In this document: positions 1 to 64,000 of the stretch, one piece after another
How the letters are laid out: each line of letters starts with the position of its first letter
Position numbering within the stretch: position 1 is the stretch's first letter
Assembly (NCBI RefSeq): GCF_002741055.1
Contig: NZ_CP016809.1
Location: 5,620,501 to 5,684,500 of the forward strand
Source of the DNA: Paenibacillus ihbetae
GTDB taxonomy: Bacteria; Bacillota; Bacilli; Paenibacillales; Paenibacillaceae
Reading direction: 5' to 3'
Length of the DNA: 64,000 nt
Program-made: the position numbers and the translations under genes
Notes under the pieces: model-generated
The model's database searches: none
Seen by the model: only the letters and a program-made list of their open reading frames with translations
Told to the model about the DNA's origin: nothing

Positions 1-18
1 TACAAGGAGGATATATCC

Positions 19-357
19 ATGATCAATGAACTCAAATATAAAGAATGCATCGAAGCATGTCTCCAATGTATGAACGCTTGCAACGTATGTTATGTATCCT
101 GCCTGAAAGAATACGAGCTTGCGATGCTGCGGGATTGTATCGCGCTGGATCGCGAATGTGCCGATATTTGCGCCTTTGCCGCACAGGCAATGTCGCGCAA
201 CAGCCCCTTCGTTAAGGAAATATGCGAGCTGTGCATCCAAGCATGTGTGGCTTGCGCGGAAGAATGCGAGAAGCATGATCACGACCACTGCCGTCAATGT
301 GCCGAGGCATGCCGCCGCTGCGCGGACGTATGCCGCGAGATGGTCGGGCAGCTTTAA
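19..357 (+). CDS. yhjQ: Cys-rich four-helix-bundle copper-storage protein (Csp3/YhjQ-like)
   Basis: A 112-residue protein with 19 cysteines, mostly spaced as CxxxC or CxxC along amphipathic helices (for example ECIEACLQCMNAC near residue 10 and CRQCAEACRRC near residue 91). This is the pattern of the cytosolic Csp3 copper-storage family, whose B. subtilis member YhjQ is of similar size and cysteine number and holds many Cu(I) ions inside a four-helix bundle. No signal peptide is visible, which fits a cytosolic Csp3 rather than an exported Csp1. The start is set by AAGGAGG at 4-10. A His/Asp stretch (HDHDH) near residue 86 may help metal entry. It stands alone, closed by a terminator at 390. 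The copper role is inferred from the family. Confidence 0.85.
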   Translation: MINELKYKECIEACLQCMNACNVCYVSCLKEYELAMLRDCIALDRECADICAFAAQAMSRNSPFVKEICELCIQACVACAEECEKHDHDHCRQCAEACRRCADVCREMVGQL

Positions 358-389
358 GCGAAAGTCCATAACCAAAGTGTTCCCGAAAG

Positions 390-420
390 CCCGATCTTCT
401 TGTAACGAAGATCGGGTTTT
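390..420 (+). terminator. Intrinsic terminator after the Csp3-like gene
   Basis: A perfect 10-bp stem (CCCGATCTTC at 390-399 with GAAGATCGGG at 407-416) and a 7-nt loop are followed by a T run. Confidence 0.85.
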
Positions 421-588
421 TCTGCGATCATGAGAAGGTTGGGCAGCCAAATTTCCTTTGCCCCTGATCTTTTTTGTTTCATCGGATCGAGTTTTGGTGT
501 ATAAATGTTATTGGTCTGCCTATTTTCAAATTTTTGGGGTGAAGAGGGAGACGTTTACATTTTAGGTCGAAGGGAAGATGTTAGAAAG

Positions 589-1701
589 ATGAATCGCAAG
601 GGATGGCAGGCTTTGCTGCTGTCTGTCCTGCTCGTGCTGGCAGGCTGCAGCGGAGGTGGCAAAACGCCGACAGGGGAGCAAACCGATGCTCCCAAGGAAG
701 AAGCCAAGCAGGAGAACCCGGTATCGCCTGGAACGGACGAACAGGCGGGGACGGCTTCCGGTGAAGATGATGAAGCGTCGGATGCCGCTGAAGCAGGCGG
801 TACGGAGACAGCGGATGCGGAGACGCTCGCGGACGCAGAAATTGTTGAGGGTGTAAGCGCAGATGGCGATGCTACGCTGGATCCGAACATATGGATCAAA
901 GGGGACATTCAGGTAGAAGACAATCAGGTGATTGTCGAAGGAACCAGCAATCTGCCGGCCGGCATTGAAGTGAACGGGGAAATTACGGCCAGAGGGTATA
1001 CGATGTTCGGTTATAACGATGATGCCCTTACCGAGAATGACGGCAGTTATCGGCTTGAAATCAAGCGGCCGGATATTACGAAGGACCCGTTGGATCTCAC
1101 GGTGAATATACAGCCGGAGGATCTGTCGGAGCCGATACAGAAGGTTCTTGGCGCAAAGGGCGAGCTTCTGACCGGGCCTTATGTGCATCAATATTTGTCC
1201 GGCGATGATGAAATTCATTATGAAATCCGCGCAACCGCACGTATCAAGCCTGGGGCTGGTCAGGCACGGCTGGAGGAACCTGCAGGAGAGAAGCCGGACG
1301 ATCAAGGCAATCCCGAGGTATGGATTAAGCCTTTGATTACCCTGGATGACCGGAACTATTATGTCAGCGGCGAGAGCAATCTCCTGGAAGGCACGGAAGT
1401 ACAGCTCAATATCGATATTCCGGGAAAAATACATACCGGTTATTTCGATCGCAGCCAAGTCGGCCCCGACGGCCGTTTCTTGCTGCAGATCGCAAAGCCG
1501 AAAAATGTTGGCGAATTCTATATGATGATCCGAGTCAAGCCGGATGAGGATATGTGGCCGACGGTCAAAGAGGCTTACGGCGAGCATGGCGAGAAGTTGA
1601 AAGGCAAGCATGTAAAGACGGAGGTCGGCGACTCCGGCAATGTAAAGTATGTTGAAGTCAAAGTCAAGGTCAACGGAAAGCAAGACACTTCCGGGAAATA
1701 A
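589..1701 (+). CDS. Secreted lipoprotein with two copies of an unrecognised ~85-residue domain
   Basis: Starting at ATG 589 gives 370 residues with a lipoprotein signal peptide: MNRK, a hydrophobic stretch, then LAGC with the lipidated Cys at 20. A longer in-frame start at 505 would put about 28 residues before the signal and is disfavoured. A Glu/Asp/Ala/Thr-rich linker (about 22-95) leads to two related domains. The first begins PNIWIKGDI near residue 103 and the second PEVWIKPLI near residue 243. Both run through a WIK strand, a (E)GxSNL turn, an I..G/D..G strand and a (D)G.(F/Y)LL.I strand, so this is an internal duplication. I do not recognise the fold. It is probably an all-beta domain on the outer face of the membrane. 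Confidence 0.75.
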   Translation: MNRKGWQALLLSVLLVLAGCSGGGKTPTGEQTDAPKEEAKQENPVSPGTDEQAGTASGEDDEASDAAEAGGTETADAETLADAEIVEGVSADGDATLDPNIWIKGDIQVEDNQVIVEGTSNLPAGIEVNGEITARGYTMFGYNDDALTENDGSYRLEIKRPDITKDPLDLTVNIQPEDLSEPIQKVLGAKGELLTGPYVHQYLSGDDEIHYEIRATARIKPGAGQARLEEPAGEKPDDQGNPEVWIKPLITLDDRNYYVSGESNLLEGTEVQLNIDIPGKIHTGYFDRSQVGPDGRFLLQIAKPKNVGEFYMMIRVKPDEDMWPTVKEAYGEHGEKLKGKHVKTEVGDSGNVKYVEVKVKVNGKQDTSGK

Positions 1702-1731
1702 AGCAGAGGTTATCATATTGATCATACATGC

Positions 1732-1775
1732 AGCCCGGAGTATCAAACATGTTTTGATGCTCCGGGCTTTTTTGT
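1732..1775 (+). terminator. Intrinsic terminator after the lipoprotein gene
   Basis: A long hairpin pairs AGCCCGGAG at 1732-1740 with CTCCGGGCT ending at 1768, with ATCAAA/TTTGAT pairing inside. A run of seven Ts follows. Confidence 0.85.
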
Positions 1776-1887
1776 TCTTTCCGAAGAAACATGCCCGCAC
1801 GTTTAGGATTGGAAGAAGAGGGTAACATAAGGATGCTCTACGATTCGAGCCCATACCACATATACAGCTTAGAAAGGAGCCATGCGC

Positions 1888-3810
1888 ATGCAAGATGGAA
1901 AACAAGCGCAAGCGAGCAAGGGGACCGGATTCGTTCCTTACATACCCGCTTCCAGGTCGATGGCCGAGCTAACGGCATTTGCCATTATCCTGGGCATCGT
2001 GCTGGCCGTTGTATTTGCTGCCGCCAATGCCTATTTGGGGCTGAAAATCGGCTTGACGGTCAGCGCCTCCATCCCCGCAGCGGTGATCTCGTTAGGGGTA
2101 TTAAGAGGAATATTCCGAAGGCAGTCCATTCTGGAAAATAACATCGTGCAGACGATGACCACAGCCGGCGAAGCCGTTGCCGCTGGCACTATCTTTACGC
2201 TGCCTGCGCTGTATATGTGGAATCATATTCCTTCCATGGCGACCGTAAGCTTCATCGTGCTCGTCGGCGGCTTTCTTGGCGTGGCGATGATGGTGCCGCT
2301 GCGGCGGCTTCTGATCGTCAATGAACATGCTACGCTCCCTTATCCGGAGGGGATGGCTTGCGCGGAAGTGCTTAAATCAGGCGACCGCGGCGGACGCAGC
2401 GCCCTCTTTGTCGTGTACGGCTTTCTGATTGGGGGAGTCGTCAAGGCGATGGGAGACGGCTTTAAATGGTTCAGAACCGAGATTGAGACCTATATCTACC
2501 GGTTTAAAAATGCCCTGATCGGGATGGATATTTTTCCGGCCTTGCTCGGCGTCGGATACATTATCGGGCCGAGGATATCCGGACAGATGCTCGCCGGAGG
2601 GGCTCTCGCCTGGCTGGTCCTCATTCCGATCATCGGTTATATCGGCGCGGGTGGACAAAGCGTCATCGCCCCGTCCGCAGCTCCGATCGGGGAGCTGACG
2701 GCCTGGGGATTGTGGGAGGACTATATCCGCTACATCGGTGCGGGCGCTGTGGCGGCTGGCGGATTAATTACGTTGATTAAAACCTTGCCGATGCTGTTCG
2801 GCTCACTCTTTGCCACCCTTGGCGGCCTTCGGAACCGGGAACCCGAGAAGGCAACCCTGGATCGTACCAACAAGGACATTCCCGCCTTCTGGGTCGTCGT
2901 GATGATCGCTGTCTTGATCGTCATCATCGCATTTGCACCCCTTACCGATGTGGGCATCATCGGAGCGATTGCGATCGCCGTGTTCGGTTTCTTGTTCGTT
3001 ACCGTTGCTTCCCGAATCGTCGGGCTCGTCGGGAGCTCCTCCTCGCCGGTATCCGGCATGACCATTGCGACGTTATTGATCGTCACGTTTATTTTTAAAA
3101 TGACAGGCTTAACAGGCATGACCGGCATGATCGCCTCGCTGACCGTCGGGGCAATCGTATGCGTCGCGCTTGCCGTATCCGGCGATATTTCCCAGGATCT
3201 GAAAACCGGGTACCTGGTAGGGGGAACCCCTTGGAAGCAGCAGGTAGCGATGATGATCGGCGTCCTTGTTTCGGGACTTGTGATCGGATTCATTCTCTCC
3301 GTGTTGAATGAGAGCTACGGTCTTGGTTCCGAACAGCTTCCGGCCCCGAAGGCCGTTCTGATGCGGATCATCGTCGAGGGGATCATGGCCGGCAGCTTGC
3401 CGTGGGATCTCATCTTTATCGGCGTAGCCGCTGCTGTCGTTATCGAGCTGCTCGGCTTGAATTCGCTGACGGTGGCCGTCGGGCTTTATCTCCCCATTCA
3501 TGTGAGCGTGCCGATCATGATCGGAGGCGTGGTTCGCTGGATTATCGAGTTTGCTTCGCGCAAGAATGAGCAGTTAAAGGCAGCCAGAATCGAGAAGGGA
3601 ACGCTTCTTGCCTCCGGCTTGATCGCAGGCGAATCCCTAATCGGCGTCATTATCGCCGTATTGATCTGGATGAATGTCGACATGCCGGGCGATGTGCTGA
3701 TTGCGAATAATACGGTGCCGCTCCTTGTATTTTTAGCCGTAACCGTTATTTTGATATGGGGCTCGTTTCGCGGGAAACCGGAACCGATAACCGAGGAACA
3801 AAAGGGATGA
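1888..3810 (+). CDS. OPT-family oligopeptide/metal-chelate transporter
   Basis: A polytopic membrane protein of about 640 residues whose N-terminal part (SMAELTAFAIILGIVLAVVF, then AYLGLKIGLTVSASIPAA and EAVAAGTIFTLPALY) matches the bacterial OPT/YSL transporter family. These are proton-coupled importers of small peptides or metal chelates. About 14-16 hydrophobic segments are visible. GGAG at 1876-1879 lies only 2 nt before ATG 1882 but 8 nt before ATG 1888, so 1888 is preferred. The next gene, a PqqD-like protein, begins 7 nt after the stop and is almost certainly co-transcribed. The substrate cannot be read from the sequence. Confidence 0.85.
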   Translation: MQDGKQAQASKGTGFVPYIPASRSMAELTAFAIILGIVLAVVFAAANAYLGLKIGLTVSASIPAAVISLGVLRGIFRRQSILENNIVQTMTTAGEAVAAGTIFTLPALYMWNHIPSMATVSFIVLVGGFLGVAMMVPLRRLLIVNEHATLPYPEGMACAEVLKSGDRGGRSALFVVYGFLIGGVVKAMGDGFKWFRTEIETYIYRFKNALIGMDIFPALLGVGYIIGPRISGQMLAGGALAWLVLIPIIGYIGAGGQSVIAPSAAPIGELTAWGLWEDYIRYIGAGAVAAGGLITLIKTLPMLFGSLFATLGGLRNREPEKATLDRTNKDIPAFWVVVMIAVLIVIIAFAPLTDVGIIGAIAIAVFGFLFVTVASRIVGLVGSSSSPVSGMTIATLLIVTFIFKMTGLTGMTGMIASLTVGAIVCVALAVSGDISQDLKTGYLVGGTPWKQQVAMMIGVLVSGLVIGFILSVLNESYGLGSEQLPAPKAVLMRIIVEGIMAGSLPWDLIFIGVAAAVVIELLGLNSLTVAVGLYLPIHVSVPIMIGGVVRWIIEFASRKNEQLKAARIEKGTLLASGLIAGESLIGVIIAVLIWMNVDMPGDVLIANNTVPLLVFLAVTVILIWGSFRGKPEPITEEQKG

Positions 3811-3817
3811 TACTGGT

Positions 3818-4213
3818 ATGAAGCTTCGTCCTAAAAAGCGGCGTGCCAGATATATGCGGAATAACCGCCACACCCGGCTCAATCTGCTGGAGATGAAACC
3901 GCTGCTGAAGCCGGGAATCCGATTCGAGCCGGGAGACGAAGGGGCGCGGGTGCATGTGCCAAGGGCCTCCTGGCTGGAGCGGCAGGCTGTCCGTTTCCTG
4001 AACCAGCCCGAAGTCATCCGGGTCCGGCTGGATCGACTGGGCGCGGCAGTCATCCGAAGATGTGACGGCGAGCATACCCTATCCGATATCGCGCATTTGA
4101 TCCATGCCGAATTTGGGGAACAGGCCGAACCGCTGATCCCCCGTCTGGCAGCTTTCATTCAGGTGGTGGAGGCGAATGGCTGGCTGGATTGGGAGCTTGC
4201 CGCCGATGAATGA
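3818..4213 (+). CDS. PqqD-like small protein (RiPP-recognition-element fold)
   Basis: A 131-residue protein with a basic N-terminus (about 1-20) followed by a PqqD-like winged-helix domain: VIRRCDGEHTLSDIAHLIHAEFG near residues 75-97 and a C-terminal helix ending in the NGW(L) typical of the family. PqqD proteins bind precursor peptides and hand them to modifying enzymes. No radical-SAM enzyme or precursor gene is visible nearby, so here it may serve peptide handling linked to the OPT transporter. It lies 7 nt downstream of that gene. The fold call is fairly firm and the function is open. Confidence 0.65.
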   Translation: MKLRPKKRRARYMRNNRHTRLNLLEMKPLLKPGIRFEPGDEGARVHVPRASWLERQAVRFLNQPEVIRVRLDRLGAAVIRRCDGEHTLSDIAHLIHAEFGEQAEPLIPRLAAFIQVVEANGWLDWELAADE

Positions 4214-4361
4214 TTGCCTGGGCGCAGGGTAGTATGACGGTGAACCACGAGGCACTGCCCGGCGCTTGAACAAAAGATGCCGATCCCATGCTCCGCCTGT
4301 AAACATTACGGCCCCGCCTTTCATCATGAATGGCGTCAATAGGATACTGTGGTTCGAACTT

Positions 4362-4397
4362 AACCTCCGCCGGAACGAAATAGGCGGAGGTTGTTTT
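4362..4397 (+). terminator. Intrinsic terminator closing the OPT/pqqD-like operon
   Basis: A perfect 10-bp stem (AACCTCCGCC at 4362-4371 with GGCGGAGGTT at 4383-4392) is followed by GTTTTT. It rules out ABC-gene starts upstream of about 4400. Confidence 0.85.
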
Positions 4398-4420
4398 TGG
4401 AATGCAAAAGGGACTACAAT
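4391..4420 (+). promoter_or_regulatory. Possible SigA promoter of the ABC exporter pair
   Basis: TTGTTT at 4391-4396, an 18-nt spacer and TACAAT at 4415-4420. The -35 is weak and overlaps the preceding terminator tail. Confidence 0.35.
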
Positions 4421-4460
4421 ACATATTAAACGCCATTTAATGGAACGGGAGCTGAGAGAT

Positions 4461-5348
4461 TTGCAGAAGCTGCTGTCTTTACGGGAGGTCGGCAAACGTT
4501 ATGGAAAAACAAACGTGCTGTCCGATGTATCCTGGAGCATCGCACGCGGGGAATGCGTCGCGATCACGGGAGGGAATGGTGCCGGAAAGAGCACCTTGCT
4601 CTGTCTTGTCGCCGGATTGGCTAATCCCTCAAGCGGTACCCGAACGGAACATGTTAAACCGTTAATCATCGGTTACGTACCCGACCGCTTCCCTCCGCTG
4701 CGGTTCCGGCCTTCGGAATACTTGCGGTATATCGCTCGCATACAAGGAATAGACAAGGAGACGGCGGTCAGGCGGATTGATGCCATGATGAATATATTTC
4801 AGCTGCCGGATACCATGATGAACTTATGCTCCAAGGGAATGCTCCAGAAAGTGAATGTCATGCAGGCGCTGCTTCGGCAGCCTGATCTGCTCGTTCTGGA
4901 CGAGCCTCTCTCCGGACTGGATGAACCCTCGCAGCTGGAGATGATCGGTATGCTGAGCGAGATTAAGCGGCAGGGGACGTCGATTGCCATGTCGGTCCAT
5001 GAGCCGCTTTTGATCGCCTCGCTGGCTGATCGGGTGACGGCCGTTGAAGGTGGAGCCATTACGCAGGACGGCATCCTTGCTCAGCAGAAAGAGGCTGCGA
5101 GAATGCGGCTGGAGTTCTCCCGCCTGCGGCCGGACGTCATGCAGCAATTGGAGAGCAGACAGGGCTTTTTATATTGGATATCCAGAGGCAGTCCTGCTGT
5201 CATGGTCGCGGCCCAGCCGTTTACGGACGAGCTGCTGATCGAGATTCTGCGTTGCGGAGGGACGATCAGCAGATTGGAGCCCCTGCGGAAGAATCCATCC
5301 GTATCGGATGGACTGGGTTACGATGACGTTCCGGGGAGGGGGGCTTAA
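4461..5348 (+). CDS. ABC transporter ATP-binding protein
   Basis: From TTG 4461 (GGGAG at 4447-4451, 9-nt spacing) the protein is 295 residues. ATG 4440 is an alternative but has no ribosome site. It has Walker A (GGNGAGKST near residue 36), a degenerate signature loop (SKGMLQKV) and Walker B with the catalytic Glu (LLVLDEPLSGLD). About 90 residues beyond the nucleotide-binding domain form a C-terminal extension often seen in two-component ABC-2 exporters. The permease gene begins 3 nt after the stop. The substrate is unknown. Confidence 0.85.
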   Translation: MQKLLSLREVGKRYGKTNVLSDVSWSIARGECVAITGGNGAGKSTLLCLVAGLANPSSGTRTEHVKPLIIGYVPDRFPPLRFRPSEYLRYIARIQGIDKETAVRRIDAMMNIFQLPDTMMNLCSKGMLQKVNVMQALLRQPDLLVLDEPLSGLDEPSQLEMIGMLSEIKRQGTSIAMSVHEPLLIASLADRVTAVEGGAITQDGILAQQKEAARMRLEFSRLRPDVMQQLESRQGFLYWISRGSPAVMVAAQPFTDELLIEILRCGGTISRLEPLRKNPSVSDGLGYDDVPGRGA

Positions 5349-5351
5349 CCC

Positions 5352-6086
5352 ATGAGAACAATGGCTTTAATGAAATACATGCTGGCGAGCTATACGAGAT
5401 CCTACCGGTATTTTGCGCCGCTGGCTTTTACGATCATCTCGGTGCTGCTGATCTATTCCTATCGGCCGAATCCCGTTCTGGACAGCTATGCCGTGACGGC
5501 ATCGCTGCTCTTTATCGGCTCTGCCTGGCTCGGGATGAATTTTTTGAACCATGACCAGGGCCGCCAATCGATGCTGCTGATCATTCATGCCGGCAGCCCG
5601 AGGCGGTATTATGCGGCCCAATACGGAGCAGCCGCGATCATCGGATTCCTGATGTGCGTATTCGCCGTGGTCTATCCGGCTGCCTTCAGGATGTTCGGTG
5701 AACCGGTCTCAGCGCCTGTCCTCGCGCTCGCCCTGGCCGGACATTTCAGTTTGTCGCTGATTGGTATATCGCTGTCGTTGTTCTTTCAGCCTGGCTGGAT
5801 CGAGAACCAGGGGAGGGCTGCCGGCGGGTTGATCATTATGATCATCCTGTCCTTGGCGGGAAAGTCGCTCGTCGATTCGCTTCCTGCCTTTTACGGCTTC
5901 ATTCCCTATGTTCTGCCGCCGGTTTCCGTAATGATCGATGTGCTGATGAATGCCAGGGAGCTGACGACGCTGCGAATTGGCGGAACGGTGCTCTATTTGC
6001 TTGCATATCCTCTGGTCTCGTTTGCTATCTATCTGCGGATCGCTTGTAACAAGGATGCCGCAAGCTTGCTGCGAAAATCAGGTTGA
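5352..6086 (+). CDS. ABC transporter permease, ABC-2 like
   Basis: A 244-residue integral membrane protein with about six hydrophobic segments. GGGGAGGGGG at 5334-5343 is its ribosome site, inside the end of the ATPase gene, so the two are translationally coupled. It probably forms the membrane half of an exporter with the preceding ATPase. The family is recognised by topology and context rather than by a diagnostic motif. Confidence 0.75.
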   Translation: MRTMALMKYMLASYTRSYRYFAPLAFTIISVLLIYSYRPNPVLDSYAVTASLLFIGSAWLGMNFLNHDQGRQSMLLIIHAGSPRRYYAAQYGAAAIIGFLMCVFAVVYPAAFRMFGEPVSAPVLALALAGHFSLSLIGISLSLFFQPGWIENQGRAAGGLIIMIILSLAGKSLVDSLPAFYGFIPYVLPPVSVMIDVLMNARELTTLRIGGTVLYLLAYPLVSFAIYLRIACNKDAASLLRKSG

Positions 6087-6167
6087 AGTGGGAGAGGTCT
6101 TCCATTACCATAGGGATATGGTTTTTAAACGAAACGGTAAAGACAGCCTATACCAGAGGAGGTAACG

Positions 6168-6632
6168 ATGAAACAAACTCGACTGCTGGACAGTGACCAC
6201 TCCAAAGAGCTGTTTGCCTATTTCGGATTAGCGGTATATTATTCACAGGCGCTTGAGCAGCAGCTGGCGAATTTGTTGATGCTGATTAAGCTGTCCCAAG
6301 GTAATGTGCCGTCGGAGGAGGATTTTGCAGAGCTGTACCAACGAAAATTAAGCAGCTCGCTCGGTCAGCTGGTGCACGAAATCCAGCATTACTTTCCTTT
6401 CTCCGAAGAAGAGACGGTTCAATTGAAGAAAGTGTGGAAGCAGCGCAATTATATTGTTCATGACTATTTTAAAGAACGGATTCATGAAACCTTCAGCCCG
6501 GCCGGACGTTCCCGCATGATCCGGGAGCTGACCGCCTTCAAAGACCAGGCGCAGGCCCTTGAGCAGAAGCTGCAAGGCTACTCGAAGGAAATGTATGTGA
6601 AGCTCGGTTTGGACGGCGAAAAAAGCGTTTAG
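6168..6632 (+). CDS. HEPN-like small helical protein with an RX4HxY motif
   Basis: A 154-residue, all-helical, soluble protein not recognised by name. Near residues 103-111 it carries RNYIVHDYF, which matches the RX4HxY signature of HEPN ribonuclease toxins such as HepT. The motif sits in a late helix preceded by a helix rich in aromatic and charged residues. No MNT-type nucleotidyltransferase antitoxin gene is next to it; its neighbours are an ABC exporter and an SLH protein. GAGGAGG at about 6158-6164 gives a clear start. It could be a solitary HEPN RNase or a non-catalytic structural relative. Confidence 0.6.
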   Translation: MKQTRLLDSDHSKELFAYFGLAVYYSQALEQQLANLLMLIKLSQGNVPSEEDFAELYQRKLSSSLGQLVHEIQHYFPFSEEETVQLKKVWKQRNYIVHDYFKERIHETFSPAGRSRMIRELTAFKDQAQALEQKLQGYSKEMYVKLGLDGEKSV

Positions 6633-6696
6633 AAAAATACGCAGATATGAAACATATTCCAGCACCTCTGCGTCAGAAATGATAGGAGGTGTTATG

Positions 6697-7623
6697 ATGA
6701 AGAAAACAACGAAATGGTTATCCGCGATCCTGGTGGCATCCTCGCTTCTAGGCGCCGGAGCTGCATCGGCTTTTACCGATGTCCAGGGAGAGAAGCAGCT
6801 GCAAATGGTAAAGGACCTGCAAGCGAAAGGGGTTATCCAAGGCGTGAGTGCTGACCGGTTTGCTCCCGGCAAACCTCTAACGTATGCACAGGCCGTACAA
6901 TTGATCGTCAAAGCGGTCGATTTGAAGGTGATGCCGAACTTTACGGGCCGTTCCTTCGAGAGCGTTCCGAAGGATGCCTGGTTCACGGATGCGGTCAATA
7001 TCGCGGCCCAGAACGGACTGTCCGTAACGGCCGACATGGAGTGGAATAAGCCGATCACCCGCGAAGACTTTGCGAGACTGCTGGTGGAAGCGATCGGGAA
7101 AACCGGCGATTACCCAATCGTCATGATGTACGTCAATGTGGCAGATGAGGATCAAATCAAGCAGGAAAGCAAAAGCGCAGTTCAATTCCTGCTGCTGACC
7201 AAAATCGCGAAGCTGGATGCTAACGACAAATTCCATCCGGATCAACAGCTGAAACGCATGGAAGCGGCCGAGCTGGTCTATAACGCGATTCAATTTATTG
7301 AAGAGCATCAGAACAACACCCTTCCTGCTGAGCCCGGTGAATCCGACCCAACCGTAACGACCCGTATCGAAAAAGTGGACGAGAAGCAGAACAAAGTCAC
7401 GGTAACGAAGGATGACTTGCCGCATCCGGGATATTCCATCAAGATTACCTCGGTTGATTATACAAGCAGCACGGAAGCGGTAGTCTACTACCGAATCATT
7501 CAACCCGACCCGGACAAATTTTATCCGCAAGTGATTTCTTCAGCATCGGACGATGTGCTCATTCCGGCCAAGTATTCGAAAATTTCAGTCAAAATCGATG
7601 ATAAGCTTGAATTGTCGAAGTAA
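6697..7623 (+). CDS. Secreted SLH-domain protein with a C-terminal PrcB_C-like domain
   Basis: TAGGAGGT at 6683-6690 points to ATG 6697, giving 308 residues. A Sec signal peptide (MKKTTKW, hydrophobic core, ASA at 23-25) is followed by FTDV, the typical opening of an S-layer homology repeat. Three SLH-like repeats cover about 26-200 (GVIQGVSADRF, then ITREDFARLLVEA and KRMEAAELVYNAI). These normally anchor proteins to pyruvylated cell-wall polymer. The last ~85 residues (HPGYSIKITSVDYTSS, then YPQVISS) resemble the PrcB C-terminal domain. The anchoring role is firm and the C-terminal role is not. Confidence 0.75.
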   Translation: MKKTTKWLSAILVASSLLGAGAASAFTDVQGEKQLQMVKDLQAKGVIQGVSADRFAPGKPLTYAQAVQLIVKAVDLKVMPNFTGRSFESVPKDAWFTDAVNIAAQNGLSVTADMEWNKPITREDFARLLVEAIGKTGDYPIVMMYVNVADEDQIKQESKSAVQFLLLTKIAKLDANDKFHPDQQLKRMEAAELVYNAIQFIEEHQNNTLPAEPGESDPTVTTRIEKVDEKQNKVTVTKDDLPHPGYSIKITSVDYTSSTEAVVYYRIIQPDPDKFYPQVISSASDDVLIPAKYSKISVKIDDKLELSK

Positions 7624-7666
7624 TGCTTCGGCTGGGCCGGCTTATTCGGCCTTACAAACAAGTTTA

Positions 7667-7718
7667 TGCAAGAAGGCTGCCTCACGCGCTGAACACGCGA
7701 TAAGGCAGCCTTCTTGCA
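7667..7718. terminator. Bidirectional-type hairpin between convergent genes
   Basis: A perfect 16-bp inverted repeat (7667-7682 with 7703-7718) encloses a 20-nt loop that itself holds a CGCG/CGCG stem. No long T run flanks it. It sits between the plus-strand SLH gene and the minus-strand exporter operon. Confidence 0.65.
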
Positions 7719-7825
7719 TTGCTGTCTAAATTCATGTTTTTTAAAAGGGCGGCAAACCGAGTAACGCGAACTAGCGCAGCCACCCCCAGAAGGTAGCGAA
7801 TGCAAGGGACACAAGACTCTTGCGA

Positions 7826-9931
7826 TTATAGATGACTGCCTGCTGGTTTGGCCGCTAGCTGAGCTCCAACCGGCTCTTTAGGCTCGACTTGACCTGAGAC
7901 GCCTCCTTGCTGCAGCTGATACATCTTGTAGTATCTTCCTTCAAGGGCCATCAATTCCTCATGCGAGCCCCGCTCCACGATTTCGCCCCGGTGCAGGACT
8001 AGGATCTGGTCTGCACTGCGAATGGTCGACAGCCGGTGCGCGATGATAAAGGTCGTACGGCCGCGCTTCAGAACCTCGAGCGCATCCTGGATCAGCGCCT
8101 CGGTCTCGGTATCGATGTTGGCTGTAGCTTCATCGAGAATAAGGATAGCCGGATTGAACGCGAGGGCACGCGCAAATGAGATCAATTGACGCTGACCGGC
8201 AGAGAGGGTGCTTCCTTTCTCGATCACCGGCTCGTCGAATCCTTGAGGAAGATGGGCCAGCAGCCGGTCTGCGCCTACATCGCGTAGTGCCTGTTCAACC
8301 TGCTCCCGCGTAATTTCGGGATCGCCAAGGCTTACGTTGGAGGCAATCGTCCCGGTGAATAAATACGGATCCTGAAGCACGATGCCCATATGCTTCCGCA
8401 GCCACTGCTTCGGAATGTCCGTCACCGGCTGCCCGTCAATCGTAATGGTGCCTTTCTGCGGATCGTAGAAACGGAACAACAGGTTGATGATGGAGCTTTT
8501 GCCTGATCCCGTGTGGCCGACAAGGGCCACCGTCTGGCCTTGCTTCGCTTCGAAGGAAATATTTTTAAGCACCCAATCCTTTTTGTAAGCAAAAGACACG
8601 TCCTTAAATTCCACATTCCCCAAATAACGAGGCATCGAGCCGTCCGTCACGTTCTCGCCGGTTTCATCCATCAGCTCGAATACGCGTTTTGCGGATACGA
8701 TAGAGGTATCCAGCGCTGCCAGCTGGTTCACCATGCCGGTAATCGGCTGGAACATCCGGCCGAGCAGGTCGACGAAGGCGTAGAGAACCCCGATCGATAC
8801 GATGCCGGCCCCGTTCAGCGAAGCAGAGCCGAAATACCACAGCACGACCACGAAGCTTACGTTCCGCAATACGTTAACAAGGTTATGGGTGGTGAAGGAG
8901 TTCAGGTTCAGCATCTTGTTCTGATGCGCCATGTAATCGGCGTTCAGGGCTTCAAATTCCTCCTGCGTCGCCTTCTGGCGGCGGAATACGCGAATAATGG
9001 CCATCCCCTGGATGGACTCATTGATTATGGCGTTAATCTCACTGAGCCGTGAGCGAATCACCGTATTGTATTTTGTCGCGAATTTGCGGTACAGAATCGT
9101 CCATACGATCAGCATCGGAATGACAAACAGGCTGATTAAACCGAGACGAACATCGAGAAGGAACAAGGCGACGTAGATCCCGGTAATGTAAACCGCGCCT
9201 GAGCTGAAGTTGGATAACACGGCTACGAACAGGTCTTTGACCGCTTCAGTATCGTTCGTGACCCGGGACACGACCTTCCCCGCCGGCAGATTATCGAAGA
9301 AGTTCACCGGCAGCCGCTGAATGTGCGCGTACACATCGGTCCGCAGCTTCTGGATAACCCGGTTGGCTGCCGATTGCAGCCAGTAGGTTCGGCCGAATAC
9401 CGTAATCATGGACACCAGCAAGCAGATCAGGAACAGGCCGACCAGCTTGTAGATGCTGGGAAGCTCTGGCTTGTAAAACTCGAATAATTCATTTGTGGAC
9501 AAGGGTACAGCCGGGTACCGGAGCTGCTCCTGCCCTGCGGTGATCGTCAGCATTCCGTTCTCATAAGAGCGGGTACCGTCAACCCGCGTCACCGGCTCTT
9601 GGATAAAGTAGAAGCTGCGTCCCGCTTGGAGGATCCGCACCTCCTGTCCGCGTGCTTCACCGACCGTGAAGCGGTCCTCGCGCTTGTAATAGGTCCCTTT
9701 ATATTGTGCAGCCCCATCCGCTTCCTTGCTCTCATAATACGGCTTCTCGATGGCAAGGATATGGTCGTCAATCATCGTCTTGGCGATGAACGGGCCGGCG
9801 AGCTCTGCAGCGACACCGATCGCAAGCAGGAGCAGCGCCGTGATGAAGGTGCCTTTAGCCGTTAAGGCATATCGGAACAGCCGCTTGGCAATTCCGGAAT
9901 CATTGGATATCGTTGTATCGTTTGGAGTCAA
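7826..9931 (-). CDS. bmrD: Heterodimeric ABC multidrug exporter subunit, BmrD/YheH-like
   Basis: A 701-residue full-length half-transporter: six-helix exporter domain (about 20-420), then an ATPase domain with Walker A (GHTGSGKSS), signature (TLSAGQRQL) and Walker B with catalytic Glu (ILILDEATANID). Between TM1 and TM2 (about residues 55-150) is a large polar insertion (YYESKEADGAAQYKGTYYKR), like the extracellular domain of B. subtilis BmrD. It starts directly after the stop of the upstream partner (9932), so the two are coupled. Family knowledge: BmrC and BmrD pair to export drugs, with BmrD carrying the consensus catalytic Glu. The symbol is by homology. Confidence 0.85.
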   Translation of the reverse strand: MTPNDTTISNDSGIAKRLFRYALTAKGTFITALLLLAIGVAAELAGPFIAKTMIDDHILAIEKPYYESKEADGAAQYKGTYYKREDRFTVGEARGQEVRILQAGRSFYFIQEPVTRVDGTRSYENGMLTITAGQEQLRYPAVPLSTNELFEFYKPELPSIYKLVGLFLICLLVSMITVFGRTYWLQSAANRVIQKLRTDVYAHIQRLPVNFFDNLPAGKVVSRVTNDTEAVKDLFVAVLSNFSSGAVYITGIYVALFLLDVRLGLISLFVIPMLIVWTILYRKFATKYNTVIRSRLSEINAIINESIQGMAIIRVFRRQKATQEEFEALNADYMAHQNKMLNLNSFTTHNLVNVLRNVSFVVVLWYFGSASLNGAGIVSIGVLYAFVDLLGRMFQPITGMVNQLAALDTSIVSAKRVFELMDETGENVTDGSMPRYLGNVEFKDVSFAYKKDWVLKNISFEAKQGQTVALVGHTGSGKSSIINLLFRFYDPQKGTITIDGQPVTDIPKQWLRKHMGIVLQDPYLFTGTIASNVSLGDPEITREQVEQALRDVGADRLLAHLPQGFDEPVIEKGSTLSAGQRQLISFARALAFNPAILILDEATANIDTETEALIQDALEVLKRGRTTFIIAHRLSTIRSADQILVLHRGEIVERGSHEELMALEGRYYKMYQLQQGGVSGQVEPKEPVGAQLAAKPAGSHL

Positions 9932-11689
9932 TTATGACACCTCCTCGGAGGTCAGATTGTTTTCCACCTGCTGGCGTTCATATTGCTCGCGGTACCAGCC
10001 GCCAAGCGCCAGCAGCTCGTCATGGGTCCCCTGCTCGATAATCCGGCCGTCCTCAAGCACGACGATGAAGTCCGCATGCTGTACCGCCGACAAGCGATGG
10101 GTCGAGATCAATGTTGTTTTGCCTGCGCGCTTGCTTCGGATATTCTCGATAATTCTCGCCTCGGTTCTGGCATCGACCGCCGAGAGGGAGTCATCCAGAA
10201 TCAGAATTTCGGGATCGCCGATAAAGGCTCGGGCAAGGGAGACGCGCTGCTTTTGGCCGCCGGATAAGGCCACGCCCTTCTCGCCGACGAGCGTGTCGAG
10301 TCCGTCGGACAGCGTGACAAGGTCCTTATCGAATGCGGCAGTCGTGATCGCCTCCATAATGAGCTCGTCACTGGCGTCCTTTTTGCCGAATTGGATGTTC
10401 TGTCTCACGGTTTTGGAGAACAGAATTTGCTCCTGGGGAACATACCCGATCCAGCTGTGCAGCTTGTCGGCCGCAAGCCTCTCGATCGGAACGCCTCCGA
10501 TCAGAATATCTCCGGTTCCGGTCGGATATTCATGCAGAAGCTGCTTAAGCAGCGTCGATTTGCCGCTGCCCGTTCGTCCGACGACGCCGAGCGTCTGGCC
10601 TTTCTGCAGCGTGAAGCTGATATTTTTCAAATTATCGATGGATGAGGTCGGATAGCGGAACGTAACGTCTCGGAAACGGATCGAGTCCGGCTGATCAAGG
10701 TCAACGGGCTGTTCGGGATCTGGGACGTCCGGCGGCGTATTGAGCGTTTCATTGACACGATCCAGGGACGCATTGCCCCGCTGCATGATATTGATCAGCT
10801 CGCCGATTGCGAACATCGGCCAAATCATCATCCCCAGGTACATATTGAACGATACGAGATCCCCGAGAGTGATTTGGTTATGAAAGACCAGGTATACGCC
10901 ATAGGCCAGGCTGATCACATAGCTCAGTCCAATGGAAAAATTAATCGTCGGCTCGAATAGAGCGTCAACCTTGGCTACGGCCAGGTTTTTTCGGTAGACA
11001 TCATCCGTGATATCCTGAAACCGCTTCTGGTCTGCGCGTTCCTGCACATACGCCCGGACGACCCGCACGCCGGCGACGGATTCCAGCACCTGATCGTTCA
11101 TATCGCCGAACGCGTCCTGCGCGAGCGTATAGCGTTTATGGATCGCTCTTCCATAGATCACCATGCCGACGGCGATGATGGGAAGCGGGAGAATGGCAGC
11201 GAGCGTCAGCTTCCAGCTGACGATAAAGCCCATCGCAAACAGAACTACGATCAAATAGATCGTGGAGTCGGTCATGACGAGCATGCCGAATCCGGCCGTG
11301 GCCGCAACGGAACGAAGATCGTTCGTTGCCTTGGCCATCAAGTCCCCGGTCCGGTTCCGTTCGAAGAACGGAGGCAGCATTCGCAGCAGATGATTCATAT
11401 ACCGGGTCCGGAGCAGACGCTCCACGAGATTAGCGCCTCCGAACAGGCGGTGCATCCATATGTAGGTCGCTCCATAAACGATTGCAACAATCCCGAGAAT
11501 CAACAGGATATATTTGACCAGGGAGGCCCAGGTAATGGAGCTGCTGACGATGTCGTCAATCGCGTCTCCGAGCAGCAGCGGCGGCAGGAGCTCGATCAGC
11601 CCGCAAAAAATGAGGAAAAACAATCCGATTAAGTATCGTTTCCGTTCACGCTTGAAAAACCATCCTAAATTTCGAAGTACGGCAAACAT
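9932..11689 (-). CDS. bmrC: Heterodimeric ABC multidrug exporter subunit, BmrC/YheI-like
   Basis: A 585-residue half-transporter with six membrane helices (about 15-310), Walker A (GRTGSGKST) and signature (LSGGQKQR). Its Walker B reads LILDDSLSAVD, with Asp in place of the catalytic Glu. That degenerate site is the mark of the BmrC side of asymmetric heterodimeric exporters. Length and order match yheI-yheH of B. subtilis. GAAAGGAAGGG ahead of ATG 11689 is the ribosome site. The leader upstream carries an attenuator and a leader peptide (separate entries), so drug-induced expression is likely. Confidence 0.88.
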   Translation of the reverse strand: MFAVLRNLGWFFKRERKRYLIGLFFLIFCGLIELLPPLLLGDAIDDIVSSSITWASLVKYILLILGIVAIVYGATYIWMHRLFGGANLVERLLRTRYMNHLLRMLPPFFERNRTGDLMAKATNDLRSVAATAGFGMLVMTDSTIYLIVVLFAMGFIVSWKLTLAAILPLPIIAVGMVIYGRAIHKRYTLAQDAFGDMNDQVLESVAGVRVVRAYVQERADQKRFQDITDDVYRKNLAVAKVDALFEPTINFSIGLSYVISLAYGVYLVFHNQITLGDLVSFNMYLGMMIWPMFAIGELINIMQRGNASLDRVNETLNTPPDVPDPEQPVDLDQPDSIRFRDVTFRYPTSSIDNLKNISFTLQKGQTLGVVGRTGSGKSTLLKQLLHEYPTGTGDILIGGVPIERLAADKLHSWIGYVPQEQILFSKTVRQNIQFGKKDASDELIMEAITTAAFDKDLVTLSDGLDTLVGEKGVALSGGQKQRVSLARAFIGDPEILILDDSLSAVDARTEARIIENIRSKRAGKTTLISTHRLSAVQHADFIVVLEDGRIIEQGTHDELLALGGWYREQYERQQVENNLTSEEVS

Positions 11690-11743
11690 GGTATCCCTTC
11701 CTTTCGTATGCAGGTTTTCTGCAGCCGATCATCTCTAAAAACC

Positions 11744-11779
11744 AAAAAAAGCACATCATCCGATGACGGACGATATGCT
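11744..11779 (-). terminator. Leader terminator/attenuator of the bmrCD operon
   Basis: On the minus strand a 13-bp stem (AGCATATCGTCCG with CGGATGATGTGCT, two G-U pairs) and a TCAT loop are followed by seven Ts. It sits between the promoter (12032-12061) and bmrC, so transcripts must read through it. The upstream minus-strand TCATCCG (11862-11868) is complementary to CGGATGA of the 3' arm and could compete with the terminator. Confidence 0.75.
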
Positions 11780-11876
11780 TATTCAATCTTTAACCTATCA
11801 TACGCACGGTGATCGAGGCCTTTCGCGCGCGGTTAGACCTGTTTATCGGCGGACAAGAATCCGGATGAACAAGGCT

Positions 11877-11972
11877 TCATGATGACGATGCAGCACGAAC
11901 GGGGAGCCGAATCATATTCAATTGTAGGATCTTCAGATCAAACAGGACATCCATGCCAATTGGATTCAACAT
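11877..11972 (-). CDS. Leader peptide, 31 residues, ahead of bmrCD (BmrB-type)
   Basis: An open frame of 31 codons begins at ATG 11972 behind AAAGGGTGA and reads MLNPIGMDVLFDLKILQLNM, then an Arg/Pro segment and Ala-Ala-Ser-Ser-Ser. It lies within the transcribed leader, downstream of a strong promoter and about 100 nt upstream of an intrinsic terminator. B. subtilis bmrCD is preceded by bmrB, a leader peptide whose translation controls an attenuator in response to ribosome-targeting drugs. The arrangement here is the same. I cannot judge peptide similarity, so the assignment rests on position, ribosome site and terminator. Confidence 0.6.
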   Translation of the reverse strand: MLNPIGMDVLFDLKILQLNMIRLPVRAASSS

Positions 11973-12031
11973 GAGGCTCACCCTTTCTTCGTAATTTTAC
12001 AATAAATTCAAATCGATCTCGTATGGAGTGA

Positions 12032-12061
12032 ATTGTAACACCATATTCTGGAGTGTGTCAA
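12032..12061 (-). promoter_or_regulatory. SigA-type promoter of the bmrCD leader
   Basis: On the minus strand, TTGACA (12056-12061), an 18-nt spacer and TACAAT (12032-12037). The predicted start near 12025 gives a ~335-nt leader. Confidence 0.75.
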
Positions 12062-12078
12062 ACCTAAATTTTGGGTTT
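12060..12078. repeat. Near-palindrome overlapping the bmrCD -35 box
   Basis: AAACCTAAA-T-TTTGGGTTT pairs in 8 of 9 positions and abuts TTGACA. It could be an operator. No regulator is assigned. Confidence 0.35.
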
Positions 12079-12157
12079 CCGCGCTCGGGATCAAGCTCAA
12101 TCCGTCATCAATTTGTTATCAAAATGGATTTGTAACCTAACGTATGTTTGCGTTATT

Positions 12158-12184
12158 ATGTTAATACGTACATGGTATTAACAT
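12158..12184. promoter_or_regulatory. 10-bp perfect inverted repeat upstream of the hesB-like gene
   Basis: ATGTTAATAC (12158-12167) and GTATTAACAT (12175-12184) flank a 7-nt centre. The AT-rich dyad of 27 bp looks like a dimeric repressor site. It lies about 90 nt ahead of the hesB-like start and about 100 nt upstream of the divergent bmrCD promoter. Confidence 0.45.
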
Positions 12185-12271
12185 TAGTGACCGTATCTTC
12201 GGCCCATCGGATGAAGAGATGTTGGACCGGAGGCTGTCGGATAATGACTTCTGGAGAAGGGGGCACAGCAA

Positions 12272-12577
12272 ATGCAGATTCAAGTCAGCGATGAGGCGGC
12301 GCGTTGGTATAGAAAGGAACTGGACCTTCAGCCAGGCACATACGTGCGCTTCTTCCCGCGGTATAGCTCAGGCGGCGGGCTGCATCCCGGATTTTCGCTT
12401 GGCATTTCCGTCGAGGAGCCGAGATCCCCGGGATTGACCGAGCAGTCGGAAGAAGTCACATTTTATATGGAGGAGCAGGACCTCTGGTATTTGAAGGGCT
12501 ATACGCTGCACGTCACATATGAGGAATCACAGGATGACATTTCGTATATTTATGAAGAAGAGGGCGCAGTGAATTGA
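12272..12577 (+). CDS. HesB/YneR-like protein without cysteines
   Basis: A 101-residue protein of the HesB/IscA-like beta fold (QIQVSDEAARWYRKELDL at the start, then YVRFFPRY, FSLGISVEEP and LHVTYEESQDDISYIYEEE). Unlike IscA it has no cysteine at all, so it cannot bind an iron-sulfur cluster in the classical way. This is the YneR-type branch, whose function is not established. GAAGGGGG at 12256-12263 precedes ATG 12272. The Nudix gene follows after 49 nt and may be co-transcribed. Confidence 0.75.
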   Translation: MQIQVSDEAARWYRKELDLQPGTYVRFFPRYSSGGGLHPGFSLGISVEEPRSPGLTEQSEEVTFYMEEQDLWYLKGYTLHVTYEESQDDISYIYEEEGAVN

Positions 12578-12626
12578 TCGCATAGGAATATACTGCAGCG
12601 CTGTCTAGGGAAAGGAGGTTCCCGGG

Positions 12627-13085
12627 ATGAACGTATATCACCGCGATATTCGCCAATATATCGGCAAGCGTTCGGTGGTCCGCGTAAAGGCGGCTGTGCT
12701 CGTGCTGAATGAGCATGGAGAGCTCCTGCTTCTGAAGCGGCAGAACAGGGACGTATGGGGACTTCCAATGGGGAACCTGAAGCCTGGCGAAGCCCTTGAA
12801 GATACCGCTTCCAGAGAGCTGTGGGAGGAAACCGGGCTTACCGCGGACGAGATGCGGCTGCTGGAGCTGGTATCCGGTCCGGAGTACATGAAGAAGCATC
12901 TTGGCGGCGATGAGGAATACTACGTTATTGGCCTCTATGAAGCAACCGGTCTGCGCAGCGCGATTCAATTGTCGATGGATGCGGAAATCTCGTTGAAGTT
13001 TTTTAATCGGGAGAATTTGCCCCAGATGGATAAGATTACAATCCGTTTACTTGACAAAGCCAACAAGGCAAAGGAAGCTCCATAG
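12627..13085 (+). CDS. Nudix hydrolase
   Basis: A 152-residue protein with a complete Nudix box at about residues 49-71: G-x5-E-x7-REL-x-EE-x-GL, read from GNLKPGE through RELWEETGL. The box binds metal and positions the catalytic Glu residues for hydrolysis of nucleoside-diphosphate-linked compounds. The first 24 residues (MNVYHRDIRQYIGKRSVVRV) precede the core beta sheet. AAAGGAGG at 12611-12618 sets the start. The substrate cannot be told from the sequence. Confidence 0.88.
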   Translation: MNVYHRDIRQYIGKRSVVRVKAAVLVLNEHGELLLLKRQNRDVWGLPMGNLKPGEALEDTASRELWEETGLTADEMRLLELVSGPEYMKKHLGGDEEYYVIGLYEATGLRSAIQLSMDAEISLKFFNRENLPQMDKITIRLLDKANKAKEAP

Positions 13086-13175
13086 CGGGCTGCTGCAAGG
13101 AAAAGCAGCGTATTTCCGCAACAGCAAGAGGGGGAAGGCCTCCAGGGGCCTTGCCTCTTGTCTGTCTATATGTGG

Positions 13176-13256
13176 ATTGCCGCTGGCGCAGCGGCAATGG
13201 CCAGGCGAACATTTGGATAGCTCGAATTCAAAAATTCCCCGTACGGGGAATTTTTT
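13176..13256 (+). terminator. Hairpin plus intrinsic terminator after the Nudix gene
   Basis: A 9-bp hairpin (ATTGCCGCT 13176-13184 with AGCGGCAAT 13190-13198) is followed by a strong terminator: AAAATTCCCC 13231-13240, GTAC loop, GGGGAATTTT and more Ts. The symmetric A/T flanks allow it to serve the convergent gene ending at 13322 too. Confidence 0.8.
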
Positions 13257-13321
13257 TCAGTCAAGATCCTATTCGAATGTTGTGATACAATGGCTGAAGC
13301 CTGTCCGTTCAAGACCGGGCC

Positions 13322-13825
13322 TTAAGACATCGGCACTTCCAGGGCGAAATCGAAATCATCGATATCGTACACCTGAACGGGAACCGCACTGTCCACGATC
13401 CGCTGAATCAGCTCGAACTGGTCGGTCAGGATCGGCGCTTCGGCCTTTTGGGAAGCGAGCAATAGCTCGGTTTCGATCGGATCGAAGGCCTCTCCGTAGG
13501 TTGCGGTATCCAATGTATTCATCACCGTTACGGTCGTGGATTCCCCTACGGGAATCATCGGGCTCTTCGCCCAAGGCACCTGAAGGGCGCGGTCGATCTT
13601 CTTCTTGTTCAGCGGCTCCTCGAAATAGGAGATGAGCTCACGGATCTTCATCTTGACGTGCTGATCATCATCGGTATTGTTCATGAGCTGCTCCTCGCTG
13701 GCATGGAGCTCGTATAATTCCAATATGGTTGTATACGGTATGATGTATTCGACGGGCCTCGGCGGTACCAACAATTGGCCGTAAATGGCCAGCATGACCG
13801 CTTCCGTCACGAAAACTCTGGTCAT
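13322..13825 (-). CDS. Conserved-looking hypothetical protein
   Basis: A 167-residue soluble protein read from ATG 13825, which follows AGGAGGA with 9-nt spacing; the longer start at 13849 overlaps that ribosome site. It begins MTRVFVTEAVMLAIYGQLLV and ends with an acidic tail (VQVYDIDDFDF). No catalytic motif, signal peptide or membrane segment is visible. Helical and beta stretches alternate and the acid content is high. I do not recognise a characterised family. It is divergent from the ABC exporter at 13958. Confidence 0.65.
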   Translation of the reverse strand: MTRVFVTEAVMLAIYGQLLVPPRPVEYIIPYTTILELYELHASEEQLMNNTDDDQHVKMKIRELISYFEEPLNKKKIDRALQVPWAKSPMIPVGESTTVTVMNTLDTATYGEAFDPIETELLLASQKAEAPILTDQFELIQRIVDSAVPVQVYDIDDFDFALEVPMS

Positions 13826-13957
13826 GAAAGAAGTCCTCCTGCGTGACATGATACATTTAATAAGTTTAGAACTAATAAAGCATTGAAGGACTTAAATGTC
13901 AACCGCTCTTTACCGAACAACCGGGTGGATTGCATAAGAAAGGGGCTGTTATTTCGT

Positions 13958-15703
13958 TTGAAATCATGGAAAATTTACTATCCATTCGTTAAGCCTTATA
14001 TGAAATGGATCATTCTGACCCTCGTGATCGGGATGATTAAATTCGGGATTCCGCTGCTGCTCCCGATGATCATGAAGTATGTCGTGGACGATCTTCTGAT
14101 CGACCAGCAGCTGTCCGTCGCGCAGAAGATCGAGCAGCTCATGTGGATTCTCGGCGGTACCTTGGTGGTATTTGTTGTCATCCGGGGCCCCGTCGAGTAT
14201 TTCCGGCAATATTTCGCACAGTTCATTACAAGCCGGATTCTATTTGATATGCGCAACCGGCTGTACGCTCATCTGCAGCGCCTGTCGCTGCGCTATTATC
14301 AGAATACGAAGGTGGGAGAGGCGATTTCCCGCTTCATTAATGATGTGGAGCAGTCCAAAAACCTGGTGGAAGTCGGCATGATGAACATTTGGCTGGACAT
14401 TTTCACGCTGCTCTTCGTGCTGGTCATCATGTTTGTCATGAATCCGGTGCTGACGCTGGTAGCCATTGCGGTGCTCCCGCTGTACGGATTAGCCGTCAAT
14501 CTGCTGTACAAGCGGCTGAAGAAGCTGACGAAGGATCGCTCCCAGGCGCTGGCGGGCATTCAGGCTTACTTGCATGAGCGCATTCAGGGGATATCCGTCA
14601 TTCGCAGCTTTACGCTGGAGCGTTACGATCAGAAGAAATTCGAAGGCATCAACGGTAATTTCCTGAAAAAGGCGATGGCGCAGACGCGCTGGAACGCGCT
14701 CACCTTCTCGGTGATCAACACGCTGACCGACATCGCGCCGATCCTGGTGATCGGCTACGGGGGCTACCGGGTCATCCAGGGCGATTTGACCCTGGGGACA
14801 TTTGTTGCCTTCTTCGGATACCTGGACAGGCTGTATGCGCCCCTGCGGCGTCTGATTAACTCTTCGACGGTGTTGACACAGGCCTCCGCATCGCTGGAGC
14901 GCGTCAAGGAACTGATGGACGAGCCCTACGACATCGTCGACCGCCCGGATGCCAAGGAGCTGAAGAAGGCGGGGCAGATCGATTTCGACCGCGTGTGGTT
15001 TCAATACAATGACAACGCGGGATGGGTGCTTAAGGATATCAGTTTGACGATCAAGCAGGGGCAGACGGTCGCCTTCGTCGGGATGAGCGGCGGGGGGAAA
15101 TCCTCGCTAATCGGCTTGATTCCAAGATTCTACGACGTGCAGCAGGGCGCGGTCAAAATCAACGGACATGATGTCCGCAGCTTGACGCTGGACAGCCTGC
15201 GCGGATCGATCGGCATGGTGCTCCAGGATAACTTCCTGTTTAGCGGAACGGTCCGGGAGAATATCCTTTTCGGCAACCCGGAAGCGGGCGAGGAGGAGAT
15301 CATCGCTGCGGCGAAGGCGGCGAACGCCCATGATTTTATTACCCAGCTGCCGCAGGGCTATGATACGGAGGTTGGCGAGAGGGGCGTCAAGCTGTCGGGC
15401 GGACAGAAGCAGAGGCTTGCCATTGCCCGCGTCTTTCTTAAGGATCCGGACATTCTTGTACTCGACGAGGCGACCTCCGCGCTGGATCTGGAATCCGAGC
15501 ATCTGATCCAGCAGGCGCTGCAATCGCTGACCAATAATCGGACCACGCTCATTGTCGCGCACCGTTTGTCAACGATTACGCACGCCGATCAGATCGTCGT
15601 GCTGGAGAACGGCCGGATTACCGAGCAGGGCACACATGCCGAGCTGATGAATCTGGACGGCAGCTATGCCCGGCTGTACAATGTGCAGCATCTTGAAGCA
15701 TAG
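13958..15703 (+). CDS. ABC exporter half-transporter with complete ATPase sites
   Basis: From TTG 13958 (AGAAAGGGG at 13938-13945 upstream) the product is 581 residues; the upstream in-frame ATG at 13883 would add 25 residues without a ribosome site. Six membrane helices cover about 15-315. The ATPase domain has Walker A (GMSGGGKSS), signature (LSGGQKQR), Walker B with catalytic Glu (ILVLDEATSALD) and the H-loop (VAHRLST). With all motifs intact it probably works as a homodimer (MsbA/Sav1866-like), unlike the asymmetric BmrCD pair. Drug or lipid export is inferred. Confidence 0.85.
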   Translation: MKSWKIYYPFVKPYMKWIILTLVIGMIKFGIPLLLPMIMKYVVDDLLIDQQLSVAQKIEQLMWILGGTLVVFVVIRGPVEYFRQYFAQFITSRILFDMRNRLYAHLQRLSLRYYQNTKVGEAISRFINDVEQSKNLVEVGMMNIWLDIFTLLFVLVIMFVMNPVLTLVAIAVLPLYGLAVNLLYKRLKKLTKDRSQALAGIQAYLHERIQGISVIRSFTLERYDQKKFEGINGNFLKKAMAQTRWNALTFSVINTLTDIAPILVIGYGGYRVIQGDLTLGTFVAFFGYLDRLYAPLRRLINSSTVLTQASASLERVKELMDEPYDIVDRPDAKELKKAGQIDFDRVWFQYNDNAGWVLKDISLTIKQGQTVAFVGMSGGGKSSLIGLIPRFYDVQQGAVKINGHDVRSLTLDSLRGSIGMVLQDNFLFSGTVRENILFGNPEAGEEEIIAAAKAANAHDFITQLPQGYDTEVGERGVKLSGGQKQRLAIARVFLKDPDILVLDEATSALDLESEHLIQQALQSLTNNRTTLIVAHRLSTITHADQIVVLENGRITEQGTHAELMNLDGSYARLYNVQHLEA

Positions 15704-15719
15704 GAGAAGAACTTGAATA

Positions 15720-15765
15720 AGACCCGTTTCCATGGCCTGCGCGGCAAGGGAAGCGGGTCTTTGTT
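15720..15765 (+). terminator. Intrinsic terminator after the ABC exporter
   Basis: A 12-bp stem (AGACCCGTTTCC 15720-15731 with GGAAGCGGGTCT 15749-15760, one G-U) is followed by TTGTTGTTT. Confidence 0.75.
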
Positions 15766-15827
15766 GTTTATGTTTGATTCTATTGGCTTTATGGTATGCG
15801 TGCTTGCCTGTTTGAAATCCTCAGGGC

Positions 15828-17114
15828 TCAGGGCGTCTTGAGTACCGTCTCATACGTCGTCTGGATGTAGTCCAGTGTTTGATGATGCAAGACGATGTTA
15901 TGGACGAGGGTGACAAGCATAAATACGATCATGACACCGGTCAGCAGCTGCTTGGCCAGGCCTTGGTGCAGCTTCGAAATCAGCATGGCCGCCAGGACGA
16001 ATACCGCGAACAGATAATGGCCTGCGTACAGGTACATATCATAGGAATAGGTTGCCAGCCCGAAGCCGATAACGACATGCAGCAGAATGCCGAACATAAT
16101 GTATACGATGAAGGCCCAGGCATTCCGCGTCCTCAAGCCGCTTACAAAAGCCAGAATAGCGAGCGCCAGCAGGCCGAAACCGATGATGTTGACGTAAACC
16201 GGGTAAGGCTTGGTCAAATCGGTCGCGAACGCGGCGATGCCGGGATCGATCATGGCCATCTCCGGGGAGAGGATCGGGCTCACCAGCAGCATATGAAAAA
16301 CACGGGCATGGTGCGAAAACGAGAAAGGCGCCACGTAGCTGAAAGCCCCGTTCTGCATGCTTGAGAATACATTTCCAATCCATGTCTTTCCGGAGAATAC
16401 GAAATACTGTATCAGCGTCGCACCGGCCACCAGCGCGGCAAATACGAGCAGGGTGTACAAGAGCCGGCTCCATATCGAATAGCGCCGCCGGTCAAACAAG
16501 CTGATGAAGAATGCGCCGAAGAAGGTTGCCACATTCGTAGAGGTAATTCCGAAATTAAGCAGTCCCCATGCAGCGTTAGCCGGCACGCTGAAGCGTTCCT
16601 CGATCCGGCAATAGTGCAGATATGCCGCTGAAAGGATGATGACAAACTGTGCATAGGCATAGGAGTCGGGAATCAGCGCGGTAAAAATCGTATACGAGCT
16701 GATGCCGAAGAAGACCGCCATAATGGAGGCTAGGAGCCAGCCGGCGCCGATCCGGCGGATGAGATAATACAGAATCGCCGCACTGCATGCATTCATGATC
16801 GATTGAATGATCAGAAAGGGCAGATTCGATTTGCCGAACAGGAAGGTTAGCGTTCCGGTCAAGAAATTGATAAGCGGGTGAATAATGGTGACATTTTCGG
16901 GCCCGTACTGCATGGAAGGGTCGAAGTTGAACAAATTCAGCTGGAACGGCGCTCCGTAAAACGGATTATGCGGGGCAAGCAAGGCTGCGTTGTCCCTTAT
17001 GTATGAAACAAATGGGATGTTCATATAGAAATACAGCACCGCAAGGCATGCAGCCAATCCGATAGCCGTGTAGTTATCGCGTTTATTTCGAAACAGATAG
17101 CTCAGAAAAGACAT
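15828..17114 (-). CDS. Polytopic membrane protein, probable GT-C type glycosyltransferase
   Basis: About 428 residues from ATG 17114 (a TTG at 17144 is possible; neither has a strong ribosome site). It has 10-12 hydrophobic segments with a first external loop of about 50 residues (RDNAALLAPHNPFYG, then FNFDPSMQYGPENV) containing acidic residues, the usual place for the catalytic Asp of GT-C enzymes that use lipid-phosphate sugars. It is the last gene of an operon with a polyprenyl-phosphate phosphoribosyltransferase, a phosphatase and two small flippase-like proteins, which supports a role in transferring the lipid-linked sugar outside the membrane. No family-defining motif was identified. 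Confidence 0.55.
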   Translation of the reverse strand: MSFLSYLFRNKRDNYTAIGLAACLAVLYFYMNIPFVSYIRDNAALLAPHNPFYGAPFQLNLFNFDPSMQYGPENVTIIHPLINFLTGTLTFLFGKSNLPFLIIQSIMNACSAAILYYLIRRIGAGWLLASIMAVFFGISSYTIFTALIPDSYAYAQFVIILSAAYLHYCRIEERFSVPANAAWGLLNFGITSTNVATFFGAFFISLFDRRRYSIWSRLLYTLLVFAALVAGATLIQYFVFSGKTWIGNVFSSMQNGAFSYVAPFSFSHHARVFHMLLVSPILSPEMAMIDPGIAAFATDLTKPYPVYVNIIGFGLLALAILAFVSGLRTRNAWAFIVYIMFGILLHVVIGFGLATYSYDMYLYAGHYLFAVFVLAAMLISKLHQGLAKQLLTGVMIVFMLVTLVHNIVLHHQTLDYIQTTYETVLKTP

Positions 17115-17165
17115 GTTCACATTCCACCATTCATCAATAGTCAAGATTTGTTCTCACAAGTGTGC

Positions 17166-17486
17166 TCACGATACGAGGAGCAATAAACCGGAGATGATAA
17201 AAGCGACGCCCGCAATTTTCCGGATGCCGACGGTCTCTTTGAACACCAGTTTGGCAAAGATCAGCGCCCACAGAAAAGTCAGCGCATTGGCCGGCATGAC
17301 AAGCGTGTAAGGCAGCTGGCCAAGCAAATAGATGTTAAGCAGCGCACCCAGACCATAGCTGACAAACCCGGCCAGGAGCAGCTTGAGCTGCTTGTTCGCC
17401 GTGAAGGCTTTAAACAGCACGCTCCCCAAGGACCCGAAAAGCGTCATAACCAGCAGCAGGGCATAAAGGATCCATTCATTTTTCAT
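17166..17486 (-). CDS. SMR/EamA-type small transporter, second subunit
   Basis: A 106-residue protein with four hydrophobic segments (the last FIISGLLLLVS), the layout of small multidrug resistance proteins and of ArnE/ArnF-like lipid-sugar flippases. Its start overlaps the end of the first subunit by 11 nt, so the two are probably made together and form an antiparallel heterodimer. The lone polar segment PYTLVMPANALTF resembles the EamA signature in helix 3. By context it probably moves a polyprenyl-phosphate sugar across the membrane. Confidence 0.7.
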   Translation of the reverse strand: MKNEWILYALLLVMTLFGSLGSVLFKAFTANKQLKLLLAGFVSYGLGALLNIYLLGQLPYTLVMPANALTFLWALIFAKLVFKETVGIRKIAGVAFIISGLLLLVS

Positions 17487-17817
17487 AGGAGGTTAAGGTC
17501 ACCCCGATTCCCAGCAGAGCAACAGCCGCCAATTTTTTGATGCTTAAAGGCTCATCCAGGAAAAACTCGCCGTAAAACAGGGCCACGATGTAGCTGATGG
17601 ACATCAGCGGGTAGGCAACCGACAGCTTTTCCAAGGAAAAGGACTTGATCATGAGCAAGGCGCCGAGACCGTAACAGATAAATCCGATGGCCATGTACCA
17701 CAGATTCGAATGGCCCCACTTCCAGAACAATTGCCCGGTCGCTGTCAGAATGGCCGACAGGATCATCAGTCCCTTGCCGAGATGGCGCGGCGCTTCCATC
17801 GCTTTTAGTTGTTCCAT
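17476..17817 (-). CDS. SMR/EamA-type small transporter, first subunit
   Basis: A 113-residue protein from ATG 17817, which follows GAGGGA with good spacing; an ATG at 17832 lies before that site. Four membrane segments are visible, with LSVAYPLMSISYIVALFYGEFFL as the helix-3/4 region typical of EamA/SMR proteins. The N-terminal hydrophilic part (MEQLKAMEAPRHLGK) is cytosolic. It overlaps the phosphatase gene upstream by 13 nt and the second subunit downstream by 11 nt. The pairing resembles ArnE/ArnF. Confidence 0.7.
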   Translation of the reverse strand: MEQLKAMEAPRHLGKGLMILSAILTATGQLFWKWGHSNLWYMAIGFICYGLGALLMIKSFSLEKLSVAYPLMSISYIVALFYGEFFLDEPLSIKKLAAVALLGIGVTLTSYEK

Positions 17818-18437
17818 ATTAATCCCTCGCATCCATGGGCGGATTTATGATTGATCAAGTATTTATGCTTGACCAAGCCCAGCATGGGCAAATCGGACAG
17901 CGAATCGGAATACGCGCAGGACTGCTCGTAGTCAATCTCAAGGCCGATCTCCTCCAGATATTGCCGGATGCGAACGACCTTCTCCTCCCCTTTGCAATTT
18001 TTCCCCTCGATCATCGAGGTGAAGCGTCCGTGGCGGGACGTCAGCTTTGTGGCGATCACATGATCGACATAGGGCAATTCGGTGAAAAATCTCATATAAG
18101 CATCCGGCGATGCGGTCACGAGCAGGACATGGAAGCCTTTATTTTTCTTGTCCTTCATGACCTTGACCGCTTCCGGATACATAGCTGGCAAGATTTTAGT
18201 CCGATAGAAATGCTCAAGGTCCGAATCGTCCAGGTGGTGAATGGCATGAAAATATGCGCTCTTGGCCTGCTCAGCCGGCATCATTCCCGCTTTATACAGA
18301 ACAGAATGCAGCACAACCTTAAATAGGTGCGGAGCCGAGGACGGTCGCTTTCTCCATCCGTAGAGAAGAAATTGGAACATGGAGTCCGTATGGATCACCG
18401 TTTTATCAACATCGAAAATCGCAAATTTTTGCTTCAT
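17805..18437 (-). CDS. HAD-IB family phosphatase
   Basis: A 210-residue protein with HAD motif I near the N-terminus (FDVDKT, nucleophile Asp9 and acid/base Asp11), motif II (LLVTASPDAYM) and motif III/IV (YSDSLSDLPML). The cap helices between motifs I and II are of the HAD-IB (SerB-like) type. In an operon with a phosphoribosyltransferase that makes polyprenyl-phosphate-ribose-5-phosphate, the likely substrate is that 5-phosphate. This is inference from context; other HAD-IB enzymes act on phosphoserine or lysophospholipids. Confidence 0.8.
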   Translation of the reverse strand: MKQKFAIFDVDKTVIHTDSMFQFLLYGWRKRPSSAPHLFKVVLHSVLYKAGMMPAEQAKSAYFHAIHHLDDSDLEHFYRTKILPAMYPEAVKVMKDKKNKGFHVLLVTASPDAYMRFFTELPYVDHVIATKLTSRHGRFTSMIEGKNCKGEEKVVRIRQYLEEIGLEIDYEQSCAYSDSLSDLPMLGLVKHKYLINHKSAHGCEGLIWNN

Positions 18438-18468
18438 AGGTCATTCCTTCTATTAAGACGTATAGATG

Positions 18469-19374
18469 CTATTCAAAGTTCACTAATATTACGACGACGC
18501 TGATCACGTACAAGATCACGGTGACCAGGATGTGGCGATCCTCCAAGAGAACCTTGTCGGGGGCACCGCCTTTCTTCTCGATGTGAATCAGGTACAGGTA
18601 ACGGAACATGCCGTAGATGACGAACGGAATTGTCCACATGAGATGGACGGTTCGGCCCGAAGTAAAGGTGAACAGGGAGTAGCTGATGATCGTTGCCGTC
18701 GTCACGATACTGCTCATCTGATCTAACAGGTCAAATGAGTAATGATCCAGCACTTTACGATGGGAGCCAACATCGTTCTGCAGCAAATAAAGCTCATGGC
18801 GCCGTTTACCGATTGCTAGAAACAGGGAGAGGAGCATCGTGCACAAGAGGAACCACGGCGTAAACGGCACATGGATGACAAGGCCGCCCGCAATCGCCCG
18901 AAGCACGAACCCGGCCGCTATGATCATAATATCAATGATAACGACGTGTTTCAGCCGGAAAGAATAGGCGACGTTCATCGCAAAATAGAGCAGCAGCAGA
19001 CCTGTGAACAACGGGTTCAGAAGGTAAGAAACCGCCAGAGAGACGATGAGCAGCAACGCGCCAAATACAAGGGCCAAATTCGGCGGGAGTTCGCCGGAAG
19101 CCATCGGTCGGAATTTCTTTACAGGGTGGTTCCGGTCCGCCTCGCGGTCCGCATAGTCATTGATAATATAAACGCAGCCGGACACAAAAGACAGCAGAAA
19201 AAAGCCGATTACGGTATCCAGCAGCGTGCGGGCATGCACCGTTTCGAATGAGAATAATGGAGCTGCAAAAATGAGTAAATTTTTCGTCCACTGCTTCGGT
19301 CTGAGCTGCCTGAAGAGAAGGAAAGGAAGCCTTCTCGCAGGAGCGGCGGACGATTCCGTATTTGTTGACGACAA
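18469..19374 (-). CDS. UbiA family polyprenyl-phosphate phosphoribosyltransferase (DPPR synthase-like)
   Basis: A 301-residue membrane protein from TTG 19374, 7 nt after AGGAGGT. It has the UbiA Asp-rich motif NDYADREADR (near residue 67) and the opening RPKQWTKNLLIFAAPLF that marks the decaprenyl-phosphate phosphoribosyltransferase branch (Rv3806c-like). Eight to nine membrane helices are visible. The family joins phosphoribosyl pyrophosphate to polyprenyl phosphate on the cytosolic face. It leads a five-gene operon (phosphatase, two SMR subunits, GT-C-like protein). No DprE1/DprE2-type epimerase is seen, so a ribosyl rather than arabinosyl product is more likely. Confidence 0.8.
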   Translation of the reverse strand: MSSTNTESSAAPARRLPFLLFRQLRPKQWTKNLLIFAAPLFSFETVHARTLLDTVIGFFLLSFVSGCVYIINDYADREADRNHPVKKFRPMASGELPPNLALVFGALLLIVSLAVSYLLNPLFTGLLLLYFAMNVAYSFRLKHVVIIDIMIIAAGFVLRAIAGGLVIHVPFTPWFLLCTMLLSLFLAIGKRRHELYLLQNDVGSHRKVLDHYSFDLLDQMSSIVTTATIISYSLFTFTSGRTVHLMWTIPFVIYGMFRYLYLIHIEKKGGAPDKVLLEDRHILVTVILYVISVVVILVNFE

Positions 19375-19506
19375 TGGGATTACCTCCTGGATCTAACGTT
19401 ATGCATAAGCTGAGGGAAGAAGAGACTTCATAAAATACGATAGCTATCATACCATAAATTTGCCTTTGAATGGAAATGATAGGTTTGCATAAATACAAAT
19501 CGAAAA

Positions 19507-19539
19507 GCCTCCCTACGTTAAGTAAGACGGTAAGGAGGC
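19507..19539 (-). terminator. Probable terminator of the ypdA/DUF441 operon
   Basis: GCCTCC at 19507-19512 pairs with GGAGGC at 19534-19539. On the minus strand the stem is followed by TTTT. The short stem and long loop make it weak. Confidence 0.5.
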
Positions 19540-19584
19540 CAAACTTGTTTCATTCTATGATCAGTGATCCAGCTGGATATCCGT

Positions 19585-20028
19585 TCAGGATTTGCCGATC
19601 AACAGGGATAATAATCCAGCTGCAATCAGCGGGCCGACCGGGACGCCGCGGAATAACGCGACACCGAGCACGGTCCCGATCAGCAGACCTGCGACGACGG
19701 TCGGGTTGCTCCCCATCAGGGTTGCTCCCCTGCCCCCAAGGTAAGCGACAAGCATGCCTACGGCAATGGCAAGAAGCGACTTCCAGTTCATGAACGATTG
19801 GCCGATCGACGCAAGACTCATCTTCCCGCTAGCCAGCGGAGACATGACGCCAATGGTCAATATAATGATACCGATCGTAAGGCCGTATTTCTCAAGCCAT
19901 GGGAAGGCTTGGTGAAAGCCGGTCACCCGGATCAGCAAAAGGGCGAGCATCGCGATGGTTACGGCCGAGTTGCTGCTGATAATCCCGAGCGCAGCCATGG
20001 CAAGCAGGATGAGGGAGGTTACATCCAT
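19585..20028 (-). CDS. ytwI: DUF441 family membrane protein (YtwI-like)
   Basis: A 147-residue hydrophobic protein with four to five membrane segments and the conserved glycine-rich core of DUF441 ([19 protein letters not shown] and [13 protein letters not shown]). The role of the family is not known. It follows ypdA by 21 nt on the same strand, so the two are likely one transcript. The ribosome site AAGGAGTG precedes the ATG. Confidence 0.85.
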
Positions 20029-20049
20029 ACGGAATCACTCCTTATTAGC

Positions 20050-21033
20050 TTAGCTTTGTGCTGTAGCATTCAAGTGCTGTGCGATTAACCGCCCATGATA
20101 ACGGCCGGTCTCGATAAAGACCTCGTTCGCGTTGCGTCCGGAAGCGATTACCCCGGCCACATACAACCCGGGCACGTTCGTTTCCATCGTCTCGGGGTCG
20201 TACAGCGGCTTCTCCATACCTTCATCCAATTGAACGCCGGAGGAGGAGAGGAGCTTGCGGTCCGGACGGAACCCCGTCAAGGCGAGCACAAAGTCGTTAT
20301 CCAGCCGAAGCTCTTCGCCTTGGTCGGATTGGATCCGGACCGAATCCTCCGTAATTTCAATGACGCGGGACTGCAGATAGAGGTTGATATGCCCTTTCTG
20401 CACCATGCTGTCGAACAGCGGGCGAACCCAAGGCTTGATGTTTTCGGATACGGCTTCGCCCCGATAAACCATCGTGACCTCCGCGCCGACACGGATCAGC
20501 TCCATCGCCGCATCCACGGCCGAGTTGCTGCCGCCGATAATAACGGTCTTCATTCCGGCATACGGATGGGCTTCGCGGAAGTAATGGGTGACCTTCTCCA
20601 AGTCTTCACCGGGGATGCCAATATAATTCGGATGATCGAAATATCCGGTTGCAATGACGACGTGACGGGCTTGCCGCACGTTCTCTTCGCCGTTTCGCCG
20701 GCGAGTGCGGACAATGAAGCTGCCGTCTGGCTGCTTAGCAATGGTCAGGGCCTCTTCATATGGCGATATTTTCAGATCAAAATGTTTGGCAACGCGGCGG
20801 TAATAGGCGAGAGCCTCGTGCCGGTAAGGCTTGTCATTCGATATGGCAAACGGAATATCTCCGATTTCGAGCATTTCAGCCGTACTGAAAAATTGCATAT
20901 GCGTCGGGTAGAGGTAAATGGAATGAACGACATTATGCTTATCAATAATTTCGCAGTCGAGTCCCTGGCGGCCGCATTCGATCGCTGCTGCCAGTCCGCA
21001 GGGGCCTGCACCGATAACAAGAACATCTAGCAT
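20050..21033 (-). CDS. ypdA: YpdA-type bacillithiol disulfide reductase
   Basis: A 327-residue flavoprotein with an N-terminal FAD-binding motif (VIGAGPCGLAAA, with the family's conserved Cys at residue 12) and a second nucleotide motif (TVIIGGSNSAVDAAMEL, near residue 164) for NADPH. The C-terminal FAD motif is YVAGVIASG. YpdA reduces oxidised bacillithiol back to the thiol form, in step with bacilliredoxins. AGGAGGATCACC precedes the ATG. It is followed by the DUF441 gene. Confidence 0.9.
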   Translation of the reverse strand: MLDVLVIGAGPCGLAAAIECGRQGLDCEIIDKHNVVHSIYLYPTHMQFFSTAEMLEIGDIPFAISNDKPYRHEALAYYRRVAKHFDLKISPYEEALTIAKQPDGSFIVRTRRRNGEENVRQARHVVIATGYFDHPNYIGIPGEDLEKVTHYFREAHPYAGMKTVIIGGSNSAVDAAMELIRVGAEVTMVYRGEAVSENIKPWVRPLFDSMVQKGHINLYLQSRVIEITEDSVRIQSDQGEELRLDNDFVLALTGFRPDRKLLSSSGVQLDEGMEKPLYDPETMETNVPGLYVAGVIASGRNANEVFIETGRYHGRLIAQHLNATAQS

Positions 21034-21195
21034 GGTGATCCTCCTTATGTATATACCTTGCGCTTTTCATCAGCATTATAATCCTACAGCAAATGAAGGG
21101 ATAAATCCAGGTTTGGCGCCGCGTCCTGCCCCGGATGAGAGGTTTTTGACGGATGGACAAGCCTCATTAAGAGGTGGATGAGGTTAAATTGAGGG

Positions 21196-21224
21196 TTGAT
21201 AAACGAAACAAATTAGATTAATAT
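21196..21224 (+). promoter_or_regulatory. SigA-type promoter of the DUF2087 gene
   Basis: TTGATA (21196-21201), a 17-nt spacer and TAATAT (21219-21224). Confidence 0.7.
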
Positions 21225-21290
21225 CAAATTAGACATACATTAAATTAAAAGATGGTTAAAACTGTTGAACACCAAAGAGGAGGAAAAGCC

Positions 21291-21596
21291 ATGAAATCAT
21301 CAACCAACGAAGCATATAAGGCATCCGTCATCAACAACTTCATGACCCGCGAAGGGAGGCTCCGGCACATCCCGGCGCAATACAAGAAGAAGCTGGTCAT
21401 TTTGGAGCATCTAGTCGAGCAGCTGGAAGAAGGGAGAGTTTATCCCGAGAAGGAAATCAATGCTTATATTCAAAGGTTTCATGAGGATTATGCCACGATC
21501 CGCCGCGAATTCATCGTTCATGAATACATGCGCAGGGACAAGGAAATGTATGTGCGAAATCCGCGGGAACGCTGGACCAAGTGGGAGGAGGTGTAG
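21291..21596 (+). CDS. DUF2087 domain protein
   Basis: A 101-residue protein from ATG 21291 behind AGAGGAGG; the in-frame ATG at 21252 lies before that site. It consists of one DUF2087 domain: REGRLRHIPAQYKKKLVILEHL, then the EINAYIQRFHEDYATIRREFI helix pair and the tail MRRDKEMYVRNPRERW. In other proteins this domain is fused to an ArsR-type DNA-binding domain; here it stands alone. It may bind nucleic acid, but the family has no firm function. It is a single-gene unit with its own promoter. Confidence 0.8.
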   Translation: MKSSTNEAYKASVINNFMTREGRLRHIPAQYKKKLVILEHLVEQLEEGRVYPEKEINAYIQRFHEDYATIRREFIVHEYMRRDKEMYVRNPRERWTKWEEV

Positions 21597-21681
21597 GAGC
21601 CGTCAGCATAGCTAACCGCGCATAGATCAAGCGCTGCAATCTCCGTTTCTATCCAACTGAATGAGAAGCGGCTGGAATGCA

Positions 21682-21726
21682 TCAAAAAAACCACCTTCAT
21701 AGGCGAGGCGCCCAAGGAAGGTGGTT
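21682..21726 (-). terminator. Intrinsic terminator after azoR
   Basis: AACCACCTTC (21689-21698) pairs perfectly with GAAGGTGGTT (21717-21726). On the minus strand a run of Ts follows. Confidence 0.85.
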
Positions 21727-21773
21727 ATATCGATATATAACAAGGGAATGTTATCGAAAGGATATAAGTCCGT

Positions 21774-22400
21774 TTAGAAGCCGGCAGCCGCTTTTTTCAC
21801 AAGCTCCAAGCCGGATTGCACGATAGCTTCCGCTTCTTGAGGGAATTGGTTATGGCCTTCGATGATGAGCGTTTCGATATCCTGTACGCCCCATTGGCGA
21901 AGGTTGCGGACCACGAAGTTCACAGCCATTTCGGCAGCGGCCATCGGTCCTTCGGAATAGTTGCCTCCGCGTGCGTTAAGCAGAACTGCTTTCTTGCCTG
22001 TCACGAGTCCCACAACACCTTCCGGCGTATACTTGAAGGTTCTGCCGGCTTGGTTCAAGTAGTCGATATAAGTATGCAGCACAGCAGGCACCGTCATGTT
22101 CCACAGCGGGAAGGCAAACACGATTTTGTCCGCGGCCAAAAATTGATCGATATATTTCGTAACGTTGGCAGCGGCAGCCTGTTCTTCCGGCGTTGCCTCG
22201 ATCCCGCGGGAAGCCTTGAACATCCCGTTGATCGCGGTGCTGTCATAGTAAGGAAGATTCTCGGCGAACAGGTCGAGCTCCGTAATTTGGTCATCCGGAT
22301 GATTCGCCTTGTACGCGTCCAAAAACTCATGGTACATCTTTACGCTTACCGATTGATCGATAGCTCTGTTGTTGGCTTTGATAAATAGTACGTTAGACAT
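21774..22400 (-). CDS. azoR: FMN-dependent NADH:azoreductase/quinone reductase
   Basis: A 208-residue flavodoxin-fold protein. SNVLFIKANNRAIDQSVS at the N-terminus binds the FMN phosphate, and FAFPLWNMTVPAVLHTYIDYLNQAGRTFKYTPEG plus LLNARGGNYSEG are the conserved flavin-binding and active-site stretches of AzoR enzymes. These proteins reduce azo dyes and quinones by two-electron transfer and protect against electrophilic quinones. It has a single-gene layout with a strong promoter and an overlapping dyad, suggesting control by a quinone-sensing repressor. Confidence 0.92.
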   Translation of the reverse strand: MSNVLFIKANNRAIDQSVSVKMYHEFLDAYKANHPDDQITELDLFAENLPYYDSTAINGMFKASRGIEATPEEQAAAANVTKYIDQFLAADKIVFAFPLWNMTVPAVLHTYIDYLNQAGRTFKYTPEGVVGLVTGKKAVLLNARGGNYSEGPMAAAEMAVNFVVRNLRQWGVQDIETLIIEGHNQFPQEAEAIVQSGLELVKKAAAGF

Positions 22401-22428
22401 GTATGAAAACGCTCCTTGTTGTAGTTTG

Positions 22429-22470
22429 ACTTTACAAAGTATAGTATATTACCTTTAGATTGTTTGTCAA
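22429..22470 (-). promoter_or_regulatory. azoR promoter with overlapping operator-like dyad
   Basis: On the minus strand: TTGACA (22465-22470), a 16-nt spacer and TATACT (22443-22448). Directly downstream, ACTTT-GT-AAAGT (22429-22440) forms a dyad over the start site. B. subtilis azoreductase genes are controlled by YodB and MhqR; a similar control is inferred. Confidence 0.6.
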
Positions 22471-22476
22471 TGACGC

Positions 22477-23325
22477 CTACTGGAGAATGCGAATGTCACC
22501 GGAATGAGTTTCCACCTGGATCGTATCCGTTGTTTCCCCTGGAGAATCCGGGGCATCCACAGAGCCTGAATGGGACGTGAGTTCATAGACGCCCCGGAAT
22601 GCCGTATCCGGCCGAACGTTTACATCGCCTGATCTGCATAGAATGCTGACGGGAGAGCTTCCAATCAGTCCCAAATGGATATCGCCTGAAGTCAGGCTGA
22701 CGTCGGCGGGACCTTCCAGATCTTTCAACCGGATGTTGCCCGATCGATTCGTGACGGAGGTTGTTGCCTGTATCCCAGTGCCTTTGATATCGCCGGATAT
22801 GTTCTCGATGATCAGCTGATCGGCGCTTATCTGATTCAGAACGAGATCGCCAGAAGTCAGTGAGATGTCGATTCGTTTGGATGAGACGCCATTCAAGCGG
22901 ATATTGTTCGATAAGGAGGATACCATCAGCTCTTCCAGCTCCTTGTCAGCGGGGAGAGAGACCGTCAGCTTCCCCTTGGGGAAGCGGAAGTTCACGCCAA
23001 GAAACTCGATGGTCTGAGGCGTGGTCAAATCGAGATCGATTTCGGAGCCTGCCGGATTGAAAGCATTTAGGATATCCGCATGCTCTTGCTTAACCGTTCC
23101 TTCAAATGAAATGGAACTGGTATTATCGCTGCTTGTTTCGAATTCGATCTCCGTCGCGAAGCCGCTGGACAGCCTGAACTGCTTGAGCGCGTCAGTGTCG
23201 TTAAGCTCCCATCGTTTCTCATAAACAACCAGATCCTCGTCGAATCTGAATTTGTTCACGGCCATCCCGGCGATGCCAATGAGGATCAAAACAGCCGCAA
23301 GGCCAAACAGTGATTTCTTGATCAT
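22477..23325 (-). CDS. DUF4097 beta-repeat protein, membrane anchored
   Basis: A 282-residue protein with an N-terminal membrane segment (LFGLAAVLILIGIAGMAV) followed by a right-handed beta-repeat region in which SGD/SGN motifs recur (LTSGDLVLNQ, ENISGDIKG, NRSGNIRL, LTSGDIHLG, CRSGDVNV, SHSGSVDA, THSGDIRI). This is the DUF4097 (LiaG-like/YvlB-like) architecture. Its start overlaps the HAAS-domain gene by ATGA, and a PadR regulator heads the operon. Such three-gene modules are common in Firmicutes, and a cell-envelope stress role is suspected but not shown. Confidence 0.8.
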   Translation of the reverse strand: MIKKSLFGLAAVLILIGIAGMAVNKFRFDEDLVVYEKRWELNDTDALKQFRLSSGFATEIEFETSSDNTSSISFEGTVKQEHADILNAFNPAGSEIDLDLTTPQTIEFLGVNFRFPKGKLTVSLPADKELEELMVSSLSNNIRLNGVSSKRIDISLTSGDLVLNQISADQLIIENISGDIKGTGIQATTSVTNRSGNIRLKDLEGPADVSLTSGDIHLGLIGSSPVSILCRSGDVNVRPDTAFRGVYELTSHSGSVDAPDSPGETTDTIQVETHSGDIRILQ

Positions 23326-23882
23326 CGCATGTCACTTCCCTTCATTACACGGACATTCCAGCTCGAGTAGCCCCGGGTAAGATGGGAGAGCCGCCGAAAG
23401 ATGGAACGGGCGCCATACACAAGCAGGATGCCGACACCGACCAAGGATACCGACAGAAACAATTTAGCCGGATAAAAGCTGCCGTTAATGATATATTCCG
23501 CAAGCACAAGCGCGGGACTGATCAAGCATGCCAGCACCAAGGCTGCAACGGCTATCGCAAACGACCATAAGGCAGCGATGAGCGGATAGGCGATCATGCC
23601 GCAGAAAACGAGGCCGATGCAAGCCGCTATTTTTCCGATGGAGGTTGGATTCTTCCTTGCTGCCGAAGGCAGCCCGATATCTTCAATATATCCGCCGCTT
23701 AGCGCATCCCTCACAATCTCAAACGGATCACCGAGCTCGCGGGCAATCTCCTCCTCGGTGCGGCCGTTATGCAATCCGAATATAAAGTGGGATTCCACGT
23801 CTTGAATCAGTTCCCGGCGTTCATCGGCAGGGAGCGCCGCTAGGCGCGATTCCAAAATCGAAATGAACTGTTGTCTTGTCAT
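23322..23882 (-). CDS. HAAS/DUF1700 domain membrane protein
   Basis: A 186-residue protein. The first ~70 residues form a HAAS helical domain (FISILESRLAALPADERREL, then FGLHNGRTEEEIARELGDPF). Three to four membrane helices follow (IAACIGLVFCGMIAYPLIAAL and onward) and a short basic tail. It begins 1 nt after the PadR gene stop and overlaps the DUF4097 gene by 4 nt, so all three are translationally coupled. It is presumed to work with the PadR and DUF4097 partners at the membrane. Confidence 0.8.
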   Translation of the reverse strand: MTRQQFISILESRLAALPADERRELIQDVESHFIFGLHNGRTEEEIARELGDPFEIVRDALSGGYIEDIGLPSAARKNPTSIGKIAACIGLVFCGMIAYPLIAALWSFAIAVAALVLACLISPALVLAEYIINGSFYPAKLFLSVSLVGVGILLVYGARSIFRRLSHLTRGYSSWNVRVMKGSDMR

Positions 23883-23883
23883 A

Positions 23884-24204
23884 TTAATTTCCTTCCTCGA
23901 TCAGATTGGTCACATTGCTTACAAAAGCCTTCCATTCCTTTACCATGGCTTTCATATAAATCACTCCGCTGTCGGTAAGCCTGTAATATTTACGGGGCGG
24001 CCCCTCGCTGGATTCCTGAAGATAAGTCGTGCAATAGCCCTCATTCACGAGACGGCGAAGGAGCGGATAGAGAGCCCCTTCGGCCACCTCGATGTGCCGC
24101 GAAACGGCTTGCGCCAGCTCATAGCCGTATTGATCCTTGCGGCTGATGAGCACCAGGACGCAGAGCTCAAGCACTCCTTTTTTGAACTGGACGCTCACAT
24201 CCAT
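23884..24204 (-). CDS. PadR-family transcriptional regulator
   Basis: A 106-residue winged-helix protein: KKGVLELCVLVLISRKDQYGYELAQAVSRHI, the wing-proximal EGALYPLLRRLVNEGYC, then YYRLTDSGVIYM and a C-terminal dimerisation helix. It is the first gene of the PadR/HAAS/DUF4097 operon and probably represses its own operon. AAAGGAGGC precedes the ATG. A 6-bp inverted repeat (24232-24252) just upstream is a candidate operator. Confidence 0.87.
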   Translation of the reverse strand: MDVSVQFKKGVLELCVLVLISRKDQYGYELAQAVSRHIEVAEGALYPLLRRLVNEGYCTTYLQESSEGPPRKYYRLTDSGVIYMKAMVKEWKAFVSNVTNLIEEGN

Positions 24205-24630
24205 GCAAAAAGAGCCTCCTTTCTGTTGAATGAATGTCTGTGATGTACATTCGGTAGTAATTATTGTTCAGTAGCTGACAACAATAAAATACCATTAGGT
24301 ACTGAATAATGCAAGATACTGATCAAAAAACAGCCTGGCTATGTTAAACGTCAAAAACGGTCGAACCTTTGGAAGCTTTGTTAGAAGGGAAGAAAGCCGT
24401 TTGAGCTTAAAAATGCGGGGTTAATAGAAGTTAACAGGGCATGATTTCAGACGTTCGTTGTTCCAAATCAATCATGGAGGGATGGTTGTATGTCAATCGA
24501 TCGATTTATCCTCATGAAGCTGGCGAGTTGCAGAGGGAAGACAACGAGAATGAACCTTGTCAAATTGTTTCAAATTCGAATTCAGAGAGCACAGATGGCG
24601 GAGGAGCGCCACTTGAGGTTATAATAGAAG
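24205..24630. other. Gene-free stretch with dyads upstream of padR
   Basis: GAATGT (24232-24237) and ACATTC (24247-24252) flank 9 nt, close to the ATGT/ACAT half-sites bound by PadR proteins. A second dyad, TTATTGTT (24261-24268) with AACAATAA (24280-24287), lies further upstream. From 24300 to 24630 I see no convincing gene; a short plus-strand frame there has no ribosome site and runs into a minus-strand terminator. Confidence 0.5.
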
Positions 24631-24666
24631 AAAAAAAGGGGCTACCCCTCTTAAAAGAGGGATAGC
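24631..24666 (-). terminator. Intrinsic terminator of the 79-residue protein gene
   Basis: CCCTCTT (24646-24652) pairs with AAGAGGG (24655-24661), extended by GCTA/TAGC. On the minus strand CCCC and seven Ts follow. The stop codon of the gene lies inside the hairpin. Confidence 0.75.
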
Positions 24667-24890
24667 GCAAGAGAGTCGTTTTCACTTTTGCTGTGAAGAA
24701 TTGCCTCGGATCCTTCGATCTCAATGCTGATGAGGGAGTTGAGGCATTTTTTCAGCGCTTTTTTTCCATTGCGGATTTTATTGTCAAGGGCGCTAGTCAG
24801 CAGTTTAAGCACCTTCTGTACCGGCTGCTTGCTATCTGTCGTAAAATAGACGGGAACCGGTCTGTTTTGGAACATTATCAGTGTTCTCAT
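24651..24890 (-). CDS. Small basic hypothetical protein
   Basis: A 79-residue frame from ATG 24890, preceded by GAGGTGAT. It reads MRTLIMFQNRPVPVYFTTDS, then a Lys-rich helix (QKVLKLLTSALDNKIRNGKKAL) and a short beta segment. TATAAT occurs on the minus strand near 24930 and a clean terminator ends the frame, so transcription is likely. No family is recognised. It lies just upstream of, and divergent from, the type VII-like operon. Confidence 0.5.
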   Translation of the reverse strand: MRTLIMFQNRPVPVYFTTDSKQPVQKVLKLLTSALDNKIRNGKKALKKCLNSLISIEIEGSEAILHSKSENDSLALSLF

Positions 24891-25122
24891 ATCAATCACC
24901 TCACGAAAACTTATTTCATGATATTTGCATTATAAGTTGCCAATCTTAAAATAACCTTAAATTCATAGAATTAATCAGCATCAATTTTATGAGATTGACA
25001 GTTTTGTGAACAGCGCGTTCCTGCCCCATTGGAGGCGGAAATCCATTATAATGGATACACATTTAGTTCATTGGAAGCATGCATAATCACCCAAAAATAG
25101 GAAATGGGGATTATGTCACAAA

Positions 25123-25152
25123 TTGACAGAGCGATCTCTAGAATGATATAGT
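25123..25152 (+). promoter_or_regulatory. SigA-type promoter of the type VII-like operon
   Basis: TTGACA (25123-25128), an 18-nt spacer and TATAGT (25147-25152). The start would fall near 25159. Confidence 0.7.
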
Positions 25153-25169
25153 TACAATAATGTAACTAT
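25148..25169 (+). promoter_or_regulatory. Perfect 9-bp dyad over the -10 and start site
   Basis: ATAGTTACA (25148-25156) and TGTAACTAT (25161-25169) flank ATAA and are followed by TTTTT. It covers the -10 box, so it fits a repressor operator (TACA/TGTA half-sites, as bound by BlaI/CopY-type repressors) better than a terminator. The rest of 24891-25257 shows no other clear element. Confidence 0.55.
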
Positions 25170-25257
25170 TTTTTATATCTAATGATATAGGTGTTTCGGC
25201 TTTGCGCATGGAATATTCAAAAGAATGATGTTGAATTTGAAAGGCAGGGTTGACCGG

Positions 25258-25569
25258 ATGATTCTTACCGTAATCAGCGGGCGTAACGAAGAAGAATGGT
25301 TTGATATCGATGTTCCAGACGAATGCTCCATCGATCGGCTGGTCGAGCTGCTGGGCTTGCGTTTGTTTCATGGACCGTCGGGGGACGGCATTCAATATAT
25401 ATTGGAAGCGAAGTTTCCGGAAGGCTTGTGGTTCAAGGTCGAAGGCCGTTCAAGCCTTGTCGAGGCAGGATTGAGAGAGGGTTCTTACATCCGCCTGCAG
25501 CGGGCATATTCCACCACGACGGAGGAGGCACCCGTCTATGGCAGACGATCGTTGTTTCAAGAAGGCTGA
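25258..25569 (+). CDS. esaB: EsaB/YukD-like ubiquitin-fold protein of the type VII system
   Basis: A 103-residue protein from ATG 25258. MILTVISGRNEEEWFDIDVPDE forms the first beta hairpin, then SIDRLVELLGLRL a helix, and LREGSYIRLQRAY the last strand, which is the ubiquitin-like layout of YukD/EsaB. It directly precedes the EssC ATPase gene, as these two often lie close together in Bacillus and Staphylococcus ESS loci. The C-terminal tail (about 85-103) is extra. EsaB acts as a cytosolic accessory or regulatory protein in type VIIb secretion. The ribosome site (AGGG) is weak. Confidence 0.75.
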   Translation: MILTVISGRNEEEWFDIDVPDECSIDRLVELLGLRLFHGPSGDGIQYILEAKFPEGLWFKVEGRSSLVEAGLREGSYIRLQRAYSTTTEEAPVYGRRSLFQEG

Positions 25570-25680
25570 ATTTGGGTAAATAACCCCTTGGTTTTGGATG
25601 AAACAGCCCGGATCAAAAAAAACATACATACTTAATGAACCTACCAGACCAGATGCTCTCGATTAGGAGGAAAGTGACAT

Positions 25681-28600
25681 ATGAACGTGTTATATCAACG
25701 TTCGCCGCGTATTAAACCGGCTTTACCCGATGAAGACTTGGAGATATTGAGGCCGCCTTCCGAGCCCAGCAAGCCCTCCTTCTCCTTGATCTCGATTATC
25801 ATTCCGGTCATTATGACGGCTGCGACGATCGGATTTTATATTTATATGAATATGAGCGGCAAGGTTGGAAATCCCAACTTTATGATGTTCCAGATGCTGT
25901 CCATCTTTATGATGCTGACCTCGTATACGCTGCCGTTTTTTATGTATTTAGGCAACAAGAAGACGTATCAGAAGAAGCTTGAGGAGCGCAATCAGAAGTA
26001 TCGGGCCCAGCTGGAACTCCATCGGGAAGAGCTCAAGGAGCGGCAGAAGGAGCAGGTCGAGACGCTGTTCGATATTCACGGTGATCCCGGCGTGTGCTTT
26101 CATGTTGTGAAGAACCGCAGCAGCAATTTGTGGGAGCGTTCCCCGGAGGATTCGGATTTTCTCGAAGTTTGCGCCGGCAAAGGCCAAGTGCCGTTCCGCA
26201 TCCGGGTGAAGCCGCCCCGCGCCGACGGGTATGATAAAGACCCGCTGATTGAAGCTGCCGAAAATTTGGCCTCTGAATTTCAAACCGTTGAGGATGCTTC
26301 GATCGCGCTTCCGTTATTCGAGTCCAAGGTGATCGGAATCGTAGGAGGCAGAGACCAGGTCTTGAACATGCTGAGGGTTCTTATGGCGCAGACAGCGGTA
26401 AGGCACTCTCCTGACGAAGTAAAGATTGCGGCTTTCTATGAAGAGAAGGAGTCCACCGAGTGGCAATGGCTGCGGTGGCTTCCGCATACGTGGGACGATG
26501 ACCGGTCCACCCGTTATTTGGCGGACCGCCGGAGCAGCGCTCACCAGCTTGCCGACGATATCTTCACGCAGCTGCATCGCCGCAAGAACAATCGCTCCGA
26601 ATACGGGAACAAGTCCATCGTGACTCCGGCCTATGTGGTCATATTGTCCGGCACTCACCTTATCGAGGAAGAGCCGCTTTTACCGTTGCTTATGGAGGAT
26701 GGCGAAGCCGTCGATGCGGTAACGATCGTGCTGTCCGACCGCAAGGAGAGCCTTCCGATGCACTGCCAGCTGATTGTGGAGGTGGGCCGGGACCAGGCGG
26801 ACTATACGGTAAAGAAACCGGACGGCACGGTGTCCCGTCAAGCCTTCCAGCCTCATCACATCAGCCGTGAGCAGATGGAAGCCATGGCGCGCTATATGGC
26901 GCCAATCCGGCTCAAACGCTCCTCCGCATCGGATATTCCGAGCATCCTGCCTCTGTTTGAAATGATGGACATTCAACGCATCGGGGATTTCGACGTTTAC
27001 CGTCGCTGGCAGCAAAACCGTTACCCGGACACGCTGCCTGTTCCGATGGGCGTCCGCGCCGGAGGCAAGAAGATTAATTTGAATCTTCATGATAAAATAG
27101 AGCGTCAGGGACATGGGCCCCACGGATTGATCGCCGGAACGACCGGGTCGGGGAAGAGCGAGGTCATTCAATCGATCGTCGCTTCGCTGGCTGCCGAATT
27201 CCATCCGCATGATCTTGCGTTCATGCTGATCGACTACAAGGGCGGGGGCATGTCCAATACGTTTGTGAATCTGCCGCATGTCGTGGGCACGATTACGAAT
27301 CTGGACAACAATCTGATTGAGCGGGCGAAGGTATCGCTCAAGGCCGAGCTCGTGCGGCGGCAGAAAATATTGAATGATGCTGGCAATCTCCAGCATATCG
27401 ACGAGTATTATAAACATCTCCGCAATCGTGCCGGCGAACCGCTGCCGCATTTGGTCATCATTATCGACGAATTCGCGCAATTAAAGAAGGATCAGCCCGA
27501 ATTCATGGACGAGCTGATCAGCATCGCCGCAATCGGGCGGACGCTCGGCGTCCATCTGATTCTAGCGACCCAGAAGCCGGCAGGCGTCGTGGATGACAAG
27601 ATCTGGAGTAACTCCCGGTTCCGCATCTGTCTTCGCGTTCAAAGCGAGGGAGACAGCCGGGATATGCTGAAAATTCCGAATGCTGCCTGGATCAACAAGC
27701 CGGGGCGGGGGTATTTCCAGGTCGGCAGCGACGAGGTGTTCGAGGAGATGCAATTCGCTTGGAGCGGTGCTCCTTATGTAGAGGAGATGGACTCCGATGG
27801 CGCGATCGTGATCCGTGAGGTGCGTCTGAACGGAAAAACCGAACCGCTGCTTGCTTCCGAACATAGCGTTGGAGCTCAACAGGAGCAGCCGAAGCAGCTT
27901 CAAGTGTTTATCGACCATTTGGCCCAAGTGGCCGAGCGGCAAGGAATAGAACGGCTGCAGGGCCCGTGGCTGCCGCCTCTTCCTGAGACTCTGGACCTCG
28001 ATACCGTCATGGCTGATGTGGAGGAGCCGATGCAGGGCGCAGCGATTGGCCGCAGACCGCTTGAGTCTTATGTAGGAACGGTGGACGATTTACCTAATCA
28101 ATGCCAGCGTCCGCTGGTCCTTAATTTAGAGCAGGGGCACTGGGCAGTATACGGCATGCCTGGACTCGGGAAGACGACCTTCATTCAGACGATGCTGATG
28201 TCGCTGGCCCGGCGCTATACGCCTGACGATTGGCATGGGTACGTTGTTGACATGGGCCGTATGATGCGTGACTTTACGCGCCTGCCGCATGTCGGTGCTG
28301 TCATGGCGGCAGAGGAAGAGGACCGGATTAAACGCCTGTTCCGCTATCTTGCGAAAATCGCGGGTCAGCGCAAGGATATGATCGCGGAAGCCGGGGTGAA
28401 GACCGTCGCTGCATACCGCAGAGCGTCATCCGAGCCCGTGCCTCAGCTGCTCATCGTCATCGACGGGTATTTGAATTTCCGCAATACGTATACGGAAGAG
28501 AACGATATGCTCGAGTATTTGCTGCGTGAAGGTGGCAGTCTCGGCATTACGTTCGTCATTACGGCAAATCGGGTGTCGGATATGTTCGAAAAGGTGCGAA

Positions 28601-29673
28601 GCAATATTGCTCATGCGGTTTCTTACGAATTGGCCGATCCTGCCGACTACTACTATGCGGTAGGTCGGCCGACGAAGGCGCCGAGCCAGCTGCCGCCGGG
28701 CAGGGGCCTCGTCAAAGGCCAGGTGCCGCCGCTAGAGTTCCAGACGGCACTGCCGGCTCCGGGAGAAGAGGAAGGAGATCGCTCTTCGGCGCTCCGCCAG
28801 CTCATCCGCGACATCGGGAATTCCTGGCAAGGCGAGGAAGCTCCTCCGATCGAATCCCTGCCGGAGCAGATCCCGCTCCATCAGCTGCTGAAGGTGGACG
28901 AGCCGTTCGAACGCGGCGGGATGAATCCGTATGAGGTTCCGGTCGGGGTTGCAACGGACGACTTGTCGCCGTTTAGGATCAATCTCGCGGACGGGCCGCA
29001 TTTCATCGTTGCAAGTCCGATGGAGGGCGGCAAGACGTCATTCCTGCTGAGCTGGATGCTCGCGCTTGCCTATTACACGCCACCGGAGGCTCTTGAAATA
29101 TATACCGTGGATACACGGTATGGAAGCAGCGGCCTGAGCCGGCTGAATCATCTGCCGCATGTCCGCGGTCATGCTGAGAATGAAGAGGAGCTGGCCTCCG
29201 TGATCTCCGGCCTGCATGAGCGGATTCAGGGCAGGTCCAAAGACGGCGAGGATCCGGCCATCGTGCTTCTGATCGACGATGCCGACGTGCTGAGCAAGCA
29301 GCTAAACGATTTTACTTTGAAGGATCAGTTGTCAGCCATTGTAAGGCAAGGGCGGGACCGGAACGTCCATGTTATCGTTGCCGGCGTGCCTGCTGACTTT
29401 CCGACATACGGCGTCGACTGGTTTACTGATATAAAAGCGGCGCAAAATGGATTTTTATTCGGGACCCTGGATTCGAACGATTTATCCTTCTTTAGAATTC
29501 CTTTTTCCGAATCCGCGAATAGTCCTGGAGGACTAAAGATTCTTCCTCCGGGACAAGGGTACTATGTAAAACGCAAATTTTCCAGAATAAAAGGCGCAAT
29601 TCCGTTTCATGAAGAGTGGAATGCCCAGAGATGGGTCACAGAAATTCGCGACCGATGGCATGTTGTAGTTTGA
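25681..29673 (+). CDS. essC: EssC/YukBA-type FtsK/SpoIIIE ATPase, type VII secretion motor
   Basis: A 1330-residue membrane ATPase. Two membrane segments (about 37-56 and 62-88) are followed by a coiled region and three FtsK-like ATPase modules. D1 has Walker A GTTGSGKSE (486-494) and Walker B LVIIIDEF. D2 has GMPGLGKTT (825-833) with LLIVIDGY. D3 has a degenerate SPMEGGKTS (1112-1120) with VLLIDDAD. EssC threads WXG100-type substrates through the membrane. Unlike S. aureus EssC there are no N-terminal FHA domains; the membrane segments come almost at once. GGAGG at 25666-25670 precedes the ATG. It follows esaB by 111 nt. Confidence 0.92.
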   Translation: MNVLYQRSPRIKPALPDEDLEILRPPSEPSKPSFSLISIIIPVIMTAATIGFYIYMNMSGKVGNPNFMMFQMLSIFMMLTSYTLPFFMYLGNKKTYQKKLEERNQKYRAQLELHREELKERQKEQVETLFDIHGDPGVCFHVVKNRSSNLWERSPEDSDFLEVCAGKGQVPFRIRVKPPRADGYDKDPLIEAAENLASEFQTVEDASIALPLFESKVIGIVGGRDQVLNMLRVLMAQTAVRHSPDEVKIAAFYEEKESTEWQWLRWLPHTWDDDRSTRYLADRRSSAHQLADDIFTQLHRRKNNRSEYGNKSIVTPAYVVILSGTHLIEEEPLLPLLMEDGEAVDAVTIVLSDRKESLPMHCQLIVEVGRDQADYTVKKPDGTVSRQAFQPHHISREQMEAMARYMAPIRLKRSSASDIPSILPLFEMMDIQRIGDFDVYRRWQQNRYPDTLPVPMGVRAGGKKINLNLHDKIERQGHGPHGLIAGTTGSGKSEVIQSIVASLAAEFHPHDLAFMLIDYKGGGMSNTFVNLPHVVGTITNLDNNLIERAKVSLKAELVRRQKILNDAGNLQHIDEYYKHLRNRAGEPLPHLVIIIDEFAQLKKDQPEFMDELISIAAIGRTLGVHLILATQKPAGVVDDKIWSNSRFRICLRVQSEGDSRDMLKIPNAAWINKPGRGYFQVGSDEVFEEMQFAWSGAPYVEEMDSDGAIVIREVRLNGKTEPLLASEHSVGAQQEQPKQLQVFIDHLAQVAERQGIERLQGPWLPPLPETLDLDTVMADVEEPMQGAAIGRRPLESYVGTVDDLPNQCQRPLVLNLEQGHWAVYGMPGLGKTTFIQTMLMSLARRYTPDDWHGYVVDMGRMMRDFTRLPHVGAVMAAEEEDRIKRLFRYLAKIAGQRKDMIAEAGVKTVAAYRRASSEPVPQLLIVIDGYLNFRNTYTEENDMLEYLLREGGSLGITFVITANRVSDMFEKVRSNIAHAVSYELADPADYYYAVGRPTKAPSQLPPGRGLVKGQVPPLEFQTALPAPGEEEGDRSSALRQLIRDIGNSWQGEEAPPIESLPEQIPLHQLLKVDEPFERGGMNPYEVPVGVATDDLSPFRINLADGPHFIVASPMEGGKTSFLLSWMLALAYYTPPEALEIYTVDTRYGSSGLSRLNHLPHVRGHAENEEELASVISGLHERIQGRSKDGEDPAIVLLIDDADVLSKQLNDFTLKDQLSAIVRQGRDRNVHVIVAGVPADFPTYGVDWFTDIKAAQNGFLFGTLDSNDLSFFRIPFSESANSPGGLKILPPGQGYYVKRKFSRIKGAIPFHEEWNAQRWVTEIRDRWHVVV

Positions 29674-29689
29674 GGGGAGGTGGCTCATA

Positions 29690-30496
29690 ATGTTGACAAT
29701 TCATGCTTCCAAACAAGAAACAATCACTCTGAACGACAAGGAATTCTTCTTCTTGGCTGGAATTATCGGATCGGACAGATTGCTTGGCGTTGAGGATCCC
29801 TTTGTCGGGTACTTAACCGAAGAAATCGCAGTGGAATGGGAGAATGCCAAGCAATCGCTGTTAAGCAAGCAATACTTGATACAAGAAGAGGGCGGGGAAT
29901 TGTCAATTCCTCCTGAAGTATTCTCGAGAGTTGCTATTGCGGGACTTGCGGAGCGTGCCTGCTGGTTGAAATACGAAAATCAGGGTAAGGCATTTGAAGG
30001 ATATCTGCATGTCACTGACGAACGAGTAATACAAGTGTGCAGAAGCAGTGAAGACGACCGGTGTTATATGCTTAGCGAGCTCGGGACGATTGACCAGGCT
30101 TGCGATCAGTTGGTCGAGGATCTTGCGCTCAGCGATCACAACTGGGGGGATATCCCCGCACTCCTGTTAAGCCGTAAGGAGTTCGGCGACATCTACACCT
30201 CGGCCTCCTTGCACAGCGGGGAAGAAATCGGTGATCGGCTGGCCCGGTTAACCGATGATGCCGAAGGATCGATAGCACTGGCCAAATGCATGAAGAACAA
30301 AATTTCCTCGGGGGAGCTCCAGCTGTCGATTTGGAACGGAACCAGCTGGGAAAGTCAAAATGCAGCGTTTATTGTGAATGAGTCCATGAATTGGCTTCTG
30401 CGAATGAGCCTGGAGGGAGACCAGGACTGGCTAACCGCAGCGCCAGCAACCAAAGAGCAGTTTCGTCATATGCTTCTCATGTGGCTGAAACAGTAA
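29690..30496 (+). CDS. Unrecognised 268-residue protein of the type VII-like operon
   Basis: A soluble acidic protein starting 16 nt after essC behind GGGGAGGTGG. No signal peptide or membrane segment. It opens LTIHASKQETITLNDKEFFFLAGIIG and contains a mixed alpha/beta middle (GYLHVTDERVIQVC) and a C-terminal helical part (ESMNWLLRMSL). Position and size recall EspG chaperones of ESX systems, which hold substrates in the cytosol, but I see no sequence signature to prove this. Tight spacing to essC and the following gene argues for a dedicated secretion role. Confidence 0.7.
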   Translation: MLTIHASKQETITLNDKEFFFLAGIIGSDRLLGVEDPFVGYLTEEIAVEWENAKQSLLSKQYLIQEEGGELSIPPEVFSRVAIAGLAERACWLKYENQGKAFEGYLHVTDERVIQVCRSSEDDRCYMLSELGTIDQACDQLVEDLALSDHNWGDIPALLLSRKEFGDIYTSASLHSGEEIGDRLARLTDDAEGSIALAKCMKNKISSGELQLSIWNGTSWESQNAAFIVNESMNWLLRMSLEGDQDWLTAAPATKEQFRHMLLMWLKQ

Positions 30497-30523
30497 CAGA
30501 GCCCGTATGAAAGGTGAGGACCA

Positions 30524-31030
30524 ATGCGTATTTCTGTCGAGCCGGAATCACTCCGGACGTTAAGCCGTCAGCTGCAGCTCAGCGGCGAAGAATACTTTGC
30601 GATGACGAGAAGATTGGGTCAGGCGATGAATTCGCTGATATGGGAAACTTCTCTCAAAGCGGCGGTTATCGATGAGTGGCAGTCTGCCCAGAAGCTGGGG
30701 GAGCATCTGGGAGCTCTTCTAGTTCAGCTGGGCAAGCATCTTCAAAACAAAGCGGATCAATTTCAAGAAACGGATCATCAGTACCACAGCATTTTGGAGC
30801 ATGCGATCATCACGGTGTCCCCTACGGCGCTGTTCTCGGCTTCCGGTATGGAAGACCGCGTTTCCATACTGCCCGAGCATAGCTCGGCCTCGGTCATTTC
30901 GAATCCAAGCTCGGTGGCAGCTGCTGTCGGGATGACGAGCGAGGAGAAGGGGAATTCGGTGAAGCAGGCCGCACTGGCAGGACAAAGCTGGACCTTTACG
31001 GATCCTTCTTCCCTCAGCATAGCCAATTGA
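30524..31030 (+). CDS. WXG100-like helical protein with a Ser/Ala-rich tail
   Basis: A 168-residue protein. Residues 1-95 are predicted as two long helices separated by a turn with Trp (AMNSLIWETSLKAAVIDEW), like WXG100 proteins, although the Gly of the W-x-G turn is not present. Residues 96-168 are Ser/Ala/Val-rich and probably flexible. AAGGTGAGG precedes the ATG. Between an essC-linked gene and a true WXG100 gene, it could be a secreted partner, a chaperone or a substrate. The Esx-like reading is from predicted shape only. Confidence 0.6.
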   Translation: MRISVEPESLRTLSRQLQLSGEEYFAMTRRLGQAMNSLIWETSLKAAVIDEWQSAQKLGEHLGALLVQLGKHLQNKADQFQETDHQYHSILEHAIITVSPTALFSASGMEDRVSILPEHSSASVISNPSSVAAAVGMTSEEKGNSVKQAALAGQSWTFTDPSSLSIAN

Positions 31031-31113
31031 TTTCCAAAACTTAGGACGAACGGATAAGATTAGGTTTCAACTTGGGACGTATAGGGTAACTGGAAATTAG
31101 GTCTGAGGACATT

Positions 31114-31142
31114 TTGATAATCCAAGGCCCGTAGGCTAAGAT
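31114..31142 (+). promoter_or_regulatory. SigA-type promoter of the WXG100 gene
   Basis: TTGATA (31114-31119), a 17-nt spacer and TAAGAT (31137-31142), 42 nt before the start codon. Confidence 0.7.
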
Positions 31143-31184
31143 GTCAAGTGTCACCAGAAATTGAATTTCAAGGAGGTTACATAC

Positions 31185-31460
31185 ATGGCAGGTCGTATTT
31201 TAATTACGCCAGAACAGGTAGAACAAGTAGCAAATCAATTTAAGCAGAGCGGTGAGCAAAGTCAGCAAATCGTTAACAGTCTGACCCAATCCATTAACGG
31301 AATGGAAGGACAATGGGACGGTATGACTAAGCAGCGCTTCTTCCAAGAGTTCCAGGAAGCAAGCCGTCTGATGCAATCCTTTGTTCAGACACTTGACAGC
31401 ATCAGCAACGAGCTGAAGGCGATCGCTCAGAAATTCCGTATGGCGGACGAATCTCGTTAA
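31185..31460 (+). CDS. esxA: WXG100 protein (EsxA/YukE-like)
   Basis: A 91-residue protein from ATG 31185 with AGGAGG at 31171-31176. Two helices are joined by the diagnostic turn WDG (44-46). The C-terminus holds F84-x3-D88, a form of the Y/F-x3-D/E export signal. These proteins dimerise and are the core exported substrates of type VII systems. It has its own promoter and terminator inside the operon, suggesting it is made in larger amounts than the machinery. The longer start at 31161 overlaps the ribosome site and is rejected. Confidence 0.9.
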   Translation: MAGRILITPEQVEQVANQFKQSGEQSQQIVNSLTQSINGMEGQWDGMTKQRFFQEFQEASRLMQSFVQTLDSISNELKAIAQKFRMADESR

Positions 31461-31506
31461 TCCATACAAGGATCTTTTGTTTTATAATAGATTCATAGGG
31501 CAGATA

Positions 31507-31534
31507 AACCGGGTGCCAGACAACCCGGTTTTCT
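31507..31534 (+). terminator. Terminator after esxA
   Basis: AACCGGGT (31507-31514) pairs with ACCCGGTT (31523-31530), followed by TTTC. Partial read-through into the kinase-like gene is plausible, since no strong promoter is seen between them. Confidence 0.7.
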
Positions 31535-31612
31535 TGCAATCCAGGATCTTTATATAGTGAGAGCCCGCCCCAAGAAGGCGGGTGATGGTGTTTAAGAGAG
31601 GGTGATTGTTTC

Positions 31613-33724
31613 GTGACTTTTCAGCCTAACCCTGGCGACGGAATCGTAATCAATGGTACGGCATATACGGTAGGACAGCATCCTGCCGCCCCTGGCGTAG
31701 CCTATGCCCAAGCAGGGAGGCAGGGGATTGTATACCAGCTGATTCCTGTTGACGGTGAGATTTATCAAGCCAAAGCGCTCAAGGTATTTTTTCCTAAATT
31801 CAGAATTCCCGCAATGGTATATCAATCCGAGCATCTGGGCAGCTATCAAGAAATGCCGGGTTTGCGGGTATGCAACCGTGAGGTGCTCACTCCCGAAAGA
31901 AACGGAGATTTGATAGCAGAATACCCTGATTTGCTGTATGCGGTCATTATGCCCTGGGTCCATGGGTGCACCTGGTTCGATGTGATCAGCGATCAGCGGA
32001 ATATCGGGCGTTCTGAAAGTCTTATGCTTGCCAAAGCGCTAGCCGCCATCGGCTCAAGCATGGAGCAGCGCGGATTGGCGCATTGTGATCTGTCTGCGCC
32101 TAATGTCATGCTTCCGTTTTTTTCGGAAGTGAAGCTGCCGGAAGGAGCGGCCGCCGTAGAGCTTGTGGACGTGGAGCAAATGTACAGCCCCAAGATGGAC
32201 CGTCCGGACGTCCTGCTTGCAGGGTCTCCGGGGTATGCGGCTCACCGGACGGTGCACAGCGGTTTGTGGAGCGCATATGCGGACCGATTCGCTGGCGCTG
32301 TCATTATCGCGGAGATGCTGGGATGGAGCGATCCCGCGATCGTCAACCGTGCCTGGGGCGAAAGCTACTTCGACCAGCATGAGATGCAGACGCCGTGTGA
32401 GCGGTATTTCCTGTTGAAAAAATCGCTTGGCCAACGCTGGGGGTCCCGTATCGCCGACCTGTTCGGCAGAGCATGGGACAGCCAGGACCTAAGCAGCTGC
32501 CCGACGTTCGGCGAGTGGCTGATCGCTTTGTCCTCCGTAAGCGAAGAGGAAGTGCCGGAAGACCCGCCGGCTGCTGCGGCAGTAGCGGTTGCGGATGCGG
32601 ATACTCAGGCAAAGCCTGCCGAGTCGTCTTCCGAAAGTCCTGCAGAAGTGCCTGCCGAATTGATGGAATCGCTGGGCATCCAGCCAGGCACCCGGGAAGT
32701 TAACGATAACGTGGTTTCCCGGCTGTTTCATCAGGCCCGTGACTTGGAGGCTGCGGGCAATTTGTCCGGAGCGCTGGAAATATTCCGTTCGGCCTATCAT
32801 TTTGTTAAGAAAGACAGCCCGCTTGAGGTTGAGCTTGCCGCAGCGATCGCAGGTCTGGAGAAGGAGCTGTTTCCTCCGGAGGACCCTGCCGATAAAGGAC
32901 TAAAGGCGCTGCTGACCTCCCGCAAGTTCATGATCTCCGCGGCTGCGGCGATCGTCATCCTGGCCGGGTCGGCCTTCACGGTTAACCAGATCCTGGCGGA
33001 GAAGGCGGAGAGCAAGCAGCTTGAGGCTCAGCGTCTTGCCGAGCAGCAGGCCAAGGAACAGGAGGAAGCTGCACGCAAGCAGCAGGAAGAGGCGGCGAAA
33101 GCCGAGGAAGCACGGAAGGCCGAGGAAGCCAAGAAGGCTGAGGAGGCGAAAAAAGCCGCGGAAGAAGCGAAGAAGGCCGAAGAAGCCAAGAAGGCTGCAG
33201 AAGCGGCGAAGAAGGCGGAGGAAGCCCGCAAAGCCAAGGAAAGGGCGGAGCTTCAGGCGAAATATGACAGGCAGGCTAAGTATGAGGCCTATCTCGCATC
33301 GCTGGAAGAGAAGAAAAAGAAGCAGGAGCTTCAGGAAAAATACGATAAACAGGCGAAATATGAAGCCTATCTTGCCCAGCTGGAAGAGAAGAAGAAGAAA
33401 GCCGCGCAGGAGGAGGCCGCTGCCAAAGCGGCTGCCAAGGCTGAGGCGGAACGGAAGGCTAGAGAGCAAGCTGCAGCTGCGCGGGCGGAACAGCTGCAGA
33501 AGCAGCGCTCCCAGAATATCGTGGAGCTGGTGGCGCTGTACAATAAAGCGTATAATGCGCAGGTCGCGGGTAATAAGGACCGTGCCAAAAATTTCGCCCG
33601 TCAATTCATGACCCTGTACAACAAGGATGCTTCTTATAACCGGACGGTTGGCAGTATGATCAGCCGTCGCAACAATTTGAACAAGTTCTTAGAGGACGAC
33701 AGCTTCTGGATACCTAAGCTGTAG
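31613..33724 (+). CDS. EssB-like membrane protein with an apparently intact kinase domain
   Basis: A 703-residue protein from GTG 31613 (GGGTGAT upstream). Residues about 30-310 are a protein-kinase-like domain with the ATP-binding Lys57 (ALKVF), catalytic loop HCDLSAPN (157-164, Asp159 and Asn164) and metal-binding DVE (186-188). A helical repeat region (about 370-425), one membrane segment (about 439-460) and a long Ala/Lys/Glu coiled coil (about 463-632) follow, with a 26-residue unit repeated twice (AKYDRQAKYEAYL and EKYDKQAKYEAYL). The C-terminal ~70 residues are globular. Kinase-fold, membrane segment, external part is the layout of EssB/YukC, which is a pseudokinase; here the catalytic residues remain. 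Confidence 0.75.
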   Translation: MTFQPNPGDGIVINGTAYTVGQHPAAPGVAYAQAGRQGIVYQLIPVDGEIYQAKALKVFFPKFRIPAMVYQSEHLGSYQEMPGLRVCNREVLTPERNGDLIAEYPDLLYAVIMPWVHGCTWFDVISDQRNIGRSESLMLAKALAAIGSSMEQRGLAHCDLSAPNVMLPFFSEVKLPEGAAAVELVDVEQMYSPKMDRPDVLLAGSPGYAAHRTVHSGLWSAYADRFAGAVIIAEMLGWSDPAIVNRAWGESYFDQHEMQTPCERYFLLKKSLGQRWGSRIADLFGRAWDSQDLSSCPTFGEWLIALSSVSEEEVPEDPPAAAAVAVADADTQAKPAESSSESPAEVPAELMESLGIQPGTREVNDNVVSRLFHQARDLEAAGNLSGALEIFRSAYHFVKKDSPLEVELAAAIAGLEKELFPPEDPADKGLKALLTSRKFMISAAAAIVILAGSAFTVNQILAEKAESKQLEAQRLAEQQAKEQEEAARKQQEEAAKAEEARKAEEAKKAEEAKKAAEEAKKAEEAKKAAEAAKKAEEARKAKERAELQAKYDRQAKYEAYLASLEEKKKKQELQEKYDKQAKYEAYLAQLEEKKKKAAQEEAAAKAAAKAEAERKAREQAAAARAEQLQKQRSQNIVELVALYNKAYNAQVAGNKDRAKNFARQFMTLYNKDASYNRTVGSMISRRNNLNKFLEDDSFWIPKL

Positions 33725-33764
33725 GAACATTAACTGAAGAATTAGCAGGGGTGAAGGTTTCGCG

Positions 33765-34517
33765 ATGAACTATACCATACAAGCATCACAGCGCACGCCC
33801 GCGCTCATTATATACCTGATTGATATCAGCGCATCGATGAATATGCTCATGGAGGACAAGAGGCGGATCGACGTCGTTTATGAAGCTTTGTCTCTAGCCA
33901 TCCGGCAGATGGTATTCCGTTCGACGAAGGGGAACCGGCTTACACCGCGTTACCGGATTGCGATCCTGGCATACAGCGATGATGTATACGATTTGCTGGG
34001 CGGCATTAAAGGCATCGATGAAATTGCGGCCATAGGCTCCCTGCCGGATTTGACGCCGAAGCGGTTCTCCGATTCGGCAAAGGCCTTTTCGCAAGCAGAG
34101 AAAATCTTGCAGATGGAAATTCCGAATATGCAGGATTGCCCTGCCCCGCTTGTGTGCCATATGACCGACGGCGTTTCAACGGGCGAGGATCCGGAGCCGA
34201 TCGCCCGCCGGATCATGAGCATGAGCGTTCCGGACGGGAATGTCCTTGTGGAGAATATCTTTATCTCCGACCATCTGATGAGCCAGCCGATAGCGGAGCC
34301 GCGCCGCTGGAAGGGCATACTGCCAGACACTCCGCTCGAGGACGAGCACGCCCGCAAGCTGAAGATGATGTCTTCGGTGCTTCCTGAGAGCTATCGGGAA
34401 ATGCTGGTGGAGGCGGACTATCAGCTTAGCCCGGGGGCTTTAATGATGCTTCCCGGAACATGCTCGGAGCTGGTGTCCATCGGATTCCAGATGTCGGCAG
34501 CGACACCGGTAAGGTAA
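33765..34517 (+). CDS. VWA (TerY-like) domain protein
   Basis: A 250-residue von Willebrand factor A protein with a complete metal-ion-dependent adhesion site: DISAS (20-24), a Thr in the LTPKRFSDS loop, and MTDG (133-136, Asp135). No signal peptide, so it is cytosolic. TerY-type VWA proteins are typically encoded beside a PP2C phosphatase and a protein kinase, which is exactly the arrangement here. It may form a metal-dependent bridge in a phospho-signalling complex. It starts 40 nt after the kinase-like gene. Confidence 0.85.
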   Translation: MNYTIQASQRTPALIIYLIDISASMNMLMEDKRRIDVVYEALSLAIRQMVFRSTKGNRLTPRYRIAILAYSDDVYDLLGGIKGIDEIAAIGSLPDLTPKRFSDSAKAFSQAEKILQMEIPNMQDCPAPLVCHMTDGVSTGEDPEPIARRIMSMSVPDGNVLVENIFISDHLMSQPIAEPRRWKGILPDTPLEDEHARKLKMMSSVLPESYREMLVEADYQLSPGALMMLPGTCSELVSIGFQMSAATPVR

Positions 34518-34522
34518 CGGGC

Positions 34523-35362
34523 ATGAAGCGGTCATTTGCAAACGCGGAAGCTTGGAGCGGACGGAAGAAAAGGGCGCGGTCAACCTCCTATTATTATGAG
34601 AGCAAACAGACCGGAGAGGAGCCCTTGACCCGGGTAGAGGAACAGTTCATTTGCCGGTACGCTTACGGCAGAGCTGCGGAGTCGGTATTGATGTCGGAGA
34701 AGAGTCAGGATTTCATGGCGTTCGCGATCGATCGGGACGTTTGCCGCTTCGTGCTGTGCGACGGAGTCGGCTTAAGCTACCGTGGCGATGTGGCTTCCCA
34801 GCTTCTCGGACGGGGGCTGATGGGATGGCTTTATTCGCAGGATGAGCTGTCGCAGGCTTCCTTGGAGCGCAAGCTGCTTGAGCTGACGGAGGAGGCGGAG
34901 CGGGAGATGCGCAGCCTGACCGTCGATGCCAATGCCCCCAAGCTGCTGCGAGAGGTGCTGGAGGAGAAGCAGCGAATGGGAAGCGAAGCGATGTACGTGT
35001 GCGGACGAATCGAGCTGCCGACCCGATTCAGGCGAAAAGGCAGGCTGTGGCTGGCATGGCAGGGAGATTCCCGCTTGCGGCTGTGGCAAGGGCAGCATGA
35101 AATTTCGCCTATATTCGGCGACCGGTTTCGTACGGCTGAGCGCTGGTCATCCAAAAACGGGCCGGTAGGCGGCAAGCCCCATGTATACCAAGGCCGGTTG
35201 GAGCATGAATCAGGCTATCGCCTGCAAATGTACAGCGATGGTCTGAATGACCTGGACCCGATGAAGGAGCCGATTCCCGATGACCAGGTCCAAGTGCTTA
35301 TGAACGCTTTGCATACAGGCGGACTGGAGGATGACGCTTCGTTTCTGGAAATTATGTGGTAA
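34523..35362 (+). CDS. PP2C-type Ser/Thr phosphatase
   Basis: A 279-residue protein from ATG 34523, 5 nt after the VWA stop. PP2C motifs are present in order: FVLCDGVG (Asp80, Gly81), a GDSR segment (WLAWQGDSRLRLW), YSDGL (237-241) and DDASF near the end. The first 40 residues are basic and disordered. It probably reverses phosphorylation by the kinase-like membrane protein. The longer frame from 34460 overlaps the VWA gene and has no ribosome site; AAGGT at 34511 is modest. Confidence 0.82.
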   Translation: MKRSFANAEAWSGRKKRARSTSYYYESKQTGEEPLTRVEEQFICRYAYGRAAESVLMSEKSQDFMAFAIDRDVCRFVLCDGVGLSYRGDVASQLLGRGLMGWLYSQDELSQASLERKLLELTEEAEREMRSLTVDANAPKLLREVLEEKQRMGSEAMYVCGRIELPTRFRRKGRLWLAWQGDSRLRLWQGQHEISPIFGDRFRTAERWSSKNGPVGGKPHVYQGRLEHESGYRLQMYSDGLNDLDPMKEPIPDDQVQVLMNALHTGGLEDDASFLEIMW

Positions 35363-35387
35363 TGATCAACGGAATACATGATAGGAT

Positions 35388-35438
35388 GGGCTTGTCTTCG
35401 AAGTCATTGAAGTAGACTTTGGAGACAGCCCTTTTTTT
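35388..35438 (+). terminator. Terminator of the type VII-like operon
   Basis: GGGC/GCCC and TGTC/GACA pairing with an inner AAGTC/GACTT stem, followed by seven Ts (35432-35438). Confidence 0.75.
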
Positions 35439-35774
35439 GCGATAGGGGGAAGACCAATAGGCTTGGTTCCAGGCAGTGCAGGCGTTTTGGCAAAAACACA
35501 CCTTGGAAGCATAATTTCAAAGCTAAAATTATGACGGTGTGGGTGTTAATCCCATATCCCATGCCATATGCCATCAACTATCACTTGGACATGCTCTAGC
35601 TTCCCACCGTATCCCATCTCACTCTATATGGTTTTCCCTCTTCATTTGTTATCGGGCGGCGCTGCGATATTTCATGGTCATGGAAAAATAATCGAAATAC
35701 GGATTATAAAACACGTGCTTTTGGGTAATCTTGTGACAGACGAACCAACGAAGTCATGAGATGAAGGAGCGTGG
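35439..35774 (+). other. Gene-free stretch with a structured element
   Basis: CATAATTT (35510-35517) and AAATTATG (35526-35533) form a hairpin with an 8-nt loop. Outer arms ACACC (35498-35502) and GGTGT (35536-35540) can pair too. No convincing gene, promoter or terminator is otherwise visible. Confidence 0.4.
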
Positions 35775-36578
35775 ATGAGGATGAATGAAGTTCAGGGAAG
35801 CATTCATGGAAGAACAGCGATCATTACAGGAGCAGGGTCGGGGATCGGGAAGGCAGCGGCCGTCAAGCTTGCGCGCATGGGGGCGAATGTTGCCCTGTTC
35901 GATCTATTGGATGAGCGGACGAACAAGGCCGAGGCGGAAATCAACGCACTGCGCGAGGGATCCGCACGGGCGTTCGATGTGGATATTACCGATCCGGACA
36001 GGGTCGAGAAAGCGGTCCTTGAGACGGTGGAAATTTTCGGAGGCGTAGATATCGTATTTGCGAATGCAGGGATTAACGGCGTGCTCGCCCCGATTGACGA
36101 AATGAAGCTGGAGGAATGGGAGAAGACGTTGAAGGTGAATCTGAACGGTACCTTTTTAACGGTGAAATACGCCCTTCCCCATCTGAAGAAACGCGGCCAG
36201 GGCAGCATTATTATTACCAGCTCGGTGAACGGGACGCGGACCTTCTCGAATTTCGGGATGAGCGCATACAGCACCACCAAGGCGGGACAGGTGGCTTTTG
36301 CCAAAATGGCGGCACTCGAGCTGGCGAAGTTTAAAATAAGGGTCAATGTAATCTGTCCGGGAGCGATTGCCACGAATATCGATCAAAGCACGAAGAAAAA
36401 GGACAACCTGGATGAGATTACGATTCCGGTCGAGTATCCGGAAGGAAGCCAGCCGTTGGCGGACGGTCCGGGACAACCGGAGGAAGTTGCGGATCTGGTC
36501 GCCTTCCTTGCCTCCGACCAATCCAGGCATATTACCGGCGCCCAAATCTTTATCGATGGAGCGGAATCCCTCCTCTGA
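35775..36578 (+). CDS. Short-chain dehydrogenase/reductase
   Basis: A 267-residue classical SDR: cofactor motif TGAGSGIG (near residue 18), NAG (NANAG-type, FANAGINGV), active-site Ser in ITSSVNG and the catalytic YSTTK pair. The C-terminal GAQIFIDGAESLL is typical. GGAG at 35765-35768 gives the start. An Asp after the second strand (ALFDLLDE) suggests NAD rather than NADP. The substrate is unknown. It stands as a single gene. Confidence 0.88.
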   Translation: MRMNEVQGSIHGRTAIITGAGSGIGKAAAVKLARMGANVALFDLLDERTNKAEAEINALREGSARAFDVDITDPDRVEKAVLETVEIFGGVDIVFANAGINGVLAPIDEMKLEEWEKTLKVNLNGTFLTVKYALPHLKKRGQGSIIITSSVNGTRTFSNFGMSAYSTTKAGQVAFAKMAALELAKFKIRVNVICPGAIATNIDQSTKKKDNLDEITIPVEYPEGSQPLADGPGQPEEVADLVAFLASDQSRHITGAQIFIDGAESLL

Positions 36579-36711
36579 CATCCATAATTTATGATTTCAG
36601 CTTGGAATCCGGAGCCTGCTGGATTATGATAAAATAAATCCATGGACATCTTAACTTGGTTCCGAGAAGTTCATGTCAGATACATGAGTACGGAATACAG
36701 AGGGGGCACTT

Positions 36712-37089
36712 ATGGGAATCTTTTCCAGGTTGGCGGAACAGAAGATCGAGGAAGCGGTTCGAAACGGAGAGCTGGACAATTTGCCGATGGCCGGCAAAAA
36801 GCTCCCGGTAGATGATTTATCTCATATCCCGGAGGATCTGCGAATGTCCTACCGTATCATGAAGAATGCGGGATATGTTCCGGAGGAAGTCAGCTTGAGG
36901 AAGGAATGCCTTCGACTGCATGATTTGCTCGCTGCCGCACGGAATGACGGAGAGCAGGAGCAGCTGAGACGCAAGCTGAACGAGAAGCAGCTGAGACTGC
37001 AGATGCTGCTGGAGCAGCGTGGGCTTGGCTCAAGCGGTGCGTTTATGCAGTACGAATCCCGAATCAGGGAACGGCTGCTGGAGGAATAG
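36712..37089 (+). CDS. DUF1992 protein (DnaJ-homologue subfamily C28-like)
   Basis: A 125-residue protein made of a DUF1992 domain: AEQKIEEAVRNGELDNLPMAGKKL, followed by a Pro-x-x-(L)RMSYRIMKNAGYVPEEV segment and a long helical tail. There is no J-domain. The family is widespread and of unknown function. AGAGGGGGC precedes the ATG. A hairpin at 37121 separates it from the convergent gluQ gene. Confidence 0.85.
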   Translation: MGIFSRLAEQKIEEAVRNGELDNLPMAGKKLPVDDLSHIPEDLRMSYRIMKNAGYVPEEVSLRKECLRLHDLLAAARNDGEQEQLRRKLNEKQLRLQMLLEQRGLGSSGAFMQYESRIRERLLEE

Positions 37090-37120
37090 AAACAGCGAAT
37101 AGATGGATCACATAGAGCAT

Positions 37121-37160
37121 GCGCCAGCTTCCATTCGGGTCTCGAATGACGGCTGGCGCT
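37121..37160. terminator. Hairpin between DUF1992 gene and gluQ
   Basis: GCGCCAGC (37121-37128) pairs with GCTGGCGC (37152-37159), with ATTCG/CGAAT inside. The T tract is poor, so efficiency is uncertain. Confidence 0.6.
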
Positions 37161-37176
37161 TATTGTTGTGTATGCA

Positions 37177-38172
37177 TTATTGCAGGGTGGGCAATGGGGT
37201 AAACAGCATTTTCAGAGCAGCATGGGTCAGCCTGATCGGCTCCGGCGTGATATGGGCCGTATCGAAGCTTTGGACCAGCTCGGATGGTGAAACTGGCTCC
37301 GGAGAGCTGATCAGCCCGGCAGTCCAGGCAAGCCATCCGACGATTCGCTGCGGCTGGATTCCTTGTCCCCGCAAAAAGGACAGGCTCAGTCCACGATTCC
37401 GTTTGGCCAGCCGCTTGCCCTCGGCATCAACGATCAAGGGAACATGGGCAAAGTGCGGAGGCTTGTAACCGAGCGCTTCGTACAACAGCAGCTGCCGCGG
37501 GGTGGAATCAAGCAGATCAGCGCCCCGTAATACGTGCGTAATCCCCATCAATGCGTCATCTACAACGACGGCAAGCTGGTAAGAGATCATCGCATCCGCT
37601 CTGCGGACAACGAAATCGCCGCTCTTCTCAAGCGCATAGATTTGGTGGCCCGCGATTTCGTCAGTGAAGGCAACCGCCTGCTTGGGAACCTTCATACGCA
37701 GGGAAGGCTTCTTGTGCAGTTCCTTTCGCTGCGCTTCTTCCTTCGTTAAATGCCTGCAGGTGCCTGGATAGCGGCGGCCTTCGGAGGCCAAGCCATGCGG
37801 CGCGCTTGCAGCGGCCATAATATCGGCTCGGCTGCAGTAGCACGGGTAGAGCAGTCCCGCCTCGTTCAGCTTTGCGAGCGCATGCTCGTACAGCGCTTTT
37901 CGTTCGGTCTGAACATACGGTCCAAAGCTCCCCCCGACACCGGGTCCTTCGTCCCAATCAAGACCAAGCCATTTCAAATCCCGTATCAGTTCATCAACGA
38001 GTTCTCCACGCGAGCGCTGCTCATCGATATCTTCAATCCGAAGAATATAACATCCGTTCAACCTTCTCATTTGCAGCCATCCTAGTAACGCGGTGAGTGC
38101 GTTGCCGATATGCATCTTACCCGACGGCGTCGGGGCAAATCGTCCGCGGCATATAGTTTCTTGCTGCATCAT
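37177..38172 (-). CDS. gluQ: Glutamyl-Q tRNA(Asp) synthetase
   Basis: About 331 residues, shorter than a true glutamyl-tRNA synthetase because the anticodon-binding domain is missing. It has the class I signature RFAPTPSGKMHIGNALTALL, a Zn site (CYCSR followed by YPGTC) and a KMSKS-like KRLAKR. The enzyme attaches glutamate to the queuosine base of tRNA(Asp). The start is ambiguous among ATG 38169, ATG 38172 and GTG 38178 behind AAGAAGG. It is convergent with the DUF1992 gene. Confidence 0.9.
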   Translation of the reverse strand: MMQQETICRGRFAPTPSGKMHIGNALTALLGWLQMRRLNGCYILRIEDIDEQRSRGELVDELIRDLKWLGLDWDEGPGVGGSFGPYVQTERKALYEHALAKLNEAGLLYPCYCSRADIMAAASAPHGLASEGRRYPGTCRHLTKEEAQRKELHKKPSLRMKVPKQAVAFTDEIAGHQIYALEKSGDFVVRRADAMISYQLAVVVDDALMGITHVLRGADLLDSTPRQLLLYEALGYKPPHFAHVPLIVDAEGKRLAKRNRGLSLSFLRGQGIQPQRIVGWLAWTAGLISSPEPVSPSELVQSFDTAHITPEPIRLTHAALKMLFTPLPTLQ

Positions 38173-38372
38173 TTTCACCTTCTTGACTGCATCTTCTTTA
38201 AAATATCCGAGGGAGATGTTTTAATATAATGTATTGTAGCGCAAATGGGCGTTGTGTTTCCAGAGGAGGCATGCTAACCGATGGACTGGTCGTCCAATTG
38301 TAAAACAAGAACAGGGAGAGCGAATTCTAGAAAAGAGCAAATTCTATGTGAATGATGGAGACGAGGCAAAAC

Positions 38373-40886
38373 ATGAATCAATTTCCCATACATCAAGTAA
38401 TGCCGCAATTAACTGCGGCACTCGCTGAGCGGACGGCTGCCGTCTTGATCGCGGAGCCGGGGGCGGGCAAGACCACACAAGTTCCGCTGGCCTTCTTAAA
38501 GGCGCCGTGGCTTCAGGGACGGCGGATTATCATGCTTGAGCCGCGGAGGCTTGCCGCCCGGTCCGCAGCCCGCTATATGGCTTCCGCGCTCGGGGAGCGG
38601 GTAGGCGAGACCGTCGGATACCGGGTGCGGATGGACAGCCGGGTCAGTGACCGGACCGTGATCGAGGTCGTTACGGAAGGGATCCTGACCCGAATGCTGC
38701 AGGAGGACCCCGAGTTGTCCGGCATCGGTATGATCATATTTGATGAATATCATGAACGCAGCCTGCAGGCGGATACCGGCCTTGCGTTTGCGCTGGAATC
38801 GCAGTCGGTTCTGCGCGATGACCTGCGGCTGCTCGTCATGTCGGCTACGCTGGAGGCTGAGCCTGTAGCCGAGCTGCTTGGCGGAGCACCGGTCATTGTG
38901 AGCGAAGGCCGCTCCTACCCGGTTGCAACCCGATATTTGCGCTCCTCGGGGCTGGAGGAGCTCCATAAAGGTGCCGCTCGCGCCATTCAGCTGGCGCTAT
39001 CGGAGGAGGAGGGAGATATTCTCGTTTTTCTTCCGGGAGCAAGGGAAATAAGGCGTACTGCGAGCGAGCTGCAGCAGGCAAGCCTTGGAGGGGATATCGT
39101 CGTTCGCCAGCTGCACGGTACGCTTTCGCCGGAGATGCAGGATGAAGCGGTAAGCCCGGATCCAGACGGAAGGCGCAAAGTGGTGCTGTCCACCAGCATT
39201 GCTGAGAGCAGCATAACGATCCAGGGGATCAAGGTGGTAGTGGATTCCGGTTATGCACGCACCGAGGTTTTCTCGCCGCGTACCGGCCTTCCGCAGCTCA
39301 TCACGAGACGGGTATCCCAAGCTTCCGCCGACCAGCGAAGAGGACGGGCCGGGCGAATAGCCCCCGGCGTTTGTTATCGGATGTGGAGCGAGGAGGAGCA
39401 CCGCCACCTGCCTGAGCGTTCGGAGCCGGCAATCCGCGAATCGGATTTGGCGCCGCTGGCGCTGGAGCTGGCAGCCTGGGGAGCTCGAGACCCGCTGCAG
39501 CTTGCATGGCTGGATCCTCCGCCCCGGGCGGCGTTCGCGCAGGGCCAAGAGCTGCTGCGACAGCTTGGCGCGTTGGACGAGTCGGGCAGCATCACGGAGC
39601 ACGGGCGCTGCATGGCATCGCTGGGTCTTCATCCGCGGCTGGCCCATATGCTCCTTCGGGGAAAGGAGCTCGGCGAAGCAGGTTTGGCCGTTCGACTTGC
39701 GGTGCTGCTTCAGGAGCGGGACATTTTCCGGGCACAGGCATCGGCCGCGGACCAGGATATAAGGACGCGTCTGGAGCGGCTCGGGCAATATGAGCGCCGT
39801 GGGCATGCTTCTGCCGCCCCGGAAGGGGTCGATGATGCCGTTCTGAGACGGCTGCTTCAGGAGATAAAGAAGCTCCAAGCGGATCTGGGCATCCCCGATT
39901 CCGGCATACTGCGGACGGAGCGGTGCGGATTGCTGCTCTCATTTGCCTATCCGGACCGAATTGCCAAGCGCAGGGGAACGGGCAGCTATGTGCTTCGGAC
40001 CGGCCGGGGGATCAGGTTGGCCACGGTCCAGCCTCTAAGCCGGGCGTCCTATATTGTCGCTGCGGCCATCGATGATCAAGGACCGGACGGCCTGATTCAG
40101 CTTGCGGCTCCGCTGGAGGAAGACTGGCTTGAGGAACACTATCGCGGCGAGATGGAGCTGGTCCGGGAAGTAAGCTGGGATCCGGCGTCCGGCAGCGTGA
40201 GGGCGAGGCAGCGTTTGATGCTGGGCGCTATTCTGATTCGGGAGCAGCCTTATGAAGGCGTAACCGACGAAGAGCGTTCGGCCGCCGTCCTGAAGGCGAT
40301 CCGCCGGGAAGGGCTGGGACTACTAACGTGGACCAAAACAGCCGTCCAACTGCGCGAGCGGATGGCCTTCATGAAGAGGCATGATCCTGCCGGAGTGTGG
40401 CCGGATGTATCGGATGAAGCCTTGCTTGCCCATGCGGATACTTGGCTGCTGCCGTACCTGGGCGGGGTTCGGAACCGCTCGGATTTAAGCCGCCTTGGCA
40501 TAGCAGGACTTCTGTCCCATTTGCTGAGCTGGGAAATGAAGCAGGAGCTTGAACGCGAAGCACCGACGCATATTCAGGTTCCCAGCGGATCCCGAATACC
40601 GGTGGATTACAGCGATCCGGACAAGCCGTATCTGGCGGTCCGGCTGCAGGAGCTGTTCGGGATGAAGGAGACGCCGCGCATTGCCGGAGGCAGGGTTGCG
40701 CTGACGCTGCATCTGTTGTCGCCGGCTCATCGCCCCGTTCAAGTGACCTCGGATTTGGCGAGCTTTTGGTCCAGCGGATATTTCGAGGTGAAGAAGGACT
40801 TAAAGGGGAGATATCCTAAGCACTATTGGCCGGATGATCCGCTTGAAGCCACGGCGACCAGCCGGACCCGTCCCAAGCCGTCATAG
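38373..40886 (+). CDS. hrpB: HrpB-type DEAH-box ATP-dependent helicase
   Basis: About 837 residues from ATG 38373 (GAGG at 38363-38366); ATGs at 38352/38355 lack a ribosome site. Motif I is AEPGAGKTT, motif II DEYH, motif III SATLE and motif VI QRRGRAGR. The C-terminal HrpB domain is visible (WPDDPLEA near the end is the family's closing motif). HrpB proteins are DExH RNA/DNA helicases with no firm role in Firmicutes. It is a monocistronic gene. Confidence 0.9.
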   Translation: MNQFPIHQVMPQLTAALAERTAAVLIAEPGAGKTTQVPLAFLKAPWLQGRRIIMLEPRRLAARSAARYMASALGERVGETVGYRVRMDSRVSDRTVIEVVTEGILTRMLQEDPELSGIGMIIFDEYHERSLQADTGLAFALESQSVLRDDLRLLVMSATLEAEPVAELLGGAPVIVSEGRSYPVATRYLRSSGLEELHKGAARAIQLALSEEEGDILVFLPGAREIRRTASELQQASLGGDIVVRQLHGTLSPEMQDEAVSPDPDGRRKVVLSTSIAESSITIQGIKVVVDSGYARTEVFSPRTGLPQLITRRVSQASADQRRGRAGRIAPGVCYRMWSEEEHRHLPERSEPAIRESDLAPLALELAAWGARDPLQLAWLDPPPRAAFAQGQELLRQLGALDESGSITEHGRCMASLGLHPRLAHMLLRGKELGEAGLAVRLAVLLQERDIFRAQASAADQDIRTRLERLGQYERRGHASAAPEGVDDAVLRRLLQEIKKLQADLGIPDSGILRTERCGLLLSFAYPDRIAKRRGTGSYVLRTGRGIRLATVQPLSRASYIVAAAIDDQGPDGLIQLAAPLEEDWLEEHYRGEMELVREVSWDPASGSVRARQRLMLGAILIREQPYEGVTDEERSAAVLKAIRREGLGLLTWTKTAVQLRERMAFMKRHDPAGVWPDVSDEALLAHADTWLLPYLGGVRNRSDLSRLGIAGLLSHLLSWEMKQELEREAPTHIQVPSGSRIPVDYSDPDKPYLAVRLQELFGMKETPRIAGGRVALTLHLLSPAHRPVQVTSDLASFWSSGYFEVKKDLKGRYPKHYWPDDPLEATATSRTRPKPS

Positions 40887-40911
40887 GCCATCAGCCGAAA
40901 CAAAGGTAGAC

Positions 40912-40937
40912 GTTTGGCTTACGGGTTCATCGGGTAA
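40912..40937 (+). promoter_or_regulatory. SigB-like promoter of the general stress gene
   Basis: GTTTGG (40912-40917), a 14-nt spacer and GGGTAA (40932-40937) match the SigB consensus GTTTAA-N12-14-GGGTAT closely. No SigA-type boxes compete. Confidence 0.55.
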
Positions 40938-40972
40938 TGATAAGAAAATAACCTGATGAAGGAGGGAATGGC

Positions 40973-41521
40973 ATGGAGCGGAAAGTGGCGGGCGTGTTTC
41001 GTTCGGAGCAGGAAGCAGCGCAGGCGATCGAACGGCTGCAGCGAAACGGTATTCCGAGCGATGCGATTTCGATTATTACGAAGGATCAACGGGATGCGGA
41101 CCATATAGCCGAGCAGACGGGCACGATGGCACCTGAAGGCGTGGCTGCAGGTGCGGCAACCGGAGGAATTCTTGGCGGCACCGCCGGCTTGCTGGCCGGA
41201 CTTGGCGCTTTGGCGATCCCGGGAATCGGACCGATCCTCGCAGCTGGCCCAATTGCCGCTGTGCTGACAGGGGCGGCGGTAGGAGCCGGTACCGGAGGCT
41301 TGGTCGGCGGTTTTATCGGCCTTGGCATACCGGAGGAGGAGGCGAGAGAGTACGAGTCCTATGTTGAGGAGGGCCGTATTCTGGTGCTTGTCGATGCCGA
41401 TCAAGAAAATACGGGAATATACGATATCTTCCGTGATTCGGATGCGATGAATGCGGATCGTTATGGACAGGCCGGTCCCGAGGGTGAGGCGTCCTTACCG
41501 CCGCGCGGAACGAATCTTTGA
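40973..41521 (+). CDS. General stress protein, YflT/17M-like with glycine-zipper core
   Basis: A 182-residue protein. The first ~45 residues (RKVAGVFRSEQEAAQAIERLQRNGI) form the ferredoxin-like half of the YflT stress domain, and EEEAREYESYVEEGRILVLVD is its second half. Between them (about 58-118) is a Gly/Ala-rich hydrophobic region that could be two membrane-inserting glycine zippers. GAAGGAGGG precedes the ATG. The SigB-like promoter agrees with a general stress role; the molecular function is unknown. Confidence 0.8.
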   Translation: MERKVAGVFRSEQEAAQAIERLQRNGIPSDAISIITKDQRDADHIAEQTGTMAPEGVAAGAATGGILGGTAGLLAGLGALAIPGIGPILAAGPIAAVLTGAAVGAGTGGLVGGFIGLGIPEEEAREYESYVEEGRILVLVDADQENTGIYDIFRDSDAMNADRYGQAGPEGEASLPPRGTNL

Positions 41522-41898
41522 CATGATCCGAATGGAGTTACATTACTTAACCGAAACAAAGAATCCCTTAAAGGGATTCAGAGGAACGGTTGACGTTACG
41601 TCCATTCATTTGGAACAGTTGGAGTGCTCAATGCTCGTTGTTGATATTGATGCGATATCAAAAGAACTGTCCCCTATGTGGATTTATTCTGCTGGCGGAC
41701 AGTTTTTTTACATTAAGAACAGGTTGATTTCACAAGTAATAATTATGCGGTTTTCCCGGATTATCCGTACATACAGAGGAGGCATTGGAGCTCGCATCGG
41801 GCGGGTGAATGGGATTTTTTGGATTGGCGTCAGGCGTCCCCGCTCCCTTAGAATGAAATACGTCAACTAAGAAAGAAATCGGTTAGGGGGGAGCAGTT
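41522..41898 (+). other. Leader-like intergenic stretch with hairpins and a terminator
   Basis: A perfect GAATCCCTT-A-AAGGGATTC hairpin (41561-41579), enclosed by AACCG/CGGTT (41549-41591), is followed by GATAT/ATATC and then a terminator: AACTGTCC (41665-41672) with GGACAGTT (41697-41704) and Ts to 41709. TTGACA at 41518-41523 could start it. It resembles a leader or small RNA ahead of the acyltransferase gene. A frame spanning it is not judged coding. Confidence 0.45.
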
Positions 41899-43107
41899 AT
41901 GGCTAAAGAACGAATACCCGAGGTTGAACGTTTGCGAGGCATCGCCTTTTTGGCTGTCGTTCTGCAGCACTCGATTGCCCATTATTCGATCGCACCCGGA
42001 ATGACGGCTGATGACGGCATCCTGATGGCGGTTCTGCTCATGGGCACCAAATTTGCAGTCCCTGTATTCGTGTTTATCACAGGTTTAGTGCTATTTTACA
42101 ACGACCGCGGACAACTTCATTATGGTCGTTTCATTAAAAAACGCTTTGGCGATATCTATATTCCATTTGCTGTATGGACGGTTGTTACGATTTTGATAAA
42201 TTCGGGATTTAACCCGTTTGTTCTAGAGGATTGGAAGGACCTGGGCTTTGTTCTGATCACCGGAAAATCCAGCTCGCATTTTTGGTATATCATCATGTTG
42301 TTTCAGATGTACTTGCTGTATCCGCTGTTTCGTCCAGCATTCTTCCGCGTGAAGGCGCAGGCCAGCCGATCTATAGGGCTCTTGCTTCTGCTCCTGTCGG
42401 GCGTGCTGTATCTATGGCTGATCAGCGGGATTAGCGAGATTGGCCAGTGGATGGGAAGCCTCCGGATTCCCGTTTGGAGTGAGCTGTTTACGACTTATGC
42501 GGATCGGAATGCATTATACTACTTTTTTTACTTTACGCTAGGAGCCGCAGCCGGGCTGTATCAGCAGGAGTGGAAAGGGTGGATTCGCCGTTACCGGAAA
42601 CTGAACTGGGTCGTATTTGCTTTTTTGTTCGGGTGGTTGCTCATCCAAGCGGTGTCTGAAATCCGGGCGGCAGACGGTGGAATTACGTTCTATTCGTTGT
42701 CGCTGCTTCGTCCGTCGATGGCGTTGTTCCTGATCAGCTCGATCATTGTCATGTATGATGCGGCAGGCTGGATCTGCAAAAATGGCGGGGAGACGCTCAA
42801 CAAAGCGCTGACTTCCATCGGCTTGTATTCGTACGGGGCATATCTGATGCACCTTCTGACACTGCGTCTTAGCTACACAGTGGATGAAAGCCTGCTCCTG
42901 CATGCGCCTGCCTCCGTTCGAATCGCCGCTTCTTGGATCATTAGTGCGGCAGTCGCATATGGGGGTACCTATTTGCTGTCGAAGCTGCCGTTTGGAAAAT
43001 GGCTGGTCGGATTATCGGGAAGAAGGGGACGTTCGCAGCCGCATCCGCCGGATCGGCCGCACCGGCTTAAGCCGAAGCCTCAGGCTGGGCAAGCACCCGG
43101 CGTCTAG
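41899..43107 (+). CDS. Acyltransferase family 3 membrane protein
   Basis: A 402-residue protein with about ten membrane helices. The opening EVERLRGIAFLAVVLQHSIAHY carries the Arg-x-x-x-GI and the catalytic His of acyltransferase-3 proteins; FWYIIMLFQMYLLYPLF and SYGAYLMHLL are further family stretches. Such enzymes O-acetylate cell-surface sugars or peptidoglycan. The last ~40 residues are Arg/Pro-rich and cytosolic. GGGGGGAG precedes ATG 41899. The acceptor is not known. Confidence 0.85.
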   Translation: MAKERIPEVERLRGIAFLAVVLQHSIAHYSIAPGMTADDGILMAVLLMGTKFAVPVFVFITGLVLFYNDRGQLHYGRFIKKRFGDIYIPFAVWTVVTILINSGFNPFVLEDWKDLGFVLITGKSSSHFWYIIMLFQMYLLYPLFRPAFFRVKAQASRSIGLLLLLLSGVLYLWLISGISEIGQWMGSLRIPVWSELFTTYADRNALYYFFYFTLGAAAGLYQQEWKGWIRRYRKLNWVVFAFLFGWLLIQAVSEIRAADGGITFYSLSLLRPSMALFLISSIIVMYDAAGWICKNGGETLNKALTSIGLYSYGAYLMHLLTLRLSYTVDESLLLHAPASVRIAASWIISAAVAYGGTYLLSKLPFGKWLVGLSGRRGRSQPHPPDRPHRLKPKPQAGQAPGV

Positions 43108-43198
43108 TTACGCATCCCGTGGAATATCGTTCCTCACACGGATAAAACGAGAAATAACTGCCTGGGTCAGCGCACCAGCGGGCGCAGATGGCTCTCAC

Positions 43199-43221
43199 AA
43201 GTCCCTTATGGGGACTTTTTT
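43199..43221 (+). terminator. Terminator after the acyltransferase gene
   Basis: AAGTCCC (43199-43205), TTATG loop, GGGACTT (43211-43217) and a T run. Confidence 0.75.
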
Positions 43222-43861
43222 GCCGTTCCGGGGCGCCCACGGCACTCAAGCCCCCACGACCCCTACCATCCCCACAAGTCTCAAGACCTTGCGTACTTCG
43301 ACCAACGGGCCATCAGCGCACCATCCAACCAAGTACCGTTCTACCCGGCTCGACCAACCATCAAGCAATCGAGCAAGCTAATAAGCAGCCGAACAAGCAA
43401 GCTGAGGATGTACCATGGGCAAACCATAGACTAACTATGGACAAACCAGTTACCAAGTTAACATGTAAACAAGCTAGCAGGTGACGCAGGTGACGCGAGA
43501 ACCAACCTGATCCGAACTACCGGGGTAAATTCAAACTGTAATAATTTCAACATATGAAAAATTCACAATAGAAAAATCCGAAAACACCTTCTCGCCTCCG
43601 TTCTCGCTTAATCCCAGCTTCAACACGTTTCAATCCACCCTATTTTGGTTAAAAGAAGGGGATGCCTCCTATTGTGCAGTCTGGGAAACTGTGGGTTATA
43701 ATGGAATATAAGAAAAAACGTCTATCGAGATACTCTCACAGTAGACAGACCGCCTTTTCGCGGTGGTTTTTCTTGAGATATCAGGCAGCGGATCCTTCTA
43801 AGCTTATACTTTCTGATATCTTAACAAACGGGAAGAGACCCGACAGTCAGGAGGCGTTCGA
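43222..43861 (+). other. Long intergenic region upstream of the RTP-like gene
   Basis: 43231-43400 is unusually poor in T and rich in C and A, with short AAGCA-type repeats and no gene. Two direct repeats, ATGGGCAAACCA (43415-43426) and ATGGACAAACCA (43437-43448), lie 22 nt apart. TATAAT (43697-43702) has only a weak -35. A terminator-like hairpin ACCGC/GCGGT (43749-43764) with GGTTTTT, and a 9-bp inverted repeat AGATATCAG (43776-43784) with CTGATATCT (43813-43821), follow before the start codon. Confidence 0.5.
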
Positions 43862-44224
43862 ATGGCGTTTATGATCGCGCAGCGTGCTTTTATCAAGGTT
43901 TATCTTATTACGATGGTGGAGCAGCAGCGGGGGTACGGATATCAGATGCTGGAGGAGCTGCGCCAGCGATTTAAGGATCATGGCTATTCGCCGCCGCAAA
44001 GTGAAATCTACCGCGCACTGCATGAGCTGGTCCAAGAAGGCGTGCTGTATCGTACGAAGCAGCTGAAGGGCAATGATCCGCGTGTCGATTTCCAAGAAAT
44101 CGTGCTCTATCACTTCACCGACGAAGGAGCCGAGAAGGCCAAGCTGTATAAAAAGCAGGTCAAACAAGATCTGGATCGGTGCTTGGGAATTCTTCATAAA
44201 GCGGTCAACGATAATTTTGGATAA
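43862..44224 (+). CDS. rtp: Replication terminator protein (RTP) family, winged helix
   Basis: A 120-residue winged-helix protein that tracks the B. subtilis RTP sequence over nearly its whole length: QRAFIKVYLITMVEQQRGYG, then SEIYRALHELVQEGVL, then EIVLYHF and a dimerisation helix AKLYKKQVKQDLDRC ending in NDNFG. RTP dimers bind Ter sites and block replication forks in one direction. AGGAGG at 43852 sets the start. PadR-family regulators share the fold, so a gene-regulatory role cannot be excluded. The match in the recognition-helix and C-terminal regions favours RTP. Confidence 0.78.
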   Translation: MAFMIAQRAFIKVYLITMVEQQRGYGYQMLEELRQRFKDHGYSPPQSEIYRALHELVQEGVLYRTKQLKGNDPRVDFQEIVLYHFTDEGAEKAKLYKKQVKQDLDRCLGILHKAVNDNFG

Positions 44225-44270
44225 TCCATAGTCACGAATAACAACGATGATCCGAAGGAGGAATGGCCAT

Positions 44271-45302
44271 ATGAGCAGGAAATTGCGATTCGGAATTATG
44301 AGTACCGCTCGGATTGCACGAAATGCCATGATACCTGGCATCCTGAAATCGGAACGCTGTGAGGTGAAAGCGGTCGCAAGCCGCAATAAGGAGAAGGCGG
44401 CTGAGCTCGCCAAACGCTATCATATTGATCGATATTACGGTTGCTACGACGAGCTTTTGCTTGATCCCGATATTGACGCGGTTTATATTCCGCTGCCTAA
44501 TCACCTTCATAAGATGTGGAGCATTAAAGCTGCTGAGGCAGGAAAGCATGTGCTCTGCGAGAAGCCGGCGGCATTGACTGAAGCGGATGTCAGGGAAATG
44601 GCGGACGCGGCCAAAGCCCATGATGTGCTGTTTGCTGAAGCATTCATGTACCGCTATCACCCGAAGCATGCACGTGTACGCGAAATTATTGAGAGTGGTG
44701 AAATCGGTGAGCTAAGAGGCATCCACGGCTCATTTACGTTCAATAATGCGAGTGATAAAGGAAATGTCCGCTACAGCCAAGAAATGGGCGGAGGCTCGAT
44801 TTACGATGTGGGGTGCTATCCGATTTCGGCAGCCCGAATGATCTACGGCCAGGAGCCCCGGGCAGTGACGGCCCACGCCTTTTTTTCCGAAGAGCATGAC
44901 GGCGTGGATATGATGGTGCATGGCATGATGGAATTTGGAAACGGGCTGGGCCTAACCTTCGAATGCGGGATGTGGACGTATCCCCGATGCTCGCTTGAAA
45001 TCTCGGGGACCGAAGGGAGAATCGAGCTCCCTTGCGCATTCGGATGGGAACGGATGGAGCATATGTCGCAAATCTGCATTCATACCGCGAAGGGGAGCCG
45101 GGAAGAGAAGGTCGGCATCTACAACCATTTTGCGCTGCAGGCGGATGCCATGGCTTCCGCGGTTATGGATGGTATCCCATTGCCTTATGGACCTGACGAT
45201 TCGATACGGAACATTCGGGCGATTGAGGCATGCTTACGTTCAGCGCGGACGTCGTCACGTATCGAAATCCCGCCGGTTAAGGACAAGCAATTCCATGCAT
45301 AA
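44271..45302 (+). CDS. Gfo/Idh/MocA family oxidoreductase
   Basis: A 343-residue NAD(P)-dependent enzyme from ATG 44271 behind GAAGGAGGAA. The Rossmann domain begins LRFGIMSTARIARN, and the family's catalytic EKP motif is present (HVLCEKPAAL, near residue 96). YDVGCYPISAARMIYG is the conserved substrate-site stretch. Family members oxidise or reduce sugars, inositols and related compounds. The substrate is not evident. The longer frame from 44247 is rejected on the ribosome site. Confidence 0.88.
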   Translation: MSRKLRFGIMSTARIARNAMIPGILKSERCEVKAVASRNKEKAAELAKRYHIDRYYGCYDELLLDPDIDAVYIPLPNHLHKMWSIKAAEAGKHVLCEKPAALTEADVREMADAAKAHDVLFAEAFMYRYHPKHARVREIIESGEIGELRGIHGSFTFNNASDKGNVRYSQEMGGGSIYDVGCYPISAARMIYGQEPRAVTAHAFFSEEHDGVDMMVHGMMEFGNGLGLTFECGMWTYPRCSLEISGTEGRIELPCAFGWERMEHMSQICIHTAKGSREEKVGIYNHFALQADAMASAVMDGIPLPYGPDDSIRNIRAIEACLRSARTSSRIEIPPVKDKQFHA

Positions 45303-45320
45303 TCAATAGATTTACATTCT

Positions 45321-45353
45321 TAAACCGCTGCATTAGCGGTTTATTTTTTTTTG
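45321..45353 (+). terminator. Terminator after the oxidoreductase gene
   Basis: AAACCGC (45322-45328) pairs with GCGGTTT (45336-45342), followed by ATTTTTTTTTT. Confidence 0.85.
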
Positions 45354-45389
45354 CCTATTGCATTCTTCTCCATAATCGATAAAATAAAC

Positions 45390-45432
45390 TTAACGTTAAA
45401 AAAATTTTAACGAACCCAAAACATTTAACGTT
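45390..45432. promoter_or_regulatory. Cluster of TTAACG motifs
   Basis: The palindrome TTAACGTTAA (45390-45399), TTAACG (45407-45412) and TTAACGTT (45425-45432) occur within 43 bp, just before the tandem repeats. Candidate regulator sites. Confidence 0.4.
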
Positions 45433-45561
45433 GCTTTTAAAAAGATTTTCTTGTGCTTTTAAATGGATGTTCTGGTGCTTTAAAGGAATATTCTGGTGCT
45501 CTAAAAGGATTATTCAGATGCCTTTAAAAGGAATTTCTTGTGCGAGTAAAAAGATTTTTAC
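45430..45561. repeat. Six tandem ~22-bp direct repeats upstream of the MFS gene
   Basis: Units start near 45430, 45453, 45475, 45496, 45518 and 45540. Each reads close to GTGCTTTTAAAAGGAT followed by WTTCTG, with 1-5 differences. The 21-22-bp period equals two helical turns, so a bound protein would face one side of the DNA. The array ends about 55 bp before the start codon. Confidence 0.75.
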
Positions 45562-45615
45562 GGTACCTGATTTAAAAGGGAGAATATCAAATCGATATTG
45601 AAGAGGAGAACAAGT

Positions 45616-46893
45616 ATGCAAAATGCTGCCATGTTAGAAAAACGAGGATTCAGCCAGCTTCTGCCCCATAAGCCGTATCTGTTGTATCTGACCGCCCAAG
45701 CGGTAACGCGCTTTGGAGATTCCTTGGATTCCATCGCATACAGCTGGATGGTCTATATGCTGACAGGATCGGAGCTCTTGATGGGATCGTTGTTTGCTTT
45801 TAATTTTGTGCCTGGATTGCTGTTCAGTCTGTTTACCGGAACATTCGTCGATCGATGGCTGAAAAAGCGCGTGCTTATCGTGATTTATTTGGCGCGCGGG
45901 ATCATGGTATCTTTAACGGCCTTTCTTTTTGCCCTTGGACTGCTGGAAGTGTGGCACTTGTTCTTCATCACGTTTATCAACTCAACGCTGGAGTGCTTTT
46001 CCAGACCGGCGGAAATGTCGATCGTCCCAAGACTGCTTCCACATGATAAGCTGATGACCGGCAATTCCTTCTCCACGTCGATCAGCCGCAGCGCCGAGTT
46101 CATCGGGCTGTCCGCAGCGGGGGCTCTTATCGCCCTGATCGGCATCTCGGGAACCATACTGATCGATGCTTGTACGTTTTTGTTTGCCGCGTTGATCATT
46201 GCGTTCATGCCGAATCCGGAAGCCGCTGAAGCAGCCCGGGAAGTGACCGAAAGTCCTCCGGCTGCCGAACCGGCGAGGAGAACAGTCCTAGGGGATATCC
46301 GGGAAGCGCTTGCCTTCGTCAAACAGCACGCTTTGCTTCTGATCACCACGGTGCTGGCGATGATCAATAATTTCTGTCTTGCACCCCTGAATGTGCTGCA
46401 GCCTGTGTACGTCAAAGAAACGCTGGGGGCAGGCGCAGGGGGAATGAGCGTAATGGGGAGCTCGCTTCTGATCGGGATGGTCTGCTGCGGCATCTGGATG
46501 GGGCGCTACGGCAAGTCTTTTAAAAAGAGCACATTGATCATTGCAGGCTCCATTCTGCTTGGACTAAGCTACTTCGCATTGGGAATTCCGGGCAATCTGC
46601 CTGCATTTCGGATTGAAGCGGCTGCCGGCTGTATGTTCCTCGCGGGCGTTGCCGTGACGATCCTCAATACTCCCATCTCGACGTACATCATGGAAGTAAC
46701 ACCGAAAGCTCTCCTCGGAAGAGTCGGTGCGTTGATGTCGGTATTGTGTACGGCCGCTATACCTGTTGGCAGCTTTATCACCGGTGCCATTGCAGAGCAT
46801 CAGCCGCCTCCGATCCTGTTTATGATCATGGGGATCGTCATGATCCTTCCCGTCATGTTCCTGCTCCGCAAGAAGAGCTTCCGGGCGATTTAA
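45616..46893 (+). CDS. MFS efflux transporter
   Basis: A 425-residue protein with 12 membrane segments. The first loop and TM2 region (AQAVTRFGDSLDSIAYSWMVYMLTG, then FNFVPGLLFSLFTGTFVDRWLKKRVLI) is typical of the MFS macrolide-efflux-like group. GAGGAGA at 45603-45609 gives ATG 45616; TTG 45598 is the ribosome-site region itself. A regulator gene follows with its own promoter. The array of 22-bp repeats upstream suggests tight control. The substrate is unknown. Confidence 0.85.
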   Translation: MQNAAMLEKRGFSQLLPHKPYLLYLTAQAVTRFGDSLDSIAYSWMVYMLTGSELLMGSLFAFNFVPGLLFSLFTGTFVDRWLKKRVLIVIYLARGIMVSLTAFLFALGLLEVWHLFFITFINSTLECFSRPAEMSIVPRLLPHDKLMTGNSFSTSISRSAEFIGLSAAGALIALIGISGTILIDACTFLFAALIIAFMPNPEAAEAAREVTESPPAAEPARRTVLGDIREALAFVKQHALLLITTVLAMINNFCLAPLNVLQPVYVKETLGAGAGGMSVMGSSLLIGMVCCGIWMGRYGKSFKKSTLIIAGSILLGLSYFALGIPGNLPAFRIEAAAGCMFLAGVAVTILNTPISTYIMEVTPKALLGRVGALMSVLCTAAIPVGSFITGAIAEHQPPPILFMIMGIVMILPVMFLLRKKSFRAI

Positions 46894-46906
46894 ATGATGA
46901 CACGCT

Positions 46907-46935
46907 TTGTAATTTCGAACTTCTGGGCCTATAAT
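46907..46935 (+). promoter_or_regulatory. SigA-type promoter of the ArsR-type regulator
   Basis: TTGTAA (46907-46912), a 17-nt spacer and TATAAT (46930-46935). The -10 contains the ATG at 46934, which therefore cannot be the start codon. Confidence 0.75.
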
Positions 46936-46969
46936 GAGAGGAACGAAATTTGCAAAGAAGGTGTTCGGT

Positions 46970-47527
46970 GTGGAAAGCAAGGAATTGACGACGCTGGAAG
47001 AGATCAAAATATATTCGGATCCATATCGACTCCAAATATTGAACGTGCTTAACAAATTCGGGCGTCCGGCCACCGTGAAGGAAGTAGCGGACCGGATGGG
47101 GGATGTGCCTGCTAAAGTTCATTATCATATGAAAAAACTGGAGAAGATCGAGCTGGTCAAGATCGTCTCAACCAAAGAGATTAATGGTATCATTGCAAAA
47201 TACTACGAACCATTTGCAGGGGCGATCCGGATCAAGCGCGGGAACGATACGGAAGAGCCGGTCATCAAGGAGCTGATCCGCTCCGAGACCAATAAGCTGC
47301 TGTCGGAGCTGTTTAATCAGAACAGGGAACGGTTCTTTAAGTATCTTAATAACGAAGAAGGATTAACGACTTCGATGCTGACGAACACGACCCTGTATAT
47401 GACAGAAGATGAGGCCAGAAATCTGTTCAAGGAGCTGGATAAGCTGCTCGAACCTTACAAAAATAAACGCAGCGAAGCGGATCAAGAATACGAGTTTTTT
47501 GCCACGAATATTCGTTCCGTCGACTAA
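46970..47527 (+). CDS. ArsR-type winged-helix transcriptional regulator
   Basis: 185 residues from GTG 46970 (AAGAAGG upstream). The N-terminal ~75 residues are a winged-helix domain (SDPYRLQILNVLNKFGRPATVKEVADRMG, recognition helix PAKVHYHMKKLEKIELV). The C-terminal ~100 residues are helical and acidic and resemble the ligand/dimer part of long ArsR-like proteins. It may control the adjacent MFS gene. The candidate binding sites are the 22-bp repeats or the TTAACG motifs; this is inference from adjacency. Confidence 0.82.
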   Translation: MESKELTTLEEIKIYSDPYRLQILNVLNKFGRPATVKEVADRMGDVPAKVHYHMKKLEKIELVKIVSTKEINGIIAKYYEPFAGAIRIKRGNDTEEPVIKELIRSETNKLLSELFNQNRERFFKYLNNEEGLTTSMLTNTTLYMTEDEARNLFKELDKLLEPYKNKRSEADQEYEFFATNIRSVD

Positions 47528-47549
47528 ATGAGTAATAACCCATAATCAA

Positions 47550-47586
47550 AAAGCTGGCACCTGATAACCGTACAGGTGTCAGCTTT
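47550..47586. terminator. Terminator between convergent regulator and DksA-like genes
   Basis: A 14-bp stem (47550-47563 with 47573-47586, one G-U) is followed by TGTCTTCT on the plus strand and preceded by an A-rich stretch, so it may work both ways. Confidence 0.7.
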
Positions 47587-47616
47587 GTCTTCTAATGCGT
47601 GAAAGAACGGCATAAC

Positions 47617-48171
47617 CTATTTCTTATAATCGTCTTGTCCGGGTTTTACGGACATGGCCGGCGAAGTTGATGTGCCATAATCGTTCACGGCGTCCCACGC
47701 ATCGGCATCATCGAATCTGCCGCTCATACTCTGGCGGTTGATGCCTGCGCCTGACGGCGGTGCTGTCATGACTTCCTCTTCAACGGGTCGATCATCCGAC
47801 AATGCCCGATTCGGCGCATGGTCGATACAGTAGGCCGTGTAAGGTACAGCTTCCAGCCGTTCCAAAGGGATCTCTTTGCCGCATACGGTGCAAGCCCCGT
47901 ACTCGCCGCGATCCATTCGAGCCAGAGCCGCATTGATTTGTTCCAGCTCCATCTGCTGCGATTCCTCGATGGCCAAATCGCGTCCGCGTTCGAACACTTC
48001 GGTTCCGGTGTCAGCCGGGTGATTGTCGGCGGCGCTGAGCTCGCCGGTAGAATCCCGAAGGGATTCTCCGGATACGGAATCCGGATCGGAGAGATGTTGC
48101 TCCAGACGCTTTTTGTCCTGAAGCAGGCGCTGCTTCAACTGCTCGTATTGCTGTCTCGTCTTGGCATTCAT
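47617..48171 (-). CDS. yteA: TraR/DksA-type zinc-finger protein (YteA-like)
   Basis: 184 residues from ATG 48171 (GAGGAGCG upstream); a longer frame to 48315 lacks a ribosome site. An N-terminal coiled coil (QQYEQLKQRLLQDKKRLEQHL) is followed by a zinc finger CTVCGKEIPLERL and YCIDH, so the fourth ligand is His rather than Cys. The acidic C-terminal tail (about 130-184) is variable. Bacillus YteA proteins have this layout, and several are linked to sporulation. A DksA-like effect on RNA polymerase is possible but not shown. Confidence 0.82.
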   Translation of the reverse strand: MNAKTRQQYEQLKQRLLQDKKRLEQHLSDPDSVSGESLRDSTGELSAADNHPADTGTEVFERGRDLAIEESQQMELEQINAALARMDRGEYGACTVCGKEIPLERLEAVPYTAYCIDHAPNRALSDDRPVEEEVMTAPPSGAGINRQSMSGRFDDADAWDAVNDYGTSTSPAMSVKPGQDDYKK

Positions 48172-48395
48172 GATGGTCGCTCCTCTCGATCTGATGAAAT
48201 GCTTCATGTATGACAATACCCGGAATTGGGCCTGGACAATCATTTGGGATGATTCACGGCATGTCCTTACGTTTTTGGAACATTCTCCAAAAAAGCCCCG
48301 GACAGTTTTAATCAAGACGGCGAATATGATATAAAAAAAGATAGAGAGATACCGATTGCATAAGTAGCCGTACCAATATTTGGAGGTAAATCACT

Positions 48396-48773
48396 ATGGA
48401 TGAACACATGAAACGCCGATTGGATAAACAGAAAAAGTTATTCCGGCAGCTAGGCATTCAACTGGACGCTTTGTCTATCCATGAGAAAGAATTTTCAACC
48501 AAGCTGCGTGGATACGACCAGCAGGAGGTGGATACCTTCCTGGACGAAGTCATCAAGGATTACGAGCGTTTTTATGCTACGATCTCGGATCTTATGGATA
48601 AATGGCAGGAGCAGCAAATTATTATCAGGGATTTGAAGGCGGGCGTAAAGCCGGAGCCCGAGCGGCCGCTGCTGGATCCGGTTGAACTGGAAGAGACGGT
48701 GACCAGACTGGAAGCGGACTTACGCATCCTGAAGAAGCAAATCCGGCCGGAGCAGCGCTTTTATATTGACTAA
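48396..48773 (+). CDS. Short DivIVA-domain protein
   Basis: A 125-residue protein. Residues 28-65 (LSIHEKEFSTKLRGYDQQEVDTFLDEVIKDYERFY) carry the membrane-curvature-sensing lipid-binding part of DivIVA/GpsB; RGYD-x3-VD-x-FLD is the hallmark. Two coiled segments follow (about 55-80 and 95-117). An N-terminal extension of about 25 residues (MDEHMKRRLDKQKKLFRQLG) is unusual. TTGGAGGT precedes the ATG. It could be a second division or cell-wall scaffold besides the main DivIVA. Confidence 0.82.
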   Translation: MDEHMKRRLDKQKKLFRQLGIQLDALSIHEKEFSTKLRGYDQQEVDTFLDEVIKDYERFYATISDLMDKWQEQQIIIRDLKAGVKPEPERPLLDPVELEETVTRLEADLRILKKQIRPEQRFYID

Positions 48774-48864
48774 GGGCCACCCCCGGCGGTCAGTATCAGC
48801 TTGATCCTGCTGTGACGCCCATGGTCTAGATATTTCCTTACATAATACGAATGCTTTTCATGAA

Positions 48865-48907
48865 AAGAACCGCAAACACCGATGAACGGTTATTTGCGGT
48901 TCTTTTT
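48865..48907. terminator. Terminator between DivIVA-domain and cupin genes
   Basis: AAGAACCGCAAA (48865-48876) pairs with TTTGCGGTTCTT (48893-48904), with Ts after. The stop codon of the cupin gene (48890) lies in its loop. Confidence 0.8.
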
Positions 48908-49480
48908 GTTGGTTTTCGGGATAAACAGTACTGGAGGAGCCGCGGGTAGGGCTTGCTGCTCCCGGGCTTCTGGCGGGTCCATGATCGGAACCGGGATCGG
49001 GGATGGCATCGGTTGTTCCTTGGCTGGATGCTTCTCCGGGGACAACCCCGCGTGGGGAGAGCAGCTCCACATTCTTGAGGCCTCCAGCTGATGCGGGTTG
49101 CCCGTCCGATAAACAAGAAGAAGAACGGTGCCTGGCACAAAAGCCGTTATCCAGTGCAGCCACCCGACCGGAGCGTGAGCCACTTGTCCGCTCGTCAGCA
49201 TATTTGACCGCACCTGCAGCCTGTCCGGATCATGGAGATGATAACTGATTTCCCCTTGAATAACATAGCAGAGCTCATCGGTATCCGGATGCCAGTGCGG
49301 AGGAAGGCTTCCGCCGCGATCCAGATGAATCTCGGACATCGCCATTCCTTGCAGGAGCGGAAGCTGTGCGGATGATACGTCCGCCCGCCCCCTTCCGGAG
49401 GGGCTTTCGGCGATGCGTCTCGGATGGTAAACATGCCTGGTTGGAGCCATGTCGTTTTCAGGCGAATGATGGATGGTCAA
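48890..49480 (-). CDS. Cupin-domain protein with a Pro-rich tail
   Basis: 196 residues from TTG 49480, 9 nt after AAGGAGG. A cupin barrel with complete metal motif: G-x5-HWH-x4-E-x6-G (GGSLPPHWHPDTDELCYVIQG, His62-type pair) and a second half (HAPVGWLHWITAF). This matches the oxalate-decarboxylase/spherulin-like cupins. After about residue 130 comes a disordered Pro/Glu-rich tail ending PKTNKKNRK. Enzymatic function is uncertain. Confidence 0.78.
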   Translation of the reverse strand: MTIHHSPENDMAPTRHVYHPRRIAESPSGRGRADVSSAQLPLLQGMAMSEIHLDRGGSLPPHWHPDTDELCYVIQGEISYHLHDPDRLQVRSNMLTSGQVAHAPVGWLHWITAFVPGTVLLLVYRTGNPHQLEASRMWSCSPHAGLSPEKHPAKEQPMPSPIPVPIMDPPEAREQQALPAAPPVLFIPKTNKKNRK

Positions 49481-49694
49481 GTGATAGAGCCTCCTTATGC
49501 GTACAGCCGAACATGCGGCTGATACACGGCCAGCATGATTGACTAGGAATGCAGCGCAATCTAAATCTGACTGCCTACGACTAAAGTATCATTGCCGTTT
49601 TCCAAGCAGGTTTTGCCTTGTAAACCATTTTCATAACAATTACTATGATGATAGGGACAGACTTATTCTGATGAAGATGGGGGAGATTGGCTGT

Positions 49695-52379
49695 TTGTCT
49701 AACAACCTGAAAATCTACATTCGCACCAAGATCGTTTTAGGATACTTGCTGATCTTACTGTGTCTGGGCGCTTTCTTATGGATCGTCTCGGATCGCATCT
49801 CCTCCTTGCAGCAAGAAGCGGATTTTATCGAGCAGCATGACATCGAGGTCCACAATCTGACGCATGAGATCGAGAAGAATATGCTGGAGATGGAAACCGG
49901 CCAACGGGGTTATGTTATTACAGGGGACGAGGATTACCTCGAACCGTTCAATAAAGCTTTATCCTCATGGCAGATCAACTACAATAAGCTGTACCAGCTA
50001 ATTAGCGATAATGCCGAGCAGGCGAATCATCTTGAGAATATTAAGGACAACATCAAGGAATGGATCCAAGTTGCAGGCCAACCGGCCGTTCAATTGAAGC
50101 AGCTTGGACACGATGAGGAAGCCCTGCATTTCTTCATCAATGATCCCGGACAGCAAGCGATGGATTCGGTCCATGACATGTTTTTGTCCTTCCGTAAAAC
50201 GGAGCGTGAGCTGACTGCCGCCCGAATCGATGATATGAGGCGAAGCAATACCAATCTGTTGTATACGATGTACGCATTATGGGCGGGAGCCGCCTTCATT
50301 ACGATTGGAGCCGCCTGGTTCGTCTCGAAGAGCATTGTCAGGCCCATTTTGCAGGTGACACATATGATTTCGGACATCGTCAAGGGAGGGAGCCTCGCGC
50401 AGCGAGTTCAAGTCCATTCTCATGACGAGGTTCGCAAGCTGGCGGATACGACCAATGAGCTGCTGGCGCTGGTGAGCAGGCAAAATTGGGCGAAGGACCA
50501 CGTCAACGTCATGTCGACCCTCCTCCAATCTGCTGACAAGGTAGAGACTGCCTCCCGGTTCTATATCCATAAGCTGGCTTCCATTCTGAATCTGCCGTAT
50601 GGCGCGGTATTTATCGTCCGTAAAGGACAGGAGCTGGTCAAGGCGGCCGCATTTGCCGATCCTGACGGCGAACCGTGGGATAAGGTGCGCGACCGCTTCC
50701 TCCCCGGTGAAGGCTTGGTGGGGCAGTGCATGCTGGAGAAGCGGATGATCATCCTCGATGATATTCCTCCGAATTACGTACGGATCGAATCGGGGCTTGG
50801 CGATGCGGAGCCCTCCACGCTGCTGCTTGCACCCGTTCTCTTCGAGGACAAGGTGCTTGGCGTAATTGAGCTGGCTATGTTCCGGCCGCTTGATGCGCTG
50901 GAGCTTCAGCTGCTGGAGCAGTTAACCCAACAGCTCGGCACGTCGCTGAACTCCATTCGCAGCAAGATGGAAATCCAGCAGCTGTACCATGAATCGCAGA
51001 CGTTGAACGAGGAGCTGCAGAGCCAGACCGAAGAGCTGCAGACCCAGACGGAAGAATTGCAGAACCATACCGTGGAGATGCAGCTGCTGAACGAGCGGCT
51101 TGCAACTCAGAAGGAAGCGGCGCTGATTGCCGCGCAAGAGCTGGAGAAATATGCCAAGGAGCTCGAGCAGAGCTCCAAATATAAATCACAATTTTTGGCA
51201 AATATGTCGCATGAGCTTCGAACACCGCTGAACAGCATGCTAATCCTCTCGCAGATTTTAGCCGAGAACAAAAACGGAAATTTAACGGAAGAAGAGCAGC
51301 ACTATGCTTCAGTTATTCATAACTCAGGCAGTGAATTATTGAACTTGATCAACGATATCCTTGATCTATCGAAGGTTGAAGCAGGGAAGATGCAGATTGA
51401 TATGGATCTGGTCAACCTTACGGAGCTTCCGGAACAAATGAAGGGATATTTCGCGAAAAGTGCGGAGTCCAAAAACCTGGACTTCGTGATCGAAATGGAT
51501 GAAGGCTTGCCGGAAATCATCTACAGTGACGGGCTGAGATTGCATCAAATTTTGCGCAATCTGTTGTCCAACGCCATCAAGTTTACCGATAGCGGCCGTG
51601 TCAGACTGCACGTCTCGAAGACGGACTCCATCGTGACGTCCGATTTCATGATCACCGGCGAAGCGATTGCCTTCTCGGTGGAGGATACGGGAATCGGCAT
51701 TGCCTCTAATCAGCTGCATTCGATCTTCGAGGCGTTTCACCAAGGAGAAGAGATGACGGCTCGCAAATTCGGAGGGACGGGTCTCGGACTTTCGATTTCC
51801 CTTCACCTGGCCAAGCTGCTTGGCGGGTATATCACCGTCGAGAGCGAGGAGGGGAAGGGGAGCACCTTCATTTTATACCTCCCGCTCGTAACCGATTCCG
51901 AAACGGTCGAGAATCTCTTTCTTATGCCTGAGGCCGCTGCAGCGACGAGTGAGGATGTCCTTCAGGATTTTGAGGCCGGGGAGGTTACGGAGCCGGAATG
52001 CGTGAAGGAACTTGAAGGCAAAACCGTGTTGATCGTCGATGACGATATCCGCAATGTGTACGGATTAACCAATGCGCTTGAAAAGCTCCAAATGACCGTA
52101 CACACGGCTCAGAACGGCTATGAATGTTTGGAGCTGCTGGAGAAGCATCCGCAGATCGATTTTGTTCTGCTCGATATCGTCATGCCGGAGATGGACGGAG
52201 TGGAGGCATTGAGACGGATTCGAAGCAATCCGGATTGGGCGGACTTGCCGATCATTATTATGACCGCAAGGGCGATGGACCGGGATCAGTTCTTGGGTTA
52301 CGGCGCGAACGGTTATATTATGAAGCCGGTACGGATGGAGAAGGTCGTTGCCGCAATCAAAGGATTGACCGGTGATTAA
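49695..52379 (+). CDS. Hybrid sensor histidine kinase: CHASE3-HAMP-GAF-HisKA-HATPase-REC
   Basis: 894 residues from TTG 49695 (GGGGGAG, 9-nt spacing); ATG 49671 is possible. TM1 (about 12-34), a CHASE3-type external domain (about 38-183), TM2 (about 187-210), HAMP, GAF (about 280-420), a Gln/Glu coiled coil with EELQxQT repeats, HisKA with phospho-His506 (MSHELRTPLN), HATPase (N-box NLLSNAIKF, G-boxes DTGIGI and GGTGLGLS), and a receiver with Asp827 (LLDIVMPEMDG). The kinase passes phosphate to its own receiver. No separate regulator gene is next to it, and the signal is unknown. Confidence 0.87.
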   Translation: MSNNLKIYIRTKIVLGYLLILLCLGAFLWIVSDRISSLQQEADFIEQHDIEVHNLTHEIEKNMLEMETGQRGYVITGDEDYLEPFNKALSSWQINYNKLYQLISDNAEQANHLENIKDNIKEWIQVAGQPAVQLKQLGHDEEALHFFINDPGQQAMDSVHDMFLSFRKTERELTAARIDDMRRSNTNLLYTMYALWAGAAFITIGAAWFVSKSIVRPILQVTHMISDIVKGGSLAQRVQVHSHDEVRKLADTTNELLALVSRQNWAKDHVNVMSTLLQSADKVETASRFYIHKLASILNLPYGAVFIVRKGQELVKAAAFADPDGEPWDKVRDRFLPGEGLVGQCMLEKRMIILDDIPPNYVRIESGLGDAEPSTLLLAPVLFEDKVLGVIELAMFRPLDALELQLLEQLTQQLGTSLNSIRSKMEIQQLYHESQTLNEELQSQTEELQTQTEELQNHTVEMQLLNERLATQKEAALIAAQELEKYAKELEQSSKYKSQFLANMSHELRTPLNSMLILSQILAENKNGNLTEEEQHYASVIHNSGSELLNLINDILDLSKVEAGKMQIDMDLVNLTELPEQMKGYFAKSAESKNLDFVIEMDEGLPEIIYSDGLRLHQILRNLLSNAIKFTDSGRVRLHVSKTDSIVTSDFMITGEAIAFSVEDTGIGIASNQLHSIFEAFHQGEEMTARKFGGTGLGLSISLHLAKLLGGYITVESEEGKGSTFILYLPLVTDSETVENLFLMPEAAAATSEDVLQDFEAGEVTEPECVKELEGKTVLIVDDDIRNVYGLTNALEKLQMTVHTAQNGYECLELLEKHPQIDFVLLDIVMPEMDGVEALRRIRSNPDWADLPIIIMTARAMDRDQFLGYGANGYIMKPVRMEKVVAAIKGLTGD

Positions 52380-52448
52380 TGAGTCATAGGGCGCCTGGTC
52401 CTGAACGTGTCCGGCTCACCCGAAAGCATGTGTTCGCTTTGTCGCTTG

Positions 52449-52478
52449 TTGACGAATGCATTGCGGTTGATTTATGAT
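52449..52478 (+). promoter_or_regulatory. SigA-type promoter of glcT
   Basis: TTGACG (52449-52454), an 18-nt spacer and TATGAT (52473-52478), upstream of the RAT/terminator. Confidence 0.65.
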
Positions 52479-52501
52479 GGAGTCATAACTTGACGGTAGA
52501 C

Positions 52502-52570
52502 GGCGTGTTACCTTAACAGGGCATGAGCCAAGAAGAGACATCCTTTGGGACGTCTTTTCTTGGCTTATTT
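52502..52570 (+). promoter_or_regulatory. GlcT-type RAT antiterminator and terminator ahead of glcT
   Basis: GGCGTGTTACC (52502-52512) and GGGCATGAG (52519-52527) match the RNA target of GlcT. They overlap the 5' arm of a terminator, AGCCAAGAAGAGAC (52526-52539) with GTCTTTTCTTGGCT (52552-52565). GlcT binding should prevent the terminator, so the gene controls itself. Confidence 0.8.
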
Positions 52571-52632
52571 AATATGCTGTCCATGAATCCTTCGAGGCTC
52601 TTTTGTTAAACTTAAAGGAAAGGGGGAAGTCT

Positions 52633-53520
52633 ATGAGCGGGCTCGAGTCGTTTACGGTTATTCGTGTCATCGGTAACAATGTCGTCATGGCAACCGGCGG
52701 CAAGAAAGAATCCGAATATGTGATCCTTGGCAAAGGAATCGGTTTCGGGATCAAAGCTGGAGCGGAAATATCCGCAAGCGATTCCCGGATCGAGAAGCTC
52801 TTCAAGCTGGAAGACCGCGAGCAATGGAGCCAGGCCCATCATCTACTCGAGGAATTTGATCCGTTGGTAATGGATATTACCGATCAGATTCTGAATATGA
52901 TTGTCCAGGAATTCCCGGGCACTTTAAACGATAAGGTCTACTTGGCATTGCCAAGCCATATCCAATTTACCGTCTATCGGATCCGAAAAGGGATGGATAT
53001 CATCAACCCTTTCCTTGAAGAGACCCGAATCAGCTTCCCTAAGGAATACGAAATTGCTGTCAAAGCGGCAGAGCTTATCGGACAGGCTTTTCATATCACC
53101 GTGCCGGAGGATGAGATTGGTTTCCTGACTTATCACGTCTATTCAGCGGTCAGCCATGTGCCGGTAGGCCATCTCGTCAAGGCTTCCAATGTGGTGGGAA
53201 CGCTTGTGAAGCACATTGAGACGAAGCGGGGGATCCGATTCGACCGGGGAAGCATGGATTACGTCCGGCTGCTCATGCACCTGCGCTTCTCGGTCGACCG
53301 TATATTGAATCAGGATGTAAATGTCGATAACCCGTTTGCGGAACAAATCCGCACAAAATTTGCGGATGAATATGAATTGGCCAAAGAGCTTGCTGCCATG
53401 ATGGAGCTGGAGCTCGGCAAAAAGGTCCCGGAAGCGGAGGTCTGCTTTTTGGCCATGCATCTATATCGCCTGTTTACGGGCCGATTGCAGCAGAAGAATC
53501 AACTCAAGGAGGAATCATAA
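52633..53520 (+). CDS. glcT: GlcT-type BglG/SacY-family transcriptional antiterminator
   Basis: 295 residues from ATG 52633 (AAAGGGGGA upstream). An N-terminal RNA-binding CAT domain (about 1-60, FTVIRVIGNNVVMATGG, then GKGIGFGIKAG) and two PRD domains (about 70-170 and 175-290) with conserved His residues (FLTYHVYSAV, LLMHLRFSV, FLAMHLYRLF). In the family, PTS components phosphorylate the PRDs to switch RNA binding. It lies just upstream of the EIIA and ptsG genes, each set having RAT sites. The stop overlaps the EIIA start. Confidence 0.92.
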   Translation: MSGLESFTVIRVIGNNVVMATGGKKESEYVILGKGIGFGIKAGAEISASDSRIEKLFKLEDREQWSQAHHLLEEFDPLVMDITDQILNMIVQEFPGTLNDKVYLALPSHIQFTVYRIRKGMDIINPFLEETRISFPKEYEIAVKAAELIGQAFHITVPEDEIGFLTYHVYSAVSHVPVGHLVKASNVVGTLVKHIETKRGIRFDRGSMDYVRLLMHLRFSVDRILNQDVNVDNPFAEQIRTKFADEYELAKELAAMMELELGKKVPEAEVCFLAMHLYRLFTGRLQQKNQLKEES

Positions 53521-54017
53521 TGTTTGGTTGGAAGAAGAAGAAAACCGCTACTGCTATTCAGGTAAAGGCGCCGTTGTCCGGAAAGGCCGTTCCGTTGTCG
53601 GAGGTGCCGGATGAGGCGTTTGCGGCAGGACATATGGGGAAAGGCATCGCAATCGAGCCTTCGGAGGGTCGTTTGATCTCTCCATTTGACGGAACGGTGG
53701 CGCATGTCATTAAAACGAAGCATGCTGTTATGCTGGAAGATACAGCGACCGGCTTGCAGTATCTCTTTCATATCGGGATTAACACCGTCGGTTTGAAAGG
53801 AGAAGGCTATACCAGCCAGGTGAATGCCGGGGATTCGGTGAAAGCCGGTCAAACGCTGATTGAATTCGATATGGAAGCCATCAAGGCGGCGGGTTATCCG
53901 ATCGTTACTCCGATCATTGTTACGAACGCCGATGAACTGTCGGCTTCGGTGGAAGGTCACACCGGAAATGTGACTGCAGGCACGGATTCCATACTGAGCA
54001 TCACCCTTAATTCCTAA
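53520..54017 (+). CDS. crr: Glucose PTS EIIA protein
   Basis: A 165-residue EIIA(Glc) domain protein with the phosphorylated His in LFHIGINTVGLKGEG (near residue 83) and the helper His in TKHAVML (near residue 68). The basic N-terminus is short. Its ATG overlaps the glcT stop (TAATG), so translation is coupled. It is a separate EIIA, whereas B. subtilis PtsG carries EIIA fused at its C-terminus. It should donate phosphate to the IICB protein encoded downstream and may signal to GlcT. Confidence 0.92.
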   Translation: MFGWKKKKTATAIQVKAPLSGKAVPLSEVPDEAFAAGHMGKGIAIEPSEGRLISPFDGTVAHVIKTKHAVMLEDTATGLQYLFHIGINTVGLKGEGYTSQVNAGDSVKAGQTLIEFDMEAIKAAGYPIVTPIIVTNADELSASVEGHTGNVTAGTDSILSITLNS

Positions 54018-54034
54018 AAAAATTATTTTTGTTA

Positions 54035-54063
54035 TTGACAATATGGAATGCCTGAATTAAGAT
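54035..54063 (+). promoter_or_regulatory. SigA-type promoter of ptsG
   Basis: TTGACA (54035-54040), a 17-nt spacer and TAAGAT (54058-54063). Confidence 0.75.
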
Positions 54064-54089
54064 AACAACATCAAATGAATACGTTTTAA

Positions 54090-54169
54090 GGCGTGTTACC
54101 ATGGATATGGGCATGAGCCAAGAAGATGTGGACGATATTACGTTGTCGTCATTCTTCTTGGCTTTTTTT
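54090..54169 (+). promoter_or_regulatory. GlcT-type RAT antiterminator and terminator ahead of ptsG
   Basis: GGCGTGTTACC (54090-54100) and GGGCATGAG (54109-54117) repeat the RAT of glcT. The terminator pairs AGCCAAGAAG (54116-54125) with CTTCTTGGCT and ends in seven Ts (to 54169). Confidence 0.82.
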
Positions 54170-54293
54170 GTCTGCTACACTCTTTCGCGTCTTAAAATGT
54201 TGAATACATGAGGCTCATGAGGAGGAGGATTCACCCCGGGTTTTTTCGTTCCAGGGATGGAAGGGAAAAAATAGTTATTCATTCGACGCATTA

Positions 54294-54307
54294 TGTAAAC
54301 GTTTTCA
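54294..54307 (+). promoter_or_regulatory. cre site (CcpA box) in the ptsG leader
   Basis: TGTAAACGTTTTCA matches the cre consensus TGWAANCGNTNWCA at every position. It lies between the RAT terminator and the ptsG start, so it may act as a roadblock to transcription. Confidence 0.7.
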
Positions 54308-54346
54308 GAACAATGCTAAATTATTGAAGTTGAAAGGATGATTGAC

Positions 54347-55813
54347 ATGCTGGCTAAATTGCAAAAGCTGGGTAAATCCCTAATGCTGCCTGTGGCCACA
54401 TTGCCTGCAGCTGGGATATTGCAGGGGCTTGGATTGATCGACTATCAAAAGGATATACCTTTGGGAGCTCTCGGAGCTTTTCTGAATCAATATGTAACTC
54501 CGTTCATGACGTCCGGCGCCCTGGCTATTCTGGATAATCTGCCGATTATCTTTGCGATCGGGGTTGCGATCGGATTCGCAGGGGATGCGGTTGCTGCTCT
54601 TTCCGCTCTTATCGGGTACATGGTGCTTACACGAGTGCTGGAAAAAGTACCGCTGCAAATGCCGTTTATACCGGATGACGTAAAGCTGAATATGGGCGTT
54701 CTTGGCGGTTTCTTTGTCGGTCTGTGGTCCGCCTACCTGTATAATAAATTCCACAAGATTAAAATGCCGGATTGGTTAGGCTTCTTTGCAGGCAAACGCT
54801 TCGTTCCGATTATCACGGCAGCCTCCACGATGGTGCTTGCGGTGCTGATCGGTATGATCTGGAGCCCTGTACAGGATGCGATCTCCGCCTTCGGCAACTG
54901 GGTTGTCGGTCTTGGAGGAATCGGGTCGTTCATCTTCGGTACGGCGAACCGTCTTCTGATCCCTCTGGGTCTGCACCACGTATTAAATTCCATCGCCTGG
55001 TTCCAGATCGGGGATTACACGAATGCCGCTGGCGAAGTCGTTCACGGCGACCTGTGGCGCTTCTTTGCGGGAGATCCGACGGCAGGGATGTTCATGTCCG
55101 GTTTCTTCCCGATCATGATGTTTGCGATGCCGGCAGCGGCGCTGGCCTTTATGCATACCGCCAAGCCGTCCAAACGCAAGCTCGTCGGCTCCATCTTTAT
55201 CGGATCGGCCGTGGCATCGTTCCTGACGGGGATCACCGAGCCGCTTGAATTCGCATTTATGTTCATTGCACCGGTACTGTATGTGGTGCATGCGATTTTG
55301 ACAGGCCTTTCCGGATTGATCATGTATGTCCTGGATGTGCATTTGGGCTTCTCGTTCTCGGCAGGCCTGATCGACTACCTGGTGAATCTGAAGCTGTCCA
55401 CCAATGCTTGGCTGCTCCTGCCGGTAGGCTTGGCATTCGGCGTGGTTTACTATCTGCTGTTCCGAATCCTGATCGTCAAGCTGAACTTGAAAACGCCTGG
55501 ACGCGAGGATGACGGCGAGGAATCCGAGAGTGCTGAAAGCGCAGGAGAAGTAGGAGGAGCAGTGGCCGGCAATGACAGCCAGGCTGCCAAAGTGCTGGCT
55601 AACATCGGCGGCGAGGACAATATCGTTAGCATCGATGCATGCATCACCCGGCTTCGACTTGTGGTGAAAGACGACAAGGCCGTGAACGATTCCGCTTTGA
55701 AATCGCTCGGCGCTGCCGGGGTCATGCGACTCGGCCAAGGTGCGGTTCAGGTCGTATTCGGACCTAAATCGGAGCAGCTGAAGGATGAGATCAAAAACAT
55801 GACAGGGAAGTAA
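54347..55813 (+). CDS. ptsG: Glucose PTS permease EIICB
   Basis: 488 residues from ATG 54347 (GAAAGGATG upstream). Ten or so membrane helices form EIIC (QKLGKSLMLPVATLPAAGIL at the start, ITEPLEFAFMFIAPVLY substrate-binding stretch). An acidic linker (about 383-405) precedes EIIB with phospho-Cys in DACITRLRL (near residue 431). It imports and phosphorylates glucose and needs the separate EIIA encoded by the gene before it. Control is through the RAT terminator and a cre site. Confidence 0.93.
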   Translation: MLAKLQKLGKSLMLPVATLPAAGILQGLGLIDYQKDIPLGALGAFLNQYVTPFMTSGALAILDNLPIIFAIGVAIGFAGDAVAALSALIGYMVLTRVLEKVPLQMPFIPDDVKLNMGVLGGFFVGLWSAYLYNKFHKIKMPDWLGFFAGKRFVPIITAASTMVLAVLIGMIWSPVQDAISAFGNWVVGLGGIGSFIFGTANRLLIPLGLHHVLNSIAWFQIGDYTNAAGEVVHGDLWRFFAGDPTAGMFMSGFFPIMMFAMPAAALAFMHTAKPSKRKLVGSIFIGSAVASFLTGITEPLEFAFMFIAPVLYVVHAILTGLSGLIMYVLDVHLGFSFSAGLIDYLVNLKLSTNAWLLLPVGLAFGVVYYLLFRILIVKLNLKTPGREDDGEESESAESAGEVGGAVAGNDSQAAKVLANIGGEDNIVSIDACITRLRLVVKDDKAVNDSALKSLGAAGVMRLGQGAVQVVFGPKSEQLKDEIKNMTGK

Positions 55814-55900
55814 CTTGATGAATGAAGCACAAAAGAAGCGGTAATAAAGGACGTCCGCTTCATGAATGAGTTCGAAACAAAGAGTAAAGCATCACCTTGA

Positions 55901-55936
55901 AGATGATTCCTGTTCTCACAGGGATCATCTTTTTTT
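55901..55936 (+). terminator. Terminator after ptsG
   Basis: AGATGATTCCTG (55901-55912) pairs with CAGGGATCATCT (55919-55930, one G-U) and a T run. The rest of 55814-56173 holds a TATACT box near 56003 without a clear -35. Confidence 0.82.
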
Positions 55937-56173
55937 GTGCTGTGATCTGGAAAAGTCGGAATCAACAGCTTAAACTTCAAAGACGGATCGCTATTTATTC
56001 GCTATACTAAGAAAATCCGGGGGTTATAGAATCATTCGTCATGAATCAAAAACGCTTACTTCCTTTTTACCTATCCGCCTCAAGTTCAAATATATCTTCT
56101 TGGTCGGATCTCAAATCACATAAAGAAAAGATATTGGCAGTACATAAAACTTAGCATGCAGGAGGCCCTATCG

Positions 56174-57955
56174 ATGAACATCATGCCAGGCTACCGAAGC
56201 CTTCGACAATTAACATGGCAGTCTATCCGGGTACGAATGATTGGAGGTTTACTGCTCGTCGTTCTACCCCTGATCGGTTTTCTGTTGTATTCCAATATTT
56301 ATGCCATCGACGTGGTTCGTAATCAGGTAGCCAGCTCGAACAAGGATTTATTGGCGTTGTATAGAGACCAAGTTGATGCCAAGCTGAAGGAGGCCGACGA
56401 TTATCTCGTTGAATTAATGATCGGTACGGATTTGAATGAATTGGAATACGCATTGAATCCGGAGGAGCGGTTCTTCGCATCCCAACGCATTGCGGCAAAT
56501 CTCTCCAGCTCGATTTCACGATATAGCGTCCTGGACGGTCTTTATGTGTACGTGCCAGCCAGTGACAACTATTATTATTCGTTCCAGAGCCGCTCGACGT
56601 ATGAGGATCGGCAATTTATAAGGTCGCATGTGTACGATAGCTTTAAGATCGGCGCCACCCCATTGGAACTGAATCGGAAAAAATGGTATGTACAAAACCA
56701 TAACAACCAAACCTACCTCATCCGTCTATGGAAAACGACAAACGGTACAACGGTAGGTGCCTGGTTGAATGTGCGTTCTTTTCAAACCCCGCTTGAGCTG
56801 TTGAGCGTCGGAAATAAAGGCGCTTCCCTCTTGATCGATGATGAAGGAAAAGCGATGGTCAATCAAAGCTTCATTCAGGACAGCGGTGTCGAGGTACGGC
56901 TCCATCCAGAATCCTATTACTTAACAGGCACCTCCAGCCGTTATTTAACCGTTGGAGAGCATTCGCGCTTGGGCGAATTCAGCTTATATGCCTTTGTTCC
57001 GGAAGAAACAATATTGGAGCATCTGCCCACCTTGAAAGCCATCTCTACCTTATTGCCTTTCGGGTCAGTCGCTATCCTGGTCATCGGATTGATTTTGCTT
57101 CGGAAGTGGTTGCTGGTCCCCATCAACAGGCTGCTCAGAGCCATGAATCGGATACAACAGGGCCATGTGGACACGCAGATCCGGGATTATCCTACCTCCA
57201 CGGAGTTTCGTGTCATGAATGATACGTTCAATAGCATGGTCGGGCAAATTAGAAGCCTCCGGATCAACATTTATGAAGAACAGCTCAACAAGCAAAAAGC
57301 GGAGCTTCAGCATTTGCAATTGCAGATCAAACCGCATTTTTATATTAACGCCTTAAATATGATACATACTTTGGCCCGCAGAAACGATGTAAAGCGGATC
57401 GAGGACATGTCGCTTTATATGGTCCGGTATTTTCGCTATATGTTTCAAAGCAATTTGACGTTTGTTCCGTTAAAGGATGAAATTCAGCATATCCGGAACT
57501 ACCTAAGGATTCAAGAACTGCGGTTTCCGGACCAAATTGCCCACGAAATCGAGGTTCCGGACTTCTTGCTGCGCACCCCTGTCCCGCCTCTGGTCATTCA
57601 GACGCTTGTGGAGAATGCGATGAAACACGCAGTGACGCTTGATGAGCCGGTCCGGGTCCAGATCCGGGCAGAAATGACCGAGGAACCGGAACCGGGGTTA
57701 ATCATTCAAATACAGGATACAGGACCGGGCTTTAAAGAGGGAATGATTGAAAAAATCGCTGCCGATGAACGGATTATTGACGAGGAGGGAGAACACATCG
57801 GCTTCTGGAATTTGAAGCAAAGGCTGCGGATTCTCTATGGGAACCGGGTACAGGTGGAGCTTCGAAATGTCCAGCCCCACGGAGCCATGGTCGAACTCAA
57901 GCTTCCCTTTCAGGCGGATGGGGGAACGTCAGCTCAGGAAGGAGCCATTCCATAA
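56174..57955 (+). CDS. YesM-type sensor histidine kinase
   Basis: 593 residues from ATG 56174 (AGGAGGC, 7-nt spacing). TM1 (about 22-46), an external sensor domain (about 47-290), TM2 (about 300-322), HAMP, then a His-kinase domain with phospho-His388 (QIKPHFYINALN) and HATPase boxes (LVENAMKHA, DTGPGF). These kinases pair with AraC-type regulators and sense sugars through a partner transporter. The stop overlaps the regulator start by one base (TAATG). Confidence 0.9.
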   Translation: MNIMPGYRSLRQLTWQSIRVRMIGGLLLVVLPLIGFLLYSNIYAIDVVRNQVASSNKDLLALYRDQVDAKLKEADDYLVELMIGTDLNELEYALNPEERFFASQRIAANLSSSISRYSVLDGLYVYVPASDNYYYSFQSRSTYEDRQFIRSHVYDSFKIGATPLELNRKKWYVQNHNNQTYLIRLWKTTNGTTVGAWLNVRSFQTPLELLSVGNKGASLLIDDEGKAMVNQSFIQDSGVEVRLHPESYYLTGTSSRYLTVGEHSRLGEFSLYAFVPEETILEHLPTLKAISTLLPFGSVAILVIGLILLRKWLLVPINRLLRAMNRIQQGHVDTQIRDYPTSTEFRVMNDTFNSMVGQIRSLRINIYEEQLNKQKAELQHLQLQIKPHFYINALNMIHTLARRNDVKRIEDMSLYMVRYFRYMFQSNLTFVPLKDEIQHIRNYLRIQELRFPDQIAHEIEVPDFLLRTPVPPLVIQTLVENAMKHAVTLDEPVRVQIRAEMTEEPEPGLIIQIQDTGPGFKEGMIEKIAADERIIDEEGEHIGFWNLKQRLRILYGNRVQVELRNVQPHGAMVELKLPFQADGGTSAQEGAIP

Positions 57956-59574
57956 TGTTAAACATGATGATCGTGGATGATGAGAAACTGTTAACCGACT
58001 CGCTGAAGATGGATATCGATTGGGAGAGCTTAGGGATTGGAACCGTATTTACAGCTTATAATTCTCGCCAAGCCAAAGAAGTGTTCAAGCAAGAGCGGGT
58101 TGATCTTATCTTGTGCGATATCGAGATGCCACAGGAAAGCGGACTGGAGCTGCTCGCATGGGTCAGAACGAACTACCCGCAAACCGAGTCCGTGTTTATG
58201 ACTTGCCATGCCGAGTTTAAACTGGCGCAGCGGGCGCTCCAACTGGGCAGCTTCGATTACTTGCTTAAGCCGATTCCAGACGACGAGCTTCGGGAAGTGA
58301 TCGGAAATGTTGTAGAGAAAATCATGAAGGATCAGGAAGTGCAGCAATATAGCCGGATCGGCCAATTCTGGGCCCGTCATCAGCCATTGCTTGCCGAACG
58401 GTTATGGCTCGATATTATTAACCTTACGATCGCTTCGCAACCGGACCACATTCAAAAAGCGGCGGAAGAGCGAAATATTCCCTTTGACCCGCGTATGAGG
58501 CTCCTTCCCGTCCTGATCTCCGTTCAGCGCTATCACAAGCCGTTCTCTCCCCGTGACGAGAAAATTATTGAATATGCGTTGATAAACAGCGGGGAAGAAA
58601 TTTTGCAGATTCATGGCAATGGACTGCTGTTCGGGCTAACCGAAGGCAAGCTGCTCGCGCTGGTTCCCTTCGAACGTGAAGTCGAATCGCATCAAAAGTC
58701 GCTGCGCAGTCGCAGCGAGGAATTCATAGCATCGTGCACGGCATGGTTTTATTGCGATGTGTCCATCTATATTGGGAATGCCGTGTACGGACATGAAGTG
58801 AGGGAAATGGTCGGCCAGTTGGTGCAGTGGGATAAAGGCAATGTGAGTTTTACGAATAAGGTCTTCGTTTGGGGGAGCAAGCAGCCTGTCCAAGATGCCA
58901 TTAAGATCCCTGATATGAATGCATGGTCGATTATGCTGAAGGAGGGGCAAGGGAATCAGGTCGTAATGGAAGCCGAGGATGTTCTTAAAAGCTGGATCGG
59001 GAATGAAGGCACCGGCGCGGAAACGCTATACCGGTTCCATCATAACTTTCTCCAGATGATTTTTTACGTCTTGAAGCTTAAAGGAATCGAAGCGCATCTT
59101 CTCTTCGAAGACGAAGCGTCCGAACGTTTATACCATCGAGCGGCCCGCTCCGTGCCGGATATGATCCTGTGGGTGAGGCATACCGTCAGCAAATCGATGG
59201 AATCGATGGGCGATCTGCAGCAAACCGACTCCATGATCGATAAAGTGGAGCGGTTTATTCAGGAGCGAATCCAACTGGAGGATCTGACCCGGGAAACCGT
59301 GGCCAAGCATGTTTTTCTCAACCCCGATTATCTGGATCGTTTGTTCAAGAAAGTAGCCGGTACTTCCGTCACGGAATACATCGTGAGGAAACGTCTGTTG
59401 CTGGCACAAGATTTGCTGCTTAAAACCAATTTATCGATCGGCTCTATCGCTGCACAAACCGGTTATTCCAATTTCGCCCACTTCTCCCGCCGATTCAAGA
59501 AGCAGTTCGGCATGAGCCCTGCCGATTACCGCAAACAAGCTGCCAACAGCCCGTTTAGCGAAAAGTCGATTTGA
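57955..59574 (+). CDS. AraC-type two-component response regulator (YesN-like)
   Basis: 539 residues: receiver domain (about 1-120) with acidic pocket DDE (8-10), phospho-Asp55 (LILCDIEMPQESG) and Lys (LKPIP); a long middle region (about 125-430); and a C-terminal AraC DNA-binding pair of helix-turn-helix motifs (VAKHVFLNPDYLDRLFKKVAGTSVTEYI, then IGSIAAQTGYSNFAHFSRRFKKQFG). It is translationally coupled to the kinase and probably activates the transporter operon that follows. A 13-bp palindrome ATGCAA-A-TTGCAT (59574-59586) directly follows the stop. Confidence 0.92.
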   Translation: MLNMMIVDDEKLLTDSLKMDIDWESLGIGTVFTAYNSRQAKEVFKQERVDLILCDIEMPQESGLELLAWVRTNYPQTESVFMTCHAEFKLAQRALQLGSFDYLLKPIPDDELREVIGNVVEKIMKDQEVQQYSRIGQFWARHQPLLAERLWLDIINLTIASQPDHIQKAAEERNIPFDPRMRLLPVLISVQRYHKPFSPRDEKIIEYALINSGEEILQIHGNGLLFGLTEGKLLALVPFEREVESHQKSLRSRSEEFIASCTAWFYCDVSIYIGNAVYGHEVREMVGQLVQWDKGNVSFTNKVFVWGSKQPVQDAIKIPDMNAWSIMLKEGQGNQVVMEAEDVLKSWIGNEGTGAETLYRFHHNFLQMIFYVLKLKGIEAHLLFEDEASERLYHRAARSVPDMILWVRHTVSKSMESMGDLQQTDSMIDKVERFIQERIQLEDLTRETVAKHVFLNPDYLDRLFKKVAGTSVTEYIVRKRLLLAQDLLLKTNLSIGSIAAQTGYSNFAHFSRRFKKQFGMSPADYRKQAANSPFSEKSI

Positions 59575-59682
59575 TGCAAATTGCATGTCGAAATCGGAGT
59601 AGTTGTTGGAACAGGAAGCCCCTACAATGAAAGCAGGCTCGGAACAATCCGAATCCATAAAAAAATCGTACGGGGGATGAAT

Positions 59683-61209
59683 ATGAAGAAAACGTGGGGA
59701 TGGTTAAGTCTTTTACTGGCTTTGATAGTCATGGTAACCGCTTGCGGAGGAAACCAATCGAACGGAGGAGACGCTGCGTCAGGTTCGAAGGAGGATGGCG
59801 CGGCCGCCGGTGCATCGGATGCTCCATACGAAGTGGTTTATGCATACCCGACCTTTGATAGCGTACCGGCCGACATCCAGTTGGTTCAAGACGAAATCAA
59901 CAAGATCGCCAAAGAAAAGATCAATGTGACTGTAAAATTGCTGCCGATAAGCAACAGTGCATTCGCCAACCAAGTAAATCTGATGATGTCCAGTGGTGAG
60001 AAATTGGATATGATTGCGATGCTTGGGAACTACAGTACTCAGGTAGCGAAAGGTGTTCTATATCCGATTGGCAATATCATGGAGGATAATGCCCAAGGAA
60101 TCATCGATGTCCTGGGGACCGATTATTACAATGCCACCAAAGTCGGAGGCGTTAGTTACGGAGTGCCGAGCATCCGTGATTTGGCTCAGGATTATGGCTT
60201 TGTTTTGCGCAAGGATTTGGTGGATAAACATCGCATCGATTTGAGTCAAGTTCAAACCTTTGATGATTTCGAGAACATTTTCAAGGTCATTAAGGAAAAC
60301 GAGCCGGGTATGGCCGGGGCAGCAAACTTGTCGAACGGCTCAATTCTGAGTACTTATGCTATACATGACCCGTTGGGCAATAATTTTGGAGTCCTGCTCA
60401 ACAACGGACTCGATGATTTAAAGGTCGTTAATTTGTTCGCATCGGAAGAATATGAACATATGCTACGCAAGCTTCGGGAATGGTATCTGGCGGGTTATTT
60501 AATCAAAGATGCGGCAACCAGCCCCGAGTCTACGAACGTGTTAGTCGCTAATGGAAAGGCAGCGGGATGGATGTCGGCGATGAAGCCTGGATTCGAGGCG
60601 CAGGAAAGCCGAAATGTTGGAATGGAAATGACCGCCGTCCGTACCTTGCAGCCTGTAGCAAAGACGGATACGGTCACGAATGTAGCCGTCGGAGTAACCT
60701 CGAATTCGGAGAAGCCGGAGAAAGCACTGCAATTCATGAACCTGTTGTATACCGATAAAGAGATTGCCAATCTTATGGTTTGGGGGATCGAGGGCAAGCA
60801 TTATGTGAAAGTCGAAGGCCATGACAATATGATCAAATATCCTGACGGCATTACAAGCGATAATGTCGGATACAAGAACTATGGTTGGATGCACGGAAAT
60901 CAGTTTCTTACGTATGTGTTTGAAGGAGACGACCCAAGTATTTATGAGCAAATGGACGAGTTCAATAAATCCGCTGCAAAATCGAAAGCACTCGGGTTTT
61001 CATTCGACTCAGAACCTGTAAAGAATGAAGTTGCTGCCTGCAATAGCGTTCTTGAGCAATACCGGAGAGCCTTGGAAAGTGGAATCCTGGATGTTGATAA
61101 GGCGCTTCCTGAATTCCTCAACAAGCTTGAGAACGCCGGGATCAATAAAATTATCGAAGAGAAGCAAAGACAGCTTGATGAGTGGGCCAGCACAAATGGA
61201 ATAAAATAA
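59683..61209 (+). CDS. ABC transporter solute-binding lipoprotein (sugar)
   Basis: 508 residues from ATG 59683; GGGGG at 59672-59676. Lipoprotein signal peptide with lipobox VTAC (Cys21). After a Gly/Ser/Ala linker comes a type I-like binding fold (YEVVYAYPTFDSVPADIQLVQDEINKIAKE, then DMIAMLGNYSTQVAKG). The size matches the LipO/YtcQ-like family-1 binding proteins of Paenibacillus oligosaccharide loci. It should deliver the sugar to the two permeases downstream. The ATPase subunit is not in the window and is presumably shared (MsmX type). Confidence 0.88.
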   Translation: MKKTWGWLSLLLALIVMVTACGGNQSNGGDAASGSKEDGAAAGASDAPYEVVYAYPTFDSVPADIQLVQDEINKIAKEKINVTVKLLPISNSAFANQVNLMMSSGEKLDMIAMLGNYSTQVAKGVLYPIGNIMEDNAQGIIDVLGTDYYNATKVGGVSYGVPSIRDLAQDYGFVLRKDLVDKHRIDLSQVQTFDDFENIFKVIKENEPGMAGAANLSNGSILSTYAIHDPLGNNFGVLLNNGLDDLKVVNLFASEEYEHMLRKLREWYLAGYLIKDAATSPESTNVLVANGKAAGWMSAMKPGFEAQESRNVGMEMTAVRTLQPVAKTDTVTNVAVGVTSNSEKPEKALQFMNLLYTDKEIANLMVWGIEGKHYVKVEGHDNMIKYPDGITSDNVGYKNYGWMHGNQFLTYVFEGDDPSIYEQMDEFNKSAAKSKALGFSFDSEPVKNEVAACNSVLEQYRRALESGILDVDKALPEFLNKLENAGINKIIEEKQRQLDEWASTNGIK

Positions 61210-61225
61210 AGCGACGAGGCGAGAC

Positions 61226-61255
61226 GGTCCGATCGGCGGCAGTGCCGATTGGACC
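61226..61255 (+). terminator. Intra-operon hairpin after the binding-protein gene
   Basis: GGTCCGATCGGC (61226-61237) pairs with GCCGATTGGACC (61244-61255, one G-U). The T tract is weak. It likely tunes mRNA level or stability so that the binding protein exceeds the permeases. Confidence 0.6.
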
Positions 61256-61298
61256 GGTACTTTTATGCGGTAATTGATTAAAGAAAGGTTGTGTACTT

Positions 61299-62222
61299 AT
61301 GACAAGACGGAGCGGGTTGAAACGGTTCAGGAAATACTCGCCTCTATATCTCCTTATGCTCCCGGGAATTCTCTACCTCATCATTAACAATTATGCTCCT
61401 ATGTTCGGCATGTTTATTGCCTTTAAAAATATTAATTTCTCGGCCGGGATATTTGACAGTGACTGGGTTGGCTTTAAAAATTTCGAGTATTTGTTTAAAA
61501 CGACCGACGCCTTTATCATCACGCGAAATACGATTCTATATAATGCAGCCTTTATCGTGATCGGTACGGTGCTCTCCATTGCCGTTGCCATCCTGCTTAA
61601 CGAGATTAGAGTGAAGCTGCTGTCTCGTTTCTACCAGAGCGTTATTGTGCTGCCCCACCTTATTTCCTTTGTCGTTGTCGGTTACTTGGTATATGCGGCG
61701 CTGAGTTTTGAGACTGGTTTCATGAACAAAACCATTCTTCCCCTAATGGGAGTCGAAAGCATTTCATGGTATACCGAGCCGAAGTATTGGCCGATTATTC
61801 TGACCGTGGTCCAGCTTTGGAAGAGTGTCGGATTCTCCTGCATTATCTTTCTGGCTTCCATAATCAGTATCGATCCAGAGTACTATGAAGCCGCAACGCT
61901 TGATGGAGCGTCGAAATGGAGACAAATTCGGTCGATTACGATTCCGCTGATAACACCGGTGATCATCATGCTTACACTGTTGAGTATCGGGCGCATGTTC
62001 TATTCCGATTTCGGACTATTCTATCAAGTACCGATGAACTCGGGCATGCTCAACGATACCACAAACGTGATCGATACGTACGTCTACAGAAGTTTGATGA
62101 TCATGGGGGATATAGGCATGGCTTCGGCTGCGGGTGTCTACCAATCCATTGTCGGTTTCGTTCTCGTACTGAGTGCAAACTATATTGTTCGTAAATTCAA
62201 TAGGGAGAACGCGTTGTTCTAG
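61299..62222 (+). CDS. ABC sugar permease (LplB/UgpA-like)
   Basis: A 307-residue permease with six membrane helices. The binding-protein-dependent motif EAATLDGASKWRQIRSITIPLITP (near residue 200) is intact. The N-terminus (RRSGLKRFRKYSPLYLLMLPGILYLIINNYAPMFG) is typical of the LplB family. AGAAAGG precedes ATG 61299. It pairs with the second permease encoded 26 nt downstream. Confidence 0.9.
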   Translation: MTRRSGLKRFRKYSPLYLLMLPGILYLIINNYAPMFGMFIAFKNINFSAGIFDSDWVGFKNFEYLFKTTDAFIITRNTILYNAAFIVIGTVLSIAVAILLNEIRVKLLSRFYQSVIVLPHLISFVVVGYLVYAALSFETGFMNKTILPLMGVESISWYTEPKYWPIILTVVQLWKSVGFSCIIFLASIISIDPEYYEAATLDGASKWRQIRSITIPLITPVIIMLTLLSIGRMFYSDFGLFYQVPMNSGMLNDTTNVIDTYVYRSLMIMGDIGMASAAGVYQSIVGFVLVLSANYIVRKFNRENALF

Positions 62223-62248
62223 ACCTAGAATAGAGGTGCATTGAAAGT

Positions 62249-63139
62249 ATGGTATATGAAAGCAAATTGCTGCAGTGGTCCGCCAATGTCATCCTTGGAT
62301 TGTTTGCAGCGGCATGTTTGATTCCATTTGCTTTGCTGGTCGTTTCCTCGCTGAGCAGTGAAGCAAGCATTATCCAGAACGGATACTCCTTCTTTCCAAC
62401 GGAGTTTAGTCTGGATGCTTATCACTATCTGTGGACGCATGTCGGGGAGCTTGGACGGGCTTATGGCATAACGATTCTCATCACGGCCGTAGGGACGGTG
62501 GTCAGTTTGGCGATAAGCTCCATGCTGGCTTATCCGCTATCTCGACACGATATGCCGTTAAAGAGCTTTTGGACGTTTTTCGTTTTCTTTACGATGCTGT
62601 TTAACGGCGGGCTGGTTCCAACCTACATGGTGTATACACAGCTCTTCGATATAAAAAATACTCTCTTTGGATTGCTCATCCCTGGACTGCTCATGAACGG
62701 GTTTAACGTTCTTCTAGTACGGACCTTCTTCATGACGTCTATACCGTCAGCGTTGATCGAAGCAGCCAGCATAGACGGAGCGAGTGAAATCAAAACATTT
62801 TACCGGATCGTGCTTCCGCTGTCCCTTCCGATCATGGCGACCATTGGGCTATTTCAAGCCATCGCGTACTGGAACGACTGGTTTAATGGGCTGATCTATC
62901 TAACGGACGCCAGATTGTTTGGTATCCAAACGATTCTTAACAAAATGATGACGGATATCCAGTTCCTGACGAGCAATAGCAACCTTGCCAGTACAGGTGC
63001 AGGGCAGGCCATTATGGAACTGCCAAGCACGACCGTACGCATGGCGATTGCTGCGATAGGGGTATTGCCGATTCTGATCGCGTACCCATTCTTTCAAAAG
63101 TATTTCGTTAGAGGAATCACGATCGGGGCCGTGAAATAA
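62249..63139 (+). CDS. ABC sugar permease (LplC/YtcP-like)
   Basis: A 296-residue permease with six membrane helices and the coupling motif EAASIDGASEIKTFYRIVLPLSLP (near residue 170). The C-terminus (PFFQKYFVRGITIGAVKG-type ending) is the usual closing of this family. AGAGGTG precedes ATG 62249. It forms the transport channel with the preceding permease. Confidence 0.9.
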   Translation: MVYESKLLQWSANVILGLFAAACLIPFALLVVSSLSSEASIIQNGYSFFPTEFSLDAYHYLWTHVGELGRAYGITILITAVGTVVSLAISSMLAYPLSRHDMPLKSFWTFFVFFTMLFNGGLVPTYMVYTQLFDIKNTLFGLLIPGLLMNGFNVLLVRTFFMTSIPSALIEAASIDGASEIKTFYRIVLPLSLPIMATIGLFQAIAYWNDWFNGLIYLTDARLFGIQTILNKMMTDIQFLTSNSNLASTGAGQAIMELPSTTVRMAIAAIGVLPILIAYPFFQKYFVRGITIGAVK

Positions 63140-63156
63140 TCTCAATGAACGAATAA

Positions 63157-64000
<844 letters not shown>

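Follow-up and report, generated by a model that had tools for sequence, protein, structure and literature searches.

A probable T7SSc secretion operon in Paenibacillus ihbetae, with a conserved eighth gene and a kinase, VWA and phosphatase triad

In the window, by which we mean the whole 64,000-nucleotide stretch of Paenibacillus ihbetae DNA that was analysed, eight + strand genes lie in a row in the order tscB, tscC, tscG, gene X, tscA, tscD, tscE and tscF, spanning about 10 kb; a promoter-like site at 25123 precedes them and a strong terminator at 35388 closes the row. All the genes that the initial annotation had named as a row on one strand are present on the + strand where it had placed them, and its promoter before and terminator after the row both have counterparts. 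The promoter-like site (25123..25152, +) reads TTGACA-18-TATAGT with a TG before the -10 element and has 11/12 matches in a pattern scan; that scan gave 12 such sites in the region against 7.0 expected, and a pattern match by itself is no proof of function. The intrinsic terminator (35388..35438, +) folds with -26.5 kcal/mol, a z of -5.5 relative to 200 shuffled sequences, and a run of 7 T (U) comes after it; it is absent from the pattern-scan list because its loop has 9 nt. Expression along the operon may be non-uniform, since a hairpin with a T-rich tail (31506..31535, +; the fold of 31500-31545 has -20.1 kcal/mol), possibly an attenuator or terminator, lies in the gap between tscA and tscD. 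In 53/53 fully covered Paenibacillus loci the eight are collinear and share one strand, an arrangement far beyond chance, on which ground the idea of the kinase and VWA genes as chance neighbours was rejected.

The first gene, tscB (25258..25569, +), encodes a 103 aa protein that is EsaB/YukD-like by position: it is conserved, its size and its place, kept in 53 loci, are right for the EsaB/YukD component of T7SSc, and profile searches gave no Pfam match at E<=1 and no NCBIfam match. The start at 25258, as first annotated, is preferable to the longer-ORF start at 25225, with conservation beginning at Met12 of the longer ORF. It is followed by tscC (25681..29673, +), which encodes an EssC/EccC-type membrane ATPase of 1330 aa (TIGR03928, 1221 bits, cut-off 778) with three FtsK/SpoIIIE stretches according to Pfam. 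No FHA domain was found among the best 25 of 35 Pfam families matching TscC, and the idea of a phospho-reader on this protein was dropped; nor did the Pfam search of the eight proteins reveal another phospho-reader in the operon among the matches listed. In a tree of ATPases built without published T7SSc sequences, TscC forms a clade with ATPases of other loci sharing its gene content (SH-aLRT 100). The WXG100 protein is encoded by tscA (31185..31460, +; 91 aa), which is above the cut-offs of both PF06013 (71.2 bits) and TIGR03930 (78.4 bits) and has an RBS-like aaggagg at 31170.

Two further genes had been annotated as encoding unknown proteins, and while the genes themselves stand, that description does not, as one product models as an EspG fold and the other is a divergent WXG100-like protein. 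The former, TscG (29690..30496, +; 268 aa), is a predicted EspG-fold chaperone: 18/18 PDB matches of its AlphaFold2 model (pLDDT 89.2, pTM 0.84) at E<=0.001 are EspG1, EspG3 or EspG5, and a sequence comparison with solved chains gave a single, meaningless match (E 0.46). The latter, gene X (30524..31030, +), encodes the short form, 168 aa long, of a WXG100-like hairpin protein. Its TIGR03930 match stays below cut-off at 22.7 bits (E 8.5e-5), and W40, F80 and D84 (FxxxD) are invariant in 16/16 sequences. Gene X was seen in 54/55 loci, the 55th being cut by a contig end, and shares the collinearity of the 53/53 fully covered Paenibacillus loci; it is a conserved eighth gene, a new detail beyond the seven published T7SSc components.

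The short form of gene X, that of P. ihbetae included, is found in 46/54 loci, and all 46 share the tail motif W-x-[FY]-x-[DG]-P. In the other 8/54 loci the gene is long and effector-like and lies beside a DUF4176-like gene. These relatives, together with those in a satellite cluster of the P. ihbetae genome, measure 360-400 aa, their C-terminal region is hydrophobic and rich in glycine, and a DUF4176(-like) gene adjoins them; the glycine-zipper match of one of them (L020) is below cut-off. A relative of 360 aa lies at 1.231 Mb in the P. ihbetae genome. The wide retention of the short protein, its uniform tail and the preserved FxxxD could mean that the gene X product pairs structurally with TscA, as a second subunit of EsxB type, rather than being an effector remnant, a tentative reading to which we give somewhat less than even weight, since the length, the glycine-rich region and the DUF4176(-like) neighbour of the long relatives speak against it.

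The three genes that follow encode a putative signalling triad: tscD (31613..33724, +; 703 aa) has a Ser/Thr kinase domain (PF00069, 21.3 bits vs cut-off 31.7, E 2e-4), tscE (33765..34517, +; 250 aa) specifies a VWA protein with a DxSxS motif (PF13519, 21.7 vs 27 bits, E 3e-4), and tscF (34523..35362, +; 279 aa from the ATG at 34523, the longest ORF starting at 34460) a PP2C/PPM-type phosphatase (PF13672, 19.2 vs 24 bits, E 9e-4). All three profile matches are below the Pfam cut-offs, but the relatives share the same catalytic residues. Among rows with a letter at the position, TscD has K57 in 82/82, D159 in 83/84, N164 in 83/83 and D186 in 85/85, the lone D159 exception being an ORF fragment in a record (L064) whose tscC and tscD are apparently frame-broken; in these counts, as in the trees, some f12 and f23 rows are overlapping stretches of one genome and are not all independent. 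Six layout groups retain the kinase residues. K54, considered as the ATP lysine, was rejected as it varies, K57 being conserved instead. In TscF, every row with a letter has D84, D101, G102, D203, D260, D291 and D292 (longest-ORF numbering), and the phosphatase residues are kept across the five layout groups that have TscF. TscE has the highest median identity among the eight genes (88%), and every layout retains its DxSxS and D135; T97 as third MIDAS residue was discarded because it varies between layouts, S/T at 102 fitting better by eye. Hydropathy gives no membrane helix for TscE, which also lacks an NCBIfam match at E<=0.001, and neither TscD nor TscE matched solved chains in sequence at E<=0.01. 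In TscD, hydropathy predicts a single membrane helix around residue 439, and the C-terminal part is long and helical. The TscD model is weak (pLDDT 67.9, pTM 0.35), and the 50 fold matches listed are all kinase domains, including one pseudokinase (TYK2 JH2), with none named EssB, so that TscD was not retained as an EssB homologue by fold; such a search of a predicted model neither proves nor excludes kinship with EssB.

The initial annotation had suggested that the classical EsaA/EssA parts might be either replaced or encoded elsewhere. Genome-wide profile searches of the complete genome, a single contig of 6.59 Mb, found one EssC over cut-off, no EssB at E<=10 and no EssA over cut-off. Three EsaA-like matches stay under the EsaA cut-off of 122 (38.9-94.6 bits) and obtain higher scores as YhgE/Pip, where two exceed the cut-offs, and we therefore rejected an EsaA encoded elsewhere. 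T7SSb orthologues over cut-off were thus not found elsewhere in the genome, in searches that covered EssC, EssB, EssA and EsaA, and the classical parts do seem to be replaced.

The operon is likely to be a T7SSc secretion locus, an identification we make together with the working proposed below. A new kind of system is not supported: this subtype was already named in 2024 as TscA-TscG, with Paenibacillus mentioned (Garrett, Higginson & Palmer 2024, PMC11217815); in that survey only T7SSa and T7SSb had more RefSeq sequences than T7SSc, and our literature search found no other papers using the name. Six of the seven components were identified by profile, residues or fold, and TscB by place only. 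As in the published description, there are an EssC/EccC-type ATPase without FHA (among the Pfam matches listed), one WXG100 protein over cut-off (TscA), a predicted EspG-like TscG, a putative membrane kinase with a conserved active site, and vWA and PPM proteins with conserved motifs, albeit with Pfam matches below cut-off. The difference is gene X, as the main text of PMC11217815 lists only seven components. T7SSb (EsxA, EsaB, EssC, EssA, EssB, EsaA) has in common with the operon an EssC-type ATPase, one WXG100 protein over cut-off and a small gene in an EsaB-like position, but the genome lacks EssB and any EssA or EsaA over cut-off, which sets the operon apart from T7SSb, TscC has no FHA among the matches listed, and the kinase residues of TscD are intact, whereas EssB of T7SSb is called a pseudokinase (PMC11217815). 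T7SSe likewise has an ATPase, a WXG100 protein, a kinase and a PPM phosphatase, but it carries an FHA on the ATPase and a DUF6382-FHA protein, TseJ, neither of which was found among the Pfam matches listed for the eight proteins. Kinase, PP2C and VWA also accompany a secretion machine in the threonine phosphorylation pathway of T6SS (PpkA, PppA, Fha1; PMC3224232), where, however, the VWA lies in the extracellular domain of PpkA, unlike the helix-free TscE, and where there is an FHA protein, none being found in the Tsc operon among the matches listed.

In the class sample, 31/31 TscE places lie 572-4412 bases from an EssC match, and an ATPase is present in 18/20 further stretches with TscE from the family, the exceptions being L105 and L110, the latter with a kinase-VWA fusion and without ATPase, TscF or TscD within the stretch. 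The triad is thus tied to type VII loci. Its necessity is another matter: all six f18 genomes whose ATPases fall in the T7SSc clade are without D, E and F, and layout II (kinase and VWA) has no TscF in 4/5 genomes where only this layout was seen, both of which count against it.

In layout III, VWA and a canonical kinase form one ORF in 11/12 stretches by profile (both domains by Pfam too in the 2 stretches run), which ties the VWA to the kinase. An ATPase is present in 10 of the 12 stretches, 8 of which have the fusion and TscF, 6 also with TscD. In these eight genomes the fusion and TscF stand alongside an FHA-bearing, T7SSe-like ATPase, whose FHA domain keeps its phosphothreonine-binding residues; the triad is hence found, as judged from the tree, with a second ATPase type besides T7SSc, and looks portable. 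Layout III is not one group in the TscE tree, being split 8 and 4 at weak forks, nor was it recovered as one group in the TscF tree. T7SSe-like phosphatases were not placed in the latter tree, the branch being too long, and profile scores were used instead: against the TscF profile, the loci L166 and L167, named T7SSe-like by gene content, gave no match and 13 bits, respectively, and layout III 184-245 bits. TseF has been called an orthologue of TscF (PMC11217815), which these two examples, from one family, do not show.

A wider reading, whose parts we take jointly and for which the chances appear about even, would make the triad a portable control cassette of type VII machines, joined to at least two ATPase lineages, the FHA-less T7SSc and the T7SSe-like one, with layout III as an undescribed subtype. 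Gene X would be a built-in T7SSc effector chaperoned by TscG; a shortened X would be what most strains, P. ihbetae included, have kept, while a full chaperone-effector-membrane protein-DUF4176-WXG100 unit would exist elsewhere in the genome. We lowered these odds because 2/12 layout III stretches show no ATPase.

To the computed gene set and order, their conservation, the catalytic residues, the predicted EspG fold, the absence of EssB and of any EsaA or EssA over cut-off, and the TscE-EssC linkage we add the following scheme. TscC would export TscA and WXG-headed clients including the product of gene X, which EspG-like TscG may keep ready for export. TscD, with a cytoplasmic kinase domain, one membrane helix and a helical ectodomain, would stand in for EssB, and cytoplasmic TscE may tie it to the machine. 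TscD would phosphorylate a machine component and TscF would take the phosphate off, which would gate assembly or activity. Here we infer membrane topology, binding partners, the phosphorylation target and the gating itself. A phospho-switch of secretion is plausible, and phosphorylation control of T7SSc has already been suggested in print (PMC11217815). Overall, we consider a T7SSc locus with gated export the likely explanation, against which count the missing FHA reader (among the matches listed), the f18 genomes, the layout II genomes without TscF and the two family stretches without ATPase.

The persistence of f18 ATPases without D, E and F and the lack of TscF in 4/5 layout II genomes, along with a topology like that of EssB (PMC11217815), would suit a TscD that is mainly a structural EssB substitute, with kinase and phosphatase tuning slightly or serving envelope stress and no secretion switch. 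We hold this to be rather unlikely, as kinase residues kept in six layout groups and phosphatase residues in five are not what the pseudokinase EssB would lead one to expect. VWA, PP2C and kinase triads also occur in other loci, such as TerY-P-like ones, which, compared by domain types, have the same three in a row. That ours is likewise an independent stress-signalling cassette merely adjoining secretion genes, for which its absence from f18 and the L110 fusion might be cited, is very improbable in view of the proximity of TscE to EssC, the ATPase in most family stretches, the preserved order of the whole operon and the recurrence of the triad with a second ATPase type.

Two details are new here, the conservation of an eighth gene and indications that the signalling genes pass from one kind of export machine to another. 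Clients of T7SSc have so far been predicted from neighbouring genes, and gene X and its long form now offer candidates for a client and an effector. With an intact kinase in place of the T7SSb pseudokinase, phospho-control of type VII export can be tested directly in a Paenibacillus, and in layout III such a test would come with its own FHA reader.

The window carries a real operon of the kind that the initial annotation had described: eight ORFs on one strand (25258-35362), in the order tscB, tscC, tscG, X, tscA, tscD, tscE and tscF, preceded by a promoter-like site (25123-25152) and followed by a strong hairpin and seven T (35388-35438). Between tscA and tscD a further hairpin runs into a T-rich tail (31506-31535), and could conceivably leave a surplus of tscA over the signalling genes. 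The host genome is 6.59 Mb in one contig, of which the window covers 5620501-5684500; among the named relatives of this locus the nearest is that of Paenibacillus lactis (TscD identity 96%). Components TscA-TscG were set out, with Paenibacillus named, as the type VII subtype T7SSc (Garrett, Higginson & Palmer 2024, PMC11217815); that paper gives TscD the topology of EssB plus a conserved kinase site, and already raises the possibility that some subtypes are controlled by phosphorylation. In the literature searched no other paper used the name T7SSc, and searches on type VII secretion with VWA/phosphatase genes gave nothing closer among the matches listed. The system was therefore already published in 2024 and the window locus is one more member, to which we add gene X, absence tests, the layouts and a probable module swap.

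TscC scores 1221 bits against TIGR03928 and is the only EssC over cut-off in the whole genome; no FHA match was present among the Pfam families shown for it (25 of 35). TscB matched no Pfam or NCBIfam profile. The predicted model of TscG, built from 20 sequences (pLDDT 89.2), matched EspG chaperones in 18/18 PDB matches at E<=0.001. It had been suggested that the classical EsaA/EssA parts may be replaced or encoded elsewhere, and a search of the genome for the EsaA/EssA/EssB set agreed with their absence, giving no YukC/EssB match at E<=10 and no EssA or EsaA over cut-off. Two EssA-like matches (E 0.13 and 0.88) and three EsaA-like ones fell under cut-off; EsaA identity was rejected for the latter three, for which YhgE/Pip scores better, the third being under the YhgE/Pip cut-offs as well.

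Fifty-five loci were gathered by TscD, all Paenibacillus by title and each thus holding at least part of tscD. Matches to all eight genes were found in 53, collinear and on one strand in 53/53, and the other two (L062 and L063) are cut by contig ends; tscC and tscD appear frame-broken in L059 and L064, and the start of tscD is missing in L018. Median identity to the window in the best segment over the 53 loci is 88% for TscE, 81% for TscA, 69% for TscC, 68% for TscB, 56% for TscD, 52% for both TscG and TscF, and 37% for X. That the VWA protein TscE is more conserved than the ATPase TscC suggests that it may touch several partners. The kinase residues of TscD are kept in the rows that carry a letter there (86 rows, six layout groups; K57 82/82, N164 83/83, D186 85/85, and D159 83/84, the lone exception being an ORF fragment from L064), as are seven PP2C residues in all such rows of TscF (84 rows, five groups) and DxSxS with D135 in all those of TscE (92 rows), some rows from families f12 and f23 being one genome seen twice.

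Gene X (168 aa), a WXG100-like hairpin with an invariant W40 and an FxxxD motif, starts 27 bases past the tscG stop in the window; across the 53 loci its distance from the last tscG codon is 29-41 bases. Of 54 loci, 46 have a short form of 168-215 aa, of which 46/46 carry a W-x-[FY]-x-[DG]-P tail, and the other eight have a long form (391-400 aa) whose C-terminal half is hydrophobic and glycine-rich. A DUF4176-like ORF is present in 8/8 long-X loci and 0/46 short-X loci, and five of the eight also hold a 222-242-aa ORF that is membrane-protein-like by eye. The long X of L020, the only long form put to Pfam, matches EspC (27.6 bits, cut-off 23.5) and, under cut-off, a glycine zipper (17.3 vs 25 bits); its neighbour is DUF4176 by Pfam. 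Glycine-zipper T7 toxins, e.g. TelE and EsxX, are already on record in the literature sampled. The long-form arrangement also occurs in the window's own genome, as a satellite unit on the minus strand at 1229154-1232439 (L172:6655-9940). There the genome's second TscG-like gene (110 bits) is followed by a relative of X (360 aa) with a WXG head and a hydrophobic C-terminal region, a 258-aa ORF resembling a membrane protein, DUF4176 and a WXG100-like gene; this unit probably supplies clients to the secretion system of the window. Other candidate substrates in this genome are WXG100-headed proteins of 496 aa (L173:6697-8187), with possible immunity genes in the series of small ORFs behind it, of 364 aa (L174:7506-8600), with a glycine-zipper match under threshold, and of 307 aa (L175:6742-7665). 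Among 16 genomes chosen across layouts, four have a full TscG, all with an X-type match beside TscA, and the other twelve have neither TscG nor any X-type match except TscA; these genomes are related, so the co-occurrence does not amount to a test. In genome G633, TscG, X and TscA stand together (L176:11131-13005) in a stretch where neither ATPase nor triad (TscD, TscE and TscF) was found. We infer that TscG would serve X, and that the X of the window would be either an effector that has been shortened or a partner in targeting.

The TscE profile was positive in 28 of 398 Bacilli genomes, all within the 89 that were EssC-positive at E<=1e-100. An EssC match lies 572-4412 bases away in 31/31 TscE places of this sample. 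Within the family, 156 of 394 genomes were positive at E<=1e-5, including 13 weak matches (E 2e-12 to 2e-6) that may be other VWA proteins. The ATPase was present in 18 of 20 further TscE stretches from the family, and none was found within about 20 kb of TscE in L105 and L110.

The 55 Paenibacillus loci supplied most of the profiles by which ORFs were labelled in 78 fetched stretches. Layout I (T7SSc) has the order B C G X A D E F (letters for TscA-TscG) in Paenibacillus, X E F G B C A D in f23 (X and G in 5/5, A and D in 4/4 extended stretches), and E F B C A D in f12, where TscG was found genome-wide in 0/4 genomes with this layout. Layout II, seen at 11 loci, has C A E and a small ORF, then a D of only 452-481 aa and G, and after these small WXG100-like genes (one or two) and a large ORF whose head is WXG-like (13-34 bits, the lowest scores weak). 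No TscF was found within these 11 stretches, nor genome-wide in 4/5 genomes where layout II alone was seen; the fifth, G553, has a shortened TscF beside a TscG-like gene (L177:7776-9511), on a contig other than that of the layout II locus, and this pair looks like a remnant. Layout IV is C A E F D (L117, L121), with no G or X found in either stretch.

Six genomes of family f18 (L152-L157) speak against a necessary triad: their ATPases fall inside the T7SSc clade of the tree, a small ORF resembling TscB (26-58 bits) and one resembling TscA are each nearby in 5/6, and TscD, TscE, TscF and TscG were found in none of them genome-wide. Either the triad was lost or an unrelated stand-in takes its place. 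Within the same genus or family, eight genomes (L158-L165) have other EssC loci, without TscE, with EssC of 1294-1334 aa, a length probably too short for FHA. The ATPases of seven fall in a single clade and their neighbour genes are similar; at a guess, this group may be the T7SSg/h that has been published beside Tad genes.

In layout III an FHA-bearing ATPase of 1500-1598 aa is accompanied by a YukD-like gene, a pair of WXG100-like genes, a kinase-VWA fusion, TscF and a TscD-type kinase. The fusion (536-574 aa) is a canonical kinase in its first half and a TscE-type VWA in its second. Twelve stretches have this VWA (L072 and L102-L112, from genomes G367, G583, G649, G648, G414, G405, G416, G731, G714, G413, G666 and G402): ten hold the ATPase, ten TscF and nine TscD, ATPase, fusion and TscF standing together in eight, with TscD too in six, while L110 has the fusion alone. 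Kinase and VWA share one ORF in 11/12 (two ORFs in L112), and Pfam found both domains in the two fusions run. The FHA was identified by Pfam for L072 and by alignment reading for the rest; GR, SxxH and NG, which we take to be the residues that bind phosphothreonine, are kept in 10/10. The expected reader is present in layout III, whereas none was found in T7SSc. In the ATPase tree layout III groups, apart from T7SSc, with two T7SSe-like comparison loci (L166, L167; SH-aLRT 100), both holding a DUF6382-FHA protein, which T7SSe has along with FHA on the ATPase. In a constraint test with the FHA part removed (36 rows), made after this grouping had been seen, a branch of support 100 already sets layout III and T7SSe ATPases together apart from the rest, and forcing layout III with T7SSc costs 366 log-likelihood units (p-AU 4.6e-102). 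Yet against T7SSc profiles its TscD scores 393-448 bits and its TscF 184-245 bits, whereas the kinases and phosphatases of L166 and L167 give nothing or 13 bits. Judged by its sequences, layout III is a hybrid type VII arrangement, with a T7SSe-like ATPase, a T7SSc-type kinase and PP2C and the kinase-VWA fusion, of which no description was found in the available text of PMC11217815. The simplest reading of these ATPase and triad affinities would be that the triad has been combined with two ATPase lineages, and since layout III is not a single group in either the TscE tree or the TscF tree, triad and ATPase may possibly have been joined more than once.
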